Source: Natronosalvus halobius | GTDB taxonomy: Archaea > Halobacteriota > Halobacteria > Halobacteriales > Natrialbaceae | DNA length: 64,000 nt | Assembly: GCF_024138145.1 (NCBI RefSeq) | Contig: NZ_CP099997.1 | Span: forward strand, 2,790,001 to 2,854,000 | Direction of reading: 5' to 3' | Part shown: in pieces, positions 1 to 64,000 of the stretch | How positions within the stretch are numbered: position 1 is the stretch's first letter | How the letters are laid out: each line of letters begins with the position of its first letter | Notes under the pieces: generated by a model | Databases searched by the model: none | What the model saw: only the letters and a program-made list of their open reading frames with translations | Told to the model about the DNA's origin: nothing | Made by a program: the position numbers and the translations under genes

Positions 1-275
1 CGCAGGTAGGAGGTCATCTGCTTGCGGACCAGCGGGCTGATCCACCCGAGGGTTTCGTAGTATCGCAGGCAGTTGAGCGCGCCGGTGGTGCCGAATGTCT
101 CGCCGAGGTAGCGGGCCCACTTGATCGTCGCGTCGGCGTGGGCCGAGGACTGTTCGAGCGATTCGAGGTACGGGGTGGGGGTGGGGGATGACATGATGGG
201 GGTGTGGGGTGCCTGGCCGCCTGGCTGCGTGTCTGTTGGGTTCTTCGCCGGAGCAGGCATGAACATTCCCGTCAT
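1..275 (-). CDS. Archaellar FlaD/FlaE-domain protein, N-terminal part (cut by window edge)
   Basis: Reading leftwards off the window edge, the open frame gives PYLESLEQSS, then KWARYLGETFG, GALNCLRYYETLGWIS and VRKQMTSYL. This is the conserved pattern of the FlaD/FlaE domain of archaellum accessory proteins, which sit at the cytosolic motor base and link it to chemotaxis signalling. Only the first ~90 residues are present. In-frame ATGs occur at 275, 266, 260 and 194, and the frame stays open to an ATG at 365, so the start is uncertain; 275 is chosen as the outer codon of the ATG cluster. The gene is divergent from serA. The family call rests on the domain pattern only. Confidence 0.65.
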   Translation of the reverse strand, partial: MTGMFMPAPAKNPTDTQPGGQAPHTPIMSSPTPTPYLESLEQSSAHADATIKWARYLGETFGTTGALNCLRYYETLGWISPLVRKQMTSYL

Positions 276-412
276 TTCGAGCGGTGAGTCGAGCGATGAG
301 TCGCGGACGGCGGTGCTCGGCTTCGCGTCTCGGGTGTGAGCCTCGCTCACACGACGTCCCAACATCTGCAGGGTTCGGAAGGGTTTACCCGTTGCACGCG
401 ATTGACTCGCGT

Positions 413-1993
413 ATGAAGATTCTGGTCACAGACCCCATCGACGACGCGGGTCTGGACGTACTTCGCGACGCCGGCCACGAGGTCGAGACGGCCTACGAAC
501 TCGAGGGCGAGGCGCTCCTCGAGGCGGTTTCGACGGCACACGGATTGATCGTGCGCTCCGGGACGGAGGTCACACGCGGGGTCCTGGAAGCGGGCGAGAA
601 CCTCGTGATCGTCGGGCGGGCGGGTATTGGGGTCGACAACATCGACATCGAGGCAGCCACCGACGAGGGGGTCATCGTCGCCAACGCGCCGGAGGGGAAC
701 GTTCGCGCGGCGGCCGAGCACACGGTCGCGATGACGTTCGCCGCCGCCCGCTCGATCCCGCAGGCCCACGCCCGCCTGAAGGACGGCGAGTGGGCCAAGA
801 GCGAGTTTCTCGGGACCGAACTCAACGGTAAGACCCTCGGCATCGTTGGCCTCGGTCGCGTCGGCCAGGAGGTCGCGAAGAAACTCGACGCCCTCGGCAT
901 GGACCTCGTCGCCTACGATCCCTACATCTCCGAGGAGCGCGCCGACCGCCTCGGCGCCGAACTCGTCGACCTCGAGACCTGCCTCGAGCGCGGCGACTTC
1001 CTGACGATCCACACCCCGCTGACCCCGGAGACGGAAGGGTTGATCGGCGACGCCGAACTCGAGCGTTTCGGCCACGGCTACCTCGTGAACGTCGGTCGCG
1101 GGGGCATCGTCGACGAGGACGCCCTCGCGGCGAAGGTCGAGCAGGGAGTGGTGGCGGGTGCGGCGCTCGACGTCTTCCGCGAGGAACCGCTCCCCGAAGA
1201 CTCGCCGTTGCTGTTCGTCGAGGACGTCATCGTCACGCCCCACCTCGGCGCGTCGACCGAGGCCGCCCAGGAGAACGTGGCGACATCGACGGCCGAACAG
1301 GTCGTCGCCGCCCTCGCGGAGGAACCCGTCGCGAACGCGCTCAACGCCCCCTCGATCGACGAGAGCGCGTTCCCGCGCCTCGAGCCCTACATCAACATCG
1401 CCGAGACGGCGGGCAAGATCGCCGCCCAGGTGCTCGACGCTCGCATCGAATCCATCGAGGTGCGCTACGAGGGCGACATCGCCGAGGAGGACGTCGAGTT
1501 CGTCACCGCCTCGGCGCTGAAGGGCGTCTTCGAACCGCTCGAGTGGCAGGTCAACGCCGTGAACGCCCCCCAGATCGCCGAGGACCGGGGCGTCGACGTG
1601 ACCGAGTCCAAGAGCCGCCAGAGCGAGGACTTCCAGAGCCTGATATCGGTGACGGTCTCGAGCGGCGACGACGCGATCACGGTCGACGGCACCCTGTTCG
1701 CCGGCGACGACCCGCGGATCGTTCGCATCGACGACTACCGCGTCGACGCCATCCCCCACGGGAAGATGGTCGTCACCCGAAACACGGACGAGCCCGGCGT
1801 CATCGGCCTCATCGGGACGGTGATGGGTGCCCACGGCGTCAACATCGCGGGGATGTTCAACGCCCGGGAGGCTCACGGCGGGGAGGCCCTCACCGTCTAC
1901 AACGTCGACGGCGAGGTGCCTGGGGAGGCGAGGCAGGAACTCGAGGCCGACGAGCGGATAATCAGGGTTCGGTACATCACGCTGAACGGGTAG
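413..1993 (+). CDS. serA: D-3-phosphoglycerate dehydrogenase
   Basis: Catalyses NAD-dependent oxidation of 3-phosphoglycerate, the first step of serine synthesis. The 526-residue protein has the long form: an N-terminal substrate domain, a nucleotide-binding domain with GLGRVG at 146-151, an intervening domain and a C-terminal ACT domain (VTRNTDEPGVIGLIGTVM onward), which usually binds serine for feedback control. The catalytic set is visible as Arg229 in NVGRGG, Glu258 in FREEPL and His277 in TPHLGA. The start at 413 (MKILVTDP) is preferred because an upstream extension from 284 is serine/arginine-rich shadow sequence. An AT-rich GGGTTTACCC lies about 25 bp upstream. Confidence 0.95.
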   Translation: MKILVTDPIDDAGLDVLRDAGHEVETAYELEGEALLEAVSTAHGLIVRSGTEVTRGVLEAGENLVIVGRAGIGVDNIDIEAATDEGVIVANAPEGNVRAAAEHTVAMTFAAARSIPQAHARLKDGEWAKSEFLGTELNGKTLGIVGLGRVGQEVAKKLDALGMDLVAYDPYISEERADRLGAELVDLETCLERGDFLTIHTPLTPETEGLIGDAELERFGHGYLVNVGRGGIVDEDALAAKVEQGVVAGAALDVFREEPLPEDSPLLFVEDVIVTPHLGASTEAAQENVATSTAEQVVAALAEEPVANALNAPSIDESAFPRLEPYINIAETAGKIAAQVLDARIESIEVRYEGDIAEEDVEFVTASALKGVFEPLEWQVNAVNAPQIAEDRGVDVTESKSRQSEDFQSLISVTVSSGDDAITVDGTLFAGDDPRIVRIDDYRVDAIPHGKMVVTRNTDEPGVIGLIGTVMGAHGVNIAGMFNAREAHGGEALTVYNVDGEVPGEARQELEADERIIRVRYITLNG

Positions 1994-2031
1994 TCGTTCG
2001 CTGACGATTCCATATTCGTTTTCGGCCGTCG

Positions 2032-2067
2032 TCGTTCGAGTCGTTCGAGTCGTTCAAGTCGTTCGAG
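2032..2067. repeat. Four tandem 9-bp units TCGTTCGAG
   Basis: Four head-to-tail copies of TCGTTCGAG, the third with one change (TCGTTCAAG), lie 40 bp after the serA stop in otherwise empty DNA. A T-rich patch (TTCGTTTT) just before them could end serA transcription. No function is apparent. Confidence 0.8.
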
Positions 2068-2189
2068 CTGCCCTCGAGCGTATTACCGAGATTACGGGTA
2101 TCGACTTCTTCTCGCTGGCCTGTCGGGTTCCTTGGACTGCGTCTTCGAGGTACCGTCACAATTATTGTATTTGTGGGCTACTTAATTGC

Positions 2190-2381
2190 ATGGACTACAA
2201 GGATCTGGTAGTCATCGCATCCGCCTTTTTGGGCGGGACGTTCGGGGGCACAGTCGGTGGACCTCTCGGAGTAGGCGCGGGTATCGTCGTCGGTGCTGGG
2301 GTAAGTGCAGTCTGGGCCTACGAAACCGACCTGCGAAAATATACTGGAAACGTCGCAAATCGCCGTGAAAACGATCGCTGA
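2190..2381 (+). CDS. Small glycine-rich membrane protein, hypothetical
   Basis: A 63-residue product with two hydrophobic stretches (about residues 6-24 and 26-44) rich in glycine: GGTFGGTVGGPLGVGAG. Such GxxxG-dense helices pack tightly and resemble the glycine-zipper motif of small membrane proteins. The C-terminus is polar and charged (TGNVANRRENDR). An opposite-strand frame over the same DNA (2178-2402) has no protein-like pattern. The gene lies between serA and the PolD small-subunit gene, facing the latter. The family is not recognised; it is called real because the hydrophobic pattern is ordered and the start is preceded by an AT-rich region (TTATTGTATTTG). Confidence 0.5.
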   Translation: MDYKDLVVIASAFLGGTFGGTVGGPLGVGAGIVVGAGVSAVWAYETDLRKYTGNVANRRENDR

Positions 2382-2402
2382 CGTCCACGACGGATAGCGC
2401 AC

Positions 2403-3956
2403 CTACGCGAACTTCTGCACGGTGACCTCGAGCGTGTCCAGGTCAACGATGGGCGCATAGCCGGAGTCGGGGTCGATGTTGACGCTCTTCTGAAAGTCCG
2501 TCTGGGCCTGCCAGCACCCGGAGTTGATCGCGAGCACGTTGTGGTACTTCCCGAATCCGAGCTTGTGAACGTGGCCGGTGTGGAAGATGTCGGGCACCTC
2601 GTCGATGATCAGGTGGTCCTTCTCCTCGGGGGCGAGGCGGGTGTGGCCCCCGAACTGGGGCGCGACGTGGCGCTTTTTGAGGAGGTGGTACATCGCCTTG
2701 TGCGGGTCGTCGTAGCTCGCCTTCTCGGCCGGCAACTCGGCGATGACCTCGTCCAGGCTGACGCCGTGGTACATCAGGACGGAGACGCCCTCGACGGTGA
2801 CCATCGCGGGGTTGCTCACGATCTGTGCGTCGTGGGCGGTCATGATCTCGCGCAGGTTCTCGTCGAACCCGGGCTGGGGCTCGGCCAGGCGAACCGCGTC
2901 GTGGTTGCCCGGGATCATCACGATCTCGAGGTCGCCCGGAACCTGCTTGAGGTACTCGCTGAAGCGCTCGTACTGGTCGTAGATGTCGATAATGTCGAGT
3001 TCCTCGTCCTGGTTCGGGTAGATCCCGACGCCCTCGACCATGTCGCCGGCGATGAGCAGGTACTCGACGTGCTGGGCGTCCTCGGTGTGGAGCCAGTCGG
3101 TAAAGCGGTTCCAGGCGTCGTGCATGAACTCCTGGCTGCCGACGTGGACGTCGCTGATGAGCGCCGCCTGGACGTGGCGGTCGGCCGTCGAGGGCTGGTG
3201 GGTCCGGGGGACGTCCGGAAAGTACATGGAGTCGACGAAGGCGATGCCCGCGTCGTCCGAGAGCGTTCCCTCCATCGCGAGCACCTCGTCACAGAGCAAC
3301 TCGTCGACCAGGTCGGCGTAGTCGCGGTCTTTCATCACCAGCCACGGGAAGGTACCGGTGGCGTCCTCGAGTTCGATCAGCCAGTGGCCGCTGGCCGTCG
3401 AGCGAATGTCGTTGACCAGCCCGACCATCCCGACATCGCCGCCGCCTGGCATCGCCTGGATGGCGGTCGCCGGGCGATGGTTGACCCGGCCCCGGAGTTT
3501 GCCGCCGAGGCGCTCGAGGCGGTCGCGAAAGACTGCCACGAAGTCCTTGTACTCGCCGGTGCCGGTACTCTCGCCGGTCATGTCGTTGGTGACGTGGATC
3601 GACTGGCGACTCGTGTCGAGGGGCGTCCTCGGATCGGAACTCCCCTCCGTTTCGACTGGAACGCTTCCCTCGCCCTGTGGCGATACGTTGGGCCCGGTTC
3701 CAGTCGAAACAGGGGGGTCCTGGCGAGCGGGCGTCGGCTCGGTCCCAGCGGGCTGGGCGTCCGTTTGCGCATCGAGCACCGTTCTGACGTCCTCGGTTCG
3801 GAGGACGAGCGCGTTCTCGGGGGCGGCGTCGATAGCGCGTTCGAGGGCGTCGGCGGGGTCGTCCGCGGTGGCGATGAGCGTCACGGCCTCGCGGTCAGCG
3901 TTGTAGCCGCGGCTCGTGAGTTCGCTGACGATTCGGGCCGGCCCCTCGAGTGGCAC
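2403..3956 (-). CDS. polB: DNA polymerase D small subunit (DP1, exonuclease)
   Basis: Small subunit of the archaeal replicative polymerase PolD; it carries 3'-5' exonuclease activity and partners the large subunit DP2. The 517-residue protein has an N-terminal region, a low-complexity linker, an OB-fold (about 190-290) and a calcineurin-type phosphoesterase domain with LISDVHVGS, GDMVEG, GNHDAVR, YHG and HTGHVHKLG metal-binding motifs all intact. The start is a GTG at 3956 (VPLEGPARIVSELTSRGY), matching the usual haloarchaeal N-terminus; the open frame continues upstream to 4271 but is only antisense to the signal peptidase gene. It is divergent from that gene. Confidence 0.92.
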   Translation of the reverse strand: MPLEGPARIVSELTSRGYNADREAVTLIATADDPADALERAIDAAPENALVLRTEDVRTVLDAQTDAQPAGTEPTPARQDPPVSTGTGPNVSPQGEGSVPVETEGSSDPRTPLDTSRQSIHVTNDMTGESTGTGEYKDFVAVFRDRLERLGGKLRGRVNHRPATAIQAMPGGGDVGMVGLVNDIRSTASGHWLIELEDATGTFPWLVMKDRDYADLVDELLCDEVLAMEGTLSDDAGIAFVDSMYFPDVPRTHQPSTADRHVQAALISDVHVGSQEFMHDAWNRFTDWLHTEDAQHVEYLLIAGDMVEGVGIYPNQDEELDIIDIYDQYERFSEYLKQVPGDLEIVMIPGNHDAVRLAEPQPGFDENLREIMTAHDAQIVSNPAMVTVEGVSVLMYHGVSLDEVIAELPAEKASYDDPHKAMYHLLKKRHVAPQFGGHTRLAPEEKDHLIIDEVPDIFHTGHVHKLGFGKYHNVLAINSGCWQAQTDFQKSVNIDPDSGYAPIVDLDTLEVTVQKFA

Positions 3957-3977
3957 GTCCTGCGTATTCGCGAGTAA

Positions 3978-3987
3978 CGATAAAAGG
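3978..3987 (-). promoter_or_regulatory. TATA box for polB
   Basis: On the minus strand the sequence CCTTTTATCG is centred 27 bp before the GTG at 3956. This is the spacing of an archaeal TATA box for a near-leaderless transcript and it supports the chosen polB start. Confidence 0.55.
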
Positions 3988-4090
3988 ATGGCGGATACGA
4001 CTGTCCGCTCGAGGGACGATCTGTCGGCGTGGGAACGAGACTCACCCTCGAACAGAAAATTGATTGCCGCGTCCCCCAAACCGGGAGTCG

Positions 4091-5248
4091 ATGAGCGGTG
4101 ACGGCGGCGACGACGAACGCGAGAACTCGAGTGAGCGCGCCGACCGCACCGGGCCGGAACGCCCGAGCGACCGGGCGGACGGCGATCAGTCGAGGGACGA
4201 TGGTACCGAACGGGCCGACTCGAGTCGACCACCTGCGGAAGACGACTCGAGTGCGGGCCGAAGCGACTCATCGTCGCCGGCGCGGGCGTCCGGCGATGGT
4301 GGCGATAGAGACGGTGTCGGTAGCGGTGGCGACAGCGTTGCTAGCGGCGGCAGCGGTGGCGGTGACGTCGGTAACGCAAGCGGTGACAGCGATGGCGGTG
4401 TCGGTATGTCCGAAGGCCAGTCGACGCTCGCCAGCCAGACGGTCCGGGAGCGCGACCGGCCGCCCCAACGACGGGCGCGGCCGGACGACGACCGGGTGAC
4501 GATCGAAGACGACGGCCCGATTCGCTGGTTCCTCCGGACCAACAATGGCACCGTCGTCGCCGTCCGCGACGTGCTGAGCAGCGTCGCGCTCGTAGCCGTC
4601 ATCGGCCTGGTGCTCTTCGGCGTCAGCGGCATCTGGCCGCCGCTGGTCGCCGTCGAGAGCGGGAGCATGGAACCCAACATGGAGCGCGGGGACATGATCT
4701 TCGTCGTCGCCGAGGATCGGTTCGCCGGCGACGATCCGGTCGACGGGACGGGAATCGTCACCCGTGAATCGGGTCTCGAGAACGGCCACGAGAAGTTCGG
4801 CGGGGCCGGTGACGTGATCATCTTCCGACCGAATGGCAACGCGGGTGAGACGCCGGTGATCCATCGCGCCCACTTCTGGGTCGAGGCCGACGAGAACTGG
4901 GTCGACGGACAGGCAGACCCGGAGTTCGTCAACGGCGCCAGTTGTGAACGGGTTCGGGCCTGCCCGGCACCCCACGCCGGGTTCGTCACGAAGGGCGATG
5001 CCAACAGCGGCTACGATCAGACGGCGAACGTCGGCGCCGACACGTCGGTCGTCAAACCCGAGTGGACCACCGGCAAGGGCATGTTCCGCATCCCGTGGCT
5101 CGGGCACGTTCGACTGGGCTTCGAGGAACTCTTCGCGTTCGCGGTAACTCCAGGAGTCTCGAGCACCCTCTCTCTCCTTTCACCGACACTCCTCGGGATG
5201 TTTGGCGCGATTGGATTCGCGTATCCGCCACGCTCGAGGCGACGCTGA
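4091..5248 (+). CDS. Type I signal peptidase (S26, Sec11-like)
   Basis: Membrane protease that removes Sec signal peptides outside the membrane. The 385-residue protein starts with a disordered, acidic and glycine/serine-rich region of about 140 residues, then a membrane helix (VALVAVIGLVLFGVSGIW). The nucleophile Ser192 is in ESGSMEPNM. GDVIIFRPNG, VIHRAHFW and KGDANSGYDQ supply the remaining active-site boxes, and a C-terminal membrane segment ends before a basic tail. The start at 4091 (MSGDGGDDE) is preferred over 4064. The long N-terminal extension has repeats of GGDS and GGSGGGD and is probably cytoplasmic. The gene is divergent from polB. Confidence 0.9.
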   Translation: MSGDGGDDERENSSERADRTGPERPSDRADGDQSRDDGTERADSSRPPAEDDSSAGRSDSSSPARASGDGGDRDGVGSGGDSVASGGSGGGDVGNASGDSDGGVGMSEGQSTLASQTVRERDRPPQRRARPDDDRVTIEDDGPIRWFLRTNNGTVVAVRDVLSSVALVAVIGLVLFGVSGIWPPLVAVESGSMEPNMERGDMIFVVAEDRFAGDDPVDGTGIVTRESGLENGHEKFGGAGDVIIFRPNGNAGETPVIHRAHFWVEADENWVDGQADPEFVNGASCERVRACPAPHAGFVTKGDANSGYDQTANVGADTSVVKPEWTTGKGMFRIPWLGHVRLGFEELFAFAVTPGVSSTLSLLSPTLLGMFGAIGFAYPPRSRRR

Positions 5249-5319
5249 TCGTCCCGGCACTGATCGGCCGACCCGCGTGTCGTCTCGGTTCGTGTGGCCG
5301 CGTCGTATCGCTTTCAGAC

Positions 5320-5874
5320 TCAAACTCGCCCGAACGTCTCGTTCGAGATGCGCACCGGCGATGGCGTCGGGCCGGACAGGGTGATGTCGGACTCGGTCCG
5401 GACTCGGAGCCGCCTCCTGGTTCGCCGCTCTCGGCGTTCGGTTCGGTCGTCGCTCCGATCGGACTCACGACCGAAGGCCGCCTGCCAGGACGACGGCAGT
5501 TCGCGCACGCGCTTTTCGACGGTCGTTTTCCCGACGTCGTCGGCTTCCTCGTAGCCCAGTTGCGTTCGTTCGGTCGTGGGTCCCGCCGTGAGTTCCGTCG
5601 TGAGTGCTCCCTCGGGTTCACGGGCGACCGTATCGGTCGCCTCGAGTTCGCGGGCGACGCGCCCGAGTTCGTCGAAGAGATCGCTCGCGATGGTGTCGTC
5701 GGCGTCGATAGCGTCGTCAGTCGTGGGGTCGTGAGCGCCGTCACCGATGGCGGCGTCGGCGATCAGATCGTCGGGCGAATCGACGTCGAAGGCGTCGAGT
5801 ACGGCGTCCGGATCGGGCGTGACGTCGTCGAAGACGTCCGAGGTGTCCGGTTCGTCCCTGGGGTAGTCGCTCAT
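5320..5874 (-). CDS. Acidic haloarchaeal protein, hypothetical
   Basis: A 184-residue protein with a strongly acidic N-terminal half (repeated DxxD, DD and DE clusters, residues 1-70) and a basic, arginine-rich segment near the C-terminus (RRERRTRRRLRVRTE). No membrane helix, signal peptide or cysteine motif is present. The charge split suggests a protein- or nucleic-acid-binding role, but no function can be assigned. It lies downstream of the H-NOX-like gene on the same strand with a 136-bp gap and faces the signal peptidase gene. Confidence 0.65.
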   Translation of the reverse strand: MSDYPRDEPDTSDVFDDVTPDPDAVLDAFDVDSPDDLIADAAIGDGAHDPTTDDAIDADDTIASDLFDELGRVARELEATDTVAREPEGALTTELTAGPTTERTQLGYEEADDVGKTTVEKRVRELPSSWQAAFGRESDRSDDRTERRERRTRRRLRVRTESDITLSGPTPSPVRISNETFGRV

Positions 5875-6010
5875 AGGTACTCGAGCGCTCCATCCCGTCC
5901 CTATTGGTTAGTCTCCTGTTAACCACTGTTTCGACGCGGCTGCAGGCGCTCTCCGTTTCGTTTGTCAGTGCCTACCGTGGTGGCGCCCAGGCCGATTTCC
6001 TCCCCGTCGA

Positions 6011-6556
6011 TCACTCGAGTCCGTCGCCGGACAGTCGAAACACAGCGCGCGTCTCCTCGCCGGTCCGCTCGGTCTCGACCCGGGTTACCGTCGCGTCCAC
6101 TTCGAACTCACGGGCCAGCCCCTCCAGGATGCCGTGGGCCATCGCCGGGTGGTCGCGGTGCGATCGGTAGGTAACCCGAAGGCCTGAATTGGTCGACTCG
6201 CAGGTCACTGTCGGCGGTCGGTTCTCGGCTGACTTCGCCGCGAGCGCGACGGCGATCTCTTCGAGCGCCTCGAGGAGGTCGGCGAGCGCCCAGTCGTCTC
6301 GCCAGTGCGCGCGGAAGTTCTGGAGTAACGCGGGAGCAAGCGTTCGGCCGAAGTCGCGCTCGACGGCGGCCACCTCGTGACCCGACAGCTCGGCGACGGT
6401 CTCGAGAATCGTCGCGATCTCCTCGTCGGGGTAGTGCGAGACCGGCAGGTAGAGCCGGGGATCGATCCCCGAGCGCTCGAGGACGACCGCCCAGCTCGCT
6501 TCGTCGGTCTTCTCGACGACGTAGGTCTTCAGCGTCTGGTGGACGAGTCCGTGCAT
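6011..6556 (-). CDS. H-NOX (HNOB) domain protein lacking the proximal histidine
   Basis: A 181-residue protein matching the haem nitric oxide/oxygen binding family over its whole length. It starts MHGLVHQTLKTYVV and carries the Y-x-S-x-R motif as Tyr130-Ser132-Arg134, which in H-NOX proteins holds the haem propionates. In the helix that normally supplies the iron-ligating histidine (position 102 in bacterial H-NOX) the sequence is LLEALEEIAVALA, with alanine or isoleucine at that place. Upstream in-frame ATGs exist to 6721, but they pass through a tandem repeat, so 6556 is preferred. No kinase or cyclase partner is adjacent. It could bind haem another way or have a different ligand. Confidence 0.75.
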   Translation of the reverse strand: MHGLVHQTLKTYVVEKTDEASWAVVLERSGIDPRLYLPVSHYPDEEIATILETVAELSGHEVAAVERDFGRTLAPALLQNFRAHWRDDWALADLLEALEEIAVALAAKSAENRPPTVTCESTNSGLRVTYRSHRDHPAMAHGILEGLAREFEVDATVTRVETERTGEETRAVFRLSGDGLE

Positions 6557-6598
6557 CTGGGGCGAGTGTGTGCCGCGTAGTCGATGATCTGCCAGCAC

Positions 6599-6642
6599 CT
6601 CCGGCGTATCTCCGGCGTATCTCCGGCGTATTTCTGGCGTAT
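6599..6642. repeat. Four tandem 11-bp repeats upstream of the H-NOX-like gene
   Basis: Three exact copies of CTCCGGCGTAT and a fourth with two changes (TTCTGGCGTAT) lie head to tail, 43-86 bp before the H-NOX-like start. The period of 11 bp is about one helical turn, so a bound protein would meet each copy on the same face. On the minus strand each unit reads ATACGCCGGAG. Confidence 0.85.
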
Positions 6643-6674
6643 CTCCCGTTCGGATCGATGATTCGAGCCGACCG

Positions 6675-6684
6675 TAATATGTCG
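6675..6684 (-). promoter_or_regulatory. Possible TATA box of the H-NOX-like gene
   Basis: The minus strand reads CATATTACGG about 120 bp upstream of the start, beyond the 11-bp repeats. If used, the repeats would lie in the untranslated leader or the downstream promoter region. Support is weak because no second promoter element is clear. Confidence 0.3.
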
Positions 6685-6742
6685 TTCGACTCATGGGTCT
6701 TCGGCCGCCCGTTTGCGGCAATTTTCCCAGCGGTCCCGGAAC

Positions 6743-7630
6743 TCAGTTGAGGGAACCCGCGCTCTCGAGCGCCTCGGCGACGACTGGCGCGACTGAGACG
6801 GCGCTCGTCGGTCGCTCGAGGGTGTCGGTGCCGTAAACGGCCTCGACCCCGGCGTTCGAGAGCCGCGTGTAGGCGTTCCGGACGAGAAGCGGGTGGACGC
6901 AGGTGACGAAGACGCGCCCGACGCCGCGCTCGCCGAGGACGGCGACGGCCTCGCTCATCGTGCCGCCGGTGGCGATGATGTCGTCTGCGACGACGACGTC
7001 TCGATTCGCGACGTCGACGTCGCTCGGCGAGATTTCGACCTCGGTGCCGGAGCGGCGGGTCTTCTCGAAGTAGTCCGTGTCGCCGCGACCGTAGGCGTCG
7101 CAGACGGTTTCGGCCAGCTCGATCGCCCCCGAGTCCGGGGAGAGAAAGACGGGCTCCTCCAGGTCGGCCGGAAGCGGGTCGGCGAGGACGCTCGCGGCGT
7201 CGACGGGCGTCGCCGTCGGTTCGAAGAACTCACAGACGGAGTCCTCGTGCGGGGTGACGACGAAGACGGCGTCGGTGCCGGTCGAGATCGACCGGGCGAC
7301 GGCGCGCGCCGAAATCGGCTCACCGGGTTCGAACGCCCTATCCTGGCGGCCGTAGCCCATGTACGGGATGACGGTGACGACCTCGGACGCCCCGGCCTCC
7401 TGGACGGCGTCCTGCAGACAGAGCAGTTCGACGTGGGCGTCGCTCGAGGCCGTCGCGGCGACGACGACGACGCGCTCGCCCTCGAGGTTTGCCGACTCGT
7501 CCTGGAGGCTGACGAACAGTTCGCCGTCGGGGAAGCGGTCGTAGGCGACGCTGGCGAGCGTCGCGTCGCGTTCGCGGGCCAGGGCGGCCGCGAGCGCCTG
7601 GGAACTCGAGGCGCTGACGATGGTGGTCAT
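6743..7630 (-). CDS. prs: Ribose-phosphate pyrophosphokinase
   Basis: Makes phosphoribosyl pyrophosphate from ribose 5-phosphate and ATP for purine, pyrimidine, histidine and tryptophan synthesis. The 295-residue protein has paired phosphoribosyltransferase folds, RFPDGELFV near the N-terminus, the YMGYGRQDR loop, HEDSVCEFF and the PRPP-binding motif DDIIATGGTM (about 220). Length is typical of the archaeal class. The start at 7630 (MTTIVSASSSQ) is chosen over 7702 because the upstream residues are arginine-rich shadow sequence. It is co-oriented with the H-NOX-like gene downstream, separated by 186 bp. Confidence 0.93.
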   Translation of the reverse strand: MTTIVSASSSQALAAALARERDATLASVAYDRFPDGELFVSLQDESANLEGERVVVVAATASSDAHVELLCLQDAVQEAGASEVVTVIPYMGYGRQDRAFEPGEPISARAVARSISTGTDAVFVVTPHEDSVCEFFEPTATPVDAASVLADPLPADLEEPVFLSPDSGAIELAETVCDAYGRGDTDYFEKTRRSGTEVEISPSDVDVANRDVVVADDIIATGGTMSEAVAVLGERGVGRVFVTCVHPLLVRNAYTRLSNAGVEAVYGTDTLERPTSAVSVAPVVAEALESAGSLN

Positions 7631-7789
7631 ACGCGTGGAAAGCGTCCCCGTGGTAAAACCCGTTTTCGTTCGTCGCTCTCGTCGTCCTCGTCTTCGCTTC
7701 ACTGCACCACCGTCTACGTCTCCGCTTCGCCGCTCCTGTCGCTTTCGCTTCCGCTTCGGCTTCGCCCGACGGCCGTCGACGTCGAGTCC

Positions 7790-8320
7790 CTACTCGTCGC
7801 TCTCGTTCGCTCCCTCGGCCGTTTCGGCGGCCTCGATGTCCACGTCGCCCGACCCACAGGGGCCGCCCTCGGTGACGCCGGCGATGCGGACCGTGCCGTC
7901 TCGGCGGACCAGGACGATGAGGTTGAGGCAGTCGGGGTCGCTCCAGTTCGCCGGCGTCACCTGTGTGAAGTCCGTGCCGTCGATGCGAGCGGTCACCCGG
8001 AAGTCGCCCCGTTCGTCGGGCCAGTCGGCCTCGAGCGTGGCGCCGCCGGTCTCGTCGTCGAACTCGTGGGTCGACCAGTGGGCGATTTCGCCGTCGTACT
8101 CGACGAGGACGTCGACCGTGTGGTCTACGTCGTCGAGGTTCTCGACGGTGATTTCGCCGAGACGCGTTCCGGCCGGTGCCGGTTCTTCCTCGCCGTCGTT
8201 CGGCCCATCCCCGTTTTCGTTCCCGTCACCTTCGTCGGCCGATCCCAGACAGCCAGCGGTCGCCATTGCACCGGCGATCCCCGTCGCTGCGAGCACCCGT
8301 CTGCGTGTCAATTCGGTCAT
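7790..8320 (-). CDS. Tat-exported lipoprotein, hypothetical
   Basis: A 176-residue protein with a Tat-type signal (TRRRVLAATGIAGAMATAGC) ending in a lipobox cysteine near residue 24, then an acidic Gly/Asp/Glu linker (about 25-48). The mature part looks like a single beta-rich domain (ITVENLDDVDHTVDVLVEYD), as in proteins with an Ig-like extracytoplasmic fold. It has two cysteines near the C-terminus (DCLNL, GGPCGSG). It should be anchored on the outer face of the membrane. No specific family is recognised. Confidence 0.8.
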   Translation of the reverse strand: MTELTRRRVLAATGIAGAMATAGCLGSADEGDGNENGDGPNDGEEEPAPAGTRLGEITVENLDDVDHTVDVLVEYDGEIAHWSTHEFDDETGGATLEADWPDERGDFRVTARIDGTDFTQVTPANWSDPDCLNLIVLVRRDGTVRIAGVTEGGPCGSGDVDIEAAETAEGANESDE

Positions 8321-8390
8321 ATTCGAGCGAATGGGGTGCCCTGTTGATAACTCCCCGTCAGACGCTCGTCCGACGCCGATCGGTGGCGAC

Positions 8391-9302
8391 TCAGGCGCGC
8401 TCGAGCGGAACGACCATCGCGGCGACGCCGCGAACGCCGACCGGATGGGGCCGCCAGCGGGCCTCGGTTCCCGGTCCCCGACCTGAGTCGGCCACCAGGA
8501 CGGTTCCGTCCTCGGTAACCGCGTAGACGCCGTCGCCGTACGCGATGTCCACGAGGTCGGGGTTCGGCGCTTCGAGGCGCCGCCAGCCGTTTTCGCTCGC
8601 CGCTCCGGAGTCCGCTCCGTCCGCGCCGTGTTCGTACACTGCGTCGCCCAGCGCGTGGGCGCGAGCGAGCGATCCGGGGTCGCTCAGCGGATCCGCCGCG
8701 ACCCGATCGAACGCTCCCTCGAGGTCGCGCATCCAGCCGTTGCCGAGGCGGTAGAGGCCGTCCGCGGTCGCTGCCAGGGGGATGCCGGCGGTGGAGACGT
8801 CACGGACGGCCGAGAGTCCGGCGTGTGCGAGCCGGGTTCCCGAGAGTCGGTAGACGCCCGCGTCGGTCGCGAGGAGGTCGCCGTCTGCGGCCCGGACGGT
8901 CGGTTCCTCGGAGGCCTTCGCGTCTGCAAACGCGAGGTCGCGCCAGTCGCCCACCGCGAGCGCCTCGAGGTCCAGACTGCCTGCTCGGCCACTCGTGTCA
9001 GCGGCCAATAGCGTCTCGTCGCGGATTCCGACGGTGACGGCGGGACCGAAGTCGGTTCGAGCGAACGCGGGCTCCTCGGACTCGCTCGACAGGTCCCAGA
9101 CCAGGACGTCCTCGTCGGTCGCGACGGCCAACCAGCCGACGCCCGCCGCGAGGTCGCGGGCGGTACAGCGCTCGAGCAGCGAGAACTCGCCGACGGCGTC
9201 CCCCGAAATCAGCACGCGGACGACGCCCATCTCGGCTGCGACGTAGGCCGCCGTTGCCCCCTCGCGGGCACCGTAGACGCGCTTTTCGTCGATCGAGACC
9301 AT
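8391..9302 (-). CDS. Beta-propeller-like protein (HVO_0234-type), function unknown
   Basis: A 303-residue soluble protein without signal peptide, built of repeated short strands such as GVGWLAVATDEDVLVWDL, GIRDETLLAADTSGRAGSLDL and IPLAATADGLYRLGNGW. This spacing of about 45 residues fits a beta-propeller and resembles the haloarchaeal HVO_0234 family by memory only. It is transcribed away from glmM, with a G16 tract in the 227-bp gap. No enzymatic motif is visible. Confidence 0.6.
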   Translation of the reverse strand: MVSIDEKRVYGAREGATAAYVAAEMGVVRVLISGDAVGEFSLLERCTARDLAAGVGWLAVATDEDVLVWDLSSESEEPAFARTDFGPAVTVGIRDETLLAADTSGRAGSLDLEALAVGDWRDLAFADAKASEEPTVRAADGDLLATDAGVYRLSGTRLAHAGLSAVRDVSTAGIPLAATADGLYRLGNGWMRDLEGAFDRVAADPLSDPGSLARAHALGDAVYEHGADGADSGAASENGWRRLEAPNPDLVDIAYGDGVYAVTEDGTVLVADSGRGPGTEARWRPHPVGVRGVAAMVVPLERA

Positions 9303-9390
9303 ACCTCGAGTCGGGCGGCGCGGGCTGAAAGGCTTGCTGTCTGCCGTCGCTCTCCGAGGGTATCCAAGTACTATAGAAATTATAGTGAAT

Positions 9391-9406
9391 GGGGGGGGGG
9401 GGGGGG
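9391..9406. repeat. Homopolymer of 16 G
   Basis: An uninterrupted run of sixteen guanines on the plus strand follows an AT-rich segment (ACTATAGAAATTATAGTGAAT) in the divergent gap between the propeller-like gene and glmM. Its true length may vary or be misassembled. Confidence 0.9.
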
Positions 9407-9529
9407 TGGATAGCCGGCGGACTGAGGACGGTCAGGTCAACGCGCGGACGTCCGGAGCGCTCGAGCGGGCCCGAAGCCGACCAGACCGCTTCGGAACCAC
9501 TTTGACCTCGCCCGCTAGAGTTCCCGGCA

Positions 9530-10894
9530 ATGAAGGTATTCGGATCGAGCGGGACCCGCGGCGTCGCCAACGAGGAACTGACGCCGGCGTTCGTACTCCG
9601 GGTCGCCAAAGCGGCGGGGACCGCCTGGGGGGTCGACCGGGTCGCAGTCGCTCGAGACACCCGGTACACGGGTCGAATGATGGCCGACGCGGCCACGAGC
9701 GGGCTGGCGAGTACGGGAACGGACGTCGACCGCCTCGGGATCGTCCCCACGCCCGGTGCGCAGTTCTACGCCGAGCGTGAGGGAGTGCCGACCATCGTCA
9801 TCACGGCCTCGCACAACCCGCCCCAGTACAACGGCGTCAAACTCGTGGGAAGCGACGGGGTCGAACTCGCGGTGTCCGATCTCGAGGAGATCGAACAGAC
9901 CCTGCTCGGAGAGACGTTCTCGGTCGCATCGTGGGACGAGACGGGCCGCGTTCGTGAGGTGGACGGCGTGCGTGAGGACTACGTCGACGAGTTACTGGTG
10001 AACGTCGACCGCGAGAAAATCGCCGATGCCGGACTGACGGTCGCACTCGATCCCGGTCACGGCGCCGGCTCGCTCACGAGTCCCGGCTTCTTCCGGGCGC
10101 TCGGTTGCCGCGTCGTCACGGTCAACGCCCAGCCCGACGGCCACTTCCCCGGCCGGGACCCGGAGCCGGTCAGCCAGAACCTCACCGATCTCGGTCGACT
10201 CGTCCGCGCGACCGACGCCGACCTCGGAGTAGCCCACGATGGGGACGCCGACCGGGCCATCTTCTTCGACGAGACCGGCACCTACGTCGAGGGCGACGCC
10301 ACCCTGGCCGCCCTCGCCGCCGCGGAACTCGAGCCCGACGACGTCACCGTCTCCGCGGTAAACGTCTCCCAGCGGCTGGTCGACGTGGCCAACGACGTCG
10401 GCGCCGATCTCGAGTTGACGCCGATCGGCTCGACGAACATCATCACCCGGATCGAGGAACTCGAGTTGAACGACCGCCACGTCCCGATCGCGGGCGAGGG
10501 CAACGGCGGGATCTTCTTCCCCGACTTCCGGCTCGCCCGGGACGGCGGCTACACGGCCGCGCGATTCCTCGAACTCGTCGCCGACCGCCCAGTGAGCGAG
10601 ATCGTCGCGCCCTACGACGGCTACGCGAACGTTCGCCGAAACGTCGCCTACGAGTCGACCGCCGAGCGCGACGCGATGCTCGACGCGGCGGCCAACCAGG
10701 CCCGGTCGGCCGACGCCGACCTCAACACGCGCGACGGCTACCGGCTGGATTACGGCGACGCCTGGGTGCTCGCCCGGCCTTCGGGGACTGAGCCACTCGT
10801 CCGGATCTACGCCGAGGCACGCGAGAGAGAGCGGGCCGAGGCGCTCGTCACCGAGATGCACGAGGCGCTGGTCGAGGCGAAAGAGCGCGCCTGA
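9530..10894 (+). CDS. glmM: Phosphoglucosamine mutase / phosphohexomutase
   Basis: Alpha-D-phosphohexomutase; by sequence type it converts glucosamine 6-phosphate to glucosamine 1-phosphate for UDP-GlcNAc. The 454-residue protein begins MKVFGSSGTRGVAN. It has the phosphoserine loop TASHNPPQYNG with Ser94, the metal loop HDGDADRAIF, the sugar loop GEGNGGIFFP and the phosphate-binding ARPSGTEP. It could also act on mannose or glucose phosphates. A second family member lies 2.7 kb downstream, suggesting divided substrates. larB follows 88 bp after the stop in the same direction. Confidence 0.88.
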   Translation: MKVFGSSGTRGVANEELTPAFVLRVAKAAGTAWGVDRVAVARDTRYTGRMMADAATSGLASTGTDVDRLGIVPTPGAQFYAEREGVPTIVITASHNPPQYNGVKLVGSDGVELAVSDLEEIEQTLLGETFSVASWDETGRVREVDGVREDYVDELLVNVDREKIADAGLTVALDPGHGAGSLTSPGFFRALGCRVVTVNAQPDGHFPGRDPEPVSQNLTDLGRLVRATDADLGVAHDGDADRAIFFDETGTYVEGDATLAALAAAELEPDDVTVSAVNVSQRLVDVANDVGADLELTPIGSTNIITRIEELELNDRHVPIAGEGNGGIFFPDFRLARDGGYTAARFLELVADRPVSEIVAPYDGYANVRRNVAYESTAERDAMLDAAANQARSADADLNTRDGYRLDYGDAWVLARPSGTEPLVRIYAEARERERAEALVTEMHEALVEAKERA

Positions 10895-10982
10895 TCGTTT
10901 TCCCTCGGGACGCTCGAGGTCGCCGCATTCGTGCACGTTCGAGAACGACGCATTCGTGTACGCTCGAGCCCGAACGAAGCGT

Positions 10983-11750
10983 ATGCGCGAGTTACTCGAA
11001 GCCGTGGCCGCGGGGGAGTGTTCACCCGCCGAAGCCGAGGCTCAACTCAACGGGTACGTCACGGGCGAAGCGGGCCGATTCGACGCCGCCAGAGACACTC
11101 GTCGAGGAATCCCCGAGGCGATCCTCGCGGAGGGAAAGACGCCGGAACAGGTCGCGAGCCTGGCGACGACAGCCCTCGAAACGACGGGCCGGGCGCTCGT
11201 GACCCGACTCGGAGACGCTCACGTCGACGCGCTCGAGGAACGTCTCGAGGGGACGGTTCCGGACGTCACGGTCGACCGACGGGGAACGACCCTCCTCGCA
11301 ACCGCGGCGGACCACGATCGGTCGGCGCTGGAGGCGACCGTGGCGATCGTCACCGCGGGCACGGTCGACGGCCCGGTCGCCGACGAGGCCGCCCTGGTCT
11401 GTGCCGACGCCGGCCTCGAGGTCGACCGGCTCGACGACGTGGGCGTCGCCGCGCTCACCCGGCTGATCGACCAGGTCGACCGAGTGCGGGCGGCCGACGT
11501 GGCGATCGTCGCGGCCGGCCGTGAGGGGGCGCTCCCGACCGTCGTCGCGGGTCTCGTCGACACCCCCGTGATCGGCGTACCGGTCTCGAGCGGTTACGGT
11601 CACGGTGGCGAAGGCGAGGCCGCCCTGGCGGGGATGCTTCAGTCGTGTACCGTCCTCTCGGTCGTGAACGTCGACGCCGGCTTCGTCGCCGGTGCTCAGG
11701 CGACGCTGATAGCTCGAGCGATCGACGAGGCTCGAACCGGCGAGTCGTAA
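10983..11750 (+). CDS. larB: Nickel-pincer cofactor biosynthesis protein LarB
   Basis: LarB carboxylates and hydrolyses nicotinic acid adenine dinucleotide to pyridinium-3,5-biscarboxylic acid mononucleotide, the first step to the nickel-pincer cofactor of lactate racemase-type enzymes. The 255-residue protein has a short helical N-terminus and a PurE-like core with GTVDGPVADEA, VAIVAAGREGALPTVVAGL and VSSGYGHGGEGEAALAGML, which are hallmarks of the family. The start at 10983 (MRELLEAVAAGE) gives the usual length. larC, larE and larA are not in this window. Confidence 0.88.
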   Translation: MRELLEAVAAGECSPAEAEAQLNGYVTGEAGRFDAARDTRRGIPEAILAEGKTPEQVASLATTALETTGRALVTRLGDAHVDALEERLEGTVPDVTVDRRGTTLLATAADHDRSALEATVAIVTAGTVDGPVADEAALVCADAGLEVDRLDDVGVAALTRLIDQVDRVRAADVAIVAAGREGALPTVVAGLVDTPVIGVPVSSGYGHGGEGEAALAGMLQSCTVLSVVNVDAGFVAGAQATLIARAIDEARTGES

Positions 11751-11810
11751 GTCGCAGTAACGAAAGATAATGTCCCTTCTCAGAAAAACTTGGCAGCGTT
11801 TGGCAAAGAC

Positions 11811-11818
11811 TATTTATC
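11811..11818 (+). promoter_or_regulatory. TATA box of the small zinc-finger gene
   Basis: TATTTATC lies 45-50 bp before the ATG at 11862 and about 23 bp before an in-frame ATG at 11838. It predicts transcription starting near 11840. Confidence 0.5.
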
Positions 11819-11861
11819 GATTGGGCACTAACTCGAGATGCCGGCGTCGTCCCGGCACACC

Positions 11862-12011
11862 ATGCCAACGTGTACCCACTGCGGCGCGCACGTCTCCGAG
11901 CGCTTCGCACGCGTCTTCGCCGACGAAGACGGGAAGATCCACGCGTGTATCAGCTGTTCAGCCAACGCTGGGATCGCGGAAGCGGCGAGAGAGCGCGCCA
12001 CCAGTTCCTGA
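11862..12011 (+). CDS. Small CxxC zinc-finger protein, 49 residues
   Basis: The frame reads MPTCTHCGAHVSERFARV, followed by CISCSANAGIAEAARE. The two CxxC pairs 27 residues apart form a treble-clef or zinc-ribbon knuckle, as in the small haloarchaeal DUF7563-type proteins (family from memory). An in-frame ATG at 11838 would add eight residues (MPASSRHT). A TATA box is in place upstream. The gene is too short for most predictors but has clear coding pattern and typical codon use. Confidence 0.7.
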   Translation: MPTCTHCGAHVSERFARVFADEDGKIHACISCSANAGIAEAARERATSS

Positions 12012-12093
12012 GCGGCCAGCCCAGACGAACACCGGCGGACCCCACGCCGTAGCGAGGCTTTTTGGTATCGCCCACCTACTGATCGACGAGTCG

Positions 12094-12351
12094 ATGACCG
12101 AGCGACACACGGTGTACGTCCTCAAGTGCGCCGATGGCAGCCTCTACACGGGCTACACGACCGACCTCGAGCGACGCGTCGACGAGCACAACGCGGGAAC
12201 GGGGGCGAAGTACACTCGCGGTCGCGGCCCCGTCGAGGTCGTCCACGTCGAACGCTACACCTCGAAATCGACCGCGATGAGCAGGGAGTACGAAATTAAA
12301 CAGTTCGCACGCTCGCGGAAGGAGCGGTTGGTCGGCTTTGAGGGCGAGTGA
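12094..12351 (+). CDS. GIY-YIG nuclease-domain protein (UPF0213-like)
   Basis: An 85-residue single-domain protein beginning MTERHTVYVLKCADGSLYTGYTTD. This gives the Y-V ... LYTGYT form of the GIY-YIG motif, followed by the arginine in ERRVDEHNAG and the glutamate in SREYEIKQFARSRK. Such stand-alone proteins are small endonuclease-like enzymes of unknown substrate. The start at 12094 is the first ATG adjoining the motif. It follows the zinc-finger gene by 82 bp. Confidence 0.85.
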   Translation: MTERHTVYVLKCADGSLYTGYTTDLERRVDEHNAGTGAKYTRGRGPVEVVHVERYTSKSTAMSREYEIKQFARSRKERLVGFEGE

Positions 12352-12563
12352 GGTGAGAACGGCGAGTGAGGCGAGAAGCGCGCAACATATCTGTTTTCGA
12401 CCAAACGACTGGATTTCGTCCTGGACGGTCCGGTGTGCGTGTACAGAGTTTCCGTCGAAAACCGTTAACTCACTCGCGGGGGTACGAACAATGGCGTTCG
12501 GTAGCATTTAACACGACTTCGGGCGCCGGTTACCGTTCGAACCACACGAGCGAGAGGGGAATC

Positions 12564-12737
12564 ATGGCAACAGCACACAAACTCGACTGCGAATCGGCGG
12601 CGAACGATTGCCGGTTCGTCGTCCAGTCGGAAGACGAGGGAGAAGCGATCGAACTGGCGAGAAATCACATGAAGGAGGCCCACGGAAAGGATTACACGGA
12701 CGAGGAACTGCAGACTGAATACCTGCAATCGGTCTGA
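12564..12737 (+). CDS. DUF1059 small protein
   Basis: A 57-residue protein with the DUF1059 pattern: HKLDCESAANDCRFVVQSEDE, then ELARNHMKEAHGKDYTDEEL. Two cysteines and two histidines suggest a small metal site. Function of the family is unknown. An upstream region of about 200 bp holds no other gene. Confidence 0.85.
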   Translation: MATAHKLDCESAANDCRFVVQSEDEGEAIELARNHMKEAHGKDYTDEELQTEYLQSV

Positions 12738-12763
12738 GTTCCGTCCGGCGATTCGATTTTTGC

Positions 12764-13399
12764 TCAGTCGCTCGAACCCGGACTCGAACTCGAATCTGCA
12801 CCCGAGCCCGAGCTCGAACCCGACGCCCGCGGCGTCGTTACCTCCGGCGAGATGAACGCGTACTGGACCAGCAGCCGGCCGAGTTTCTCGACGCGCTCCT
12901 GGAGGTCGGGGTCGACGAACGCCCGGCCGTCGATGGCGTTCGGATCGGTCTCGAACTGGCTGGACGCGTTCCGGATGCCGACCTGGTGCGGGAGGACCCA
13001 GCCGTGAACGCCCCGGACGGTGATCCGGAGGTGATCAAGGGTCGACCCGTAGGTTCCGCCGCCGGCGGTCGCCAGTAGGCCGACGGTGGTGTCCTCGTAC
13101 TCGTCCCAGCCGCAGTAGTCGTGAAAGTTCTTCAGGGCCCCGGAGTACGATCCGTGGTAGACGGGCGTCCCGAGGACGACCGCGTCGGCGTCGCGGACGA
13201 TCTGCTTCGCGGCGTCTCCATCCCCCTGTCCGTCGGCGTCGGGGTCGTAGACGGGGAGGTCGTACTCGCGGAGGTCGAGCAGCGTCGTTTCGGCGCCGGC
13301 GTCGGCCGCCGCCTGGAGGACGTACTGGAGGGCCGTCCGGGTCGTACTCTCCTTGCGGAGGCTCCCCGAGACGGCGACGACGTGTGGAGCGGCTTCCAT
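12764..13399 (-). CDS. NAD(P)H-dependent FMN reductase family protein
   Basis: A flavodoxin-fold oxidoreductase of 211 residues. The phosphate-binding loop SGSLRKESTTRTALQYVL lies at the N-terminus, TPVYHGSYSGALKNFHDY and ATAGGGTYGSTLDHLR are the flavin-contacting loops. It probably reduces FMN, quinones or similar acceptors with NAD(P)H in the cytoplasm. The last 25 residues are a low-complexity serine/glycine tail (SGSSSGSGADSSSSPGSSD) not seen in the core family. It faces the DUF1059 gene. Confidence 0.85.
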   Translation of the reverse strand: MEAAPHVVAVSGSLRKESTTRTALQYVLQAAADAGAETTLLDLREYDLPVYDPDADGQGDGDAAKQIVRDADAVVLGTPVYHGSYSGALKNFHDYCGWDEYEDTTVGLLATAGGGTYGSTLDHLRITVRGVHGWVLPHQVGIRNASSQFETDPNAIDGRAFVDPDLQERVEKLGRLLVQYAFISPEVTTPRASGSSSGSGADSSSSPGSSD

Positions 13400-13642
13400 A
13401 CGCGCTCTACCGGGTCGCGCGGTAAAACGGACTCGATACGGCCAGCCGTTACCACTTCCAGCCGCATCTCGTACCGACCGTGATTCGATTCCCTCCTGGA
13501 CCGACTGCGGTTCGACCGCGTTCCAGAACGACCGTGGTTCGATGCTCGAAGCCGTCGGCTCTGGACCCCGGATGCGACGCCGCCACTGTCACCCTCGTGT
13601 GCGTGCGTCGGTTTTTTCGACCAGGGCGACGACGGTCCGCGT

Positions 13643-15085
13643 ATGGATCCGGAGACGGAAACGGACGCGACGGTGGCCGACGACAGGGCAGCGATCTCCT
13701 TCGGCACCGACGGCTGGCGAGCCACGCTCGAGGAGTTCACCGCACCGCGCGTGCGGATGGTCGTCCAGGCCATCGCGACGACGCTTCGCGAGGAGGGGAA
13801 GACGGCACCGGTCGTCGTCGGCTACGACGCCCGCGAGACCTCCCGCGGGTTCGCCGAGGAGGTCAGTCGCGTCCTGTGTGCCAACGGCTTCGACGTCCTG
13901 GTGAGCGACCGCGACCGGCCGACGCCGCTGTGTGCACACGCGGTCGTCGACCGGAACCTCTCGGCGGCGGTCGTGCTCACGGCCTCACACAACCCGCCGT
14001 CGTACAACGGCATCAAGTTCATCCCCGACGACGGCGCCCCGGCACTCCCTCCGGTTATGGACGCCATCGCGGACTCGCTCGCCGTCCCCGACCCGCTTCC
14101 CGAGGCGGAGCACGGTTCGGTTCGCGAGGTCGACCTCGTCGACGCACACGCCGAGGCCTGTATCGAGGTCGTCCGCTCGGTTGCTGGGGATATCGACCCC
14201 GAAGCCGCACTCGAGGGTCTGCCCATCGCCTACGACGCGATGCACGGCAGCGGCCGGGGGACGACCGACGCCCTCCTCGAGCGCGTCGGGGTGAACGTCG
14301 AGCGCCTCCGGTGCACTCGTGACCCCGAGTTCGGCGGGGGGTCGCCCGAACCCGCGGCGGAGAACCTCGAGGAACTGGTCGAGGCGGTCACCGAAGGGGG
14401 CGCGGCGCTCGGGATCGCCAACGACGGCGACGCCGACCGGATTGCGGTCGTCACGCCCGACCGTGGCCTCCTCGACGAGAACCTCTTCTTCGCCGCGCTC
14501 TACGATTTCCTGCTCGAGTCGAACGACGGGCCGGCGATTCGGACGGTGTCGACGACCTTCCTGATCGACCGTATCGCCGAGGCCCACGGCGAGTCGGTCC
14601 ACGAGGTGCCCGTCGGCTTCAAGTGGGTCGCCGAGGCGATGGCCGATCACGACGCCCTCGTCGGCGGCGAGGAGTCGGGCGGATTCACCGTCCGCGGTCA
14701 CGTCCGCGAGAAAGACGGTGTTCTGATGGCCCTGCTCGCGGCCATTATGCACGCCGCGGAACCGATCGACGACCGGGTCCACCGCCTGCTCGAGACCCAC
14801 GGTGAAATCGCCCAGGGGAAGATCAGCGTCGCCTGTCCCGACGACGAGAAGGCTGCCGTTCTGGCGGCGCTCGAGGACGAAATCCCCGACGCGGTCGCGG
14901 GGACGCCGGTCGCGACCGTCAACGCGGCCGACGGGTTCAAACTGACCCTCGAGGACGGCTCCTGGATGCTCGTCCGCCCGAGCGGGACCGAACCCGTCCT
15001 GCGTGTCTACGCCGAAGCCGAGCGCAACGAGCGTGTCCAGGAACTGCTCGAGGCGGGCGAGGAATTGCTCGACCCGCTCGTCTGA
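13643..15085 (+). CDS. Phosphoglucomutase/phosphomannomutase family protein
   Basis: Second phosphohexomutase of the window, 480 residues. It has SFGTDGWRATL near the N-terminus, the phosphoserine loop TASHNPPSYNG with Ser115, metal loop NDGDADRIAVV, sugar loop GGEESGGFTV and phosphate-binding RPSGTEPVLRVY. The acidic N-terminal extension (MDPETETDATVADD) is haloarchaeal. GEESGG rather than GEGNGG points to glucose or mannose phosphates rather than glucosamine phosphate; this is inference. It is followed in the same direction by two small genes. Confidence 0.88.
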   Translation: MDPETETDATVADDRAAISFGTDGWRATLEEFTAPRVRMVVQAIATTLREEGKTAPVVVGYDARETSRGFAEEVSRVLCANGFDVLVSDRDRPTPLCAHAVVDRNLSAAVVLTASHNPPSYNGIKFIPDDGAPALPPVMDAIADSLAVPDPLPEAEHGSVREVDLVDAHAEACIEVVRSVAGDIDPEAALEGLPIAYDAMHGSGRGTTDALLERVGVNVERLRCTRDPEFGGGSPEPAAENLEELVEAVTEGGAALGIANDGDADRIAVVTPDRGLLDENLFFAALYDFLLESNDGPAIRTVSTTFLIDRIAEAHGESVHEVPVGFKWVAEAMADHDALVGGEESGGFTVRGHVREKDGVLMALLAAIMHAAEPIDDRVHRLLETHGEIAQGKISVACPDDEKAAVLAALEDEIPDAVAGTPVATVNAADGFKLTLEDGSWMLVRPSGTEPVLRVYAEAERNERVQELLEAGEELLDPLV

Positions 15086-15200
15086 CGGCGGGGCGCGAAC
15101 GCCCTCTCTTCCGCGGTAACTGTTCTCTTCCTCCGGTAAGCGACCCCTTACGACGCGATTCGGGGCCAAGGTTTTTGCGATCGGTCGTGGCCCGTAGCCT

Positions 15201-15452
15201 ATGGCCGATACGACGAGCTACAAGGACGAGATCACGAGAGAGGAAGCGGCGGACCTGCTCCAGGAACTCGCCCGCGAAATTCGAAGCGGTGGCGACGCCA
15301 ACATCACCGTCGGGAACAAGGTGGTAACGCTCTCGCCGGATGCCCAGGTAACCTACGACCTGGAGGTCGAGGAACGCTCCCCGATGCTCGGCGGCCGGCG
15401 AGAGGAGATCGACTTGACACTGACCTGGGGCGTGAAGAAGGAAACGGAGTGA
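15201..15452 (+). CDS. Amphi-Trp domain protein
   Basis: An 83-residue protein with the amphi-Trp arrangement: an N-terminal helix (ITREEAADLLQELAREIRSG), small strands and the ending IDLTLTWGVKKETE. Family function is unknown. It lies 115 bp after the phosphohexomutase gene and 66 bp before the next gene, so these may be co-transcribed. Confidence 0.8.
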   Translation: MADTTSYKDEITREEAADLLQELAREIRSGGDANITVGNKVVTLSPDAQVTYDLEVEERSPMLGGRREEIDLTLTWGVKKETE

Positions 15453-15518
15453 CCATCTCGAGCCCGGGGTTGCTCTCGCCGGGTCGGCGATTATCCCTCG
15501 AGAACCCGTTCGTCCACT

Positions 15519-15881
15519 ATGGCCAAACGCGACACCGAGGACGCGGCCTACATGGAACTGACGCCCGATAGCTGGCACCAGCACGACGGCAGCTACGCGA
15601 TCGACTGCCCGGAGTGTGGGTCGTTGGCGTCACTCTCGAACGTCATCGAGCACAACCGGTGTAACGGGTTCCTCGCTCGCCACTCCGAGGGCGAATCGGA
15701 GGGGACGGACTGTACGGCGAAGCTGTGGTTCGAACTAGGGTACTCCGAGAAACCGCCGTCCTCGGACGAGAGCGCGACCGAGTCGACCGCGACGACGACG
15801 GCGGAGGACGACGACGTCGAGGACAAACACGACAGTCCGGCGGGTACCGACGGAACGGTCGACGAGTCCCAGCGTGGGTGA
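15519..15881 (+). CDS. Zinc-binding hypothetical protein
   Basis: A 120-residue acidic protein. The first two thirds look folded, with CPECG (residues 30-34), HNRC and DCTAKLWFELGY, so four cysteines and nearby histidines may bind zinc. The last 45 residues are a disordered Ser/Thr/Asp/Glu tail (SSDESATESTATTTAEDDD). No family is recognised with certainty. Confidence 0.65.
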   Translation: MAKRDTEDAAYMELTPDSWHQHDGSYAIDCPECGSLASLSNVIEHNRCNGFLARHSEGESEGTDCTAKLWFELGYSEKPPSSDESATESTATTTAEDDDVEDKHDSPAGTDGTVDESQRG

Positions 15882-16022
15882 GCGACGGGCTATCGTCGTC
15901 GGTCGGGGCCAGAGCCCGCCTCGAGTTGGCCGGATCGGCCGATCACCTCGAGTCAGCGCAAACGGTCGCTCCCCCTCGAGTTATCCGAAACGGTCGGCCT
16001 CTTCGGGCCAGACGGACCGCTC

Positions 16023-16682
16023 TCACTCGCCTCGAGCCAACCGCGACCCAATCTTTTCGGGGAGCCCCGCCTCGGCCACGGCCTGCTGGACGCGCTCGAC
16101 GTCGTAGGCGACGCGACGCGTTTCTACCTCGAGGGCCTCGATGTCCAGGACGGCGTAGGCCGCCCGAGGGTCTTCGTCTCGAGGCTGACCGACGCTGCCC
16201 GGATTCACGACGACGCCCTCGGCGTACCGCTCGACGTGCTGAACGTGGGTGTGGCCGAGCACCAGCACCGACTCGTCCTCGAGCAGCCGCGGCGAGAAGT
16301 CCTGCGGGTAGGTGTACCGGTCGGGATCCGCGGGGTGACCGTGGACGATTTTCACCTGGCCGTCGAACGCGAGGCGCTCGTCGGGCAACGAGGCGAGCCA
16401 CTCCCGCTGGGCGTCGGTCAGGCGCTCGCGAGCGAGTTCGACCCCCGCCGCAGCCATCGCGTTGAACCGAAACGTCGTCTCTCGAGCGACCGCCCGGTCG
16501 TGGTTCCCCATCACCGTCGGCACCTCGAGGTCCCGCAGCCGGTCGACGCACTCGGCCGGCCAGGGATTGTAGCCCACGACGTCACCCGCACAGACCAGCG
16601 CGTCGATGTCGGGGAGGTCCGCGAGGACAGCCTCGAGCGCGGGGAGGTTCCCGTGCACGTCAGAGCAAAGTCCGATCCGCAT
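16023..16682 (-). CDS. Metallophosphoesterase (YfcE/MJ0936-like)
   Basis: A 219-residue calcineurin-type phosphoesterase with all metal boxes: GLCSDVHGNLPALEAVL, GDVVGYNPWP, VMGNHDRAV, VHGHP and GHTHVQH, then VNPGSVGQPRDEDPRAAYAVLD. Proteins of this type hydrolyse phosphodiesters or small phosphate esters; the substrate is unknown. The start at 16682 (MRIGLCSDVHGN) is clear from homology; the frame runs open well upstream but is antisense to the next gene. A 10-bp palindrome ATACATGTAT sits 22-31 bp before the start. Confidence 0.88.
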   Translation of the reverse strand: MRIGLCSDVHGNLPALEAVLADLPDIDALVCAGDVVGYNPWPAECVDRLRDLEVPTVMGNHDRAVARETTFRFNAMAAAGVELARERLTDAQREWLASLPDERLAFDGQVKIVHGHPADPDRYTYPQDFSPRLLEDESVLVLGHTHVQHVERYAEGVVVNPGSVGQPRDEDPRAAYAVLDIEALEVETRRVAYDVERVQQAVAEAGLPEKIGSRLARGE

Positions 16683-16847
16683 GGCTGTCACTACTGACGT
16701 GAGATACATGTATGTGCGGGCGGGCGAACGTCCCGGACGAAACCGACCACAACCGGCCACAACGGTTATGTCGCGGGTGTATGCGGCCAGAACAGTAATG
16801 AGCGGGGCCCGTGACCCTTCGCCTAACGTCGACTCGACGTCGCCACC

Positions 16848-17552
16848 ATGGAACCGAGTATCCCCGAATCGATCGAGGCACCGTCGAACGTGCTCCTCGT
16901 TCACGAGACGAACCAGCCAGTAGACGCCTGCCACGACCTCTGTCAGTCGTGTTCGGAGGTCGCCGAGTTGCGCGTCTCGTTCGCCGGGGCACAGACGGAC
17001 TGTCGGCCGACGGCCAGCGACGGTCCGGCAAAACTCGGCATCATCTCCGTGGGCGACGTCCTGCGAGCAGCCGAGGCTACCACGGGACCGGATTACTCCG
17101 CCCCGTTCGTCGTCGATGCGATCGACGACCCGACCGATCTGTCGGCCCTCGGCGTCACGATCAGCGAATTCTGCGAGCAGTGGGGCGAGCAGTACCACGT
17201 CCGGATATGCTTTCACTCCCTGGACATGCTCCTGCGTTACGCCCCGCCGAAGCAAGTGTTTCACTTCGCGTACGTCCTCACCAAACGACTCTCGAGTGTC
17301 GACGCGATCGCTCACTTCCACCTCGACCCGACGGCACACGAGGATCGCATCGTCGCGACGTTCGGCTCGATGTTCGACGAGGTGGTCGTCGACGAGAGCG
17401 TCCAGGACGATCTGCCGGAGGCGACCGACGAGGACGTCGCGGCATTGCTGTCGAACTGGGGCGAGGACGAGTACGAGACCTGGCCGACGATCGACCTGGC
17501 CGACATCGACGAAGCGACCGACGACGACGTCGCTCGCGTGCTCGAGAACTGA
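16848..17552 (+). CDS. DUF7504-like haloarchaeal protein (degenerate RecA/KaiC-type fold)
   Basis: A 234-residue protein beginning with SNVLLVHETNQPVDACHDLC, followed by LGIISVGDVLRA, HSLDMLLRYAPPKQVFHFAYVLTKRL and AHFHLDPTAHEDRIVATFGSMFDEVV. These strands and helices resemble the RecA/KaiC-like proteins grouped as DUF7504 in haloarchaea, without a usable Walker A loop. Such proteins often sit near HalOD1-type signalling genes. The C-terminal 55 residues are acidic and contain a repeated DEATDDDVA-like unit (LPEATDEDVAALL, DEATDDDVARVL). Confidence 0.65.
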   Translation: MEPSIPESIEAPSNVLLVHETNQPVDACHDLCQSCSEVAELRVSFAGAQTDCRPTASDGPAKLGIISVGDVLRAAEATTGPDYSAPFVVDAIDDPTDLSALGVTISEFCEQWGEQYHVRICFHSLDMLLRYAPPKQVFHFAYVLTKRLSSVDAIAHFHLDPTAHEDRIVATFGSMFDEVVVDESVQDDLPEATDEDVAALLSNWGEDEYETWPTIDLADIDEATDDDVARVLEN

Positions 17553-17616
17553 TTTTCCTATCCGGTTCGTCGCTCGAAGCAACACTCGAGGGGCGACCAC
17601 GCCGTCTCGAGGCGGC

Positions 17617-17910
17617 CTAGACGAACGCGACGCCGGTAATCGAGAGCAACACGATTAGCAGCGCTCCGGGGACCCCGCCGAGGGCGACGATCACGAGCAC
17701 GATCGGGGTGATGGTAATCTCGAAGACGAACAGCCACTGTACGGCCAGGAGGACGAGCAACCCGGCGACCGCGTTGGCGAAGAGCGGCCGGACGGTGTCG
17801 ATGAGTCGCGACGCGCCGAAGACGAACGCTAGGGCGACGACCAGGATCAGGATCTCGAGGCCGGTGACCATGTCGGCTGGCACACCGCCGGAGGTGAAAA
17901 GCACGTCCAT
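17617..17910 (-). CDS. BofA-family membrane protein
   Basis: A 97-residue protein with three hydrophobic segments (about 18-34, 44-62, 68-95), including FANAVAGLLVLLAVQWLF and a C-terminal PGALLIVLLSITGVAFV. The NAVAGLL motif and length match the pro-sigma-K processing inhibitor BofA family, which has archaeal members without the sporulation context. Function here is unknown. It is convergent with the DUF7504-like gene. Confidence 0.75.
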   Translation of the reverse strand: MDVLFTSGGVPADMVTGLEILILVVALAFVFGASRLIDTVRPLFANAVAGLLVLLAVQWLFVFEITITPIVLVIVALGGVPGALLIVLLSITGVAFV

Positions 17911-17955
17911 TCACAAACGAAAGCCTTTACGCACCGCGCCCAGAAGTACGGACAC

Positions 17956-18028
17956 GGGACCGTGGGTTAGCCTGGTATACTTCGGGCCTTGGGTGCCCGT
18001 GACCCCGGTTCAAATCCGGGCGGTCCCA
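17956..18028 (+). tRNA. tRNA-Pro (UGG)
   Basis: A full cloverleaf of 73 nt. The acceptor stem is GGGACCG/CGGTCCC, the D-arm includes GGTTAGCCTGGTATAC, and the anticodon stem CGGGC/GCCCG encloses the loop CTTGGGT with anticodon TGG. The T-arm is CCCGG TTCAAAT CCGGG and the discriminator is A. No intron and no encoded CCA. A degenerate copy of its 3' end lies downstream at 18113-18135. Confidence 0.95.
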
Positions 18029-18072
18029 TGTTACTGCTGCGAGCAAATCCGCGAGTGGCATCACCCGGAATA

Positions 18073-18135
18073 CGCTCGGATTTGAACCAGGGAGGAGCGC
18101 CGCTCCGACCGTGGTTCACAATCCGGGCGGTCCCA
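18073..18135. repeat. Palindromic copy of the tRNA-Pro 3' end
   Basis: The left arm (18073-18099) contains CGGATTTGAACC, the complement of the tRNA-Pro T-arm, and the right arm (18101-18128) contains GGTTCACAATCCGGG. The centre is GGAGCGCCGCTCC. The right arm runs on into GCGGTCCCA, the acceptor end of tRNA-Pro, followed by CTTTTATC. The two arms form an imperfect hairpin of about 25 pairs. Similar units flank tRNA-Phe and tRNA-Val in this window. Confidence 0.8.
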
Positions 18136-18282
18136 CTTTTATCGTCGCGAGCAATCTCGCGAGCGACGACAACGTGAAGAGCACGGAGTTGAGACAGGCT
18201 GAGGACGTGCTCGCTTCGTTCGAAGAATCCCACCTGAAGTTCACAACTCGGCTGTTCGAGAATTTCAAACGTCCCTGCTACG

Positions 18283-18564
18283 TTACTCCGCCAGTTCGGC
18301 CTCGAGCGAGAGCCACCAGAGGTGCCACCGCCCCTCCACGTGCAGGTGCTCGAGTGTATCGTCCTGGACCATGGCCGACAGCAGTTCGTGCATCTCCTCG
18401 ACCGGAACTGAGTACTGGCCGGCCAGGTACTGCGTGTTGACGACGGGTACGGGTGCGGCCCGGATCGCCTCGACGATTTCCTGTGGGGTGGCTTGGCCGT
18501 CGTCGCTGTCGCCGGAATCTGAACTCACGTCCGCCCGTGGTCGAGAATCAGTTTCGACTGGCAT
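18283..18564 (-). CDS. Small winged-helix-like protein, hypothetical
   Basis: A 93-residue acidic protein. After a disordered N-terminus (SRPRADVSSDSGDSDDGQ) the sequence ATPQEIVEAIRAAPVPVVNTQYLAGQYSVPVEEMHELLSAMVQDDTLEHLHVEGRW can be read as three helices and a wing, i.e. a small winged-helix DNA-binding fold. The end is tryptophan-rich (WHLWWLSLEAE). The role as a regulator is inference. Confidence 0.65.
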   Translation of the reverse strand: MPVETDSRPRADVSSDSGDSDDGQATPQEIVEAIRAAPVPVVNTQYLAGQYSVPVEEMHELLSAMVQDDTLEHLHVEGRWHLWWLSLEAELAE

Positions 18565-18721
18565 AGACGAACTACTCCCCCGGGCGTGTTGAACCCTTCA
18601 TTCAGCCACCGCCGTGTCGTTTACAGCCTGCGTCGTCACGTTCCTGGACGAGTCACCTGGCGTGAACGTCATCGCGAGGGCGAGTAGGGATTATCAGTGC
18701 AACGGTGGTACGACGGGTGCC

Positions 18722-18928
18722 ATGACGGCAGTCAAAGTCATCCGCGTGATGGGTACGTCAGAGGAGTCCTGGGAAGAAGCCGCTCGAGAAGCGTTCCGCG
18801 AGGCGAGCCAGACGGTCGACGACATCTCGGGAATCAACGTCGAACGGTGGACGGCCGACGTCGAGGACGGCGAAATCGTGGAGTACAAGGCGACGACGGA
18901 GATCGCGTTCCCGGTCGAGCACTCGTAG
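18722..18928 (+). CDS. Dodecin (flavin-binding protein)
   Basis: A 68-residue protein that should form a hollow dodecamer storing riboflavin or other flavins. The dodecin pattern is complete: VKVIRVMGTSEESWEEAAREAF, ASQTVDDISGINVERWTADVEDG and IVEYKATTEIAFPVE, with the flavin-stacking tryptophan in ERW. The start at 18722 gives the normal length. Confidence 0.93.
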   Translation: MTAVKVIRVMGTSEESWEEAAREAFREASQTVDDISGINVERWTADVEDGEIVEYKATTEIAFPVEHS

Positions 18929-19069
18929 TCGCACTCGAGGGCTGCGTCGTCCGCCGAAGCCTCGAGACGGGACGGCCGGGTGGCAGCCAGACGAACCGAA
19001 CGCCGACGAGAGCCGACCGGCCGCCGTGACGCGACACGTTTTTCTCGCCACCGGTCCGTCTTCGATTAT

Positions 19070-19549
19070 ATGTTCCGTTCTGGCGCGTTCGTCGCCGAGC
19101 ACGTCTCGCCGGCGATCGACGAACAGGTACAGCCCAACGGCGTCGACCTCACCGTCGACGTCGTCTTCGACCAGCTCGAGCCGGGCCGGATAACCCGCGA
19201 CGGCAAGGAGATCGGCGACCGGGTCGCCCGCCCGCTCGAGGAACTCGAGCGCAAGGACCCCGATAAGTACTACCTGCCGGTCGGTTCCTACATCGTGCGG
19301 TACGGCGAGCAGATTCGGATCCCGGAGGGACACGTCGGGTTCGTCTACCCGCGCTCGTCGCTCATGCGAAACTCGTGTATGCTCAACACGGCCGTCTGGG
19401 ACGCGGGTTACGAGGGTCGCGGCGAGGGGCTCTTGCAGGTCCACCACGACGTCGAACTCGAGCGCGGGGCGCGGATCGCCCAGCTCGTCTTCGCGCAGGC
19501 CGATCACGACGAGACGTACGACGGGAGCTATCAGGGCGAACATCTCTGA
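19070..19549 (+). CDS. dut: dUTPase / dCTP deaminase family enzyme
   Basis: A 159-residue trimeric-type nucleotide hydrolase or deaminase that keeps dUTP low and supplies dUMP. Visible signatures are VQPNGVDLTVD, VGFVYPRSSLMRNSCMLNTAVWDAGYEGRG, with the PRSSLMR phosphate-binding motif, and GARIAQLVFAQ. Haloarchaeal genes of this type are usually named dut, though the sequence type is close to dcd. The start at 19070 follows a TTATA patch. Confidence 0.85.
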   Translation: MFRSGAFVAEHVSPAIDEQVQPNGVDLTVDVVFDQLEPGRITRDGKEIGDRVARPLEELERKDPDKYYLPVGSYIVRYGEQIRIPEGHVGFVYPRSSLMRNSCMLNTAVWDAGYEGRGEGLLQVHHDVELERGARIAQLVFAQADHDETYDGSYQGEHL

Positions 19550-19557
19550 CGCTGGGC

Positions 19558-19601
19558 GTTCTCAGTGCCAGTCGCTGGATGTTCTCAATGCCAGTCGCTG
19601 G
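19558..19601. repeat. Two imperfect 21-bp direct repeats after the dut gene
   Basis: GTTCTCAGTGCCAGTCGCTGG (19558-19578, split here as GTTCTCAGTG then CCAGTCGCTGG) recurs at 19581-19601 with one base changed. The copies follow the dut stop codon within 10 bp and end before the facing deacetylase gene. Confidence 0.75.
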
Positions 19602-19642
19602 GTTCCCCTCCCCAACTCGCGAAGCAGATTCTACGCCCGCCG

Positions 19643-20524
19643 TTACCGTTTCCTGGTCGTCATTCCGAGCGCGTTTCTCGACATCGCCACCGGCCGACTC
19701 ATCGCTCGAATCGCTTCGTCGGCGGCCGAGCGCACACGCCCCTGCGCCCGGTGGAGCGGCACCACGGCTCGTTTTCCGGCCTCGGCGGCGACGTCCCAGC
19801 TCACTCGCTCGACGAACTCACCGCGCGAGCGTGCCCACCGGCTGGGGTGTGCAAGGACGTACAGTCGAGGACAGGCACCCGACTCGAGCAGGTTGATGAG
19901 ATCCTCGGTGGTGTCGATGCGGCCGGTAGTCGGATCGACGACGCCCCAGTGACGACCGGTATCCGAGACGTACGTCGGCTTCCGCGGGTTCGCGTCGTCC
20001 GTTTCGATGGAGCCGTAGGCGGTCCCGGCAAGACCGTACTGCTCGGGCGGGCGCGCTTCGTCCCACATGTCGGTGTTGAGGTGGGGTGAGAGGGGACTGC
20101 CGTGTGAACACGCCGTCGTCACGTCGATGTGGGCGCGAAACCGCTCGAGATTCCGCTCGAACGCCTCGTAGGCGGGTTCGCGGCTTCCTCCTGCCCGTGC
20201 GAGGTCCTCGTAGTGGTAGCCGACCTCGTGGCCGAGGCCGACGAGAGTGCGAGCGAACTCGGGACTGAACGTCGACGTACGGAGGTAGTAGGTCGCCTGG
20301 ATGCCGTACTCGGACTCGAGGTGAGCCATCGAGCGCGCGATGCTCGGCCGCCGGTCGACGTCGTGGCGAACGATTGCGTACCGTTCGGGGACCGTCTCTG
20401 TCTCGAGAAACGACGCCACGGAGTACGTCTCGTACCCCTGTTCGTTCAGGGTCCCGAGCAGTCGTTCGTACGCATCGAACGTAAAGTCCCGAACGACGAA
20501 CTGTCCGTCTCCAATGAGGCTCAT
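19643..20524 (-). CDS. Polysaccharide deacetylase-like (NodB-fold) protein
   Basis: A 293-residue cytoplasmic protein with the NodB-type start YAIVRHDVDRRPSIARSM, where the HDVD motif gives the catalytic aspartate and metal-binding aspartate. It continues with YGIQATYYLRTSTF, GHEVGYHYEDL and a late LYVLAHPSRWARS, whose histidine completes the metal site. Such proteins in archaea are linked with cell-surface glycan or lipid-linked sugar modification. The family is clear; the substrate is not. Confidence 0.82.
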   Translation of the reverse strand: MSLIGDGQFVVRDFTFDAYERLLGTLNEQGYETYSVASFLETETVPERYAIVRHDVDRRPSIARSMAHLESEYGIQATYYLRTSTFSPEFARTLVGLGHEVGYHYEDLARAGGSREPAYEAFERNLERFRAHIDVTTACSHGSPLSPHLNTDMWDEARPPEQYGLAGTAYGSIETDDANPRKPTYVSDTGRHWGVVDPTTGRIDTTEDLINLLESGACPRLYVLAHPSRWARSRGEFVERVSWDVAAEAGKRAVVPLHRAQGRVRSAADEAIRAMSRPVAMSRNALGMTTRKR

Positions 20525-20663
20525 GTACCGGCGATACTTCCTTCTCAGTGATAATTATCGACGCACTACTCTCACGCCGGGTGATCGTATGGTCTCCGTT
20601 CCGGACGAACCAGCGGGTTGACGGTGGTCGCCCTTTTTACGCGCCGACCCCTTCCGTCCGAGC

Positions 20664-21218
20664 ATGATGGCCACGACGCACGTCTTCGTTGGACTCGCGC
20701 TCGTGGCCCCTGCGGCCGTCGCCGTTCCGGAACTCGCGACCCCGCTCGCCATCGGCGCAGTCGTCGGCGGCCTCCTCCCGGACGTCGACCTCGTGTTGAC
20801 CCACCGAAAGACGTTTCACTTCCCCGTCTTCGGATTCCTCGCCGCCGGTTTGGCCGTTGGACTCGCGGCAGTCGCGCCTTCTGCGATTACGGCGGGTATC
20901 GCTGCCTGCGTCGTCAGCGCCTGGGTTCACGCTGCGACCGACGTCCTGGGCGGAGGCCCGGAGATGGATCCCTGGCGAAACCCGAGCGAGCGCGCCGTCT
21001 ACGACCACGTTCGAGGGGCGTGGATTCGACCGCGACGGCTAATCCGGTACGACGGCGCACCGGAGGACGCTCTCCTCGCGACGGTGCTGGCCGTTCCCGC
21101 GCTCGTCGCCTTCTCGGGGTCGGTTCAGTGGCTGATCGTCGCCGGCGTCGGCGTCTCCCTGGCGTACGCGCTCTGCAGACGGCGGCTGGTCGAGTGGGTC
21201 CCGGACTGGATCGAGTGA
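20664..21218 (+). CDS. YdjM/DUF457-type membrane protein
   Basis: A 184-residue protein with four or five hydrophobic helices and the family motifs THVFVGLAL, GGLLPDVDLVLTHRKTFHFP and WVHAATDVLGGG. The conserved His and Asp residues lie at the membrane edge and give the family its name as putative membrane metal-dependent hydrolases. Function is unknown. A second family member is at 28618-29136. Confidence 0.82.
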   Translation: MMATTHVFVGLALVAPAAVAVPELATPLAIGAVVGGLLPDVDLVLTHRKTFHFPVFGFLAAGLAVGLAAVAPSAITAGIAACVVSAWVHAATDVLGGGPEMDPWRNPSERAVYDHVRGAWIRPRRLIRYDGAPEDALLATVLAVPALVAFSGSVQWLIVAGVGVSLAYALCRRRLVEWVPDWIE

Positions 21219-21385
21219 CTATAGCAGGCGTCGAACGTCAGTGCTACTCGGTCGCGACTGGACGGCCGGAACCAGGCGTTCCGGCCGGGAGCCTGCGACC
21301 GAGGGGTAAATCGGTTCAACGACTACTATGTCATCGGCGCCGACGAGTCGCAACGCTGATACGCTCGGTCGCCGACCGAGCGAAC

Positions 21386-21865
21386 ATGCTCGTGGACATC
21401 GCCTCCCGGATCGCCCACCTGCTGTTCGCCGCAATCTGGGCCGGGAGCGTCTTCTACGTCGCGTTCGTGGTGTTGCCGCTGGCTCGAGACGGCGCGTTCA
21501 ACACGACGAAGCCCCTCGAGGGAATCACGACCCGACTCACGACGATATCGCGCGTGAGCGCAGTCGCACTCTTGCTCACTGGCGGGCACCTCGCCGGGAT
21601 CGGCTACTCGTTCGACGGCGTCGGCAAACCGAGCCTGCTCTCCTCGCCGAACGGGCGACTCGTCGTGCTCATGGTCGTCTGCTGGCTGCTCCTCGCCGCG
21701 CTGGTCGAGATCGGTGCGAAGCGCCTCGAATCGGGGCTCAACGGTAAGAAGCTCCGCGAACCGGCTCAGCGTGCGCTTCCGCTGTTCCGAGCTGGAGCGG
21801 TCGTGGGACTGCTCTTGCTCGTCATCGGCGGCGTCATCACCTCGGGCGCTGTCTACGTCCTGTAG
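21386..21865 (+). CDS. CopD-like membrane protein
   Basis: A 159-residue protein with four membrane helices: SRIAHLLFAAIWAGSVFYVAF, ISRVSAVALLLTGGHLAGIGY, LVVLMVVCWLLLAALVEIG and AGAVVGLLLLVIGGVITSGA. The conserved His in IAHLLFAAIWAG and TGGHLAG resembles the CopD/DUF4149 fold, which binds copper or haem. The start at 21386 excludes a long upstream frame that is a shadow of the preceding gene. Confidence 0.72.
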   Translation: MLVDIASRIAHLLFAAIWAGSVFYVAFVVLPLARDGAFNTTKPLEGITTRLTTISRVSAVALLLTGGHLAGIGYSFDGVGKPSLLSSPNGRLVVLMVVCWLLLAALVEIGAKRLESGLNGKKLREPAQRALPLFRAGAVVGLLLLVIGGVITSGAVYVL

Positions 21866-21969
21866 CACCATCTGACGCCGTCTATCCCCGATACGGCCTG
21901 TTCTAAAGATGTCAATCGAATGTATTCTTGCGAAAGATACTTAGTCGGTTACTGTTAGGTAGCTTCATA

Positions 21970-22410
21970 ATGATTAGAGGTAAGGACGTGGCCGTGTCGC
22001 TTCTCTTCGTTGGCTCCGCGGCCGCCGCTGGCTATCTCCTTCGATCCGCCGGGAAACGCGACCCTGACGCCCGGTCGAAGGCCGACGTCGGAGCGCGAAT
22101 CGTCGACGACGTTCCTCACAACGCAACCGTCGTCGACAGCTCGAGCCGCCGACTCCGTCGCTTGCCCGGTGCCTCGCGAGCGATTCGTCGCGCGGTCCGT
22201 AACGACGCCCGCGAGGAGTGGGAACACGTCACGCTCGAGCGCGACGGCTCCTGGGAGATCGTCGACGCGATTCGGCGCTCGCTCCCGTACTACGACGGTC
22301 GTACCGGTGAGTACAACGGCGTCTACGTCAAACACGGCGACACCGTGATCGTCCTGGACGCGATCGGCTGGGCGCGTATCCAGGGACAAGAACCTGTCCA
22401 GGAGCGGTGA
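21970..22410 (+). CDS. Membrane-anchored hypothetical protein
   Basis: A 146-residue protein. One N-terminal hydrophobic helix (VAVSLLFVGSAAAAGYLL) is followed by a soluble part with an arginine-rich helix (SSSRRLRRLPGASRAIRRAVRNDAREEW) and strands ending in VYVKHGDTVIVLDAIGWARIQ. An ATG at 21928 would add 14 residues; 21970 (MIRGKDVAVS) is preferred as it starts the hydrophobic region normally. No family recognised. Confidence 0.65.
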   Translation: MIRGKDVAVSLLFVGSAAAAGYLLRSAGKRDPDARSKADVGARIVDDVPHNATVVDSSSRRLRRLPGASRAIRRAVRNDAREEWEHVTLERDGSWEIVDAIRRSLPYYDGRTGEYNGVYVKHGDTVIVLDAIGWARIQGQEPVQER

Positions 22411-22411
22411 G

Positions 22412-24013
22412 CTAGTTTTCGAAGCGTGCCTGAACGAACGGCTGGACGTCGTCGATGTCGGAGAGGCGAGAGTCCGAAATGAGGACTGCCTCGGTCTCCT
22501 CGAGCGGGACCGAGAGGCTGATCTCCTTCGTTCGGCCGTATCGCCCCTTCGAGACGACGACGGCGTTGACGATGCCGAGCATGTCGAGTTCGCTAATGAG
22601 GTCGGTGACCCGTCGCTGGGTCAGGATGTCGGCGTCGATCTCGTCGCATAGTCGCTTGTAGATGTTGAACACTTCGCCGGTGTTGATGCTGTGGACGCCG
22701 TTTTTCTCGAGTGAGATGATCGCGAAGAGGACGAGTTTACTCTGGGTCGGGAGGGTGCGGACGACCTCGACGACGCGGTCGAGTTCGATCTTGTCCTGGG
22801 CCTGGCGGACGTGTTCCTCGACGATGGTTTCGGCCTGGGAGCGCTCGGCGAGTTCGCCCGCGGTCCGGAGCAAGTCGAGCGCGCGTCGGGCGTCACCGTG
22901 TTCCTGGGCGGCGAAGGCCGCACAGAGCGGAATGACGTCCGTCGACAGGGAGTCTCCCTTGAACGCGACCTCCGACCGGTGCTGGAGGATGTCCCGGAGC
23001 TGGTTGGCGTCGTAGGGCGGGAAGACGATCTCTTCTTCCCCGAGACTGGACTTGACTCGGGGATCGAGGAAGTCCGTGAACTTCAGGTCGTTCGAGATGC
23101 CGATGATCGACACCCGCGAGTTGACGAGTTCGGAGTTCATCCGCGAGAGGTTGTAGAGCGTGTCGTCGCCCGACTTCTCGACCAGTTTGTCGATTTCGTC
23201 GAGCATGATGACGACGACGCGTTCGGAGTAGTCGACGGCGTCGAAGAAGACGCTGTAGACCCGGTCAGTCGGCCATCCGGTCATCGGTACCTCCTCGAAC
23301 TCCTCGCGGTCGGCCTCGAGCGAGGCGATCTCCTCGTCTACGTCCGCGATGGAGTCGAACGACTCGTCCTGGAGGGCTGGCGACGCTTTGGCTTCCGTCT
23401 CGCTCGAGTTCTCGTTCGTCCAGTCGACGTTGTCCTCGTCCGTCCCGTCGACGCTGTCTTCGTCCGCTCCGTCGTCCTCGTCTGTGCCGTCGTTCGACTC
23501 CTCGAGCGCCTCTCGCATCGACTCGAGTGTTTCGATCCGGTCGTCGATTCGCGCCTCGTTCTCCTCGATGAACTTGTTGGCGAGCTGGGCGAGTACGCGG
23601 TACTGCGTGTCGGTGACCTCGCAGTTGATGTACTCGACGTCACACGGGACGCTGTACTTCTGGGAGGTGCTCTCGAGTTCCTTGCTGACGAACTTCGCGC
23701 TCGCGGTCTTGCCGGTCCCGGTCTTGCCGTAAATCAGGATGTTCGACGGCGTCTCCCCTCGAAGGGCCGCGACGAGGATCGTCGCCATCTTGTTGATCTG
23801 ATCGCTTCGATGGGGCAGTTCGTGTGGCGTGTACGACGGCCGAAGCACTTCCTTGTTCTCGAAAATCGGTTCGCCGCTGAGCAAATCGTCGAACAGTCCC
23901 TGGTTCGACTCTTCGCCTTCGGTGGCACTCTCGAGATCTGCCATGAAGCCAGCCGGCAACTCTCGATCGCCTGAACGGCTCGAATCCGTGGTATCTGGTT
24001 TCTCGTCTGACAT
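22412..24013 (-). CDS. orc1: Orc1/Cdc6 replication initiator
   Basis: Origin-binding AAA+ protein that recognises ORB elements and loads the MCM helicase. The 533-residue protein has Walker A YGKTGTGKTAS, Walker B VVIMLDEIDK, sensor 1 IIGISND, sensor 2 GDARRALDLLR and a C-terminal winged helix (RVTDLISELDMLGIVNAV). Between Walker A and B is an acidic insertion of about 60 residues (roughly 165-230) with repeated GTDEDD, GADEDS and GTDEDN units. Two ORB-like sites upstream and an AT-rich gap indicate that this is the initiator of an adjacent origin, most like the conserved haloarchaeal orc1-1/oriC1 pair. Confidence 0.93.
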   Translation of the reverse strand: MSDEKPDTTDSSRSGDRELPAGFMADLESATEGEESNQGLFDDLLSGEPIFENKEVLRPSYTPHELPHRSDQINKMATILVAALRGETPSNILIYGKTGTGKTASAKFVSKELESTSQKYSVPCDVEYINCEVTDTQYRVLAQLANKFIEENEARIDDRIETLESMREALEESNDGTDEDDGADEDSVDGTDEDNVDWTNENSSETEAKASPALQDESFDSIADVDEEIASLEADREEFEEVPMTGWPTDRVYSVFFDAVDYSERVVVIMLDEIDKLVEKSGDDTLYNLSRMNSELVNSRVSIIGISNDLKFTDFLDPRVKSSLGEEEIVFPPYDANQLRDILQHRSEVAFKGDSLSTDVIPLCAAFAAQEHGDARRALDLLRTAGELAERSQAETIVEEHVRQAQDKIELDRVVEVVRTLPTQSKLVLFAIISLEKNGVHSINTGEVFNIYKRLCDEIDADILTQRRVTDLISELDMLGIVNAVVVSKGRYGRTKEISLSVPLEETEAVLISDSRLSDIDDVQPFVQARFEN

Positions 24014-24025
24014 TCGTCGTACGCG

Positions 24026-24049
24026 TACCCCCTCATTTCGTGTGGAGCG
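24026..24049 (-). promoter_or_regulatory. ORB-like origin recognition box 1
   Basis: The minus strand reads CTCCACACGAAATGAGGGGG then TACG. This fits the archaeal ORB plan of TCCA, then GAAA, then a G-string (TCCAnnnGAAAnnnGGGG). It lies 13-36 bp before the orc1 start and could also let Orc1 control its own gene. Confidence 0.65.
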
Positions 24050-24264
24050 CTCGACCCAAAACAGCCCGTAGATGGCATAAATCCCCAGTTAAATGGCGAT
24101 TTGAATACGGCGCGTGTTCTCTGGAGTCCAGTTGATGCAAACGAACCAAAGGAACACATCCATAATAAACGCTTCCCTTCAATCCGGGTAACGTTCTTCG
24201 GTGCGGCACTTTCTGTCTCGTCGACCGATACGTGACTAAAATCTCTACCCTCCATTATGGGGCA

Positions 24265-24699
24265 TTATAGGGCTATTTGGGCCGGTTTTGTTTCGGCCCG
24301 CACTTCACGATCTTGATCTCGCTCGATCTCGAGCGGCCCGTTCGAATCGATTTTCCGTCCGAATCGACCGCCGATACCCCTTCTTCGCGTGGAACCGGTG
24401 TTCGCTCCCGGAATGATCCCTGGTGAGCCGTTCGACGGGGGCTCGTCTCGAGCGCCCGCTTCGTCAGGGTCCTCGCCCGCATCGACCATGCCACCCGGCG
24501 TCCCCCACAGGTCACGGTCCTGGAGGTCGACTTTCCCGAGCAGGATCGACTCTCCGTCGACGACCGCGATCCGCGAACAGGGGCTCGGGTTGTAGAAGAC
24601 GTATTCCTCGCAGGCGTCACAGCAATGGACCGTCGGTGTATCGACTGGCGTCAGTTCTCCACCGCAGTAGTGACAGAACGTCGGCGGTTGGTTGCCCAT
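24265..24699 (-). pseudogene. Truncated NUDIX hydrolase with zinc ribbon
   Basis: The first ~85 of 144 codons give a normal N-terminus: a zinc ribbon (CHYCGGEL, HCCDACEEY), FYNPSPCSRIAVVDGESILLGK and LWGTPGGMVDAGEDPDEAGAR. That is the start of the Nudix box, but the essential REnnEEnG part is missing. Instead the frame runs through DEPPSNGSPGIIPGANTG and an arginine-rich tail that shows no protein pattern and contains an ORB-like site. No shifted frame restores the box. The 3' half of the gene appears to have been replaced by origin DNA, so the protein should be inactive as a NUDIX hydrolase. Confidence 0.7.
24372..24397 (-). promoter_or_regulatory. ORB-like origin recognition box 2
   Basis: The minus strand reads GGTTCCACGCGAAGAAGGGG then TATCGG. 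It matches box 1 in TTCCAC/CTCCAC, CGAA and the G-string. It lies inside the tail of the broken NUDIX frame. Confidence 0.65.
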
Positions 24700-24868
24700 A
24701 CGAACGCGAATGACGGGGTGGCGACAAGAGTGTTTGCCGGACGACGAGCACCTTCACCGAAGGTAGTCGCCTGGAGCGCCGTACACGGGCGAGAGCGAAA
24801 ACGGGGGACGTGAGCGCTCTCGTCTCATCTATGCATCTGTGGTGCCCGACCACGCGATACGGTGGGTC

Positions 24869-25411
24869 TCACTGGTCGGTGGGGTGCCCACCGTCAACGT
24901 CGGTCGACTCCGCGTACCGCTCCACGTTCGCGGCCGTCTCCCGCTGGGCTCCGTCGTAGGACGCCCCGAGTGCGATGAGGAAGCCGATAATCGCAGTCAC
25001 CAGCGCGATACCGCCGAGGGCGACGACGGCGATCGAGAGCACCGTTCCCGAGAGGGCCTGCGCCGAGGTCAACAAGGAAACGGCCGTCACTACTGCGATC
25101 AGTCCGAGCAGACGACCGAATCGACCGGCGTCGAATCCGCGACGGGAGTTGCCGTCGCCGACGTCGAAGATCTCGTTCAGGACGCCGCTGTACTCGTCGC
25201 CGGCAGCAACGTTCCCGAGCGAGTGAATCGAGTGGGCGATCCACAACCCGGCAGTGACGTTCAGGAGGGCTACGAACGAAACGAGGCCCACCTGCCCCTC
25301 GAGGAACAGGCCGACCAGGATCGCGTTGGCGAACGTGACGACCATGAGTCCGTGAATCGTGACCGAACGGGTGCCGAAGTCCTCGAAGAGCGTGACGTGT
25401 GCGAGCTTCAT
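24869..25411 (-). CDS. Four-helix membrane protein, hypothetical
   Basis: A 180-residue protein with hydrophobic segments at about 20-38 (TIHGLMVVTFANAILVGLF), 40-62, 98-118 and 122-148 (VLSIAVVALGGIALVTAIIGFLIAL). The loop between helices 2 and 3 carries HSIHSLGNVAAGDEYSG. The C-terminal 30 residues are acidic and cytoplasmic-like. No family is recognised. It is divergent from the membrane gene at 25721. Confidence 0.7.
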   Translation of the reverse strand: MKLAHVTLFEDFGTRSVTIHGLMVVTFANAILVGLFLEGQVGLVSFVALLNVTAGLWIAHSIHSLGNVAAGDEYSGVLNEIFDVGDGNSRRGFDAGRFGRLLGLIAVVTAVSLLTSAQALSGTVLSIAVVALGGIALVTAIIGFLIALGASYDGAQRETAANVERYAESTDVDGGHPTDQ

Positions 25412-25720
25412 GCTCCCTATTGGGGCCCGAGACGGATGGCGATAGACCCTTACAGTGACAATTTGGCCTGGGGGTGTCGATGTGTTTCATCGAGACGAGG
25501 GTGCGAGGACGGCGCCGCTACACGAAAGGTGTCGCTCGGGTGTCGTACGCCGAATCCCTGCCCCGGCGAGGAGGAGCGACGACACCAGTGCGTCCGGCGA
25601 TGTCGGTCCTACTGATCTGATCGGTCCAGACAGCCGCAGGCGCACTGATTTCGGTCCAAACGGCCGCAGATGTACTATTCCGGATGCGACGTTTTGTCGG
25701 TCGGATACGTATGGAGTTCT
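25412..25720. other. Intergenic region with an imperfect direct repeat
   Basis: The 309-bp divergent gap contains no supported gene. CGGTCCAGACAGCCGCAGG (from 25625) recurs as CGGTCCAAACGGCCGCAGA (from 25654), a 29-bp period directly upstream of the membrane gene at 25721. A TATA-like TTACAGTGACAATTTGG lies further left. Confidence 0.6.
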
Positions 25721-27040
25721 ATGCAGGAAAATCGATTCGACGGCCCCTTCGAGGCCTCTCGCCGGAACGCGACGATCGGCTGGCTCGTCGTGGCCCTGCT
25801 CGCCGTACTTGCCACCGTCCACGCCCTCGAGTCGTCGTACCGGTGGTTCGTCTTCACCGGGCTCGCAATCGTGATCGTCCTCCTGCCCGCCGTGTCGCGC
25901 CGGAATCCGTTCGCGATGCCGTCCTGGGAACTGATGGTGCTCGTCGCGATTCCCGTCGTCGACGCGACAATCCTCGGCGAGACGTTCCTGACGTCGATCG
26001 CCACGTACGTCGCCGTCGCCGCCGTCGCGCTCGTGCTCGTCGCCGAGATCGACCGGTTTACGGCGGTTCGGATGACTCGCACGTTCGCAATCGCACTGGT
26101 CGTCCTCACGACGCTCGCGGTCGCCGCGACCTGGAACGTCGTGCTCTGGCTCTCCGACGTGGTGCTCGAAACGTCCTACATTCTCACCGGCCGATCCGAG
26201 GATGCGGCCAACCACGCGATGATGATGGACTTCGTCTACGCTGCGGTCGCCGGACTGCTCGCCGGAGTCCTCTTCAATCAGTACCCGATGCAGGTGTCGC
26301 CGATGTCGGGCGACGGGGACTCCTCTGAAGCCCCTGACGACCGTTCGGCTCCCGATCACGGCGAGGAACCCGACAGCACACCGTCACTGATTCAGGGTCG
26401 ATTGGACGTCCCCGAACGGACGGTCAGGAACGTGGCCTGGCTCCTTCAGGGGGCCCTGGTCGCCGTCCTCCTCTACGGTCTCTTCGCGCGGGACGTGACG
26501 ACCATCGCCAATGCGAGCATCGCGCTCGCGATCACCGCCCTCCCGGCGATCCTCGAGCGAAACTACCGCACGCCCCTCGAGCCGGAACTCGTGGTCTGGA
26601 TCACGGGAGCAGTCTTGCTCCACGCGCTCGGATCGGCGGGGCTCTACGACCTTCTGGGGCAGTGGGACAGCCTGACCCACGCCCTCTCGGCGTCAATCGT
26701 CGCTGGCACGGGCTACGCTGTCGTTCGTGCCATCGACTTACACACTGACTCCGTCTACCTGCCCAACCGGATGCTGTTCGTCTTCATCCTCATCTTCGTC
26801 CTGGCGTTCGGCGTGGTCTGGGAACTCATGGAGTTCGCCCTCGGCCTGATCGGTCGGTGGTCGGGCTACGACATGGTCCTGGCCCAGCACGGGATCACTG
26901 ACACGGTCGGTGATCTGTTCTACAACCAGGTCGGCGCCGTCCTCGTCGCCGCCTGGGGGTGGGTGTACCTCACCGACGTCTCCCACAGACTCGCCGACCG
27001 CCTCGGTTCAGGTGACGCGGGGCGGGAAACGGAACGTTGA
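25721..27040 (+). CDS. Multi-spanning membrane protein with DUF2238-like C-terminal half
   Basis: A 439-residue protein with about ten membrane helices in two similar halves separated by an acidic loop (about 205-240, GDGDSSEAPDDRSAPDHGEEPD). The second half has LYDLLGQWDSLTHALSASIVAG, WELMEFALGLIGRWSGYDM and HGITDTVGDLFYNQVGA, with the conserved D, H and E residues of DUF2238/YjdF-type proteins. The first half repeats the pattern weakly (WNVVLWLSDVVLETSYIL, HAMMMDFVYAAVAG). The start at 25721 (MQENRFDGPF) is preferred over 25670. Function is unknown. Confidence 0.72.
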   Translation: MQENRFDGPFEASRRNATIGWLVVALLAVLATVHALESSYRWFVFTGLAIVIVLLPAVSRRNPFAMPSWELMVLVAIPVVDATILGETFLTSIATYVAVAAVALVLVAEIDRFTAVRMTRTFAIALVVLTTLAVAATWNVVLWLSDVVLETSYILTGRSEDAANHAMMMDFVYAAVAGLLAGVLFNQYPMQVSPMSGDGDSSEAPDDRSAPDHGEEPDSTPSLIQGRLDVPERTVRNVAWLLQGALVAVLLYGLFARDVTTIANASIALAITALPAILERNYRTPLEPELVVWITGAVLLHALGSAGLYDLLGQWDSLTHALSASIVAGTGYAVVRAIDLHTDSVYLPNRMLFVFILIFVLAFGVVWELMEFALGLIGRWSGYDMVLAQHGITDTVGDLFYNQVGAVLVAAWGWVYLTDVSHRLADRLGSGDAGRETER

Positions 27041-27187
27041 TCGGATTACCTGGAACGGCCTGGCTATCTCGCACCGCTCCATCTGGTCGAAGCCGTTATC
27101 AGTTGGGTTTTCTAACAGTCGGGAGGGTGTCTAGTTCATCGCCGCTCGAATAGGCGTATTTCTCCCTCGAAACCGTACGAACGTCCT

Positions 27188-28516
27188 ATGGGTCTCCTCA
27201 CCGACAGACGTGAATTCCTCGTGGGTGCGGCTCTCTGTGCGACGACCGGGATCGCCGGATGTGCGTCACCGTCCGCCACCGAGTCGCCCGAATTGAGCGA
27301 GACACTGGACGCGACCGCCCAGTTACCGGAAGCGATCGGTCTCCAGACGACGGTCAGTGGTCTGGACGCGCCGCTCGCCGTCGCGTTCGTCCCCGGCACC
27401 GACCAGCAGTACGTCGCCGAGCGCGACGGCCGCGTTCTGCGCCACGGGCCGAACGGCTTGCAGGACGACCACTTTCTCGACCTCCGTGACACGGTCGAGA
27501 CCGAGGGGGAAAAAGGGTTGCTCGGGATGGCGCTTCATCCGGACTTCCCGGACGACCGTCGGCTGTTCGTCCGGTACAGCGCGCCGCTCCGGGAGGGGAT
27601 GCCCGAGGACTACAGTCACACGTTCGTCCTGGCCGCCTTCGAGGTGACCGGGGACGGGACGCGAGCACGGCGCGACTCCGAACGATCGATCCTCGAGATT
27701 CCGCAGCCGAGACCCCTCCACAACGGCGGCGACATCGCGTTCGGCCCCGACGGGTTCCTCTACGTCTCGGTCGGTGACAGCGGCGAATCCCCCGAGGAGG
27801 TCTGGTACGACGGTCCAGGCGGCGGGAACGGGCAGGACGTGACCAAGAACCTACTGGGGAGCGTTCTGCGTCTCGACGTCGATACCTGGACGGATGATCG
27901 GGGCTACGTCGTCCCGGAAGACAACCCGCTCGTCGGACGAGATGGACTCGACGAGCACTACGCGTGGGGATTCCGGAACCCCTGGCGCCTGTCGTTCGAC
28001 GGGGAGGACCTCTACGTCGCGGACGTCGGCCAGAACCGTTTCGAGGAGGTGAACCTCGTCGAGAAGGGGGGCAACTACGGCTGGAACGTCAAAGAGGGGA
28101 CCCACTGCTACAAAACGGACGACTGTCCGGACCGAACGCCAGATCACGTCCGGGGCGGCGAACCGCTTCGTGACCCCATCGTCGAGTATCCCCACGAAGG
28201 CGACCCGATCAGCGGTGTCTCGGTCATCGGAGGCTACGTCTACCGCGGATCGGCGCTGTCGGAACTCGACGGGCGCTACGTCTTCGGCGATTTCATCCCC
28301 GAGGGGCAGTTGTTCGTCGCCAGTCCTCCCGACGACGCCGATACTGACGTCGGCCACGAAGCCAACGGACTGTGGCCGACCGCCGCCCTCGAACTCGTCG
28401 ACGCGGAGAAACTCACGCGAGCGCTCTCGTTCGGCCGCGACGAGGACGGTGAGGTGTACGTGCTAGGGACGGGATCCGAGGGAGGGGGACTCTTTCGGAT
28501 CGTCTCGGCCAGGTGA
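27188..28516 (+). CDS. PQQ-dependent sugar dehydrogenase-like lipoprotein
   Basis: A 442-residue exported protein. The Tat-type signal (DRREFLVGAALCATTGIAGC) ends in a lipobox cysteine at about residue 28. The mature part is a glucose/sorbosone dehydrogenase-type six-bladed propeller: GLDAPLAVAFVPGTDQ, KGLLGMALHPDF, HNGGDIAFGPDGFLYVSVGD, AWGFRNPWRLSFD and GGNYGWNVKEG. In the family a histidine near the first GD repeat and an arginine bind substrate and PQQ. It would oxidise sugars outside the membrane if PQQ is available; that is inference. Confidence 0.87.
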   Translation: MGLLTDRREFLVGAALCATTGIAGCASPSATESPELSETLDATAQLPEAIGLQTTVSGLDAPLAVAFVPGTDQQYVAERDGRVLRHGPNGLQDDHFLDLRDTVETEGEKGLLGMALHPDFPDDRRLFVRYSAPLREGMPEDYSHTFVLAAFEVTGDGTRARRDSERSILEIPQPRPLHNGGDIAFGPDGFLYVSVGDSGESPEEVWYDGPGGGNGQDVTKNLLGSVLRLDVDTWTDDRGYVVPEDNPLVGRDGLDEHYAWGFRNPWRLSFDGEDLYVADVGQNRFEEVNLVEKGGNYGWNVKEGTHCYKTDDCPDRTPDHVRGGEPLRDPIVEYPHEGDPISGVSVIGGYVYRGSALSELDGRYVFGDFIPEGQLFVASPPDDADTDVGHEANGLWPTAALELVDAEKLTRALSFGRDEDGEVYVLGTGSEGGGLFRIVSAR

Positions 28517-28617
28517 TCGGCTCCTGCCGGTTTCTTCGGTTCTCGTCGCCTCGAGCCTTCGTCTGAACCCTCTCGCGGCGATCGACCACGTTCTCGAATC
28601 GCGCGTGTACCGACACC

Positions 28618-29136
28618 TCAGTCGAGTGGCGTCTCCGACTCCGAGGCCGCAGTGTCGCGACGCCGACGAATCGCCCACAGGAGCGCCGCACACGACCCGG
28701 ACGCGAGGACCGTCCACCGGTCGGTACTCTGGTAGAGATCCCCGGACGGAACTCGGTACTCGAGGATTGGCCAGAAGACGGCGTAGGACTGGCCCGTCGG
28801 GGTGATCAACAGAAGGTCGAGCACGTGGTGGGAGACGACGCCGACGGCCACCAGCGCGAGGACCCGTTTGCGCTGTTCCGGCGCCACTAGCAGGACGAGA
28901 AGTCCGGTCACGAGCGCGGATCCGACGAGGGTGTGCAACGGCTCCCACGAAAAGGGGAGACCGAGCACGCCCGCGACGAACCCGTCCGAAACGACCAGTT
29001 CGATTCGGTTCAGATCCGGACTCGCGGCGCCGACCATGACGAGCGAGACGTGTGCCGGACGGAGCCGCTCGTATCGAAGCGAGAGGAGCGTACCGATGCT
29101 GTACCCGACCAGCAGGTGCGTGAGCAGATCAGCCAC
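28618..29136 (-). CDS. YdjM/DUF457-type membrane protein, second copy
   Basis: A 172-residue protein starting VADLLTHLLVGYSIGTLLSLRY, with GAASPDLNRIELV, FSWEPLHTLVGSALVTGLLV and VSHHVLDLLLITPTGQSYAVFWPI. Four helices and conserved His/Asp residues place it in the YdjM/DUF457 family. The GTG at 29136 overlaps the stop of the upstream gene by 8 bp, as expected for coupled translation; GTG 29145 and ATG 29193 are alternatives. Confidence 0.78.
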   Translation of the reverse strand: MADLLTHLLVGYSIGTLLSLRYERLRPAHVSLVMVGAASPDLNRIELVVSDGFVAGVLGLPFSWEPLHTLVGSALVTGLLVLLVAPEQRKRVLALVAVGVVSHHVLDLLLITPTGQSYAVFWPILEYRVPSGDLYQSTDRWTVLASGSCAALLWAIRRRRDTAASESETPLD

Positions 29137-29710
29137 GGTGATCACCGTCGTCCCCAGTGTTGTGGGCGTGATGGACGTCTGACGAGCGGCCATCGGACGG
29201 ACGGCTGTCGGACGCGCTCCTTCGCGGTACGAACGCGAGCGCCGTCGGGTCGAAACGCCACTGCTGAACGAGTCGGCCGACGATCCAGAGCCCGCCCACC
29301 ACCGAAACGCCATACAGGTAGCCGGCATCGGCGGATTCGCGCGTCACCGCCCTTTCGACCACGAGGGTCGATTCGTCCTCGAGGGTACCGAACGCGTTCA
29401 CGCGGTCGTTCACCTCGAGCGGCTCGTCGGCGTCTATCATCCGATCGTCGACGTCGACGAGCGTGAAGCGACCGTGGCCACTGGCGAGCGTCGCGACGAC
29501 GACGGGGTCAGTTTCGACGACGAAGCCGCCGATGACGACCTGCTCGCCGACGTAGGCTGTCCGATCTTGCCGCACGTCCATCTGGTTTGGATGCTCGCTT
29601 TCCAGGAGTTCGTCGGACGTCGCACCTGCTACGAGCAAACAGCCGACCAGGAGGGCGAGGAGAACGAGCCCGGCGAGAACGCGACCGAGCTGGCCGTGTA
29701 GCTCTGCCAT
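29129..29710 (-). CDS. Two-helix membrane protein with an external OB-like domain
   Basis: A 193-residue protein: an N-terminal helix (RVLAGLVLLALLVGCLLVAG), an extracytoplasmic beta-rich domain (VGEQVVIGGFVVETDPVVVATL, FTLVDVDD, VNDRVNAFGTLED, STLVVERAV) and a second helix near 150 (YLYGVSVVGGLWIVGRLV). The domain looks like an OB-fold, as in NfeD or CcmE-type proteins, but no family is certain. The start at 29710 (MAELHGQLG) is preferred. It overlaps the DUF457 gene downstream. Confidence 0.68.
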   Translation of the reverse strand: MAELHGQLGRVLAGLVLLALLVGCLLVAGATSDELLESEHPNQMDVRQDRTAYVGEQVVIGGFVVETDPVVVATLASGHGRFTLVDVDDRMIDADEPLEVNDRVNAFGTLEDESTLVVERAVTRESADAGYLYGVSVVGGLWIVGRLVQQWRFDPTALAFVPRRSASDSRPSDGRSSDVHHAHNTGDDGDHRG

Positions 29711-30044
29711 GGTACCCGTTTCGCTCGAGCGTCGATACGTGTTTTCTTCCCTCACCACTCTTGCCACTCTCGACGCTTTCGACCCGATTCAATGCGAGAG
29801 GCGACGGTGGACCGAGACGAGAGGCAAACGGTAGAACCGGCGTAACCTCGTCGAGAATACGGATCGATTAGTGCACTCAGAAGCTACCGGCGTAAACCGT
29901 ATACCGCACGGGCGTGAGATCGGGTGCGGCATCGTCCTCGGATTCGAGTGACGCTGGTCGGGCACACTCAGCACCAGCCTGTCCAGCTTCTTGAAATTGA
30001 ACACTACCATAATGTTTAAATTACATACATGAGGTCGGCACGTC
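29711..30044. other. Divergent gap with the RDD-gene promoter
   Basis: No supported gene lies in this 334-bp stretch. The only clear signal is TTTAAATT at 30015-30022, a TATA box 27 bp upstream of the ATG at 30045. Confidence 0.55.
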
Positions 30045-30497
30045 ATGGATCGATATCCAGCGCCCGATATGGGCGAACGAGTTGGTGTGTTAGACAGACG
30101 GTTCGAAGCGCTTCTCATCGATGGAATTCTGGTGGCGGTAGTCTTCGGAATCCTCGGCTACGTTGCCGGAACGGTATTCTTCGACGGGCCGTTCAGCGGC
30201 TTCGGCGGTCTTCTAGTCTCCTTGCAGTTCGGCGCCCCGGTCGGACTGGTGCTCTATCAAACTTCGTTCGAAGGGTACTTTGGACAGACGGTCGGCAAGC
30301 GCACTCGAGGTATCGTCGTCGTCAGAAAAGACGGTTCGCGGTGCACGTGGACGGCGGCAGTACTCCGAAATCTTCTGCGAATTATCGACGTCCTTCCAGC
30401 GTTTTACGTCGTCGGCGTGATTTCGGCGTACGCGACGGGCGATCACCAGCGTATCGGCGATCTCGCAGCCAAGACGGTCGTCGTCGGGGCCGACTGA
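30045..30497 (+). CDS. RDD-family membrane protein
   Basis: A 150-residue protein with the RDD signature: VLDRRFEALLIDGILV (the Arg-Asp-Asp region), a helix pair (GILVAVVFGILGYVAGTVFF and APVGLVLYQTSFEGYF), then GQTVGKRTRGIVVVRKDG, RNLLRIIDVLPAFYVVGVI and RIGDLAAKTVVV. The family contains membrane proteins of uncertain role, some linked to ion exchange. An in-frame ATG at 30069 is an alternative start, but the TATA box position favours 30045. Confidence 0.88.
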   Translation: MDRYPAPDMGERVGVLDRRFEALLIDGILVAVVFGILGYVAGTVFFDGPFSGFGGLLVSLQFGAPVGLVLYQTSFEGYFGQTVGKRTRGIVVVRKDGSRCTWTAAVLRNLLRIIDVLPAFYVVGVISAYATGDHQRIGDLAAKTVVVGAD

Positions 30498-30842
30498 CCG
30501 CGAGTATCGGCGTGAACGCACGTCGAACGTCGCCACCTACACCGAGTGTCGAGAACCCTCTCGGAGATCGTTTCTTCTCGACGCGAAACGGAGTTGGCTC
30601 CTCCACGCCCTGACGGACGAGGGCTCCCAAGCGCTGGGAGGCCACGAGGTCTCTCGAACCGTGGATGGCGTTTGGCTCGAACCCGCACGTCCGTCGAAAT
30701 GCGAGTGAGCAACGCCAACCACCGCTCGATTTTGGACGGTTTCGGGTTCGTCCCTCCGTCATCGGTAGCGGCGACGGCGCGCGGTCCTCGATTATCGACG
30801 ATCGGTTACCGTCCGATTTCCGTCCGCTCGAGTCGTGCTGGA
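30498..30842. other. Gap of 345 bp without a supported gene
   Basis: Two overlapping open frames on each strand cover this stretch, but none has a consistent protein pattern. A short inverted repeat CTCCCAAGCGCTGGGAG lies at about 30625. It separates the RDD gene from the facing Tat-protein gene and may hold both terminators. Confidence 0.45.
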
Positions 30843-31757
30843 TTAGTCGCTATCGTTGTCGTCGCCGTCGCCGTCGTCATCGTCATCGTCGTCTTCGTCT
30901 ACTTCCTCGCCGTCTTCGATCGTTTCGCCGTCCTCGTCGTAGTCTTCGTTGGCGTCGTCGCTGTCGTCGCTGTCGTCGTCATCGCTGTCGTCGCTGTCGT
31001 CGTCATCGCTGTCGTCGCTGTCGTCGTCATCGCTATCGTCGCTATCGTCGTCGTCTCCGTCGTCGCTGTCACCACCGGAATCTCCCTCGTCGTCGTCAGG
31101 ACACTCGTCACCGATCGTAACCGACACGGAATACGTCTCGGCCGCACTCTGGCTGTTCACGATGACAGACGCCTCGTAGGTCCCCTCCTCGTCGGGGTTC
31201 ACGACACACTCGACCGTGACGCAGATCCGGTCGCCCGTCTCGAGCGAGTAGCTGCCACCGAAGTTGAGCGCGACCGTCTTGCTGTCGTCGGCGGCGATCT
31301 CGTCCAGGTCGTCGACGACGCTTTCGCCGTTGTGTGTGACGTCTACCTTCGCGTCGTCAACCTTGAACAGCCCGACATTGGTTCCCTCCAGGTCACAGAC
31401 CAGGTCGTTCAGGGAATCCCCATCAGTATCGTCGCCGACCGTCACGCGGAACGTGTACGTCGTCGTCGCTCCCGGCTTCGAGGAGTCGACGGACAGCGTC
31501 GCGTCGCCAGCCGTCGTGTCATCGGTCGTTTCCTCGTCGTCGTCACCGTCGCTAGCGTCGTCGCTATCACTCTCGCTTTCTTCTTCGTCGACCTCTTCTC
31601 CGTCCTCGATCGTCTCGCCGTCCTCGTCGTAATCCTCGTCGGTCTCGTTCTCGTCGTCGTTGATCTGTGCGTTCGCCACGCCGCCGATGGCAGCGATCGT
31701 TCCCGATGCCGCGAGCGCTTTCAGGACCGTTCGACGTTGCTTGGGTTCGTCAGACAT
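30843..31757 (-). CDS. Tat-exported acidic repeat protein
   Basis: A 304-residue secreted protein. The Tat signal is KQRRTVLKALAASGTIAAIG with an ANA-Q cleavage site and no lipobox. After an acidic linker comes one beta-rich domain (about 85-215: ATLSVDSSKPGATTTYTFRVTVGDD to YSVSVTIGDECPDDD). It has an early Cys near DLVCDLEG, then CVTVEC. The C-terminal region is nearly all Asp/Ser: four tandem DDDDSDDS octads. The block YDEDGETIEDGEEVDE occurs both just after the signal and again near the C-terminus. The protein should be highly charged and calcium-binding or surface-attached, but that is inference. Confidence 0.8.
   Translation of the reverse strand: MSDEPKQRRTVLKALAASGTIAAIGGVANAQINDDENETDEDYDEDGETIEDGEEVDEEESESDSDDASDGDDDEETTDDTTAGDATLSVDSSKPGATTTYTFRVTVGDDTDGDSLNDLVCDLEGTNVGLFKVDDAKVDVTHNGESVVDDLDEIAADDSKTVALNFGGSYSLETGDRICVTVECVVNPDEEGTYEASVIVNSQSAAETYSVSVTIGDECPDDDEGDSGGDSDDGDDDDSDDSDDDDSDDSDDDDSDDSDDDDSDDSDDANEDYDEDGETIEDGEEVDEDDDDDDDGDGDDNDSD
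30960..31055. repeat. Four tandem 24-bp repeats inside the Tat-protein gene
   Basis: Three exact and one diverged copy of a 24-bp unit, positions 30960, 30984, 31008 and 31032, encode DDDDSDDS on the minus strand. The unit is in frame (8 codons), so gain or loss of copies changes only the length of the acidic tail. Confidence 0.9.
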
Positions 31758-32391
31758 GAGTAGTGGTGAAGGTGTGAACTCGTCTTCAATTTCCGTTCGG
31801 CGATACGCTTCGTCCCCACTCCTTGCGGGGAGGTATCTGCAGATACAGCATTTCGAGTGTTTACTATCGGACGATTAAGCAATTCGCGTACTGTTTCACT
31901 GCTACAATTTCATGAACTTTCACCTGCTTTCCGAACTATCAACTGATCGAATACCTCACAAAGGCCCGCTCTACGTGTCGTCTCTGACGATTGTCTCTCA
32001 CACAACGATCTATTATTGAAACGGTCCCTCTCTTCGACTCGAGAGACTGGAACGAACTCGTGACGTCGATGCTGTGGTGTTCAGGTGGCGACCTCGACCT
32101 GTTCGCGAGCCTGGTCGAGCTGTTCCGGGTTGGGGGGGGGGGGAGGGGAGACACTGTGAGACCGACCTCGCGAACGAGCCCTTCCTTTGAGTACGGTAAA
32201 GGCCGCCACGGAGTCGGTAACCGGCGTATCGTCGTCCGGTCGGTGCAACCGGTGAACTGCCTCGGGGCTTGACCCCGAGGCACTGGCCTCGAACCGCCTG
32301 TAGAATCGTGGTAACATCTAATCGGGTGATCGCGGAGGGAATCGCTATACTGTAGAAATCTCTGTCGATTCTGACCCGAGTGAAAAAGCCA
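31758..32391. other. Gene-poor region with palindrome, G12 tract and a hairpin
   Basis: No gene is supported over about 630 bp. Visible structures are the perfect 14-bp palindrome GTATCTGCAGATAC (31833-31846), a run of 12 G (32132-32143), and the inverted repeat GCCTCGGGG/CCCCGAGGC with a CTTGA loop (32259-32281). An AT-rich segment runs from about 31870 to 31960. Confidence 0.6.
32259..32281. repeat. Perfect 9-bp stem hairpin, possible element end
   Basis: GCCTCGGGG CTTGA CCCCGAGGC forms a perfect stem with a 5-base loop in empty DNA. Subterminal hairpins of this kind occur at the ends of IS200/IS605-type elements, but no transposase remnant is adjacent, so origin is uncertain. Confidence 0.5.
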
Positions 32392-32482
32392 TGCCGCCTC
32401 CTGGATCGTGAACGACGCCTGAGAACTTGCTCGCTTCGCTCGCAAAACCTCGGCCTAGTTCAAATCCGGTCGGGTCGCACTT
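32392..32482. repeat. Palindromic copy of the tRNA-Phe 3' end
   Basis: TGCCGCCTCCTGGATCGTGA (32392-32411) is a degenerate copy of the tRNA-Phe 3' end, in the same orientation. It is followed by GAGAACTTGCTCGC and CGCAAAACCTCGGCCTAG, and then by GTTCAAATCCGG (32458-32469), a T-arm in the opposite orientation that runs into TCGGGTCGCA. The two tRNA-like ends face each other around a short core, as in the tRNA-Pro and tRNA-Val units. Confidence 0.75.
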
Positions 32483-32535
32483 TTTGCTCCGTGTGGACGG
32501 CTCGCTAAGCTCGCCGTCTTGTGCGTCGCAAAAGT

Positions 32536-32608
32536 GCCGCCTCCCGGATTTGAACCGGGGACAGCTCGATCTTCAGTCGAGTGCTCTCCCAGTCTGAGCT
32601 AAGGCGGC
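32536..32608 (-). tRNA. tRNA-Phe (GAA)
   Basis: A complete 73-nt cloverleaf on the minus strand. The acceptor stem is GCCGCCT/AGGCGGC, the D-arm is AGCTCAGACTGGGAGAGC, the anticodon arm is CTCGA CTGAAGA TCGAG with anticodon GAA, and the T-arm is CCCGG TTCAAAT CCGGG. The discriminator is A. No intron or encoded CCA. Confidence 0.95.
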
Positions 32609-32734
32609 TCACTCCTACCTCCGGCGATGATATAAAAAAGGATTTCGAATGCCACTCGAGGGACGGGGGAGGTGAGAATTGGATAGCCGCCACGAACGAG
32701 AACATCTTTCACCGAGGTATCCTTTCGAAACGCA

Positions 32735-33586
32735 ATGGCGATTCCAGACTCGCCCGACGGGGCGCCGGCCTCTCCCAGAGAAGCCGGCAAGTCCCTCTAC
32801 GAAGGAACGCTCGACGTTTTAATGACCGGCATCGCGATCATCGTTCCGCTCGTCATCACCCTCTACGTTCTGCAGATCGTCCTCGATTTCATCACCAACG
32901 CACTGGTTCCGTTCATCGAACTCCTGCAGTGGTTCGGGATCATCGACTGGTTCCGACGCACGGAACTCGTCGGTGCACTCGTCCAGATGGGGCTCTACCC
33001 CTACCTCATCGGCTTTCTCACGGAACTCATCACTCTCGCGCTCTTGCTGGGGATCGTCATCGTCGTCGGATCGATCGGTCGCCACCGCTACGGCGAGCGA
33101 GCCATCGAGATGGTCGATCTCGCAATCGCCGCTATTCCCGGGTTCGGAACCGTCTACAAGAGCTTTCGTCGCATGGGCGACGTCATGCTCGACAACGAGG
33201 CGGAGAACTTCCAGGAGATCAAACTCGTCCAGTGTTTCGATGACGACATCTACGTGATCGGCTTCGAGACGAGCACGTCGCCGGAGACGATCGCGGACGT
33301 AACCGGTCACGAGGAAATGGTCACGCTGTTCATCCCGCTCGCGCCGAATCCAGTAACTGGTGGCTTCCTGACGCACGTCCCGCGAAGCCGCGTCATGGAC
33401 GTCGACATGACGATCGAGGAGGGCGTCCGCAGCATCCTCACGAGCGGCGTCGCCACGGGCGAATCTGCCAGCGATCCGGCCCCGGTCACCATGGGTGACC
33501 TCGAGAAGGTCACGGACATCGACCGGCTCCAAGAGGCGATTACTCCCGACGACGGATCCGTCGACGACGAAGACGAACCGCGGTAA
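32735..33586 (+). CDS. DUF502 membrane protein
   Basis: A 283-residue protein with two membrane helices (about 27-50, IAIIVPLVITLYVLQIVLDF, and 90-112, LITLALLLGIVIVVGSIG). Between and after them it has the family motifs IPGFGTVYKSFRRMGDVMLDNEAENFQEIKLV and FIPLAPNPVTGGFLTHVPRSRVMDVDMTIEEGVRSILTSG. The C-terminus is an acidic tail. DUF502 proteins occur widely in bacteria and archaea; the role is unknown. Confidence 0.88.
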   Translation: MAIPDSPDGAPASPREAGKSLYEGTLDVLMTGIAIIVPLVITLYVLQIVLDFITNALVPFIELLQWFGIIDWFRRTELVGALVQMGLYPYLIGFLTELITLALLLGIVIVVGSIGRHRYGERAIEMVDLAIAAIPGFGTVYKSFRRMGDVMLDNEAENFQEIKLVQCFDDDIYVIGFETSTSPETIADVTGHEEMVTLFIPLAPNPVTGGFLTHVPRSRVMDVDMTIEEGVRSILTSGVATGESASDPAPVTMGDLEKVTDIDRLQEAITPDDGSVDDEDEPR

Positions 33587-34131
33587 CTGGATGCCGAACC
33601 GGCGCCACTGTGCCGGTGTTCATCACGGTCCTCGACGATATTGGTAATGGACTGCCAACGTTCGTTCGTCTCGGCAGAATCGACGACGTGCGGACGGTCG
33701 AAGGGGCCTGCATACCTTGCACACACAACCCTCGTCCGTAGGCCGACGGCCGTGGTGCGTGTAACGGTAATGCTTGGTACACTTCGAGCGTTTGCTCAGG
33801 AAGCGATTAGCCTCGTCATCGCGATCATCACGTTTCCGTTGCGAGTACTTCGGTCGCTACTGTAGCGACCGAACGGGTGAGAGGGGGACTGGCCGATTTC
33901 GTCACCCCACTACTCGCCACTACCGCGCGAGCCCCGCCACATCCGGCAGGAACCGAGCCACGACTGTCGGTGGTCTGTGCTCCCTCGCTTCGTTGGCTCA
34001 ACCGTTACACCGCTCGACCGTTCGAGCGTCGGTAGACTCATCGATTCCGATAGTCGACCATTACGTCGGCGTATGTTGGAATTTCGGATATTCAAGACAC
34101 CCTTTTCAGCGCCGCTCGCCAATGATATGCT
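33587..34131. other. Gap of 545 bp with one doubtful short frame
   Basis: Apart from a possible 31-codon frame at 33770 no gene pattern is seen. Towards the right the DNA becomes AT-richer (GGAATTTCGGATATTCAAG), which may hold the promoter of the regulator at 34132. Confidence 0.5.
33770..33865 (+). CDS. Possible 31-residue membrane peptide
   Basis: The frame MLGTLRAFAQEAISLVIAII then TFPLRVLRSLL is a single amphipathic to hydrophobic helix with basic residues at the end. It has no TATA box or ribosome site that decides the matter and may be chance. Confidence 0.25.
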   Translation: MLGTLRAFAQEAISLVIAIITFPLRVLRSLL

Positions 34132-34569
34132 ATGGAAGCGCTTCCCTCGAGTGAGGCAGACGAGCAACTCACGGCGGACGTGATCCTGGAGTTGCTCGCC
34201 AACCGTCGTCGTCGGTACCTCCTCTACGCGCTTCGCGGCCGCACGAAGCCAATCGAGTTATCGAAACTAGCCGAAGAAGTCGCTGGCTGGGAGCACGACG
34301 TACACCCCGACGAGGTCGCGAAAAACGAGTACAAGAGCGTGTACGTTTCGTCGGTTCAGTGCCACGTTCCAAAGCTTGCCGACGCCGGCGTGGTCGACCA
34401 CGACGACGATAACCACACGGTCATCCTCGCCGACAACTTCGAACAACTCGAGCCGTATCTCAGAGTGGTGATCAAGGACGAACCCGAGAACTCGCGGCTC
34501 CACGACGCGCTCGAGGTCGAACGCGGCGACGGATTGCTTGGCTCGCTTCGCCAGCGGCTCAAGTCCTGA
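34132..34569 (+). CDS. DUF7344-like winged-helix regulator
   Basis: A 145-residue protein beginning with LTADVILELLANRRRRYLLYALRGR, followed by IELSKLAEEVAGWEHDV and SVQCHVPKLADAGVVDHDDDNHTVIL. This is the winged helix-turn-helix layout of the haloarchaeal DUF7344 group of small DNA-binding proteins. The NRRRRYLL helix, the recognition helix region SSVQCHVPKL and the wing are all present. It probably regulates transcription; targets are unknown. Confidence 0.8.
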   Translation: MEALPSSEADEQLTADVILELLANRRRRYLLYALRGRTKPIELSKLAEEVAGWEHDVHPDEVAKNEYKSVYVSSVQCHVPKLADAGVVDHDDDNHTVILADNFEQLEPYLRVVIKDEPENSRLHDALEVERGDGLLGSLRQRLKS

Positions 34570-34830
34570 CTGCACGGGCTCCGACGTTCACCGCGTCGTC
34601 TCGAGGGGAGTCTCCGTGTGTGGGATGACACGTTCCTTCTCACGTCGCCTCGGTGATTCTCCTGGACCTGGCGACGAAACCGAGTGAGTTCGAGTTGCTT
34701 TGGGCCCGTTTGTCGCCTTTTTCGTATGTGGTTTCGACGTCGCGTCGGTCTCTCGAGCGCTATGACTGCTCTCGTTTGAACCTCCTCTCGGCAGAGTTCT
34801 ACCGCTGGTGTTCTGTTCGCTGTAGCAATA
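34570..34830. other. Gene-free DNA before the tRNA-Val unit
   Basis: No open frame with protein pattern is seen. The region leads into the tRNA-Val mimic at 34831. Confidence 0.45.
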
Positions 34831-34906
34831 TGGGCTCGGGCGGGTTCGAACTACGCCCGAGAACCTGCGCCTGGGGCGCAGAACCTCGGTCTACTTCGAA
34901 CCGCCC
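34831..34906. repeat. Palindromic copy of the tRNA-Val 3' end
   Basis: The 21 bp at 34831-34851 (TGGGCTCGGGCGGGTTCGAA plus C) are identical to the 3' end of tRNA-Val at 34948-34968. The arm 34838-34871 can pair with 34875-34906 in about 26 of 34 positions, with TTCGAA in both arms and a centre GCGCCTGGGGCGC. The overall plan matches the units beside tRNA-Pro and tRNA-Phe. Confidence 0.85.
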
Positions 34907-34947
34907 TCGCATACATTTCTGTGACTCACTGTCGTTCGTCCCAGAAA

Positions 34948-35021
34948 TGGGCTCGGGCGGGTTCGAACCACCGACCTCGGCCTTGTAAAGGCCGCGTCAT
35001 AACCAGCTAGACCACGAGCCC
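34948..35021 (-). tRNA. tRNA-Val (UAC)
   Basis: A 74-nt cloverleaf on the minus strand. The acceptor is GGGCTCG/CGAGCCC, the D-arm is GGTCTAGCTGGTTATGAC, the anticodon arm is CGGCC TTTACAA GGCCG with anticodon TAC, and the T-arm is GCGGG-type around TTCGAAC. The discriminator is A. No intron or encoded CCA. Confidence 0.94.
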
Positions 35022-35084
35022 GTATCCGACCAGAGCGGGCCCGTGCGAATAACCTTTACTTTCTCGAGTCGAAGAAGAGCCTGA

Positions 35085-35582
35085 ATGCGACAGTCCTACA
35101 GGCGCGTCTGGTCCGCGCTCGTCGTCCTGGTCGTCGTGCTCGCCATCGGCTACGGACTCGTCCAACTCTCGATTCTCCCCGCGCCCTGGACCAGCGATGC
35201 GGGGGACGTCCGGGTCGTCGACGAGGACGGGACCACCAAACTCGCCGTCGACGTCGAGGTAGCCGATACCTGGGAGGAGCGCTACACCGGCCTCAGCGAC
35301 CACGACTCACTCGAGAACGACACGGGAATGCTGTTCGTCCACGGGAGCGAAGACGAGCGAACCTACGTCATGCGCGAGATGGACTTCGATATCGACATCA
35401 TCTTCATCGGTGCCGACCGCGAAATCACCGAAATCCACCACGCGCGGGCGCCCGAATCGGACGAGGACGGCGAGGACCTTCGGTACTCCGGCGAGGCGAA
35501 GTGGGTCCTCGAGGTCCCCCGTGGAACGGCCAACGAGTCGAATCTCGAGGTCGGTGACGAGGTCGAAATCGATCTCGAGTGA
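35085..35582 (+). CDS. DUF192 exported/membrane-anchored protein
   Basis: A 165-residue protein with an N-terminal membrane helix (WSALVVLVVVLAIGYGLV) and a DUF192 domain: VEVADTWEERYTGLSDHDSL, GMLFVHGSEDERTYVMREMDFDIDIIFIG, ITEIHHARAP and AKWVLEVPRGTANESNLEVGDEVEI. The domain should lie outside the membrane. Family function is not established; members bind small ligands or metals. Confidence 0.88.
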   Translation: MRQSYRRVWSALVVLVVVLAIGYGLVQLSILPAPWTSDAGDVRVVDEDGTTKLAVDVEVADTWEERYTGLSDHDSLENDTGMLFVHGSEDERTYVMREMDFDIDIIFIGADREITEIHHARAPESDEDGEDLRYSGEAKWVLEVPRGTANESNLEVGDEVEIDLE

Positions 35583-35713
35583 CTGATGCGTCCACATTTT
35601 CAGCGCAAAAAATTGGCGGTAACGAACGATTGTCGCGAACGCGAACGGTGACTTCCGGCAACACGTTCCGGAGCTAACCGGTTGCGGTCGGGATATATTT
35701 CGATTCGTAGGCA

Positions 35714-35724
35714 ACGTTTATTGC
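35714..35724 (+). promoter_or_regulatory. TATA box of the ABC transporter gene
   Basis: ACGTTTATTGC is centred about 28 bp before the ATG at 35748. A second AT-rich patch, GATATATTTCG, lies at 35692-35702. Confidence 0.45.
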
Positions 35725-35747
35725 TGACCGTCCACTCAGCCAGTGCA

Positions 35748-37676
35748 ATGAGTAGTGTTGACTGGGACGAAGACGACCCGTTCCAAGAGCAACGGGAGAA
35801 CATCGATAGTCCGATGTGGCGCTTGTTGTCGGAGTACGGCCGGCCGTACTGGTTTTCGGTCAGTTCCGGTATCTTCGCTAGCATCATGGCCCGGTTGCTT
35901 GACCTGATTCCGCCGGTCTTGCTCGGCATCGCGATCGACGCGATTTTCCTTAACACGATCGACTTCTCGCTTCCGATCGTTCCGGACGCGTGGCTGCCGA
36001 CGACCGACGCAAATCAGTTCTGGCTGACCGTCGCGATCATCGCGCTCTCGTTTCTCACTGGGGCCGCATTTCACTGGATTCGGAACTGGGGGTTCAACTC
36101 CTTCGCCCAGGACATCCAGCACGACGTCCGGACCGACACTTACGACAAGATGCAGCGACTCGACATGGAGTTCTTCTCGGACAAACAGACCGGGGAGATG
36201 ATGTCGATCCTCTCGAACGACGTCAACCAGCTTGAGCGATTCCTGAACGACGGCCTGAACTCCGCGTTCCGACTGGGCGTGATGGTCGTTGCCATCGCCG
36301 GGATCCTCCTCTGGATTAATCCACAACTGGCCCTCGTCGCAATGTCGCCGGTGCCGCTGATCGCCGTCTTCACTTACATCTTCGTCAAGAAGATCCAGCC
36401 GAAGTACGCCGCGGTTCGCTCGAGCGTCGGGAAGGTCAACTCCCGCCTCGAGAATAATCTCGGCGGCATTCAGGTGATCAAAGCCGACAACACCGAGAAC
36501 TACGAATCTGGGCGCGTCGAGGACGTCTCCCAGAAGTACTACGACACCAACTGGGGGGCGATTCGACTGCGGATCAAGTTCTTCCCCGGCCTGCAGATCA
36601 TCTCGGGCATCGGCTTCGTGCTGACCTTCCTCGTCGGCGGCTACTGGGTCCTCGAGGGTGCGCCAGGGCCGTTCACCGGGACCCTCAACGAGGGGGCGTT
36701 CGTGACGTTCATCCTGCTGACCCAGCAGCTCGTCTGGCCGATGGCCCAGTTCGGCCAGGTCATCAACATGTACCAGCGCGCCGAGGCCTCGAGCGAGCGC
36801 ATTTTCGGGCTGATGGACGAACAGGGGCGCATCGAGACCGACGTCGACGCACCCGACCTCGAGATCGACGAAGGTCGCGTCGAGTACGACGACGTGACGT
36901 TCAGCTACGACGAGGCGGAGGTCATCGTCGACGACATCTCCTTCGACGTCCCTGGCGGCGAGACGATCGCCCTCGTCGGTCCAACTGGTGCCGGGAAGTC
37001 GACCGTCCTCAAGCTCCTGTTGCGCCTCCACGACGTCGACGACGGAGCCATCCGGATCGACGACCAGGACATCCGTGAGGTCTCCCTTCCGAGTCTGCGC
37101 CAGTCGATGGGCTACGTCGGCCAGCAGTCGTACCTCTTCTACGGAACCGTCAAGGAGAACGTCACCTACGGGACCTTCGACGCCAGCGAGGAGGAGATCG
37201 TCGAGGCCGCGAAAGCCGCCGAGGCACACGATTTCATCCAGAACCTGCCCGATGGCTACGATACGATGGTCGGCGAGCGCGGCGTCAAACTCTCCGGCGG
37301 CCAGCGCCAGCGACTGTGTATCGCGCGAGCGATCCTCAAGGACCCCGAGATCCTCATCCTGGACGAGGCGACGAGCGACGTCGACACCGAGACCGAGATG
37401 CTCATTCAGCGCTCGATCGACCACCTCACCGAGGAGCGGACCACGTTCGCTATCGCTCACCGCCTCTCGACGATCAAGGACGCCGATCAGATCGTCGTCC
37501 TCGAGGGCGGCGAAATCGTCGAGCGGGGTTCCCACGACGAGTTGATCGAAAACGATGGACTGTATGCCCACCTCTGGGGCGTGCAGGCGGGCGAGATCGA
37601 CGAACTCCCCCAGGAGTTCATCGAGCGTGCCCAGAAGCGGACGGCGCGGACGCAGGCGCGTCGGGGCGGCGATTGA
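35748..37676 (+). CDS. ABC exporter, fused permease and ATPase
   Basis: A 642-residue half-transporter (homodimer expected). The N-terminal six-helix permease domain spans about 40-340 and includes DKMQRLDMEFFSDKQTGEMMSILSNDVN. The ATPase domain has Walker A GPTGAGKST, Q-loop GYVGQQSYLF, signature LSGGQRQRLCIARAI, Walker B ILILDEATSDVD and H-loop AIAHRLSTI, all intact. It resembles lipid or multidrug exporters of the MsbA/Sav1866 type; the substrate is unknown. The start at 35748 (MSSVDWDEDDPF) fits a TATA box upstream. Confidence 0.92.
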   Translation: MSSVDWDEDDPFQEQRENIDSPMWRLLSEYGRPYWFSVSSGIFASIMARLLDLIPPVLLGIAIDAIFLNTIDFSLPIVPDAWLPTTDANQFWLTVAIIALSFLTGAAFHWIRNWGFNSFAQDIQHDVRTDTYDKMQRLDMEFFSDKQTGEMMSILSNDVNQLERFLNDGLNSAFRLGVMVVAIAGILLWINPQLALVAMSPVPLIAVFTYIFVKKIQPKYAAVRSSVGKVNSRLENNLGGIQVIKADNTENYESGRVEDVSQKYYDTNWGAIRLRIKFFPGLQIISGIGFVLTFLVGGYWVLEGAPGPFTGTLNEGAFVTFILLTQQLVWPMAQFGQVINMYQRAEASSERIFGLMDEQGRIETDVDAPDLEIDEGRVEYDDVTFSYDEAEVIVDDISFDVPGGETIALVGPTGAGKSTVLKLLLRLHDVDDGAIRIDDQDIREVSLPSLRQSMGYVGQQSYLFYGTVKENVTYGTFDASEEEIVEAAKAAEAHDFIQNLPDGYDTMVGERGVKLSGGQRQRLCIARAILKDPEILILDEATSDVDTETEMLIQRSIDHLTEERTTFAIAHRLSTIKDADQIVVLEGGEIVERGSHDELIENDGLYAHLWGVQAGEIDELPQEFIERAQKRTARTQARRGGD

Positions 37677-37685
37677 GCGGTAGCC

Positions 37686-38030
37686 TTAGAAGGATTCGTT
37701 CTCAGACTGGACGTCTTCGCCAGAGGGGTTGTCCTTTTGTCGCTCCTCGCCGGGTGCCGGGGGCGTCCGGTCGCTGTAATTTTTCCGTCCGATGGCCTCG
37801 TCGCCGACCATGTTCATGACGGCCTGTTCGACCTCCTCGTAAGACTGGTACTCGTCCTCGTTCAGCGGCCCGATGAGTTCCTCGAGCGTCGCGGTCTCCT
37901 CACCCATGTCGAGTTCGATGTCACCGTGATTCTCGAGCAGTTCGTCCTGTGAGACGGGGTAGTCGTGATCCTTGAGTTCGTCCTGGAGCGCCCCCAGTTC
38001 GATGCCGAGTTCGCGGGAATCTTCGCTCAT
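37686..38030 (-). CDS. DUF5789-like haloarchaeal protein
   Basis: A 114-residue acidic protein: RELGIELGALQDELKDHDYPVSQDELLENHGD, then ELDMGEETATLEELIGPLNEDEYQSYEEVEQAVMNMVGDEAIGRKNYSDR and a disordered tail. This is the pattern of a small haloarchaeal family (DUF5789, recalled from memory). The start at 38030 (MSEDSRELG) gives the usual N-terminus. It is convergent with the ABC exporter. Confidence 0.72.
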   Translation of the reverse strand: MSEDSRELGIELGALQDELKDHDYPVSQDELLENHGDIELDMGEETATLEELIGPLNEDEYQSYEEVEQAVMNMVGDEAIGRKNYSDRTPPAPGEERQKDNPSGEDVQSENESF

Positions 38031-38155
38031 GGGTGCCTGTCCATCACCGTGCGGGAAACCAGTTTTCCCTGCCATCGCGTGCTCCACTGGGCCAGCGAAA
38101 TCTCTGGAGCGGGCGTTGCGGTGGCTACAAGGACCGACCGCTCCTCGTGGCGACC

Positions 38156-38893
38156 ATGCACCTCGAGGAGGCCACCTGGACCGACATCGCCGACTGCGAG
38201 ACCGACCTTGCCGTCCTCCCGGTCGGAAGCATCGAACAGCACGGCCCCCACGCGCCGCTCGGGACGGACGTATTCACTGCCGAAGCCGTCGCAGACGCCG
38301 CTCTTGAGCGAATCGGCCGCGAGGTCATTTGCGCTCCAGCGGTGCCGGTCGGCGTCGCGGAGGAACACCGCCACTTCCCGGGGACGATGTGGGTCTCGCC
38401 CGACACCTTCCGGGCGTACGTTCGCGAATCGATCGACAGCCTCGCCCACCACGGGTTCGACCGCGTCGTGATCGTGAACGGCCACGGCGGAAACGTCGAC
38501 GCGCTGCGGGAGGTCGCGGCGACGATTACCCGCCACGACGACGCGTACGCAGTCCCGTTCACCTGGTTCGAGGCCGTGGGCGAGCACGCGAGCGAGATGG
38601 GTCACGGCGGGCCACTGGAGACGGCGCTCTTGCGTCAGTGCTGTCCCGACCTCGTCCGCGAGGACCGACTCGAGGAGGCAAAAGCGGGTGCCGCCGAGCG
38701 CTGGGGCGAGTGGGTCAGTTACGCGAACCTGGCGGTCGATTCGGCGGAGTTCTCCGAAAACGGGGTCGTCGGCGATCCAACGGCGGGCGACGAGAAACTG
38801 GGCGCGGAACTGCTCGAGTTAGCCGCGGCGGCCCTCGAGCGGTTGCTCGAGGCGGTCGCGGAGCGGGACGTGTCGGGTCCCGAGCGACGCTAG
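38156..38893 (+). CDS. Creatininase-family hydrolase (ArfB-like)
   Basis: A 245-residue metal-dependent amidohydrolase. Signature motifs are LPVGSIEQHGPHAPLGTDVF, EEHRHFPGTMWV, VIVNGHGGNVDAL and EMGHGGPLETAL, which supply the His, Asp and Glu metal ligands. In archaea this family includes ArfB, the formamide hydrolase of F420 and riboflavin synthesis, so a role in deazaflavin/flavin formation is likely but not shown. The start at 38156 (MHLEEATWTDI) excludes shadow residues. Confidence 0.85.
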   Translation: MHLEEATWTDIADCETDLAVLPVGSIEQHGPHAPLGTDVFTAEAVADAALERIGREVICAPAVPVGVAEEHRHFPGTMWVSPDTFRAYVRESIDSLAHHGFDRVVIVNGHGGNVDALREVAATITRHDDAYAVPFTWFEAVGEHASEMGHGGPLETALLRQCCPDLVREDRLEEAKAGAAERWGEWVSYANLAVDSAEFSENGVVGDPTAGDEKLGAELLELAAAALERLLEAVAERDVSGPERR

Positions 38894-38950
38894 CGTCGGT
38901 GGTGGCTGTCGAGTTTCGAGGTACGGGTTTCGGACGTGGGCTGGTGTCGG

Positions 38951-39403
38951 TTATTCGTCGTCTTCTTCCGCTTCTGCTTCATCCTCGTCCTCGTCTTCAT
39001 CGTCAGCTTCCCCACTCCCTGCGTCCTCGAGCGTCCCTCGAAGTGCCGGAATCGTCGCCGTGAGTTCGCCAACCTGCTCGCCCGCGTCGGTGATGTTCTC
39101 GAGGGCCTCCTCCAGGTCGGCAATCTCTTCCTCGAGGTCGTCGGCGTCCTCGAACGCGTCGGCGCGCTCGCCCATCGTGTACCACTTCTTGGCGTCGCGC
39201 AGGTGGTCTTCGGCGTCGCCGACATCGAGGGCGGACTTGAGGCCGTTGAGCACGCCGAGGACGTTCTCGGCGTCGGTCTCCCAGATGTCGTCGGCATCCG
39301 GGAGGGCGCTCCAGGCGTCCGCGAGGGAGGATTCGACGTCCGAGCGCATCTCGGAGGCGGCTTCCCCGAACAGTTCGTCGTCGTCGAGTGAGGCTTGGCT
39401 CAT
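38951..39403 (-). CDS. DUF5790-like haloarchaeal protein
   Basis: A 150-residue acidic protein that is mostly helical: DDDELFGEAASEMRSDVESSLADAWSALPDADDIWETD, NVLGVLNGLKSALDVGDAEDHLRDAKKWYTMGERADAF and a coiled-coil-like region (EEEIADLEEALENITDAGEQVGEL). The end is a run of D and E. The pattern fits the haloarchaeal family DUF5790 (from memory). Function is unknown. The start at 39403 is the MSQASLDDDELF start. Confidence 0.72.
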   Translation of the reverse strand: MSQASLDDDELFGEAASEMRSDVESSLADAWSALPDADDIWETDAENVLGVLNGLKSALDVGDAEDHLRDAKKWYTMGERADAFEDADDLEEEIADLEEALENITDAGEQVGELTATIPALRGTLEDAGSGEADDEDEDEDEAEAEEDDE

Positions 39404-39646
39404 GGCGCTCACTTCACGGGCACCGGGGTTAAAAGATAGCCCGAAAGTGAAAGTGAACATCCAGTGAACGAGGGCTCTCGAGGGAAAATGGCGTCCCGGT
39501 TTCGAAACGGTTGACACCGGCGTCGATACCTGGGCTAACTCGTGCTGCAGCTGGAGTGGTTCGATCGGTTGACCGGGGTGGATCGTGCGATTGGTCGGTA
39601 TGGCTCTGCGGTCGGCCGTCCTCGCGATGAGAGTCGCCTCGAGACG

Positions 39647-40177
39647 CTACGATGACTCGAGGCTCGACCGCTCGCCGTGCGAACCGGTCAGCTTCGTCGT
39701 GAAGAGGTCGGCCGTCGGCTCGAGGGAGCCGTAGAGGACGACCGCGAGGGCGACGAGCAGCGGCAGTGCCAGGAGGAGGAAGACCACGTCGTACAGCCAC
39801 CCGACTCCACCCAGCAGCGGCGTGATCGCCGCGGCCAGTCCTCGATGAGCGACGAGGACGGCCGCGAGTACGGTCGCAACCCGGGTCACGGACGCGACGC
39901 GCTCGGCGACCTCGGGAGCGTTTCGCAGTCCCGCCTTCACGAGGTCGGCCAGCGCCGGGGCGAGCAACAGGAGGAGGCCAACGACGGCGAGCGTCGCGAT
40001 GGCGCTTACGAGGGCGGCGACGGTGAGCGAGGTCCCGGGGACGAGCCAGCCCGCACCTGGCAACAGCGTCGCCACCCACAACACGACGACCACCGCGACC
40101 GACGCGAGCCCCAGCTTCGTCACTCGCTGCACCATTCGCGGATCGAGCGTCGAACGACCGTTTTCGTCTGGATACAT
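39647..40177 (-). CDS. Four-helix membrane protein, hypothetical
   Basis: A 176-residue protein with helices at about 21-41 (LGLASVAVVVVLWVATLLPG), 46-72, 96-118 and 124-150 (WLYDVVFLLLALPLLVALAVVLYG). No conserved functional motif is visible. The start at 40177 (MYPDENGRSTL) is chosen because upstream codons do not look coding. Confidence 0.68.
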   Translation of the reverse strand: MYPDENGRSTLDPRMVQRVTKLGLASVAVVVVLWVATLLPGAGWLVPGTSLTVAALVSAIATLAVVGLLLLLAPALADLVKAGLRNAPEVAERVASVTRVATVLAAVLVAHRGLAAAITPLLGGVGWLYDVVFLLLALPLLVALAVVLYGSLEPTADLFTTKLTGSHGERSSLESS

Positions 40178-40311
40178 GACTGCAGTCGATGGCGACCACG
40201 GAGGGGGTAAAAAACGCCGATCATCGTCCACGGGGTTCGCGACCGTTCGCCTCCGTTTGGGACCGTTCGCGGGATTTAACGGGTCTATAGCCCTTCTTCC
40301 TTGTCGGCTGC

Positions 40312-40689
40312 TCACCGACTCACCGACTCGAGGGCCATCAGCGGATAGCCGTCCTCCATCGCCATCCTGGAGACGACCTCGACGCCCTCGTAGGCGACGT
40401 CGATTTCGACCTCCAGGAAGCGACCCGTCAGTTCGGTGTATTCGGCGGCTCCCTCCTCGAGGGCGGCCTCGAGGACGCCCGTCCGGACGTCGACGCTCAC
40501 GTCGGTGCAGTGGGGCTGGTTCTCGATCGCTTCCTCCATCGCTCGCGCGAGGCTGTCGGCGGTCTCGAGGCTGATGGGCGTGCCGGCGAACTGGTGGTAG
40601 AGCGAGCCGAACTTGATGCCGGCCTCGAAGCAGGCCCGCTGGGCGTCCGTGGGTGCCGTGCTCGAGCCGTCAGTGTCGTCGGTGGGCAT
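40312..40689 (-). CDS. mptD: Archaeal dihydroneopterin aldolase (MptD type)
   Basis: A 125-residue enzyme matching the archaeal MptD family, which splits 7,8-dihydroneopterin to 6-hydroxymethyldihydropterin on the way to pterin cofactors. Family-specific sequence: ACFEAGIKFGSLYHQFAGTPIS, AIENQPHCTDVSVDV and YTELTGRFLEVEIDVAYEGVEV. An acidic N-terminal extension of 15 residues is haloarchaeal. It is divergent from the PspA-like gene. Confidence 0.82.
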   Translation of the reverse strand: MPTDDTDGSSTAPTDAQRACFEAGIKFGSLYHQFAGTPISLETADSLARAMEEAIENQPHCTDVSVDVRTGVLEAALEEGAAEYTELTGRFLEVEIDVAYEGVEVVSRMAMEDGYPLMALESVSR

Positions 40690-40799
40690 AGGTTCACTTT
40701 CTGCTCCCGGACTCGTGGTCGTTGCGGTCTGTGGCGGCGAGCGGAGCGCCGGAATTGGCGACTGGTTTCGCGATCTGCACGAAGAGTAACCGATGTGAA

Positions 40800-40807
40800 G
40801 TTTTTAA
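40800..40807 (+). promoter_or_regulatory. TATA box of the PspA-like gene
   Basis: TTTTTAAG is centred about 29 bp before the ATG at 40833, indicating a transcript with almost no leader. Confidence 0.55.
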
Positions 40808-40832
40808 GAGTCGGGAGCGACACGTAGTACGT

Positions 40833-41678
40833 ATGGGTATCCTCTCTCGGACGTCGTACATCATCCGGTCGAAGCTCAACGCGATCCTCGACCGCTCGGA
40901 GGATCCGACGCAGACGCTCGATTACTCCTACGAGCAGATGCGCGACCAGCTCCAGCAGGTCAAACGCGGTATCGCCGACCTGACGACACAGAAGAAGCGC
41001 CTCGAGATGCAGAAACGCCGCCTCGAGGAGAACGTCGAGAAGCACAACGGGCAGGCTCGAACGGCGGTCCAGCAGGGCCGCGAGGACCTCGCCCGGAAGG
41101 CCCTCGAGAAGAAGAAGGCCAAGATGAACCAGATCGAGGAACTCGAGCGCCAGATCTCGGACCTGCAGAACCAGCAGGATCGACTGATCGAACAGAAAGA
41201 CGAACTCCAGGGGCGCATCGAGGAGTTCCGCACGAAGAAGGAGACGATGAAGGCCCGGTACGAGGCCGCGGAAGCGAGCTCCACGGTCTCGGAGGCGATG
41301 ACCGCCACGGGAGAGGAGTTCGAGGACGTCGGCCGGGCCATCGAGCGCGCCGAGGAGAAGACCGAGGACATGGAGGCTCGTGCCGCCGCGATGGACGAGC
41401 TCCACGAGTCGGGCGCGTTCGAGGACGTCCTCTCCGATAAGGACAGCATCGACCGCGAACTCGAGTCCCTGTCGACCGACAGCGGCGTCGACGCCGAACT
41501 CGAGACGCTCAAGGCCGAGATGGGGAGCGAGGAGGCGACGGAGGGTGAGGCGAATGCAGAGGACCTCGAGGCAGAGGTCGAAACCGAAGCCGAATCCGAT
41601 GTCGACACCGACGCCGACGTGAACGACGCCGAGGTCGAATCGGAACTGGCTGAACTCAAAGAAGAAGAGGAGAACTGA
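40833..41678 (+). CDS. PspA/IM30-family protein
   Basis: A 281-residue coiled-coil protein of the PspA/Vipp1 family, which coats and repairs stressed membranes. It begins MGILSRTSYIIRSKLNAILDRSEDP, with a long helical hairpin (about 25-190) rich in charged heptads, EQMRDQLQQVKRGIADL, then EEFEDVGRAIERAEEKTEDMEARAAAMDEL. The family helix-1 amphipathic start is present. The last 60 residues are an acidic tail (EAEVETEAESDVDTDADVND) unlike bacterial members. A TATA box lies close upstream. Confidence 0.9.
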   Translation: MGILSRTSYIIRSKLNAILDRSEDPTQTLDYSYEQMRDQLQQVKRGIADLTTQKKRLEMQKRRLEENVEKHNGQARTAVQQGREDLARKALEKKKAKMNQIEELERQISDLQNQQDRLIEQKDELQGRIEEFRTKKETMKARYEAAEASSTVSEAMTATGEEFEDVGRAIERAEEKTEDMEARAAAMDELHESGAFEDVLSDKDSIDRELESLSTDSGVDAELETLKAEMGSEEATEGEANAEDLEAEVETEAESDVDTDADVNDAEVESELAELKEEEEN

Positions 41679-41997
41679 TCGCGAGCGCCGTTCCTCGAGT
41701 CGTTCGGTCGCGTCGACTGGCTCCGATCGAGCTATTTCGAGTGCGTCCGAACACGCACGACGGTTACTGGTCGAGCAGACCGGCCGCCAGTAATGCCACA
41801 TAGTCGTCGCGTTCATCTCGCTGAGGGTCGAAACCTTCGACCGAGGATCGCAAACCTCGAGCTGTGGTCACATACCTCGACCGAGGATCACAAATAGACG
41901 CTCGCGCGGCGAGCGAGGTTGCGCTCTCGGCCAGAGCGATACTGAAACGTGGCGAGAAACGGGGCGGCGACCGACGGCCAGGAAGTCGGTGTCGATT
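41679..41997. other. Gap of 319 bp with a 17-bp direct repeat
   Basis: CGACCGAGGATCGCAAA (41839-41855) recurs as CGACCGAGGATCACAAA (41877-41893), 38 bp apart. No gene is supported. The repeat lies in the trailing DNA of the two facing genes. Confidence 0.6.
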
Positions 41998-42654
41998 CTA
42001 GGTGGGCGTCCCGAGCGCGGCGATGTCGTACGCCGCGATGTCAGCCGGCGACTCGAGGACGTACACGGTAAACGCCCACGTGTCGCCGGCATCGAGGTCG
42101 CTCGTGTGCTTGAAGTAGACGCCGAGCAGGTTGTCGGCATCGTCGTAGACCCGGATGCGGATCTCGACGAGGGCTAGCCGATCGTTGCCCGCGTTCTCGA
42201 GCGTTCCCTGGACGGTCGAGCCCTGGTAATCGTCTTCCAGGACGAACTCGTGATCGATGAGGGCGATCGCGTCGAGCGGCGAGACGCCGCTGGCTGGACC
42301 GTCGTCGGCAAGTGCCGCGGCGGCGGTCATCTCTTCGGCCGTTCGCCCCTCGCCGTCGACGTCGACGGGGACACGCTCCGTCTCCGCTCCCTGCTCGTCG
42401 TCCGTCCCGCCGTAGGACGGGGACGTCCCCGTTCCGAGACAACCGGCGATCGCCAGTCCGGCGACAGATCCGACGGCAGCGAGGGCTTCCCGCCGAGACG
42501 TCGAGGATTCGGGCCGCTCGCTTCCTCCTGCCGGCGGGCCCCGCCAATCCGGGTGCTGGCGGTGCGATCGCTCGTCGTCTGTGCTGTACGTGCTAGACGT
42601 GCTCCTCGCCGATCGCGAGTTCGTTCGCGCTCCGTCCTGGTCACTGGTCGCCAT
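41998..42654 (-). CDS. FxLYD-like lipoprotein
   Basis: A 218-residue exported protein. A long polar N-region (about 55 residues) precedes a signal segment (TSRREALAAVGSVAGLAIAGC) with a Tat-like twin arginine and lipobox cysteine. After an acidic linker the domain reads LIDHEFVLEDDYQGSTVQGTLENAGNDRLALVEIRIRVYDDADNLLGVYFKHTSDLDAGDTWAFTVYV, the pattern of the FxLYD domain, in which a bulge replaces the usual FxLYD letters. The long N-region before the signal is unusual, and a start nearer the twin arginine is possible. Confidence 0.72.
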   Translation of the reverse strand: MATSDQDGARTNSRSARSTSSTYSTDDERSHRQHPDWRGPPAGGSERPESSTSRREALAAVGSVAGLAIAGCLGTGTSPSYGGTDDEQGAETERVPVDVDGEGRTAEEMTAAAALADDGPASGVSPLDAIALIDHEFVLEDDYQGSTVQGTLENAGNDRLALVEIRIRVYDDADNLLGVYFKHTSDLDAGDTWAFTVYVLESPADIAAYDIAALGTPT

Positions 42655-42865
42655 CGCACTTTTCACGTCGACGCCAACGGGGTTTAGTCTGTGGCATGCA
42701 CCTGAACGGGTGTGGCCAGGAAGTGGCGCCACCGTTGATCGTCTCGGAGCGGGTCCTGGATGGATGGGTGGCGCCAGTCTCTGAGACCGCGTTTACGGGC
42801 GTCGATCGATCACGACATCCGTTTGCAACGACGACGTTTTTGCTCGTGGCCGGTGAACGCCGACT

Positions 42866-43912
42866 ATGGTCGGTGACGAGACGAGCACAGCCGACGAGGC
42901 ATCGGCCTCGAGACGACGACCGAACGTTTTCGCCCGATTCCAGCGGTGGGTACTCGTGGACGGCAATCGGCTGTTCATCGCCGCGTGTATTTCGGTCGGC
43001 ACGTTCGTGTTCTTCCTGGGACTGGACTGGCTCGGCGTCATCTCGTTCGCCAATGCCAACTCGATCACCCGGTTGGCCAGCGGAATGGTCGCCGGGACGT
43101 TCTCGCTGGTCACGCTCGTCGTCTCGATCAACCAGCTCATCCTCTCACAGGAGTTCACGTCCGCCGGAGCGGCGAAGGATAGACTCGAGGGCGTCGAATC
43201 CTTCAGATCCGAGGTCGCAGAGACGATCGGTGATCCGGTTGCCCCGGCGTCGCCGGCTCGCATTCTCGAGGAGCTGTTCGTGTCCATCCACGAGGGAGCA
43301 ACTACCCTCGAGGATGAGGCGGACACCCTCGAGGGCGACGCCCGGGGGGACGTTCGGCGGTACGTCCGCACCGTCGAATCGAGGACGGATCGCGCCCAGA
43401 CGATCCTCTCGGAATCGAGTACCGAAACGTTCGATGCGGTGTCGGTCGCCGTAAAGTACGACGTTTCGAGGCACCTCTACACCGCCAAGCGACTCGGACA
43501 ATATCACGAGGGAGCCCTCTCGCGACCGGCCCGGGAGGCTCTCGACCGGATCGTCGCGGATCTCGAGTTGTTCACGGTCGCCCGCGAACACATCAAAACA
43601 ACGTACCTCCAGCGGGAGCTGACTCGCTTCTCCCAGCTCACGATCCTGACGGGGGTTCCGGCGATCACGTCGGCGTTGCTGATCGGGTTTCTGTACGCCG
43701 GGCGGACGGGGGCGGTCATCGCGTTGCCGGCGCTTCCGTGGGTGGTGAGTGCCCTACTCGCCGTGGTCTTTGTCCCGCTCGCGCTGCTCACGGCGTACAT
43801 TCTACGGACGGCGACGATCACGCGGCGGACGGTCTCTATCGGACCGCTGGTTCTCGAGTCCGAGTCGGGATCGATGTCGGATCGGCGTGCATCCGACCCG
43901 GACTCCAGGTGA
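42866..43912 (+). CDS. Membrane protein with central soluble region, hypothetical
   Basis: A 348-residue protein with two N-terminal helices (about 36-56, IAACISVGTFVFFLGLDWLG, and 72-92, MVAGTFSLVTLVVSINQLIL). A helical charged region follows (100-240). Two C-terminal helices are at about 250-270 and 278-305 (TSALLIGFLYAG, VVSALLAVVFVPLALLTAYI). The order resembles bestrophin-like or DUF-type channels, but no motif decides. It could be a stress-related membrane protein. Confidence 0.68.
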   Translation: MVGDETSTADEASASRRRPNVFARFQRWVLVDGNRLFIAACISVGTFVFFLGLDWLGVISFANANSITRLASGMVAGTFSLVTLVVSINQLILSQEFTSAGAAKDRLEGVESFRSEVAETIGDPVAPASPARILEELFVSIHEGATTLEDEADTLEGDARGDVRRYVRTVESRTDRAQTILSESSTETFDAVSVAVKYDVSRHLYTAKRLGQYHEGALSRPAREALDRIVADLELFTVAREHIKTTYLQRELTRFSQLTILTGVPAITSALLIGFLYAGRTGAVIALPALPWVVSALLAVVFVPLALLTAYILRTATITRRTVSIGPLVLESESGSMSDRRASDPDSR

Positions 43913-43917
43913 GGGCG

Positions 43918-44334
43918 TTATCGGTCGACTGGAGCGTGTTCGTATTCGAGTCGGTCACCGTCCCCGTCCTCGCCCCCGTCCCCGACGAGCTGCTCTGGGA
44001 AGGTGGGAGCAGCCGTCTCGATCGCTTCGATTACGGCCGCGAGTTCGTCGAAGTTGTTGCCGCGGCTCGCACAGAACGGCTCGCGACTCCAGTCGACGTA
44101 GTTCCCGTCGGCGAGTAACGGCAGGTCCCGGTGGTGAAGCCGGATCGTGACGGCGCGCTGGTCGTCTACATCCCCGTGACACTGGGCGGCCTCCGGAAGG
44201 GCCACGGATTCGGTCGGTCCGGCCTCGAGGAGCGACGCAACGAGTCGACGCCTCGACTCCGCCGAAAGTACCTCGAATACCCGATTCCACCGCTCGATGA
44301 CCCGTGGTTCGGTGCGAGGCCGCTCGAATGCCAT
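43918..44334 (-). CDS. Small winged-helix haloarchaeal protein
   Basis: A 138-residue protein with a helix-turn-helix start RVIERWNRVFEVLSAESRRRLVASLLEAG, then a wing region and IRLHHRDLPLLADGNYVDWSREPFCASRGNNFDELAAVIEAIE. The HHRDLPLLADGNYV segment is typical of haloarchaeal regulators related to DUF7344. The start at 44334 (MAFERPRTEP) is preferred. It ends 5 bp after the stop of the facing membrane gene. Confidence 0.72.
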   Translation of the reverse strand: MAFERPRTEPRVIERWNRVFEVLSAESRRRLVASLLEAGPTESVALPEAAQCHGDVDDQRAVTIRLHHRDLPLLADGNYVDWSREPFCASRGNNFDELAAVIEAIETAAPTFPEQLVGDGGEDGDGDRLEYEHAPVDR

Positions 44335-44499
44335 GGTCTCGTTGTTTCTACCTGCTGGCATAAATAGTTTGTGGATTGTTGACACACAACGTGATTATCG
44401 GTTTGCCTCGAGCGCGTTCGAGAATGTCGCCGGTAGCGGACTCCGGGAACGGACGATACTCGTACCGGATCTCAGGAACGGACGACCCGGAACCGGATT

Positions 44500-45540
44500 T
44501 CAGGGCCGAGCGACGCCGATACCAGACCGCTCGACCCCCTCGAGGTCGATGCGACCGCCCGGCATCGACACGCCATCGTAAGGGTCGTCCGCGAGCAACA
44601 GCGACCCGTCCAGGTCGGCGTAGTCGAGCAGCGGCGCGAGGTGACAGGCCGCGGCGATCGAGGCGTTGGATTCGGTCATGCAGCCACACATCACCTGGAG
44701 GCCGTGTGCCCGAGCGGCGTGCACGATCCGGCGCGCCTCACGAAGGCTCCCGCACTTCATCAGTTTCAGGTTGGCCACGTCACACCGCTCGGCGACCTGC
44801 GGCACGTCGGCCGCGGTGAGACAGGACTCGTCGGCGGCGATCGGCAGCGCCGCTCGCTCGTAGACGTACCGAAGCCCCTCTGGGTTCGTCGCCGAGACGG
44901 GCTGTTCGACGAACTCGAGGTCGTAATCCGCCAGCGCTTCGATCCGCGAGACCGCCTCGCGGGGCGTCCAGGCTTCGTTCGCGTCGACGTAGAGGCGCAC
45001 GTCGGGAGCGACGTCGCGAATCGTCTCGACGATCTCGAGGTCGCGGTCGGTGCCGAGTTTGACCTTCAGCGTCCCGAAGCCGCGCTCGAGGGCGGTCTCA
45101 GTCTTCTCGCGCATCCGTTCGGTGTCGTCGATGCCGATGGTGTAGGAACTTTCGACCGTCTCGGCCGGATCGAGCCCCCAGTAGCGATAGAGCGGGACGT
45201 CGAGGCGCTTCGTCACGAGGTCGTGGAGGGCGATGCTGACGGCACACCGGGCGGCGGGATTGCGTTCGATCGTCTGGCGCATCCGGCGTTCGATTCGCTC
45301 GAGTTGGTGGGGATCGCCGACGTCCTCGACGACCGCCAGCAGGTCGGGCAGGACCGCCTTGACCGTCGCCGCTGTCTCGCCGTAGTGTGACGAGGGCGCC
45401 GCCCCACCGACGCCCACGGTTCCGTCCTCGTCCTCGATCCGGACGATCACGTTCTCGGCGGTGGTCTGCGTCCCGCGGGCGATCGTGAACGGGAACTCGA
45501 GCGGCATCGTCACCCGCTCGAACCCGGTCTCGAGGCTCAC
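44500..45540 (-). CDS. Enolase-superfamily epimerase/racemase (dipeptide epimerase or DgcA type)
   Basis: A 346-residue muconate-cycloisomerase-type enzyme with all catalytic residues: the KxK pair in TLKVKLG, metal ligands in YVDANEAW, FVEQPV and ADES, and the opposing lysine in NLKLMKCG. In bacteria relatives are L-Ala-D/L-Glu epimerases or N-acetyl-D-glutamate racemases (DgcA). It shares a 4-bp overlap with the upstream DUF1611 gene, so the two are translationally coupled. The pairing supports the DgcA role (inference). Alternatively it epimerises dipeptides. Confidence 0.87.
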   Translation of the reverse strand: MSLETGFERVTMPLEFPFTIARGTQTTAENVIVRIEDEDGTVGVGGAAPSSHYGETAATVKAVLPDLLAVVEDVGDPHQLERIERRMRQTIERNPAARCAVSIALHDLVTKRLDVPLYRYWGLDPAETVESSYTIGIDDTERMREKTETALERGFGTLKVKLGTDRDLEIVETIRDVAPDVRLYVDANEAWTPREAVSRIEALADYDLEFVEQPVSATNPEGLRYVYERAALPIAADESCLTAADVPQVAERCDVANLKLMKCGSLREARRIVHAARAHGLQVMCGCMTESNASIAAACHLAPLLDYADLDGSLLLADDPYDGVSMPGGRIDLEGVERSGIGVARP

Positions 45541-46553
45541 AGCAACACCTCCAGGAGGTCGTCGGTTCCGTACCGGATGACGTCCGTGGCGGGTTTGCCG
45601 AGCTCGGCCTCGAAGGCGTCGACGGCCTCGCGAGCGACGTCATCCTCGAGCCCGTAGGTGTTGAGCGCGCCGGCGACGACCGAGGTCGGATAAACTGGCT
45701 CGGCGAGATTCTCGTAGAGATCGACGTAGGTTTGCATGGACGGGACCGTCACGCCGTAGTCGTACGCGAGCATTTCCCGTTCGGCTGCGTGACAGAGGAT
45801 CAGTTTGTCGGCCATCGCGCCGTGGAGGATGCCACAGGTCACGGCGGAGTAGGCGGGGTGGATGATGCTCCCCTGTCCCTCGACGAACAGGTAGTCGTGG
45901 TCGTCGCCCTTCTCGAGGATCATCTCTTCGACCGATCCGGCCGTGAAGTCGCTGACGACCCGGTCGACGGGGTTGCCCCACCCCTCGATCATGATCCCGG
46001 TCTGGCCCGTGGGAATGACGGCGGCGTCGTGGCCCGCCTCGCGGGCGTCGCGGGCGAGTTCCATCGTCGCCGTCATCTTGCCGACCGAGCAGTCGGTGCC
46101 GACGGTCAAGATTACCTCCGCGTCGACCTCGTGGGCGACGCCTTCGGCGACCGTTAGCTCGTCGTGAGGTTTCCTGACGTCCCAGACGTCGGCGTCGTAC
46201 TCGTGGGCGAGCGTGGCGAACTCCTCGTCGTCTTCGAGGAAGTAGTGCAGCCCCGAAATGAGGTCGCAGCCGTACTCGAGGGCCGTCCGCACGTCCTCGC
46301 GCCAGCTGGGGTCGAACCCGCCGCCGACCGGCGCGATGCCAATGAGCAAGGCGTCGACGCTTTCGGCCTCGAGGTCTGCCATGCTCGAGACGATGGGGGC
46401 GTCCTGGACGTCCGGGACGAAGTCGGCGACGCGGTCGCCGGCCGTCTCGCGGTCGAGGACGCCGACGACGTCGTAGTCCGCGTAGCGGAGCACGCCGAGG
46501 GCGGTCTTGGCGTGGTCGGGAAACTTTTCGTGAGCGAGGATAGCGACGCGCAT
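45537..46553 (-). CDS. DUF1611 P-loop protein (DgcN-like candidate D-glutamate N-acetyltransferase)
   Basis: A 338-residue protein with a Rossmann-like N-terminal domain (MRVAILAHEKFPDHAKTALG) and a DUF1611 C-terminal P-loop domain: the Walker A-like GTDCSVGKMTATMEL, VEGQGSIIHPAYSAVTCGILHGA and later ADKLILCH. In bacteria DUF1611 proteins encoded next to an enolase-superfamily racemase have been described as DgcN, which acetylates D-glutamate. This gene overlaps the racemase-like gene by 4 bp, the same pairing. A TATA-like box (minus strand CAGAATAAGG) lies about 30 bp upstream. Confidence 0.83.
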   Translation of the reverse strand: MRVAILAHEKFPDHAKTALGVLRYADYDVVGVLDRETAGDRVADFVPDVQDAPIVSSMADLEAESVDALLIGIAPVGGGFDPSWREDVRTALEYGCDLISGLHYFLEDDEEFATLAHEYDADVWDVRKPHDELTVAEGVAHEVDAEVILTVGTDCSVGKMTATMELARDAREAGHDAAVIPTGQTGIMIEGWGNPVDRVVSDFTAGSVEEMILEKGDDHDYLFVEGQGSIIHPAYSAVTCGILHGAMADKLILCHAAEREMLAYDYGVTVPSMQTYVDLYENLAEPVYPTSVVAGALNTYGLEDDVAREAVDAFEAELGKPATDVIRYGTDDLLEVLL

Positions 46554-46834
46554 GCGAGGATAGACGGGGAGGGGGAACCTTATTCTGTCGTCACCGGCGA
46601 CCCGGCTAGCGTCGGTATGCGAGTGCTCGATGCGGTTTGGACGGCGCCCGCTCGATGCGGTTTGGACGGCGCCCGCTCGCGGCGACCTGGACGCGCGCCT
46701 GCTCGGTTCGGGTCCAGCCGCAACCTCGAGCAGGCTGACGGTTTCGCGTTACGAAACCGTCCTACCCGACCAGTAATTTCATTTATCGCTCGACCATCAC
46801 TATACTTACTATAGTTATAAGGCACGTACTATCG
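46554..46834. other. Promoter gap with a 25-bp exact tandem duplication and an inverted repeat
   Basis: A 25-bp unit starting GCTCGATGCGGTTTGG occupies 46625-46649 and is repeated exactly at 46650-46674, with five more bases of a third copy. Near the end, ACTATA and TATAGT flank CTTAC at 46800-46816, an AT-rich hairpin just beyond the stop of the Vms1-like gene that may be its terminator. Confidence 0.7.
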
Positions 46835-47809
46835 CTACAAGACGACCAGTTCCGTCGTGAAGAACGACCGAAATGCGTCCTCGAGCGCCGCCTTCGGCTT
46901 CCCCGTCGCGTCGACGGTGGCCGTTGCCGTCGGATCGAGGCCGTGTTCGACCAGGCGCGAGAGAACCTCGTCCTGACCGACGAGGTACAGCGGGCCGTCC
47001 CGTCGGTCGGCGATCGCCTCCCGACAGCGCTCGAGGTGGTCGGCGATCTGGCCGTCGCGGATGCGCTCGAAGCGTCCCTGCGAGAAGCCGCCCTTCGAGT
47101 GGCTTCCTTTGACGTCGCTCTCGAACCCGCGATAGTCGAGGCGGTCGTCGCCGTCGTAGACGCCGAGGGCGAACAGATCCGCGCGGACGAGTGCGAGCGT
47201 GAACCGTCCGTGCGGGAGAAACCACGAGCGTTCGAACCGGAACCGGTCGTCCCACTCGAAGTGCGGGCCAGCGGCGGCATCGTTCGAGCGTCTCGCGTCG
47301 AGCTCGGCGGTTCGGGGATCGAGGGGCGGCGAGAGGGCGATCGCGACCAGTTCGGCGTCGTCGACGCACACGACGGCGGGGTCGAGCGTTTCGAGCAGCG
47401 CGACCCGGTCGTCGAGTAACTCCGTCAGGGCATCGGGAACGGAATCGAGTCCGTCGCTCGTCGGCACCACTGCCGTCAGCGCCCCCTCCGGTTGCGTTCG
47501 AAACGACTCGAGGCGCTCGAGGGTCGACGACAGTTCCGCGCCGCGGATGCGGTCGCGTCGTCGTGGGTCGATTCCGTCGCCGCCGTCCGCGTTCGCCTGG
47601 TCAGCCCGAAGCCGCTCGAGTTCGCCCTCGAGTTGGGCGATCCGATCCTCGAGCTGATTTTGCTCGCGTTCGGCCGTCTGCCGTGCCGTGACGGCCTCCG
47701 ACCGGCGATCGGACTCGGCCTCGTACCGACGACGCAGTCGCTCGTTCTCCTCCTCGAGGTCGGCGATGCGGTCCTTGAGCGTCGCCCGCCCGAGCAACTC
47801 GTCGATCAT
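46835..47809 (-). CDS. Vms1/Ankzf1-family peptidyl-tRNA hydrolase
   Basis: A 324-residue protein of the eRF1-like Vms1 group, which cuts nascent chains from tRNA on stalled 50S-type subunits. An N-terminal coiled coil (about 8-75, DRIADLEEENERLRRRYEAESDRR) precedes the VLRF-type domain, with GSHSKGGFSQGRFERIRDGQI. The glutamine in GGFSQGR corresponds to the catalytic Gln of Vms1 and the RF1 family. The C-terminal part carries PLYLVGQDEVLSRLVEHGL. It lies upstream of the DgcN-like gene, in the same direction. Confidence 0.85.
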   Translation of the reverse strand: MIDELLGRATLKDRIADLEEENERLRRRYEAESDRRSEAVTARQTAEREQNQLEDRIAQLEGELERLRADQANADGGDGIDPRRRDRIRGAELSSTLERLESFRTQPEGALTAVVPTSDGLDSVPDALTELLDDRVALLETLDPAVVCVDDAELVAIALSPPLDPRTAELDARRSNDAAAGPHFEWDDRFRFERSWFLPHGRFTLALVRADLFALGVYDGDDRLDYRGFESDVKGSHSKGGFSQGRFERIRDGQIADHLERCREAIADRRDGPLYLVGQDEVLSRLVEHGLDPTATATVDATGKPKAALEDAFRSFFTTELVVL

Positions 47810-47837
47810 CGACCGGATAGGCGAACGGGGGTTACTT

Positions 47838-48311
47838 TTAGGTCCCGGTTCCTGGTCCTGGCCCCGATCCTGGACTAGGTCCCGACTCTGATCCAGACCC
47901 CGGCCCCGACCCTCGTTCAGTCCCGGGTCCGTCGTCGACGTCCTCGCTCACCAGGGCGTAGTCGCTCTGGTAGCCGCCCAGGCCGAGTCCGAGCAACTGT
48001 TCGGCCCGGTCGCGTCGCGCCAGGAACACCTCCCGGAGGCTCGGCGGGTTTCGAATCTGCGTCCCCTCGAGCATTGACTCGGGAACAGCGAGGGTGTTCG
48101 CCGGGACCGAGTCGTCACCGTGGACGGCGAAGTGGCCCGACTCGAGTTTCATCACGAGCGGAGCGTCGAGCCGTTCGACTCCCTCGCCCGTCGTGTAGAC
48201 AGCCTCGTTGATTCGTTCGTGTTGCGTTCGTTCCATGATGGCGTGGTCGCCGCTCGCGGGCGTCACGTAGAGTCGACCGAGGTAGTAGCTTCGCGAGAAG
48301 ATTTCGAACAT
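47838..48311 (-). CDS. DUF5802-like protein with Gly/Pro/Ser tail
   Basis: A 157-residue protein: MFEIFSRSYYLGRLYVTP, IMERTQHERINEAVYTTGEGVERLDAPLVMKLESGHFAVHGDDSVPANTLAVPE and NPPSLREVFLARRDRAEQLL, the pattern of a small haloarchaeal family (DUF5802 from memory). The final 30 residues are low complexity (SGPGSGSESGPSPGSGPGPGTGT), encoded by imperfect GGxTCC-type repeats. The start at 48311 is preferred over 48326. It lies 28 bp before the Vms1-like gene and may be co-transcribed. Confidence 0.72.
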   Translation of the reverse strand: MFEIFSRSYYLGRLYVTPASGDHAIMERTQHERINEAVYTTGEGVERLDAPLVMKLESGHFAVHGDDSVPANTLAVPESMLEGTQIRNPPSLREVFLARRDRAEQLLGLGLGGYQSDYALVSEDVDDGPGTERGSGPGSGSESGPSPGSGPGPGTGT

Positions 48312-48584
48312 GCTATCTGGTACCATGCCACGGTGTCGTATAACTATTCTGCGAATACCTTATCAGTGAGCGCTTTCAGCGTCCTTTCGAATGGGCCTGA
48401 CGCCGTTCGAGTGCAATGAACGGTAGGCGACTGGTCTGGTAGCGGTGTCCGAATTACCAGTCGACGGACGACGGCGCCCACGGGCGGTTTGAACGCTCGA
48501 AACGGTTCGAACGATCCTGGTGAACGCAAAAACGATCCGAACGAAACTCCGTCTTTTTAGTCGTGTTCGGGATAGCCTCGAGTG

Positions 48585-49454
48585 ATGACTGCGACCCGTA
48601 CCGTGGTGTGTCTCGTCGCTGTGGCCGTCGTCGGCCTCCTCGTCGCCCCAGCCGTGACCGCCGCCGGGGGGCTCGGTTCGCTCGCCAGTGAGAGCGAGTC
48701 GGCCACAGCCGAGAATAGTTCGACGATGGGGGAGGAGATGTCGACGTTCATGCAAGCCAGCTCGGTGAGCACCACCCACGCTGTCGACGATGGCATGTTC
48801 GAGGCAGCCTTCCAGAACGCCAGCGAGGAGCGACGAGCTGCACTGATCGCCGAACGAACCGACAAGCACAACTCGACAATCGCCGACCTGAAGGAGGAGT
48901 ACCGCACCCTCCAGGAGCAGAAAGACGAACTCCACCCGGGTGAGTACAACGTCCGGATGGCGCGTCTGACCGTCGAACTCGCGAGTGTCGACGACTCGAT
49001 CAACCGCACCGAGCGGCGAGCAGCGGACGCCGGCGTCAATACGACGGCCATTCAGACGTTACGGGCGAACGCGTCTGAACTGGCCGGCCCCGAAGTCGCC
49101 GAACGAGCGAAGCAGATTGCCGGTATCGACCCGCCGCGAGGACCGCCCGACCACGCTGGGGGACAGAACGGTTCGCCGGGAAACGGTCAGGAGAAGGCGA
49201 GTGATGCCGGTCAGGGCGCTGGGCCAGGTGAGGACGCGGACGAACGTAACGGCGAAGAGAAGGGCCAGGATAACGGCGCTCCAGACGACCCCGGGGCCGG
49301 TTCCGGTGACGAGTCGCCGCCCGATACGCCCGACAAACGCGCCGACGAGGAATCGGTGCCTGATGAGGGCGTGACGACCGACGAATCGACGACCGACGAA
49401 TCGACGACCGACGACTCCGGCGAGAGCCAGGACACCAACGAAACCGACGACTGA
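48585..49454 (+). CDS. Secreted coiled-coil protein (DUF7096-like)
   Basis: A 289-residue protein with a Sec signal (CLVAVAVVGLLVAPAVTAAGG), then a helical domain (about 60-170, EEYRTLQEQKDELHPGEYNVRMARLTVELASVDDSINRTERRA) and a disordered C-terminal half of Gly, Asp, Glu and Ser. Near the end TTDES is repeated (VTTDESTTDESTTDDS). This is like a haloarchaeal family with DUF7096 N-terminal domain (from memory). It precedes an ArsR-type regulator by 147 bp, same direction. Confidence 0.7.
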   Translation: MTATRTVVCLVAVAVVGLLVAPAVTAAGGLGSLASESESATAENSSTMGEEMSTFMQASSVSTTHAVDDGMFEAAFQNASEERRAALIAERTDKHNSTIADLKEEYRTLQEQKDELHPGEYNVRMARLTVELASVDDSINRTERRAADAGVNTTAIQTLRANASELAGPEVAERAKQIAGIDPPRGPPDHAGGQNGSPGNGQEKASDAGQGAGPGEDADERNGEEKGQDNGAPDDPGAGSGDESPPDTPDKRADEESVPDEGVTTDESTTDESTTDDSGESQDTNETDD

Positions 49455-49601
49455 TCCGACCGGCTCGCCGTAGACTCCCGGTTACACACCACTCACCGTC
49501 TCGAATTTCCGCCCTTCGAGCGGAGACGCTTTCGGGCCTCGCTTCGGACCGTTCCAAAACGAGAGACACGCTTTTCAGTACCCATCGCCAACACCGGATA
49601 G

Positions 49602-50261
49602 ATGGACTCTGCTGCGTTGCTGGATCTGCTCGGGAACGAGAACCGGCGACGGATTCTGCGACTCCTCTCGCGAAAACCCTGCTACGTGACCGAGATTTCT
49701 GAGTATCTCAGCGTCAGTCCGAAGGCCGTCATCGACCACCTCAGAAAACTCGAGGAGGCCGGCCTCGTCGAGAGCCGCGTCGACGACCAGCGACGAAAGT
49801 ACTTCCACATCGCCCGCAACGTCCGCCTCGAGGTGAACGTCTCGCCGTACGGCTTCGCCAGCAAGAGCGCCTACCCCGAGAACAACACCTTCGACATCAC
49901 GACCTGCCGGCACCTCTCTCTCGACGTCTCCGGGACGTCGTCGGACGGACTCGACGACCTCCTCTCGACGCTCGAGGACCTCGAGGTCCTGGAGAACGAA
50001 CTCTCGCTCGCCCAGCGATGGGTACAGGGCCGACTCAGCGAGACGCTCGACCGCCTCTCGGAGGAGGTAGGCGTCGGCCAGGACAGTCGCATCCACGCCG
50101 ACGTGCTCTCGAGCGTTCGCCAGGAGCCCAAAGGGATCGACGAACTCGGCCACGAGGTCGGCGCGCCACGGGAGGTTATCGCCGAGTTACTCGAGCAGTT
50201 GGCCGACGAGGGCGTCGTCCAGCGAACCGAACGTGGATGGGAGCTCAAGACGGAGCCGTGA
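49602..50261 (+). CDS. ArsR-type winged-helix regulator
   Basis: A 219-residue protein with an N-terminal wHTH (LLDLLGNENRRRILRLLSRKPCYVTEISEYLSVSPKAVIDHLRKLEEAGLVESR and the wing RRKYFHIARNVRLEV). A middle coiled region (LSTLEDLEVLENELSLAQRW) is followed by a second helix-turn-helix-like end (IDELGHEVGAPREVIAELLEQLADEGVVQRTERG). So it has a DNA-binding unit at both ends. It may regulate the adjacent secreted-protein gene. Confidence 0.82.
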   Translation: MDSAALLDLLGNENRRRILRLLSRKPCYVTEISEYLSVSPKAVIDHLRKLEEAGLVESRVDDQRRKYFHIARNVRLEVNVSPYGFASKSAYPENNTFDITTCRHLSLDVSGTSSDGLDDLLSTLEDLEVLENELSLAQRWVQGRLSETLDRLSEEVGVGQDSRIHADVLSSVRQEPKGIDELGHEVGAPREVIAELLEQLADEGVVQRTERGWELKTEP

Positions 50262-50546
50262 GCGGGTACGGAGGCGGGGACGGGGGCGGGACCTGGATTG
50301 GGGCCAGGAGTGAGAACCGAAACCGCGATTGGGACCGCGGTCGAACCCCAATCACTTTCACTCGCCGTCGACCCGAGTACTAACTCCACATCTATCCGTA
50401 AACTGGACAGTGATCCATCTCCGTGGCGTTTTAATCGTGGTAATCCACTTTTACTTTCACCGCGGGGCCAAGGCAACGATACTTTTCACGTCGTCCGGTA
50501 GGTGTGAACGCGTCCGTTCGGCGAGCACCGGCGGACGCTCCACCCT
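50262..50546. other. Intergenic DNA without a supported gene
   Basis: The 285-bp gap contains AT-rich segments (AATCACTTTCACTCG, TTTTAATCGTGGTAATCC, CACTTTTACTTTCACC) and may hold promoter signals for the 42-codon gene downstream. No longer frame has a protein pattern. Confidence 0.45.
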
Positions 50547-50675
50547 ATGACTCGAGACTGTCCATCCCCCCGTTTTCAGCGGTATCGCTTCTACCAGTAC
50601 CTGCTGGTGGTCGAACTGGTGTTAACGATCGTCGTCCTCGCGTTGTCGATCGCTGGCGCGGTCGGACTCCTCTGA
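50547..50675 (+). CDS. Small single-helix membrane protein, 42 residues
   Basis: MTRDCPSPRFQRYRFYQYLL is followed by a clear hydrophobic helix (VVELVLTIVVLALSIAGAVGLL). The polar, basic N-terminus fits an inside orientation. Codon third positions are mostly G or C as in neighbours. It faces the membrane gene at 50698, with 22 bp between them. It is too short for most gene finders. Confidence 0.55.
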   Translation: MTRDCPSPRFQRYRFYQYLLVVELVLTIVVLALSIAGAVGLL

Positions 50676-50697
50676 GGCCCGTCCGCGAGGTCGAGCG

Positions 50698-51051
50698 CTA
50701 GGTCGACGCCGCATCGGTCCGTGCCCCACGCCGCCCCACCAGGGCGAGATAGACCCCCGACAAGACGAGCAAAATCAGACCGATGCCGACCTCCGCGGCG
50801 CTCGAGCCGAGCAAGACGGCTCCCCAGCCGAAGGCACCACCGGCGTGACCCAGCGCGAAGCCGTACTGGCCGATCCAGGCGTGAACGATCGAACTGACCG
50901 CGAACGTTCCAGCCAGGACCCACATCGCGGCCGTCGTCGCGTCGACGCCGAGCACCGTTTCGGAGACGACCGCACCGTAACCGAGTACGAGCACCGCCAG
51001 GAGAAGTCCGAGCCCGATGATCGTCCGCTGGCCCTCGAGCGTCTCACTCAT
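50698..51051 (-). CDS. Small four-helix membrane protein, hypothetical
   Basis: A 117-residue protein with helices at about 10-29 (IIGLGLLLAVLVLGYGAVV), 40-60, 64-82 and 86-105 (AAEVGIGLILLVLSGVYLALV). Charged residues are few. Its start overlaps the stop of the upstream zinc-ribbon gene by 4 bp (ATGA arrangement), so the two are translated together. No family is recognised. Confidence 0.68.
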   Translation of the reverse strand: MSETLEGQRTIIGLGLLLAVLVLGYGAVVSETVLGVDATTAAMWVLAGTFAVSSIVHAWIGQYGFALGHAGGAFGWGAVLLGSSAAEVGIGLILLVLSGVYLALVGRRGARTDAAST

Positions 51052-51572
51052 AGCGATCGATATCGCCCGCGGCTCTCGCTGACCTCGCCGGCCCGAACGA
51101 GTTTCTCGAGAGCCTTTCGAACGTACCCCGAATCGACCCCTCGGTCACCCGCGTAGGCGATCACCTCGTCTTCGGTCGGCTCCTCGAGGCTCGCCAGCGC
51201 TTGCTCGACGACTTCCTTCTTGCTCCCGCTCCTGGACGGCTGTCGTGGGTCGCGTTCGCCCGCGGCGGCGACCTCCTCGGCATCGAGGCCCGACTCCTCG
51301 AGGTAGTCTTCGTCGCTGACGACGCCGTCTGCGACCTGGTTCTCGAGGTCGGCGAAGGAGTCGACGCGAGCGAAGGCCTCGCCCTGGCCCTGCCGGTTGG
51401 CGAGCATCGAGGCGCGCACCTCGCGAGCGTGGTCGGGGTCGTCGGTTTCGACGAACTTCTTCCGGCGCTCGTAGGGCTTGCGAGAGCCACAGCGGGGACA
51501 CTGTGTGGTCTCGGATCGCCCCTCGAGCAACCAGAGGTGGGAACACTCGCTGCACCCGACGACAGCGTACAT
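51048..51572 (-). CDS. DUF5817-like zinc-ribbon protein with winged-helix end
   Basis: A 174-residue protein. It starts MYAVVGCSECSHLWLLEGRSETTQCPRCGSRKPYERRKKF, a zinc ribbon with CxxC and CxxCG. Then come a helical charged region (DPDHAREVRASMLANRQG) and a C-terminal helix-turn-helix (EVIAYAGDRGVDSGYVRKALEKLVRAGEVSESRGRY). Both ends can bind nucleic acid. It resembles the haloarchaeal DUF5817 family (from memory). The start at 51572 excludes an arginine-rich upstream frame. Confidence 0.78.
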   Translation of the reverse strand: MYAVVGCSECSHLWLLEGRSETTQCPRCGSRKPYERRKKFVETDDPDHAREVRASMLANRQGQGEAFARVDSFADLENQVADGVVSDEDYLEESGLDAEEVAAAGERDPRQPSRSGSKKEVVEQALASLEEPTEDEVIAYAGDRGVDSGYVRKALEKLVRAGEVSESRGRYRSL

Positions 51573-51679
51573 GCGCTCTCGTCCGGGGCGAGTCCAGTTG
51601 AACGTTCGGAAACCGCGGCGAAAGTGAACGCGCCTGCCGCGGCACAAATCGTTACGGTGGTGGCCGTCCATTCGGATGC

Positions 51680-52018
51680 ATGGATCACGTATCGCTGTCC
51701 GACATCGAGACGACGGAAGCCGCCGATGGCGTCCGCCTCGCGATCATGGCCGGTACCGACTCGATGAACGTCCAGCACTTCGAAATCGAGCCTGGCGCGG
51801 CCGTCGAGGAGCACAGCCACCCTCACGAGCAGACGGGGTTCATCTACGAGGGCGAATTGACGTTCCTGACCGACGGCGAGGAGGTCGTCTGCGCGCCGGG
51901 CGACGCCTACGGCATCCCCGGAGACCAGGCCCACGCCGCCGAGAACCGCGGCGAAGAGACGGTTCGCGGCGTAGACATCTTCGACCCGCCGCGAGAGAAC
52001 CCGTCCTGGCAGGAGTAG
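51680..52018 (+). CDS. Cupin-domain protein
   Basis: A 112-residue single cupin: EPGAAVEEHSHPHEQTGFIYEGELTF contains the HxH...E metal motif, followed by DAYGIPGDQAHAAENRGEE with the second histidine. Small cupins of this sort bind Fe, Mn or Zn and may be dioxygenases, isomerases or ligand sensors. It is divergent from the zinc-ribbon gene. Confidence 0.87.
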   Translation: MDHVSLSDIETTEAADGVRLAIMAGTDSMNVQHFEIEPGAAVEEHSHPHEQTGFIYEGELTFLTDGEEVVCAPGDAYGIPGDQAHAAENRGEETVRGVDIFDPPRENPSWQE

Positions 52019-52126
52019 TGGGCCCAGCTGTCGCTCGAGTCGTGATTGAGCCGCTCTCGTTCCGCCATGCGGACGTCGCCTCCCTACCGGTGGAGAGCCC
52101 ATCGCCGTCGCGAGCGTCGACGATCG

Positions 52127-52684
52127 TCACTCGAGACTCGACAGCGACCCGGTCGCTTCCCGAGCGATGACGTTTCCGACGAACTCCTTCGTCCGGAAGA
52201 CGAGTTCGTCTACGTCCTGGTAGTCGTAGACCGTCGCGTCCCAGCGACGGGTGACCCCGCCGAGCATGGCGCTCCGGACGTCCGCCTCGTGAACAACCAG
52301 CGTTCGCTCCGCTCGTTCCGGGTCGTCCGACTGGTAGACGTCCTCGAGCACCGACCCAACCTCGATGCCGACTCCGAGATTCTCCCCGGAGAACGGGAGG
52401 ACGAAGACGACGGCGTTGCTCGCCCGGGCGAACGCGATGCTCTGGGTCGCCGCGTCGACCTCCTCGAGCGGGATTTCCGGGTCGACAGCCAGAAACGCGT
52501 TCACGCCGGACTCGGTCCGGAGCCGATCGCGAAGCGTGACGAGCAGGTCGAAGAGTTCGTCGTCGCCGTCACCGTCGCCGTCGGCTTCGGAACCGGAATC
52601 GATCGACTTGTACGGTCCCATTAGATAGACGAGAAAGCGTTCGCGGGGAACCGGATCGAGAGCGTCGCGGAGGCGATCGCGCAT
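52127..52684 (-). CDS. DUF7509-like protein (nucleoside deoxyribosyltransferase-like fold)
   Basis: A 185-residue protein: ERFLVYLMGPYKSID, then NAFLAVDPEIPLEEVDAATQSIAFARASNAVVFVLPFSGENLGVGIEVGSVLEDVYQS and RTLVVHEADVRSAML. The MGPYK, DxxxSIAFARASNAVVFV and GVGIEVG elements resemble nucleoside 2-deoxyribosyltransferase-like proteins with a Rossmann core; the haloarchaeal family is remembered as DUF7509. The acidic loop SGSEADGDGDGDDEL is an insertion. A TATTTAAATA box lies 24-33 bp upstream. Confidence 0.68.
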   Translation of the reverse strand: MRDRLRDALDPVPRERFLVYLMGPYKSIDSGSEADGDGDGDDELFDLLVTLRDRLRTESGVNAFLAVDPEIPLEEVDAATQSIAFARASNAVVFVLPFSGENLGVGIEVGSVLEDVYQSDDPERAERTLVVHEADVRSAMLGGVTRRWDATVYDYQDVDELVFRTKEFVGNVIAREATGSLSSLE

Positions 52685-52707
52685 CGAACCGACCGACGAA
52701 CGGACAC

Positions 52708-52717
52708 TATTTAAATA
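52708..52717. promoter_or_regulatory. TATA palindrome between divergent genes
   Basis: The perfect palindrome TATTTAAATA is centred 28 bp before the DUF7509-like start at 52684 (minus). Being symmetric, it could in principle serve the plus-strand regulator as well, whose ATG at 52782 is 65 bp away. Confidence 0.6.
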
Positions 52718-52781
52718 TGCGCGTTATCAGCATCTCTTGACTCGAGAACTGTTAAGACGGTGGCGAGACTACGTTCCGGTA

Positions 52782-53183
52782 ATGGCAGGCGCACCCCGCG
52801 GCGACGTCGGACATTCGGACGACGAGGGGCTCCTTCCCGAACACAGCGTCCTCCCGCTCGAGGCGTACCTCGACATGCAGCGAGCGATCGGGAACGAGCA
52901 CCGATTTCGCATCCTCAACACCCTCGTCGAGGACGGTGCCATGAGCGCGACCGAGCTCCGGGAGGCCCTCGACCTTCGCGGGAACACCTTGCACTACCAC
53001 CTCGACGAGCTGGTCGACGTGGGGCTGGTCGAGAACCGGAAGCGGAAGACGCCCGACAGCCGTGGCCTCCACTCCTATTACCGAGCGAGCGGGATGGGCG
53101 AGGCGATTCTCGAACACGGCATCCGCGAACTGCTTCGCCTGGAGTGGGAATCGCTCGAGACCTACGGCACCGCCGATTCCTGA
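52782..53183 (+). CDS. ArsR-type winged-helix regulator
   Basis: A 133-residue protein with a clear wHTH: YLDMQRAIGNEHRFRILNTLVEDGAMSATELREALDLRGNTLHYHLDELVDVGLVENRKRKTPDSRGLHSYYRASGMG. The helix LRGNTLHYHLDELV is the recognition helix of the ArsR/HTH_20 type. The start is the ATG at 52782 (MAGAPRGDVG); an upstream TTG would add unlikely residues. Confidence 0.83.
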   Translation: MAGAPRGDVGHSDDEGLLPEHSVLPLEAYLDMQRAIGNEHRFRILNTLVEDGAMSATELREALDLRGNTLHYHLDELVDVGLVENRKRKTPDSRGLHSYYRASGMGEAILEHGIRELLRLEWESLETYGTADS

Positions 53184-53485
53184 GCGCCGCACTCGAGACG
53201 TAGCAGCAATTCGCGTCGGTGAGAACGAGGAGTTTCGCTACGGGGACTCGCTGGGCCGTATCGAGAGCGAGTGGCTGTTCGAGCGATAGTCGCCGAGATT
53301 CTAACGTGATACTCGAGCCCGGTGAACGAAAAGTCGATAGATCGGAACGAGTCTCGCGTTCGAGAGGGTGTCTACGACAGTTTTCGATGTTCTGTCGGCT
53401 CTGCCGCCAGCGCTCGAGAACCGAGCTTGCGCGAGTTTCTCGATATCGTCAGATTCCGAAGGAATCTGACTGCTCGAAAAGCTCT
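53184..53485. other. Gap of 302 bp with two hairpins and an echo of the icd 3' end
   Basis: CAGATTCC GAA GGAATCTG (53450-53468) is a perfect 8-bp stem. 53371-53396 (TCTACGACAGTTTTCGATGT then TCT) resembles the icd end at 53485-53512, sharing TTTTCGATGTTCT. No gene is supported. Confidence 0.7.
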
Positions 53486-54748
<1,263 letters not shown>

Positions 54749-54808
54749 GATCGTTCGTAGGTGGTTTGCTCGGGGGTAAAAGACCTCCCATTTGGGCTGG
54801 CTGGCCCC

Positions 54809-55108
54809 TCACTTCTCGAGCGCGTTCGCGTCCTGCGGGTCGTCCGCGTTCGAATCGCCGGCCAGCACGACCAGCCCAAGGACGACGGTGACCGCCCCGA
54901 GGAGGGCAAGCGCGAGCGAGAGCCACAACGAGGAGAGCCACCCCTCCTGGAGGCCGAACCAGCGGACGGCGAGGATCGTAAACCCGAGGACGATACCGGC
55001 CGTTCCCTCCGGTTCGCCGAGCTCGTCGCTGGCGGTCCAGTCGATGCGATTGACGGCGACCGCGGTCATCGTCGCACAGAAGAGGACCAGAAACGCGACC
55101 GGGCTCAT
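54809..55108 (-). CDS. Small two- to three-helix membrane protein, hypothetical
   Basis: A 99-residue protein with an N-terminal helix (PVAFLVLFCATMTAVAV), a central helix (GTAGIVLGFTILAVRWFGLQ) and a C-terminal one (LWLSLALALLGAVTVVLGLVVLAG) before a polar tail. The start at 55108 (MSPVAFLVLFC) is preferred over 55204. No family motif is visible. Confidence 0.65.
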   Translation of the reverse strand: MSPVAFLVLFCATMTAVAVNRIDWTASDELGEPEGTAGIVLGFTILAVRWFGLQEGWLSSLWLSLALALLGAVTVVLGLVVLAGDSNADDPQDANALEK

Positions 55109-55229
55109 CGCCGGTCCGTACAAGCGGTGCCCTCCTAAGTGTGTGGGATTCTCTCGGGGCGGGAGTTCGTTCCAGTGGACCGCCGGCGGGATGGCAAGAA
55201 TCATTTGGGTTCCGAAACCGCCTCACAGT

Positions 55230-56141
55230 ATGTCCTCTCAGCTGCAGGTCATCGTCCACGGCGGCGCCGGAACCGCTCCCGAAGAGTCCGAACCCAGGCA
55301 GACCGTCCTCGAGACGGCCGCGAACGCGGGCGCCGAGAGCGAGACGCCGGTCGACGCCGTCGAGCACGCGATTCACGTCCTGGAGTCCTCGCCCCGGTTC
55401 AACGCGGGCGTCGGCGGTGCCATCCAGAGCGACGGTGTCGTCCGAACCGACGCGGGGGTCATGACCGACGACCGACGCGTGGGCGCGGCCTGTTCGATGC
55501 CTGGCGTCGAGCACGCCGTTAGCGTCGCTCGGCTGGTCATGGACGAGACGCCTCACGGGTTCGTCTCGGGCGAGCACGCGGTCGCGCTCGCGGAGGCCTA
55601 CGGGATCGAGACGGACGTGGACCTCCGCTCGGAACGCACTCGGGAGAAGTGGGCCGACCTCGAGGCGCCCGACGGCGGTCCGAAAGCTCAGCTCGAGTGG
55701 ATTCGAGACCAGTACGGGCAATCAGACCCCGACGGCCGGGACGACCTCAAGGATCACGACACCGTCGGTGCGGTCGCCTTCGACGGCGAACACGTCGCGG
55801 CGGCCACCTCCACGGGTGGGCGCTGGCTCGCCCTCGCCGGCCGCGTCGGCGACGTCCCGCAGGTGGGTTCGGGCTTTTACGCCTGCCCCGCCGCCGGCGT
55901 GAGCGCAACGGGTGCCGGCGAGGACATCGCCCGGGTCACCCTCTCGCGGCGGGTCGCCCGGCACGTCGAACGCGGCCTCGACGCGCAGGCGGCCACGGAC
56001 CTTGCCATCGAGGAGTTCGGCGAACTGACGGGCTCGAGCGCCGGCGTGATCGCCATCGACTCCCGCGGAGGGATCGGATCGGCGTACAACAGCGACGCGA
56101 TGCAGACGGCTCACGCCTCGAGTCGCTCGCTCCAGGAGTAG
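55230..56141 (+). CDS. Plant-type L-asparaginase / isoaspartyl peptidase (Ntn hydrolase)
   Basis: A 303-residue self-cleaving amidohydrolase. The N-terminal part has VIVHGGAGTAPEESEPRQ and FNAGVGGAIQSDGVVRTDAGVMTDDRRVGA. The nucleophile threonine lies in HDTVGAVAFDGEHVAAATSTGG after the usual long linker, so the precursor is expected to cleave between D and T. GAGEDIARVTLSRRVARHVERG completes the site. It probably releases aspartate from asparagine or isoaspartyl peptides. Confidence 0.9.
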   Translation: MSSQLQVIVHGGAGTAPEESEPRQTVLETAANAGAESETPVDAVEHAIHVLESSPRFNAGVGGAIQSDGVVRTDAGVMTDDRRVGAACSMPGVEHAVSVARLVMDETPHGFVSGEHAVALAEAYGIETDVDLRSERTREKWADLEAPDGGPKAQLEWIRDQYGQSDPDGRDDLKDHDTVGAVAFDGEHVAAATSTGGRWLALAGRVGDVPQVGSGFYACPAAGVSATGAGEDIARVTLSRRVARHVERGLDAQAATDLAIEEFGELTGSSAGVIAIDSRGGIGSAYNSDAMQTAHASSRSLQE

Positions 56142-56142
56142 G

Positions 56143-57420
56143 TTAGTCCAGCCGCGGCACGCCCGCTACCTCGAGCGCTGCCCGCCGCTCCGCAGTCGTC
56201 AATCGATACGGCTCGAGTTCGTCCTCGAGGTCGCCGAGGGCCGCCCGGCGGCGCTGGTGGTCGGCCAGGAACGCCGAAATTCGGTCGGCGGCGAGTTCCT
56301 TGAGTTCGCCGCTGAGGAGGCGCCCGTCGCGGTAGTCCGCCGCGACCGTCGTGAGGCGGTCGTCGTCCGGTTCGAACCCGTAGCGCAGGTACTGGAAGGC
56401 CACGTCGACCGTGGGATCGCCGCCGTGTTCGCGATGGGCCGCGAGACTCGATTGGCCGCCGCTGTAGGCGTGTTCGCGGATCGTCTCGGCGACGCTCTCT
56501 GGACTATCGGTCAGCTCGATCGACGGTGCCGCGTCCGAGGAACTCATCTTTCCGGGCCCCTCGAGACCGGGGAGGAATCGACCGAGCAGGGCGCCCGGTT
56601 TCTCGACCGGCAGCGCCTCTCTGGCGGCGACGTCCCGGCAGACGCGAACGTGGGGATCCTGGTCGACGGCGACGGGAACGAGCGTCGGTTGGCGGCCCGA
56701 GACGAGTTGCGGGAGCAGGAGGTGGGTCGCCTGGACGGCCGGGTAGAACTGCAGGCCAACGGAGTCTTGCTCGCCGTAGACGGCCTTGACGGTCGCCGGG
56801 GTGAGGTGCTTCGCCAGGTGGACGGCAACCGGGAAGATCACGTCGGCGTCGGCCGTGTCGATCACGATTCGAGTCCGCTCGGGGTCGAAGCCCACCGCCA
56901 GCAGGTCGCGCAGGTTCTCGCGCGTGGCCTCGCCGATGGACGCGAAGGACTGGTTCTTCGCGAGGAACTTCTCGTCGTCAGAGACCGGCAGGTACACCGT
57001 GGCGCCGGTCTCGCGCTGAATCGTCCGCGCGAGGTAAAAGGGGAGGACGTGACCCAGATGCATCGGACCGGACGGACCGCGACCGGTGACGATGGCGTGT
57101 GGCTCGCCCGCCTGGGCGGCCTCGAGGAAGGCGTCGACGTCGCGACCGGCGTAGAACGTCTCTCGCCGGATCGTCGGGTGATCGGGAAAGCGCTCCCGCT
57201 GCGCGTCGGTGAGGCGGTCGGCGCCGAATTGCTCGAGCAGGCGGTCGTAGTCGACCTCGCCGCGGACGGCGTAGGGGGTGACGATGGCGTCGTCGGCTCC
57301 GGATTCGCTTGTCGCATCGGTGTCGACGCGGTCGTCGTCGCGGTCGGTCGGCGTCTTATTGTCCGGTGTCTGATTGTCCGATGTCGATTCGTCGGTGGGT
57401 GTCGATGGTGTCGGTGTCAT
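56143..57420 (-). CDS. trpS: Tryptophan-tRNA ligase
   Basis: Class Ic synthetase, 425 residues. The HIGH-type motif is GPSGPMHLGHVLPFYLAR and the KMSKS loop is GKMSSSDAAPSIEL. Tryptophan-binding and family elements include VSDDEKFLAKNQS, LVPVAVDQDPHVRVCRDVA and the C-terminal HAYSGGQSSLAAHREHGGDP. A TyrRS would differ at the GGQ region. The N-terminal 30 residues are a polar, Thr/Asp-rich extension. The start at 57420 (MTPTPSTPTDE) avoids a longer unlikely frame. Confidence 0.87.
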   Translation of the reverse strand: MTPTPSTPTDESTSDNQTPDNKTPTDRDDDRVDTDATSESGADDAIVTPYAVRGEVDYDRLLEQFGADRLTDAQRERFPDHPTIRRETFYAGRDVDAFLEAAQAGEPHAIVTGRGPSGPMHLGHVLPFYLARTIQRETGATVYLPVSDDEKFLAKNQSFASIGEATRENLRDLLAVGFDPERTRIVIDTADADVIFPVAVHLAKHLTPATVKAVYGEQDSVGLQFYPAVQATHLLLPQLVSGRQPTLVPVAVDQDPHVRVCRDVAAREALPVEKPGALLGRFLPGLEGPGKMSSSDAAPSIELTDSPESVAETIREHAYSGGQSSLAAHREHGGDPTVDVAFQYLRYGFEPDDDRLTTVAADYRDGRLLSGELKELAADRISAFLADHQRRRAALGDLEDELEPYRLTTAERRAALEVAGVPRLD

Positions 57421-57752
57421 CTCGGTACTGAAACTGAATTGCAGTGCTATCGAAAACGAAACCACGGCGGCCGGAAGCCGCCAAAAGCGAGGAGCGAAGG
57501 GAGCGCCATCGACGGTCGTGCCCGGGGAGTCCGGGTCAATCGACGCGACTAACGACGACACTGTCCGCTCTCGAGAACCGCACGCGCCACCGCCACTCGA
57601 GAGCGAACGCCATACTCACTCTCCGGACGAACCGACAAAGAGCGTTTCGGTGGTCTGGTAGCCGGCGGTGAAATCTGAACGGGCCAACAGGGTTTTGACT
57701 GTCGCCGAGTGATGAACGTACAATCTAGTTATACCACGGGCGACAGACCAGT
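57421..57752. other. Gap of 332 bp before the histidine kinase
   Basis: Only an ATG-less promoter stretch is supported: CTAGTTATACC at 57725-57735 is about 23 bp upstream of the ATG at 57753. Open frames across the gap show no protein pattern. Confidence 0.5.
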
Positions 57753-59606
57753 ATGGAACGAACGCGATCCCACATCGACGTCACCCTCGTGAGTCCGAAC
57801 GGCTCGCTCGAGGCGCTCGCGAAAACGCTGCGACGAGACTGTTCCACCATCGACGTGACCGTCGTCGACCGGCCCGAGGACCTCGCGGGCACGGACGTGG
57901 ACCTGGATGCGGACACGAACACGAACGCGGACAGGGAGCCAGCCGACTGCATCGTCGTCTGTCACGCCAACGACGTCGACGGCGTCGCCCAACTCGAGGC
58001 GGTACTCGACTGCGTTGGTGGGTCAACCCCAGTTGTCGTCTACTCGCTCGTCCACGAACTCGAGCCCGTCACCGCGTCGATCACCGCCGGTGCCGCCGAC
58101 GTCATCTGTCCCGGCGCCGATAGCCCATCCCTGCTCGAGCGACGACTTCGCGCTGCGGCAGGCGACGGACCGCCGCCGCAATCGCCCGCCCGCCGACTCG
58201 AGTCCTTGCTCGAGTACCTCCCCCACCAGGTCTTTCTCAAGGACGACCACCACCGAATCGTCGACGCGAGTCGCGTCGCTGCCGACGAGTACGGACTCAC
58301 GCGCGAACAGATGATTGGTCTGACCGACTTCGAACTCCTCCAGCCCGAGGTTGCCGAGGAGCTCTTCGCCGAGGAGCGCCGGATCATGGAAACCGGCGAG
58401 CCGATCATCAACAAGATCGAACACTACGTCGATCGACAGGGGCGCGACCGCTGGGTGAGCACGAGCAAGGCCGCCAGGTACGACGGCGGCGTGGCCATCG
58501 GCGTCCTGGGGAGCACTCGGGACGTCACCGAACAACAGCGACAGGAACAGTTGCTCGACGTCCTTCACGAGGCGAGTCGCGACCTCGTCTCGGCCTCGAA
58601 CCGCGCCGACGTCGCCCACGTCGCCGTCGCCATCGCCGAGGACATCCCCGATTTGCCGCGAATCTGTATCGCGCTCCTCGAGGACGGTCACCTCGAGCCG
58701 GCCTGTGACGACCGGGCGGTCTTCGACCGCTTCGGCGACGCGTTCGATCGATCCCTGCTCGAGGACAGGGCGCAGTACCTCGACGCCAGCGGGATCGAAA
58801 CCACCCTCGCGGACGGCGCCGTCGTCGCGGTACTCCCGCTCGGTTCTCACGGCGTGCTGGCCTTCGAGACGACCAGCGGGACGCTCGAGCCGTTCAGCGT
58901 CGACCTCGCTCAGATTCTCGCAGCAAACGTCGAGGTCGCGCTCGATCGAGCCGAACGCGAGGCCCGACTGCAGTCCCAGAACGAACGACTCGAGCAGTTC
59001 GCCAGCATCGTCAGCCACGACCTCCGGAACCCGATGAGCACCGCGCGAGGCTACCTCGAGGCCTATCGCGACAGCGGCGACCCCGCTCACGCCGACGAGA
59101 TCGAACACGCTCTCGACCGAATGGAACGGCTCACGGACGAGATGCTCGAACTCGCTCGTCACGGACGGATCGTCGCCTCGGTCGAACCGGTCGAACTCGC
59201 CGTCGTCGTGGATCGAGCCTGGCGAAACGTGCCGACCGAGGACGCCGTCCTCGAGCACGATCTCGAGGGCGTGACGTACGGTGATTCGGAGCGCGTCCAG
59301 GAAGCCCTCGAGAATCTGTTTCGAAATTCCGTGGAACACGGTCTCGAGCGAACGGCAGGAGGAGGTCGAATCAGGGTCGAGCGACTCCCCCGGGGCTTCG
59401 CCGTCGAGGACGACGGGCCAGGGATTCCCGACAGCCGAAAGGACGAGGCGTTCGACCTCGGATACACCGGATCGGTCGACGGCACCGGATACGGTCTCTA
59501 CATCGTCGAACAGATCGTCACCGGCCACGACTGGTCGATCCGGGTTACCGACGGCGAGGACGGCGGCGCCCGGTTCGAAATCACGGGACTCGAGTTCGAC
59601 TCGTAG
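57753..59606 (+). CDS. PAS/GAF sensor histidine kinase
   Basis: A 617-residue soluble kinase. Domains in order: a receiver-like fold at 1-135 in which the phospho-acceptor strand reads ADCIVVCHANDVDG with no Asp at the acceptor site; a PAS domain (about 150-270, LLEYLPHQVFLKDDHHRIVDAS to IGVLGSTRDVTEQQ); a GAF-like domain (275-405); and a HisKA domain with FASIVSHDLRNPMSTARGYLE, then HATPase with ENLFRNSVEHG, VEDDGPGIP and GTGYGLYIVEQIV. No membrane helix is seen, so it should sense an internal cue such as redox, oxygen or light. No response regulator is adjacent. Confidence 0.88.
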   Translation: MERTRSHIDVTLVSPNGSLEALAKTLRRDCSTIDVTVVDRPEDLAGTDVDLDADTNTNADREPADCIVVCHANDVDGVAQLEAVLDCVGGSTPVVVYSLVHELEPVTASITAGAADVICPGADSPSLLERRLRAAAGDGPPPQSPARRLESLLEYLPHQVFLKDDHHRIVDASRVAADEYGLTREQMIGLTDFELLQPEVAEELFAEERRIMETGEPIINKIEHYVDRQGRDRWVSTSKAARYDGGVAIGVLGSTRDVTEQQRQEQLLDVLHEASRDLVSASNRADVAHVAVAIAEDIPDLPRICIALLEDGHLEPACDDRAVFDRFGDAFDRSLLEDRAQYLDASGIETTLADGAVVAVLPLGSHGVLAFETTSGTLEPFSVDLAQILAANVEVALDRAEREARLQSQNERLEQFASIVSHDLRNPMSTARGYLEAYRDSGDPAHADEIEHALDRMERLTDEMLELARHGRIVASVEPVELAVVVDRAWRNVPTEDAVLEHDLEGVTYGDSERVQEALENLFRNSVEHGLERTAGGGRIRVERLPRGFAVEDDGPGIPDSRKDEAFDLGYTGSVDGTGYGLYIVEQIVTGHDWSIRVTDGEDGGARFEITGLEFDS

Positions 59607-59646
59607 CGGTGCCGGCCACTGTCGCTGCCTCTCGAACCTGTCGTTC

Positions 59647-60057
59647 TCACCCGAGCCTCGAGAGTACGCGTTCGAGTAGTGACTTCGTCTCCGTTACCGC
59701 CTTCGTCTCCGTTTCAGACTCCTGGACTGCTCGCTCGCTGCCCGCTTCCCGCTCCTCGAGTACCCGCTCGTAGTGGTCGATCACGACCTGGTTCCGCCGT
59801 CGTTCGGCGCGCACCAGGCGCTCGAGAACTGCGACCTGCTGTCGGAGGGTGCGCTCGTCGAGTTCCTCCCGGTCGGTGGCCTGATCGGCCGACGCGTCGC
59901 CGTCGATACACTGGCGCATGTACGCCGCGTCGATGTCGACGCTGACTTCGCTTTCAGTTTCAGTTTCAGTTCTAGTTCTGGTCTCGGTCCCTCTCGCCGG
60001 CTCCTCGTCACCTGCTTTCGACCCGTCCGCTTCGAGCTCACGGAACGTGACAGCCAT
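59647..60057 (-). CDS. Coiled-coil hypothetical protein
   Basis: A 136-residue protein: a disordered Thr/Glu-rich part (GTETRTRTETETESEVSV) followed by a helical region (EELDERTLRQQVAVLERLVRAERRRNQVVIDHYERVLEERE) of coiled-coil type and a second acidic Thr-rich part. The start at 60057 (MAVTFRELEA) is preferred over 60087. No family is recognised. Confidence 0.62.
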   Translation of the reverse strand: MAVTFRELEADGSKAGDEEPARGTETRTRTETETESEVSVDIDAAYMRQCIDGDASADQATDREELDERTLRQQVAVLERLVRAERRRNQVVIDHYERVLEEREAGSERAVQESETETKAVTETKSLLERVLSRLG

Positions 60058-60222
60058 TGGGTCTCCTGCTACCACACACCCCGCCAAAAAGGTCAGTCAG
60101 TCGCCCGTCAGACGCGTCCGACGAGTGGCGGTCGCTCGGCCTCCGGTAGCGCATCGACCCCGATCGATACGCGAGAGGAAACGGTCGGTGGGGATATCCG
60201 AGCCCGGACGAAATTCGTCCAT

Positions 60223-60915
60223 TCACCCCCTCGAGGCCAGGAGCCGAATCACGAGCTGGAGCACGTGGACGAAGACCCCGGCCACGGCGATGTAGACGCC
60301 GATGGTCTGGAGGGCGACCGAGGCGTTGCGTTTGTCCCGAACCTGCCAGATCTCGTAGCCGAGACGGAGCAGGAAGCCGAGGAAGATCAGGACGAAGCCG
60401 GCCAGCAAGACGGGTTCGACGAACGTCCCGATCAGGATGGCCACCACGCCGCCGATGAAGGCGTACGTGGCGAAGCGACCCCAGGACTCGAACGTCTTCG
60501 AGCGGGCGTAGACGTAGGTGGCGATCACGGCGGTCACGACGGCGACGACGACTGCCGTGACGGCGAGGATCTGCGGTTGCTGGGCGCGCGGGACGAACCC
60601 GAGCACGCCAGCGCCGAAGACCCCGAAAGCGAACTGGAGGATCACCATACCGACGAAGGCGATGCCGAGGTTCCCTCCCGTGACGCCGCGCTCGGCAACG
60701 ATCTCGCCGCCCGTGATCGCAGCCCCGTAGACGAGGACGCCGACGATGGGGAACTGGAAGAGGTACGCGTTGGCCTCCTGGAGCGGAGTGAGGACGACGG
60801 CGTACATCAGCGCGACGTTGATCGCCATCAGAATCGAGGCTCCACCGATGACCTGCAGTTCTCTGCTCGAGAAGCCGGTTCCGGTGTCGGTTTCGTACGA
60901 CGAATCGACGCTCAT
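60223..60915 (-). CDS. Bax inhibitor-1/YccA-family membrane protein
   Basis: A 230-residue protein with seven membrane helices. The family pattern is visible: LFQFPIVGVLVYGAAITG, LGIAFVGMVILQFAFGVF, SKTFESWGRFATYAFIGG and a final segment GVYIAVAGVFVHVLQLVIRLLA after a loop with VRDKRNASVALQ. YccA-type proteins modulate membrane proteases or leak calcium. The start at 60915 (MSVDSSYETDT) excludes a longer shadow frame to 61209. Confidence 0.83.
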   Translation of the reverse strand: MSVDSSYETDTGTGFSSRELQVIGGASILMAINVALMYAVVLTPLQEANAYLFQFPIVGVLVYGAAITGGEIVAERGVTGGNLGIAFVGMVILQFAFGVFGAGVLGFVPRAQQPQILAVTAVVVAVVTAVIATYVYARSKTFESWGRFATYAFIGGVVAILIGTFVEPVLLAGFVLIFLGFLLRLGYEIWQVRDKRNASVALQTIGVYIAVAGVFVHVLQLVIRLLASRG

Positions 60916-61024
60916 GGATGCGCCTACGTCGTCTGCACGGAAAACGTTGCGTCCGGAACCTCGAGCGGTGCGCGAGGCTCGTGGATTCCCCGTCGGCGGT
61001 TCCGATCGCCGAACGTCAACGACG

Positions 61025-61456
61025 TCAGTCCTGGACGGCCCAGCGGTCGGAGTAGGCTGTCCCGCACGTACACTGGGCGTAAGCGTGGACGACGTCGCCC
61101 TCGGCGTAGATGCCGCCGACCTCCTCGTTCTGTTCCTCGGCGAACGCGAAGACGAACTGGGCCTCGTGGTCGCCCTCCTCGCCCTCGGGTTCGTCCGGGC
61201 AGGTGCCACCGGCTAAGTCGTCGTCGATGATACCTTCGTGTTCCATCGCCAGCCTGGCGAACTCCATCGCCCCGGTGCCGGTCGCCGCTTTGAACGCGTT
61301 TCGGCCGCGTTCGCCGTCGATGACGATCAGGACGCCGCCGTCGACGGGGTCGCCGTACTCGGCGAGTCGGTCGTCGGAGACGTAGGAGTCGGCGAGAAAG
61401 AGCACCACGTCCTCCGGTCGTTCGCCGGCGAGAAACGCCTCACGTGCCTCGGTCAT
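61025..61456 (-). CDS. DUF5807-like haloarchaeal protein
   Basis: A 143-residue acidic soluble protein: REAFLAGERPEDVVLFLADSYVSDDRLAEYGDPVDGGVLIVIDGERGRNAFKAATGTGAMEFARLAMEHEG fits a haloarchaeal family (DUF5807, from memory). The C-terminal half has CPDEPEGEEGDHEAQFVFAFAEEQNEEVGGIYAEGDVVHAYAQCTCG, with four cysteines and histidines that may bind a metal. Confidence 0.75.
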   Translation of the reverse strand: MTEAREAFLAGERPEDVVLFLADSYVSDDRLAEYGDPVDGGVLIVIDGERGRNAFKAATGTGAMEFARLAMEHEGIIDDDLAGGTCPDEPEGEEGDHEAQFVFAFAEEQNEEVGGIYAEGDVVHAYAQCTCGTAYSDRWAVQD

Positions 61457-61558
61457 ATCACGTTCGAGGAGGTCACGGGTGAAAAATGGCGCGCACTCGA
61501 GCGAGGGTCGGTGAACTCGAGTCGAGTGCAGTAAAAACGAAAACCGGTCGTTCGTCGA

Positions 61559-61786
61559 TCAGTCGCCGTGCTGCGGTTCGTGTTCGAACGAACGCGCGCT
61601 CGAGCCGGCGTCGAGTCGCTCGGCCCACGTCGGGGAGACGGTCGGGGCCAGCGCGAAGAACGTGACGATGGACACGAGCAAGACGAGGGCGATGCTCGCG
61701 ACGATGGCGATTGCGGTCGTCGGATCGGCGGACAGGAAGGCCAACATGGTGATCAGGTATCGATCGATCGTACGGAATCGGCTCAT
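61559..61786 (-). CDS. Small single-helix membrane protein
   Basis: A 75-residue protein. A basic N-terminus (SRFRTIDRYLI) leads into a membrane helix (TTAIAIVASIALVLLVSIVTFFAL) and a polar end (PTVSPTWAERLDAG). The N-terminal MSRFRTIDRYL start looks conserved, but the family is unknown. Confidence 0.6.
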   Translation of the reverse strand: MSRFRTIDRYLITMLAFLSADPTTAIAIVASIALVLLVSIVTFFALAPTVSPTWAERLDAGSSARSFEHEPQHGD

Positions 61787-61956
61787 ATGAGCGTTACTTT
61801 GTCCGGAAACCTTCGTTAATAATTGTGATTGTGGGGTGGTGTCAAAGAGCGTGGGAGAGCGACTCGAGGGGCCCCGCCTCTACTCCGATTGGGGCCTCCG
61901 ACTGCTGGACAGCGCCGGTTCGGCCGACGCTACAGGAGGATGTCGACCGTGACGCA

Positions 61957-62066
61957 CAGCCGCTGGACGGCCCAACCAGGCCTCCAGCCGTCGGACTGCC
62001 CAACAGACCTACAGCCGCTGGACGGCCCAGCCCAGACCTACAGCCGCTTGACGTCCCAGCTCAGGC
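61957..62066. repeat. Four degenerate tandem copies of the purC 3' end
   Basis: Units start with CAGCCG at 61957, 61985, 62012 and 62041, with spacings of 28, 27 and 29 bp; the next start, at 62070, is the real purC end 29 bp further on. Each unit reads close to CTACAGCCGCTGGACGGCCC, which on the minus strand encodes GxVQRL and a stop. They lie immediately downstream of the purC stop. Confidence 0.85.
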
Positions 62067-63086
62067 CTACAGCCGCTGGACGGCCCCGATCGCCGCCGAC
62101 AGCGACGGCGCTTCGAAGATTTCGCGGCCGACGTAGGCGTTCGTCCCAGCGCAGTAGATCGCTCGAGCGATGTCGATCACGTCCTCGTCGAGTGGCTGGG
62201 GCTCCCGATCGCAGAGGGACTTCCAGTCGGCGACGTCCTCGGCCCTGGCGCGTTCTTTCGCGTCGGTGACGGCGTCGACCCAGTCCGGCTGAGTCCGCTT
62301 GTGGTGCTGGCGAATGACCTCCTTCGAGAGTTGCACCCCCTCGTAGCTGAAGCGGTTCTCGTCGAACGTACCGACGACGTCGGCGACGCGAATCTCGCTC
62401 CGGTAGTAGAGACACTCGATCTTGCCGTCCTGGTGGATCAGTCCGGCCCTATCGGCCTGTTCGGTGATGGTGTGGTTGACTTCGCGGGCGAGCGCCTCGA
62501 GCGCCTCGATGTCGGCTTTCCCGGCGATGGCGTCGGCCTCCTCCCGGGAGAGGTAGCGATCGCCCTCCTCGTACTTGGTGGAGAACTCGACGATCGGCGT
62601 CTCGAGGTCGACCGCGCCCTCGGGCCAGGCGTCGAACTCGAGGCTGTGGTCTTCGGGATCGGTTCGTCGGCGAAGGCTCGAACCGATCGGGACCTCGTTT
62701 CGGAAGACGATCTCGAGGGGGATCAGGTAGTTCTCGCCGGCCTCGGCGTGGTAGGCGTCGTAGTCGTAGGTGCGCCCCTCGTGAGGCAGATCGGGCACCT
62801 GGGTGAGGTCGATCGCCATCTCGAACGGCGGGCGAGTGGCCTCCTCGAGGGGGACCACCGAGCCGTCCTCGACGACGCCCTGGTAGTGAGTCGGGACGCC
62901 GGCGTCCTGGAGCAGTTCGAAGTTGTACGCGCCCATCGTACAGAGGCTCGCACCCTTGTCGGGGATCTGATTGGGCATCTTCCCCCAGTCGAAGACGGAG
63001 TAGTCGTCGGTGAATACGAACGCGCCCGACCCCAGTTCGTCGGCGGTCGCTTCCTCGTCGATGCGGAACTCCTTGACGCTCGTCAC
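62067..63086 (-). CDS. purC: Phosphoribosylaminoimidazole-succinocarboxamide synthase
   Basis: Joins aspartate to CAIR in purine synthesis, using ATP. About 339 residues from the GTG at 63086 (VTSVKEFRIDEEATADELG); GTG 63095 would add three residues. Family motifs: GAFVFTDDYSVFDWGKMPNQIPDKGASLC, THYQGVVEDG, EIVFRNEVPIGSSL, VEFSTKYEEGDRYLS and GKIECLYYRSEIRVADVVGTFDENRF. The archaeal insertion pattern matches halophilic PurC. The last codons (AVQRL and stop) are echoed in tandem downstream. Confidence 0.9.
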   Translation of the reverse strand: MTSVKEFRIDEEATADELGSGAFVFTDDYSVFDWGKMPNQIPDKGASLCTMGAYNFELLQDAGVPTHYQGVVEDGSVVPLEEATRPPFEMAIDLTQVPDLPHEGRTYDYDAYHAEAGENYLIPLEIVFRNEVPIGSSLRRRTDPEDHSLEFDAWPEGAVDLETPIVEFSTKYEEGDRYLSREEADAIAGKADIEALEALAREVNHTITEQADRAGLIHQDGKIECLYYRSEIRVADVVGTFDENRFSYEGVQLSKEVIRQHHKRTQPDWVDAVTDAKERARAEDVADWKSLCDREPQPLDEDVIDIARAIYCAGTNAYVGREIFEAPSLSAAIGAVQRL

Positions 63087-63295
63087 GCGTGCCACCCCCG
63101 AACCGTAGGCAGGTTCGTCGGGCTGAATTTCCGGGCGCTCGTCGGTGCCGCCGTCGCGAATGTGTGCGTGGGTCCGGAGGGAGCCACTGGGCCGCCGTGC
63201 ATACTCGAGATGCCAGTACGGGCGCCTAAAAGGTTTCAGTATCGATTCGAGTTCCGCTGTCTCGGCTATCTTCGACCCCGCTCCCCCGACTCCGC

Positions 63296-64000
63296 TTACT
63301 TCCTGTCGACCGACTTGCCGTCGAGGGCGTCGCGTTCGCGCGCACTCGAATCGCGCTCGCCTGGGTCGCCGTACCCGCCACCACCGGGCGTCTCGACGGT
63401 GACGGTGGTGCCGGCCTCGATGTCGACCGTCGTCTTCGCGGGAACCTCCTCGCCGTCGATCCGGTTCTCGCCCGTGGCACCGTCCGCGCCGCCCTTCGCG
63501 CCGCGGGGGGCGAGTCGTCGACGCTCGGTGAGCAGGGAGACCGTCGCGTCGACCCCGACGGTAATCGAGCGCTCGAGGCCGAGACCGCCACGATAGCGCC
63601 CGTCACCGCCGCTCCCCTCCCGGAGGGCGTAGCGCTCGACGCGCATTGGGTAGGCCGCCTCGAGGGCTTCGATCGGCGTGTTCAGCGTGTTGGTCATCCC
63701 GACCTGGATGCCGTCGACGCCGTCGCGGTCGGGCCGGGCGCCGAACCCGCCGCCGATGGTCTCGTAGTAGGTAAATCCGTCAGCACCGCGGCTTCCGATG
63801 ATCAGGTTGTTCATCGTGCCCTGGCTCTGGGCGGGCACGCGCTCAGGGATGGCCTCGGCGAACGCCGAGAGCACCACGTCCGTCACGCGCTGGCTCGTCT
63901 CGACGTTGCCGCCGACGACGGCCGCCGGAGGAGTCGGGTCCAGGATCGACCCCTCTGGCGCACGCACGGTCACCGGTTGGTAGCAGCCGTCGTTCGGCGG
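63296..64000 (-). CDS. Hydantoinase B/oxoprolinase family protein, C-terminal part (cut by window edge)
   Basis: The frame continues off the right edge with PNDGCYQPVTVRAPEGSILDP, then NVETSQRVTDVVLSAFAEAIPERVPAQSQGTMNNLIIGS, TYYETIGGGFGARPDRDG, NTPIEALEAAYPMRVERYALREGSGGDGRYRGGLGLER, and TPGGGGYGDPGERD. This is the C-terminal part of HyuB, the ATP-dependent hydantoinase/oxoprolinase beta-type subunit. The sequence ends with a basic tail. It is not broken within the window. Confidence 0.9.
   Translation of the reverse strand, partial: PPNDGCYQPVTVRAPEGSILDPTPPAAVVGGNVETSQRVTDVVLSAFAEAIPERVPAQSQGTMNNLIIGSRGADGFTYYETIGGGFGARPDRDGVDGIQVGMTNTLNTPIEALEAAYPMRVERYALREGSGGDGRYRGGLGLERSITVGVDATVSLLTERRRLAPRGAKGGADGATGENRIDGEEVPAKTTVDIEAGTTVTVETPGGGGYGDPGERDSSARERDALDGKSVDRK

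Follow-up and report, generated by a model that had tools for sequence, protein, structure and literature searches.

Tandem repeats that borrow sequence from a tRNA are known in Escherichia coli, where every one of the 178-bp repeats behind tyrT includes part of the tRNA 3' end (rtT RNA, RF00391). They resemble the structures described here in being tandem tail repeats behind a tRNA; they are not known to occupy more than one locus, to have an inverted T-arm or to exchange modules between tRNA types. Direct repeats of the tRNA 3' end are, moreover, a hallmark of tRNA-targeting integrases, for which the T-stem-loop is a known sublocation within tRNA genes (PMC8371274). At the attL and attR sites of such tyrosine recombinases (T-loop sublocation; SNJ2, pT26-2), the tRNA is restored or repeated by a copy of its 3' end that runs from the T-loop as far as the discriminator. 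Integron attC sites are imperfect palindromes in which a constant outer arm, with G/TT at its end, is combined with asymmetric bulges and a variable terminal stem, and both they and gene-less cassette arrays lie in tandem and gain and lose modules. Finally, REP/BIME and the haloarchaeal PATE, MITE and SMR sequences (PMC3119063) are short non-coding palindromes without a transposase, present in many copies and dispersed. Unlike those dispersed palindromes, the cassettes reported here are found only at tRNA 3' ends and have tRNA-specific arms.

The window analysed, 64,000 nucleotides of the 3.85 Mb genome of Natronosalvus halobius (NZ_CP099997.1, positions 2,790,001 to 2,854,000), contains cassettes behind tRNA-Val, tRNA-Phe and tRNA-Pro (Table 1). 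Each unit reads, in order, X (the tRNA 3' end, positions 53-73), an L1 hairpin, X' (positions 54-65 inverted), an L2 hairpin and a further X. The insert between the direct repeats of the tRNA 3' end is about 60-200 bp long and holds only the two hairpins, with no gene inside. The first-pass annotation had noted, behind tRNA-Val, a copy of the tRNA's own 3' end forming part of a palindrome, and both observations hold: 34831-34851 on the minus strand match positions 53-73 of tRNA-Val(TAC) at 21 of 21 bases, and folding joins them with 34908-34852 in a single imperfect hairpin with TTCGAA on each arm. The same plan had been seen at tRNA-Phe and tRNA-Pro, where each unit is indeed built from the sequence of its own tRNA. 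For comparison, the L1 of the tRNA-Val unit has 93% similarity to its orthologue in the congener G007, while the second L1 behind tRNA-Pro matches, by eye, the first L1 of the related genomes G002 and G007.

Table 1. Position of tRNA genes and cassette modules within the window.
Feature	Position	Strand	Basis or remark
tRNA-Val(TAC)	34948..35021	-	ARAGORN; Rfam RF00005, 63.6 bits
Source sequence X, tRNA-Val positions 53-73	34948-34968	-	
L1 hairpin of tRNA-Val unit (TTTCTGGGACGAACGACAGTGAGTCACAGAAA...), immediately 3' of tRNA	34907..34947	-	Fold
X' of tRNA-Val unit, T-stem and T-loop in inverted copy (GGGCGGTTCGAA)	34895..34906	-	Fold, arm comparison
L2 module of tRNA-Val unit (GTAGACCGAGGTTCTGCG...CGCAGGTTCTCGGGCGTA)	34852..34894	-	Other L2 there in G007
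Direct X copy of tRNA-Val unit	34831..34851	-	21/21
tRNA-Phe(GAA)	32535..32608	-	ARAGORN; Rfam
L1 of tRNA-Phe unit, including spacer up to X'	32470..32534	-	Fold
X' of tRNA-Phe unit (CCGGATTTGAA)	32459..32469	-	Fold
L2 of tRNA-Phe unit	32414..32458	-	Fold
tRNA-Phe 3'-end copy	32392..32413	-	Diverged, 1 extra base
tRNA-Pro(TGG)	17956..18028	+	ARAGORN; Rfam
L1 of tRNA-Pro unit	18029..18076	+	Fold
X' of tRNA-Pro unit (CGGATTTGAA)	18077..18086	+	Fold
L2 of tRNA-Pro unit (CCAGGGAGGAGCGCCGCTCCGACCGTG)	18087..18113	+	Fold
tRNA-Pro 3'-end copy	18114..18135	+	One inserted C, common to G002 and G007 orthologues
Second L1 (CTTTTATCGTCGCGAGC...GAAGAGC) of decayed second tRNA-Pro unit	18136..18183	+	Read by eye

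The relationship between the arms and their host tRNA was assessed quantitatively by parsing all loci. This placed 264 units behind 186 of the 280 tRNA genes, a sample biased to unit-bearing loci. Tandem arrays of two to four units, the maximum, occur at 59 of the 186. The copies track their own tRNA across positions 53-73; at positions 62-73 of the X copies in 247 parsed units, 2717 of 2964 cells match, as against a mean of 1388 and a maximum of 1504 in 2000 permutations. X' tracks its own tRNA at 54-65 and not at 66-72, with 629 matching T-stem cells (permutation mean 383, maximum 432). In gapped alignment complementarity returns at the discriminator (0.88 vs 0.54) and in the flank at +2..+9 (about 0.81 vs 0.65), and a residue of complementarity to the own acceptor persists under a stricter control (0.519 vs a control maximum of 0.503). 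Complementarity at discriminator and flank, together with the small acceptor residue, is read as an inverted duplication of tRNA 3' end and flank that has since eroded over the acceptor. What had looked like avoidance of complementarity to the acceptor vanished once the control was improved, leaving erosion and this small residue. The final flank also resembles the start of L1, significantly yet weakly, which fits an origin by inverted duplication, since such an origin predicts the likeness.

Distribution was first assessed within the window genome by scanning equal-size windows up- and downstream of its 44 tRNA genes, of which 43 were identified with Rfam and one, tRNA-Pro(CGG), was picked up by a covariance model. 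One or two units are borne by 20 of the 44, always downstream and on the strand of the tRNA; upstream of real tRNA genes the best copy matches at no more than 15 of 21 positions. The covariance model, of X'-L2-X and trained on 18 units, returned 21 matches in this genome at E<0.02 (best E 7e-16), all on the 3' side of 20 tRNA genes. At E<0.1, too, every match lies at a tRNA 3' side, so dispersed intergenic copies of the REP/BIME kind were not found there. The proposal that a repeated process acts on tRNA genes is strongly supported. Coincidence, which the first-pass annotation had considered, does not account for the pattern, as a varying half or so of the tRNA genes bear copies in three congeneric genomes. 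These three differ in which tRNAs bear units and in unit numbers, while their genes for Thr, Tyr, Gln(CTG), Cys and Ser(GCT) tRNAs have none.

Further afield, the model finds matches in 38 of 41 genomes (the window genome and relatives; 32 of the 33 of high quality), with up to 41 per genome. Over a draw from the phylum, 22 of 24 genomes inside the order gave matches, whereas none of the 124 from other orders did. A sequence pattern derived from the units, run against 84,980 species genomes, yielded 110 stretches and, among the matches listed (80 of the 110 stretches), all are haloarchaeal or euryarchaeal MAGs. A same-strand tRNA lies upstream in 81 of 85 pattern matches, mostly with X identity of 20-21/21, and two of the remaining four (L288 and L324) are inverted L2 modules beside an opposite-strand tRNA. 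In the MAG QS_5_68_33 an identical L2 is shared by two sites (L315 and L318), tRNA-Arg(CCG) and a tRNA-less place with arms; the latter is probably a unit that lost its tRNA.

The two hairpins behave differently in comparisons between loci. Among pairs at least 90% similar, 200 of 299 L2 pairs join different tRNA types, a count inflated by the L2-model-based choice of loci, as against 1 of 39 L1 pairs. Between the window genome and G007, L2 has been replaced while L1 and X were kept at Arg-cct, Val-tac (the window's tRNA-Val locus), Ser-tga, Leu-taa and Lys-ctt; Gly-tcc presents the reverse case, with L2 kept and L1 replaced, and the Met locus has modules in mixed order. The limits of L2 replacement fall in the T-loops on either side of it (TTCRAAT and the inverse of this), within approximately 8 bp of T-loop at each end. 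L2 lies reversed between X' and X at three loci (L288, L324 and L349), the joints falling within the T-loop, and is forward in 157. At Leu-taa, G007 has an additional L2 X L1 X' block that the window genome lacks, and so provides an example of an array intermediate; part of the L2 replacement could stem from older arrays contracting at X' repeats, with no new L2 brought in. Another L2 type (AACATCGCAAA...TTTGCTCAATC), restricted to the genus, occurs at Pro-ggg, Ala-cgc and Ala-ggc (L433, L435, L432 and L434), and in three of its four copies the left arm is a near-perfect match to the own acceptor end, which would be expected of young arms that have not yet decayed. No two identical L2 copies were seen within one genome, which gives no sign of current activity, and clean empty sites, with flanks identical but no unit, were not found.

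We consider it somewhat more probable than otherwise that these are modular palindromic cassettes, derived from inverted duplication of tRNA 3' ends on both sides of a mobile hairpin, which recombination at T-loops has since reshuffled, and that the tRNA-Val feature is one member of a haloarchaeal tRNA-tail cassette family. A unit would have originated when a tRNA 3' end and a short flank were duplicated in inverted orientation about an L2 hairpin lodged in the T-loop, L1 then representing flank plus inverted flank. The complementarity so produced would span T-loop, T-stem, discriminator and flank; only over the acceptor strand, where it would compete with tRNA folding and may have eroded, is almost none of it left. 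The T-loops could then serve as cores for recombination. Exchange between direct sites (X-X or X'-X') would let arrays grow or shrink and form mixed L1/L2 units, X'-X exchange would invert L2, and a single T-loop activity would thus cover array change, mixed units and inversion. Since the units hold no gene, the agent is probably trans-acting. The leading candidate would be a tyrosine recombinase using the T-stem/T-loop, which has the geometry of such an enzyme's core, 7-bp overlap included, as its core site; by analogy with integron integrases and attC, it may recognise the folded L2 hairpin. Microhomology template switching ranks close behind as the agent.

A more specific proposal, which we hold only tentatively, makes L2 a minimal mobile module with a T-loop core and host-derived inverted arms, its arrays being produced by a trans-acting, haloarchaea-specific recombinase of folded sites. 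Of the processes that had been suggested from the sequence, a tiny mobile element comes nearest, but the transferable part is the L2 hairpin and the arms are remade from the host tRNA. The inverted arms track the target tRNA rather than a consensus of the element, unlike the target-independent terminal inverted repeats of MITEs or casposon-like insertions with target duplication. The single-strand hairpin, bulges and variable terminal structure of attC are present, judging from folds and compensatory changes. The attC outer boxes RYYYAAC...GTTRRRY, in contrast, are absent, and nearly all parsed units have GTTCRAAT, the tRNA T-loop, as their outer core. Also unlike attC, the arms vary with the host tRNA, there are no cassette genes and no integrase gene nearby, and L2 can invert. 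Proteins with PF00589 occur in 12 of 12 genomes tested, and their counts do not distinguish genomes that have units from those that do not.

It is possible, though we think it rather unlikely, that no dedicated enzyme is involved and that the modules are created, exchanged, inverted and lost through replication template switching and short-homology recombination at palindromic T-arms. Fold-back synthesis classically yields inverted duplications, arrays offer ready substrates, and each rearrangement can be expressed as a switch at repeats of 7-21 bp. In addition, at least one unit loss, that at Gly-gcc (window genome vs G007), took place at the L1 repeat; by eye it looks like L1-repeat exchange, not T-loop exchange, and it probably arose by short-homology template switching. 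Set against this, the boundaries of L2 sharing and replacement are confined to the T-loop of approximately 8 bp on both sides, the L2 ends are conserved (NYAG at left, CGTG at right), and the family ends at the order boundary although many genomes have palindromic tRNA arms.

The folding properties of the units bear on a third and improbable alternative, that L1 and L2 form a functional trailer RNA, selected for termination, tRNA 3' processing or release of a small RNA. L2 is a hairpin of approximately 25-70 bp whose inner stem varies by paired, compensatory changes that keep the hairpin, and the tRNA-sense strand is the better folder in 206 of 228 informative units; the invariable location downstream on the tRNA strand would likewise suit a trailer. 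The better folding of the sense strand does not result from a surplus of G.U pairs (151 sense vs 191 antisense), and our guess is that purine-rich internal loops cause it. The outer pairing, on the other hand, is not kept by compensation, since at sites of mismatch between tRNA and copy X' sides with the tRNA 49 times and with the copy 9 times. Rfam scans of the window loci and of three arrays returned tRNA alone above the gathering score, with no RF00391. The processing or termination device suggested earlier is possible, but presence, unit number and L2 type vary between sister species.

Ordinary integrases do act at the same tRNAs. In G007 an integrated element of about 21 kb at tRNA-Pro(TGG) (G007:C1:963927-985200; L426, L427:3482-4640) encodes a 377-aa XerC/D-like tyrosine recombinase and ends at a short tRNA 3'-end repeat; it displaces the palindromic unit. 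Another, of about 6 kb and with two integrase genes, lies at tRNA-Ser(TGA) (G007:C1:1796176-1802700; L188, L178), where the unit stays downstream of the displaced partial tRNA. The tRNA-Pro integrase was considered as the T-loop recombinase and rejected, its att repeat differing within the T-loop (GTTGAAACC vs GTTCAAATCC), which fits a short 3'-end att like that of SNJ2. That the units are attL/attR scars left after loss of such elements, as the first-pass annotation had allowed and as their direct repeats would recall, is very improbable: these two true elements insert between tRNA and unit and leave a different repeat, the units add an inverted third copy and two hairpins in a uniform anatomy across 20 tRNA genes and at tens of tRNA types per genome, the inserts at those 20 genes contain no integrase, integrase remnant or cargo, and no carrier was found among the viral contigs or phages searched. 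Two pattern scans of IMG/VR gave chance matches only, mostly AT-rich, with no upstream tRNA and no matching palindrome, and phage BLAST gave just short unrelated matches.

A search of titles and abstracts in the openly available literature found no description of the cassettes, whose novelty lies in both structure and behaviour; were the agent plain template switching, that claim would shrink. They constitute a clade-wide and class-specific genome feature, and the genes that bear it are the most conserved that a cell has. If the T-loop is a recombination core, they would represent in its smallest form the reason why tRNA genes attract recombinases, the attraction being an inverted repeat that is already in place and has a 7-bp overlap, and an archaeal counterpart to folded sites of the attC type; a haloarchaeal recombinase yet to be found, or a striking template-switch hotspot, would then be predicted. 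For annotation, a repeat of a tRNA 3' end is not on its own a sign of an integrated element in haloarchaea.

Related sequences occur on plasmids. One true unit lies on a Natronorubrum replicon, which carries tRNA-Val. Most other plasmid matches listed are a 22-nt loop motif, and three that were inspected lie outside tRNAs. A sequence resembling the L2 terminal stem, GCGCGCAGCGAAGCGAGCACG, is intergenic and outside tRNAs in plasmids of Halobacterium, Halorubrum and Haloferax (L394-L396). On the Haloarcula halophila plasmid NZ_CP119561.1, a TROVE-domain gene is preceded by an array of at least 16 tRNA genes, and an L2-like hairpin lies within a tRNA-Cys-like gene, between the 5' strand of the T-stem and the T-loop (L393:1420-1557), and some neighbouring plasmid tRNAs contain other insertions.
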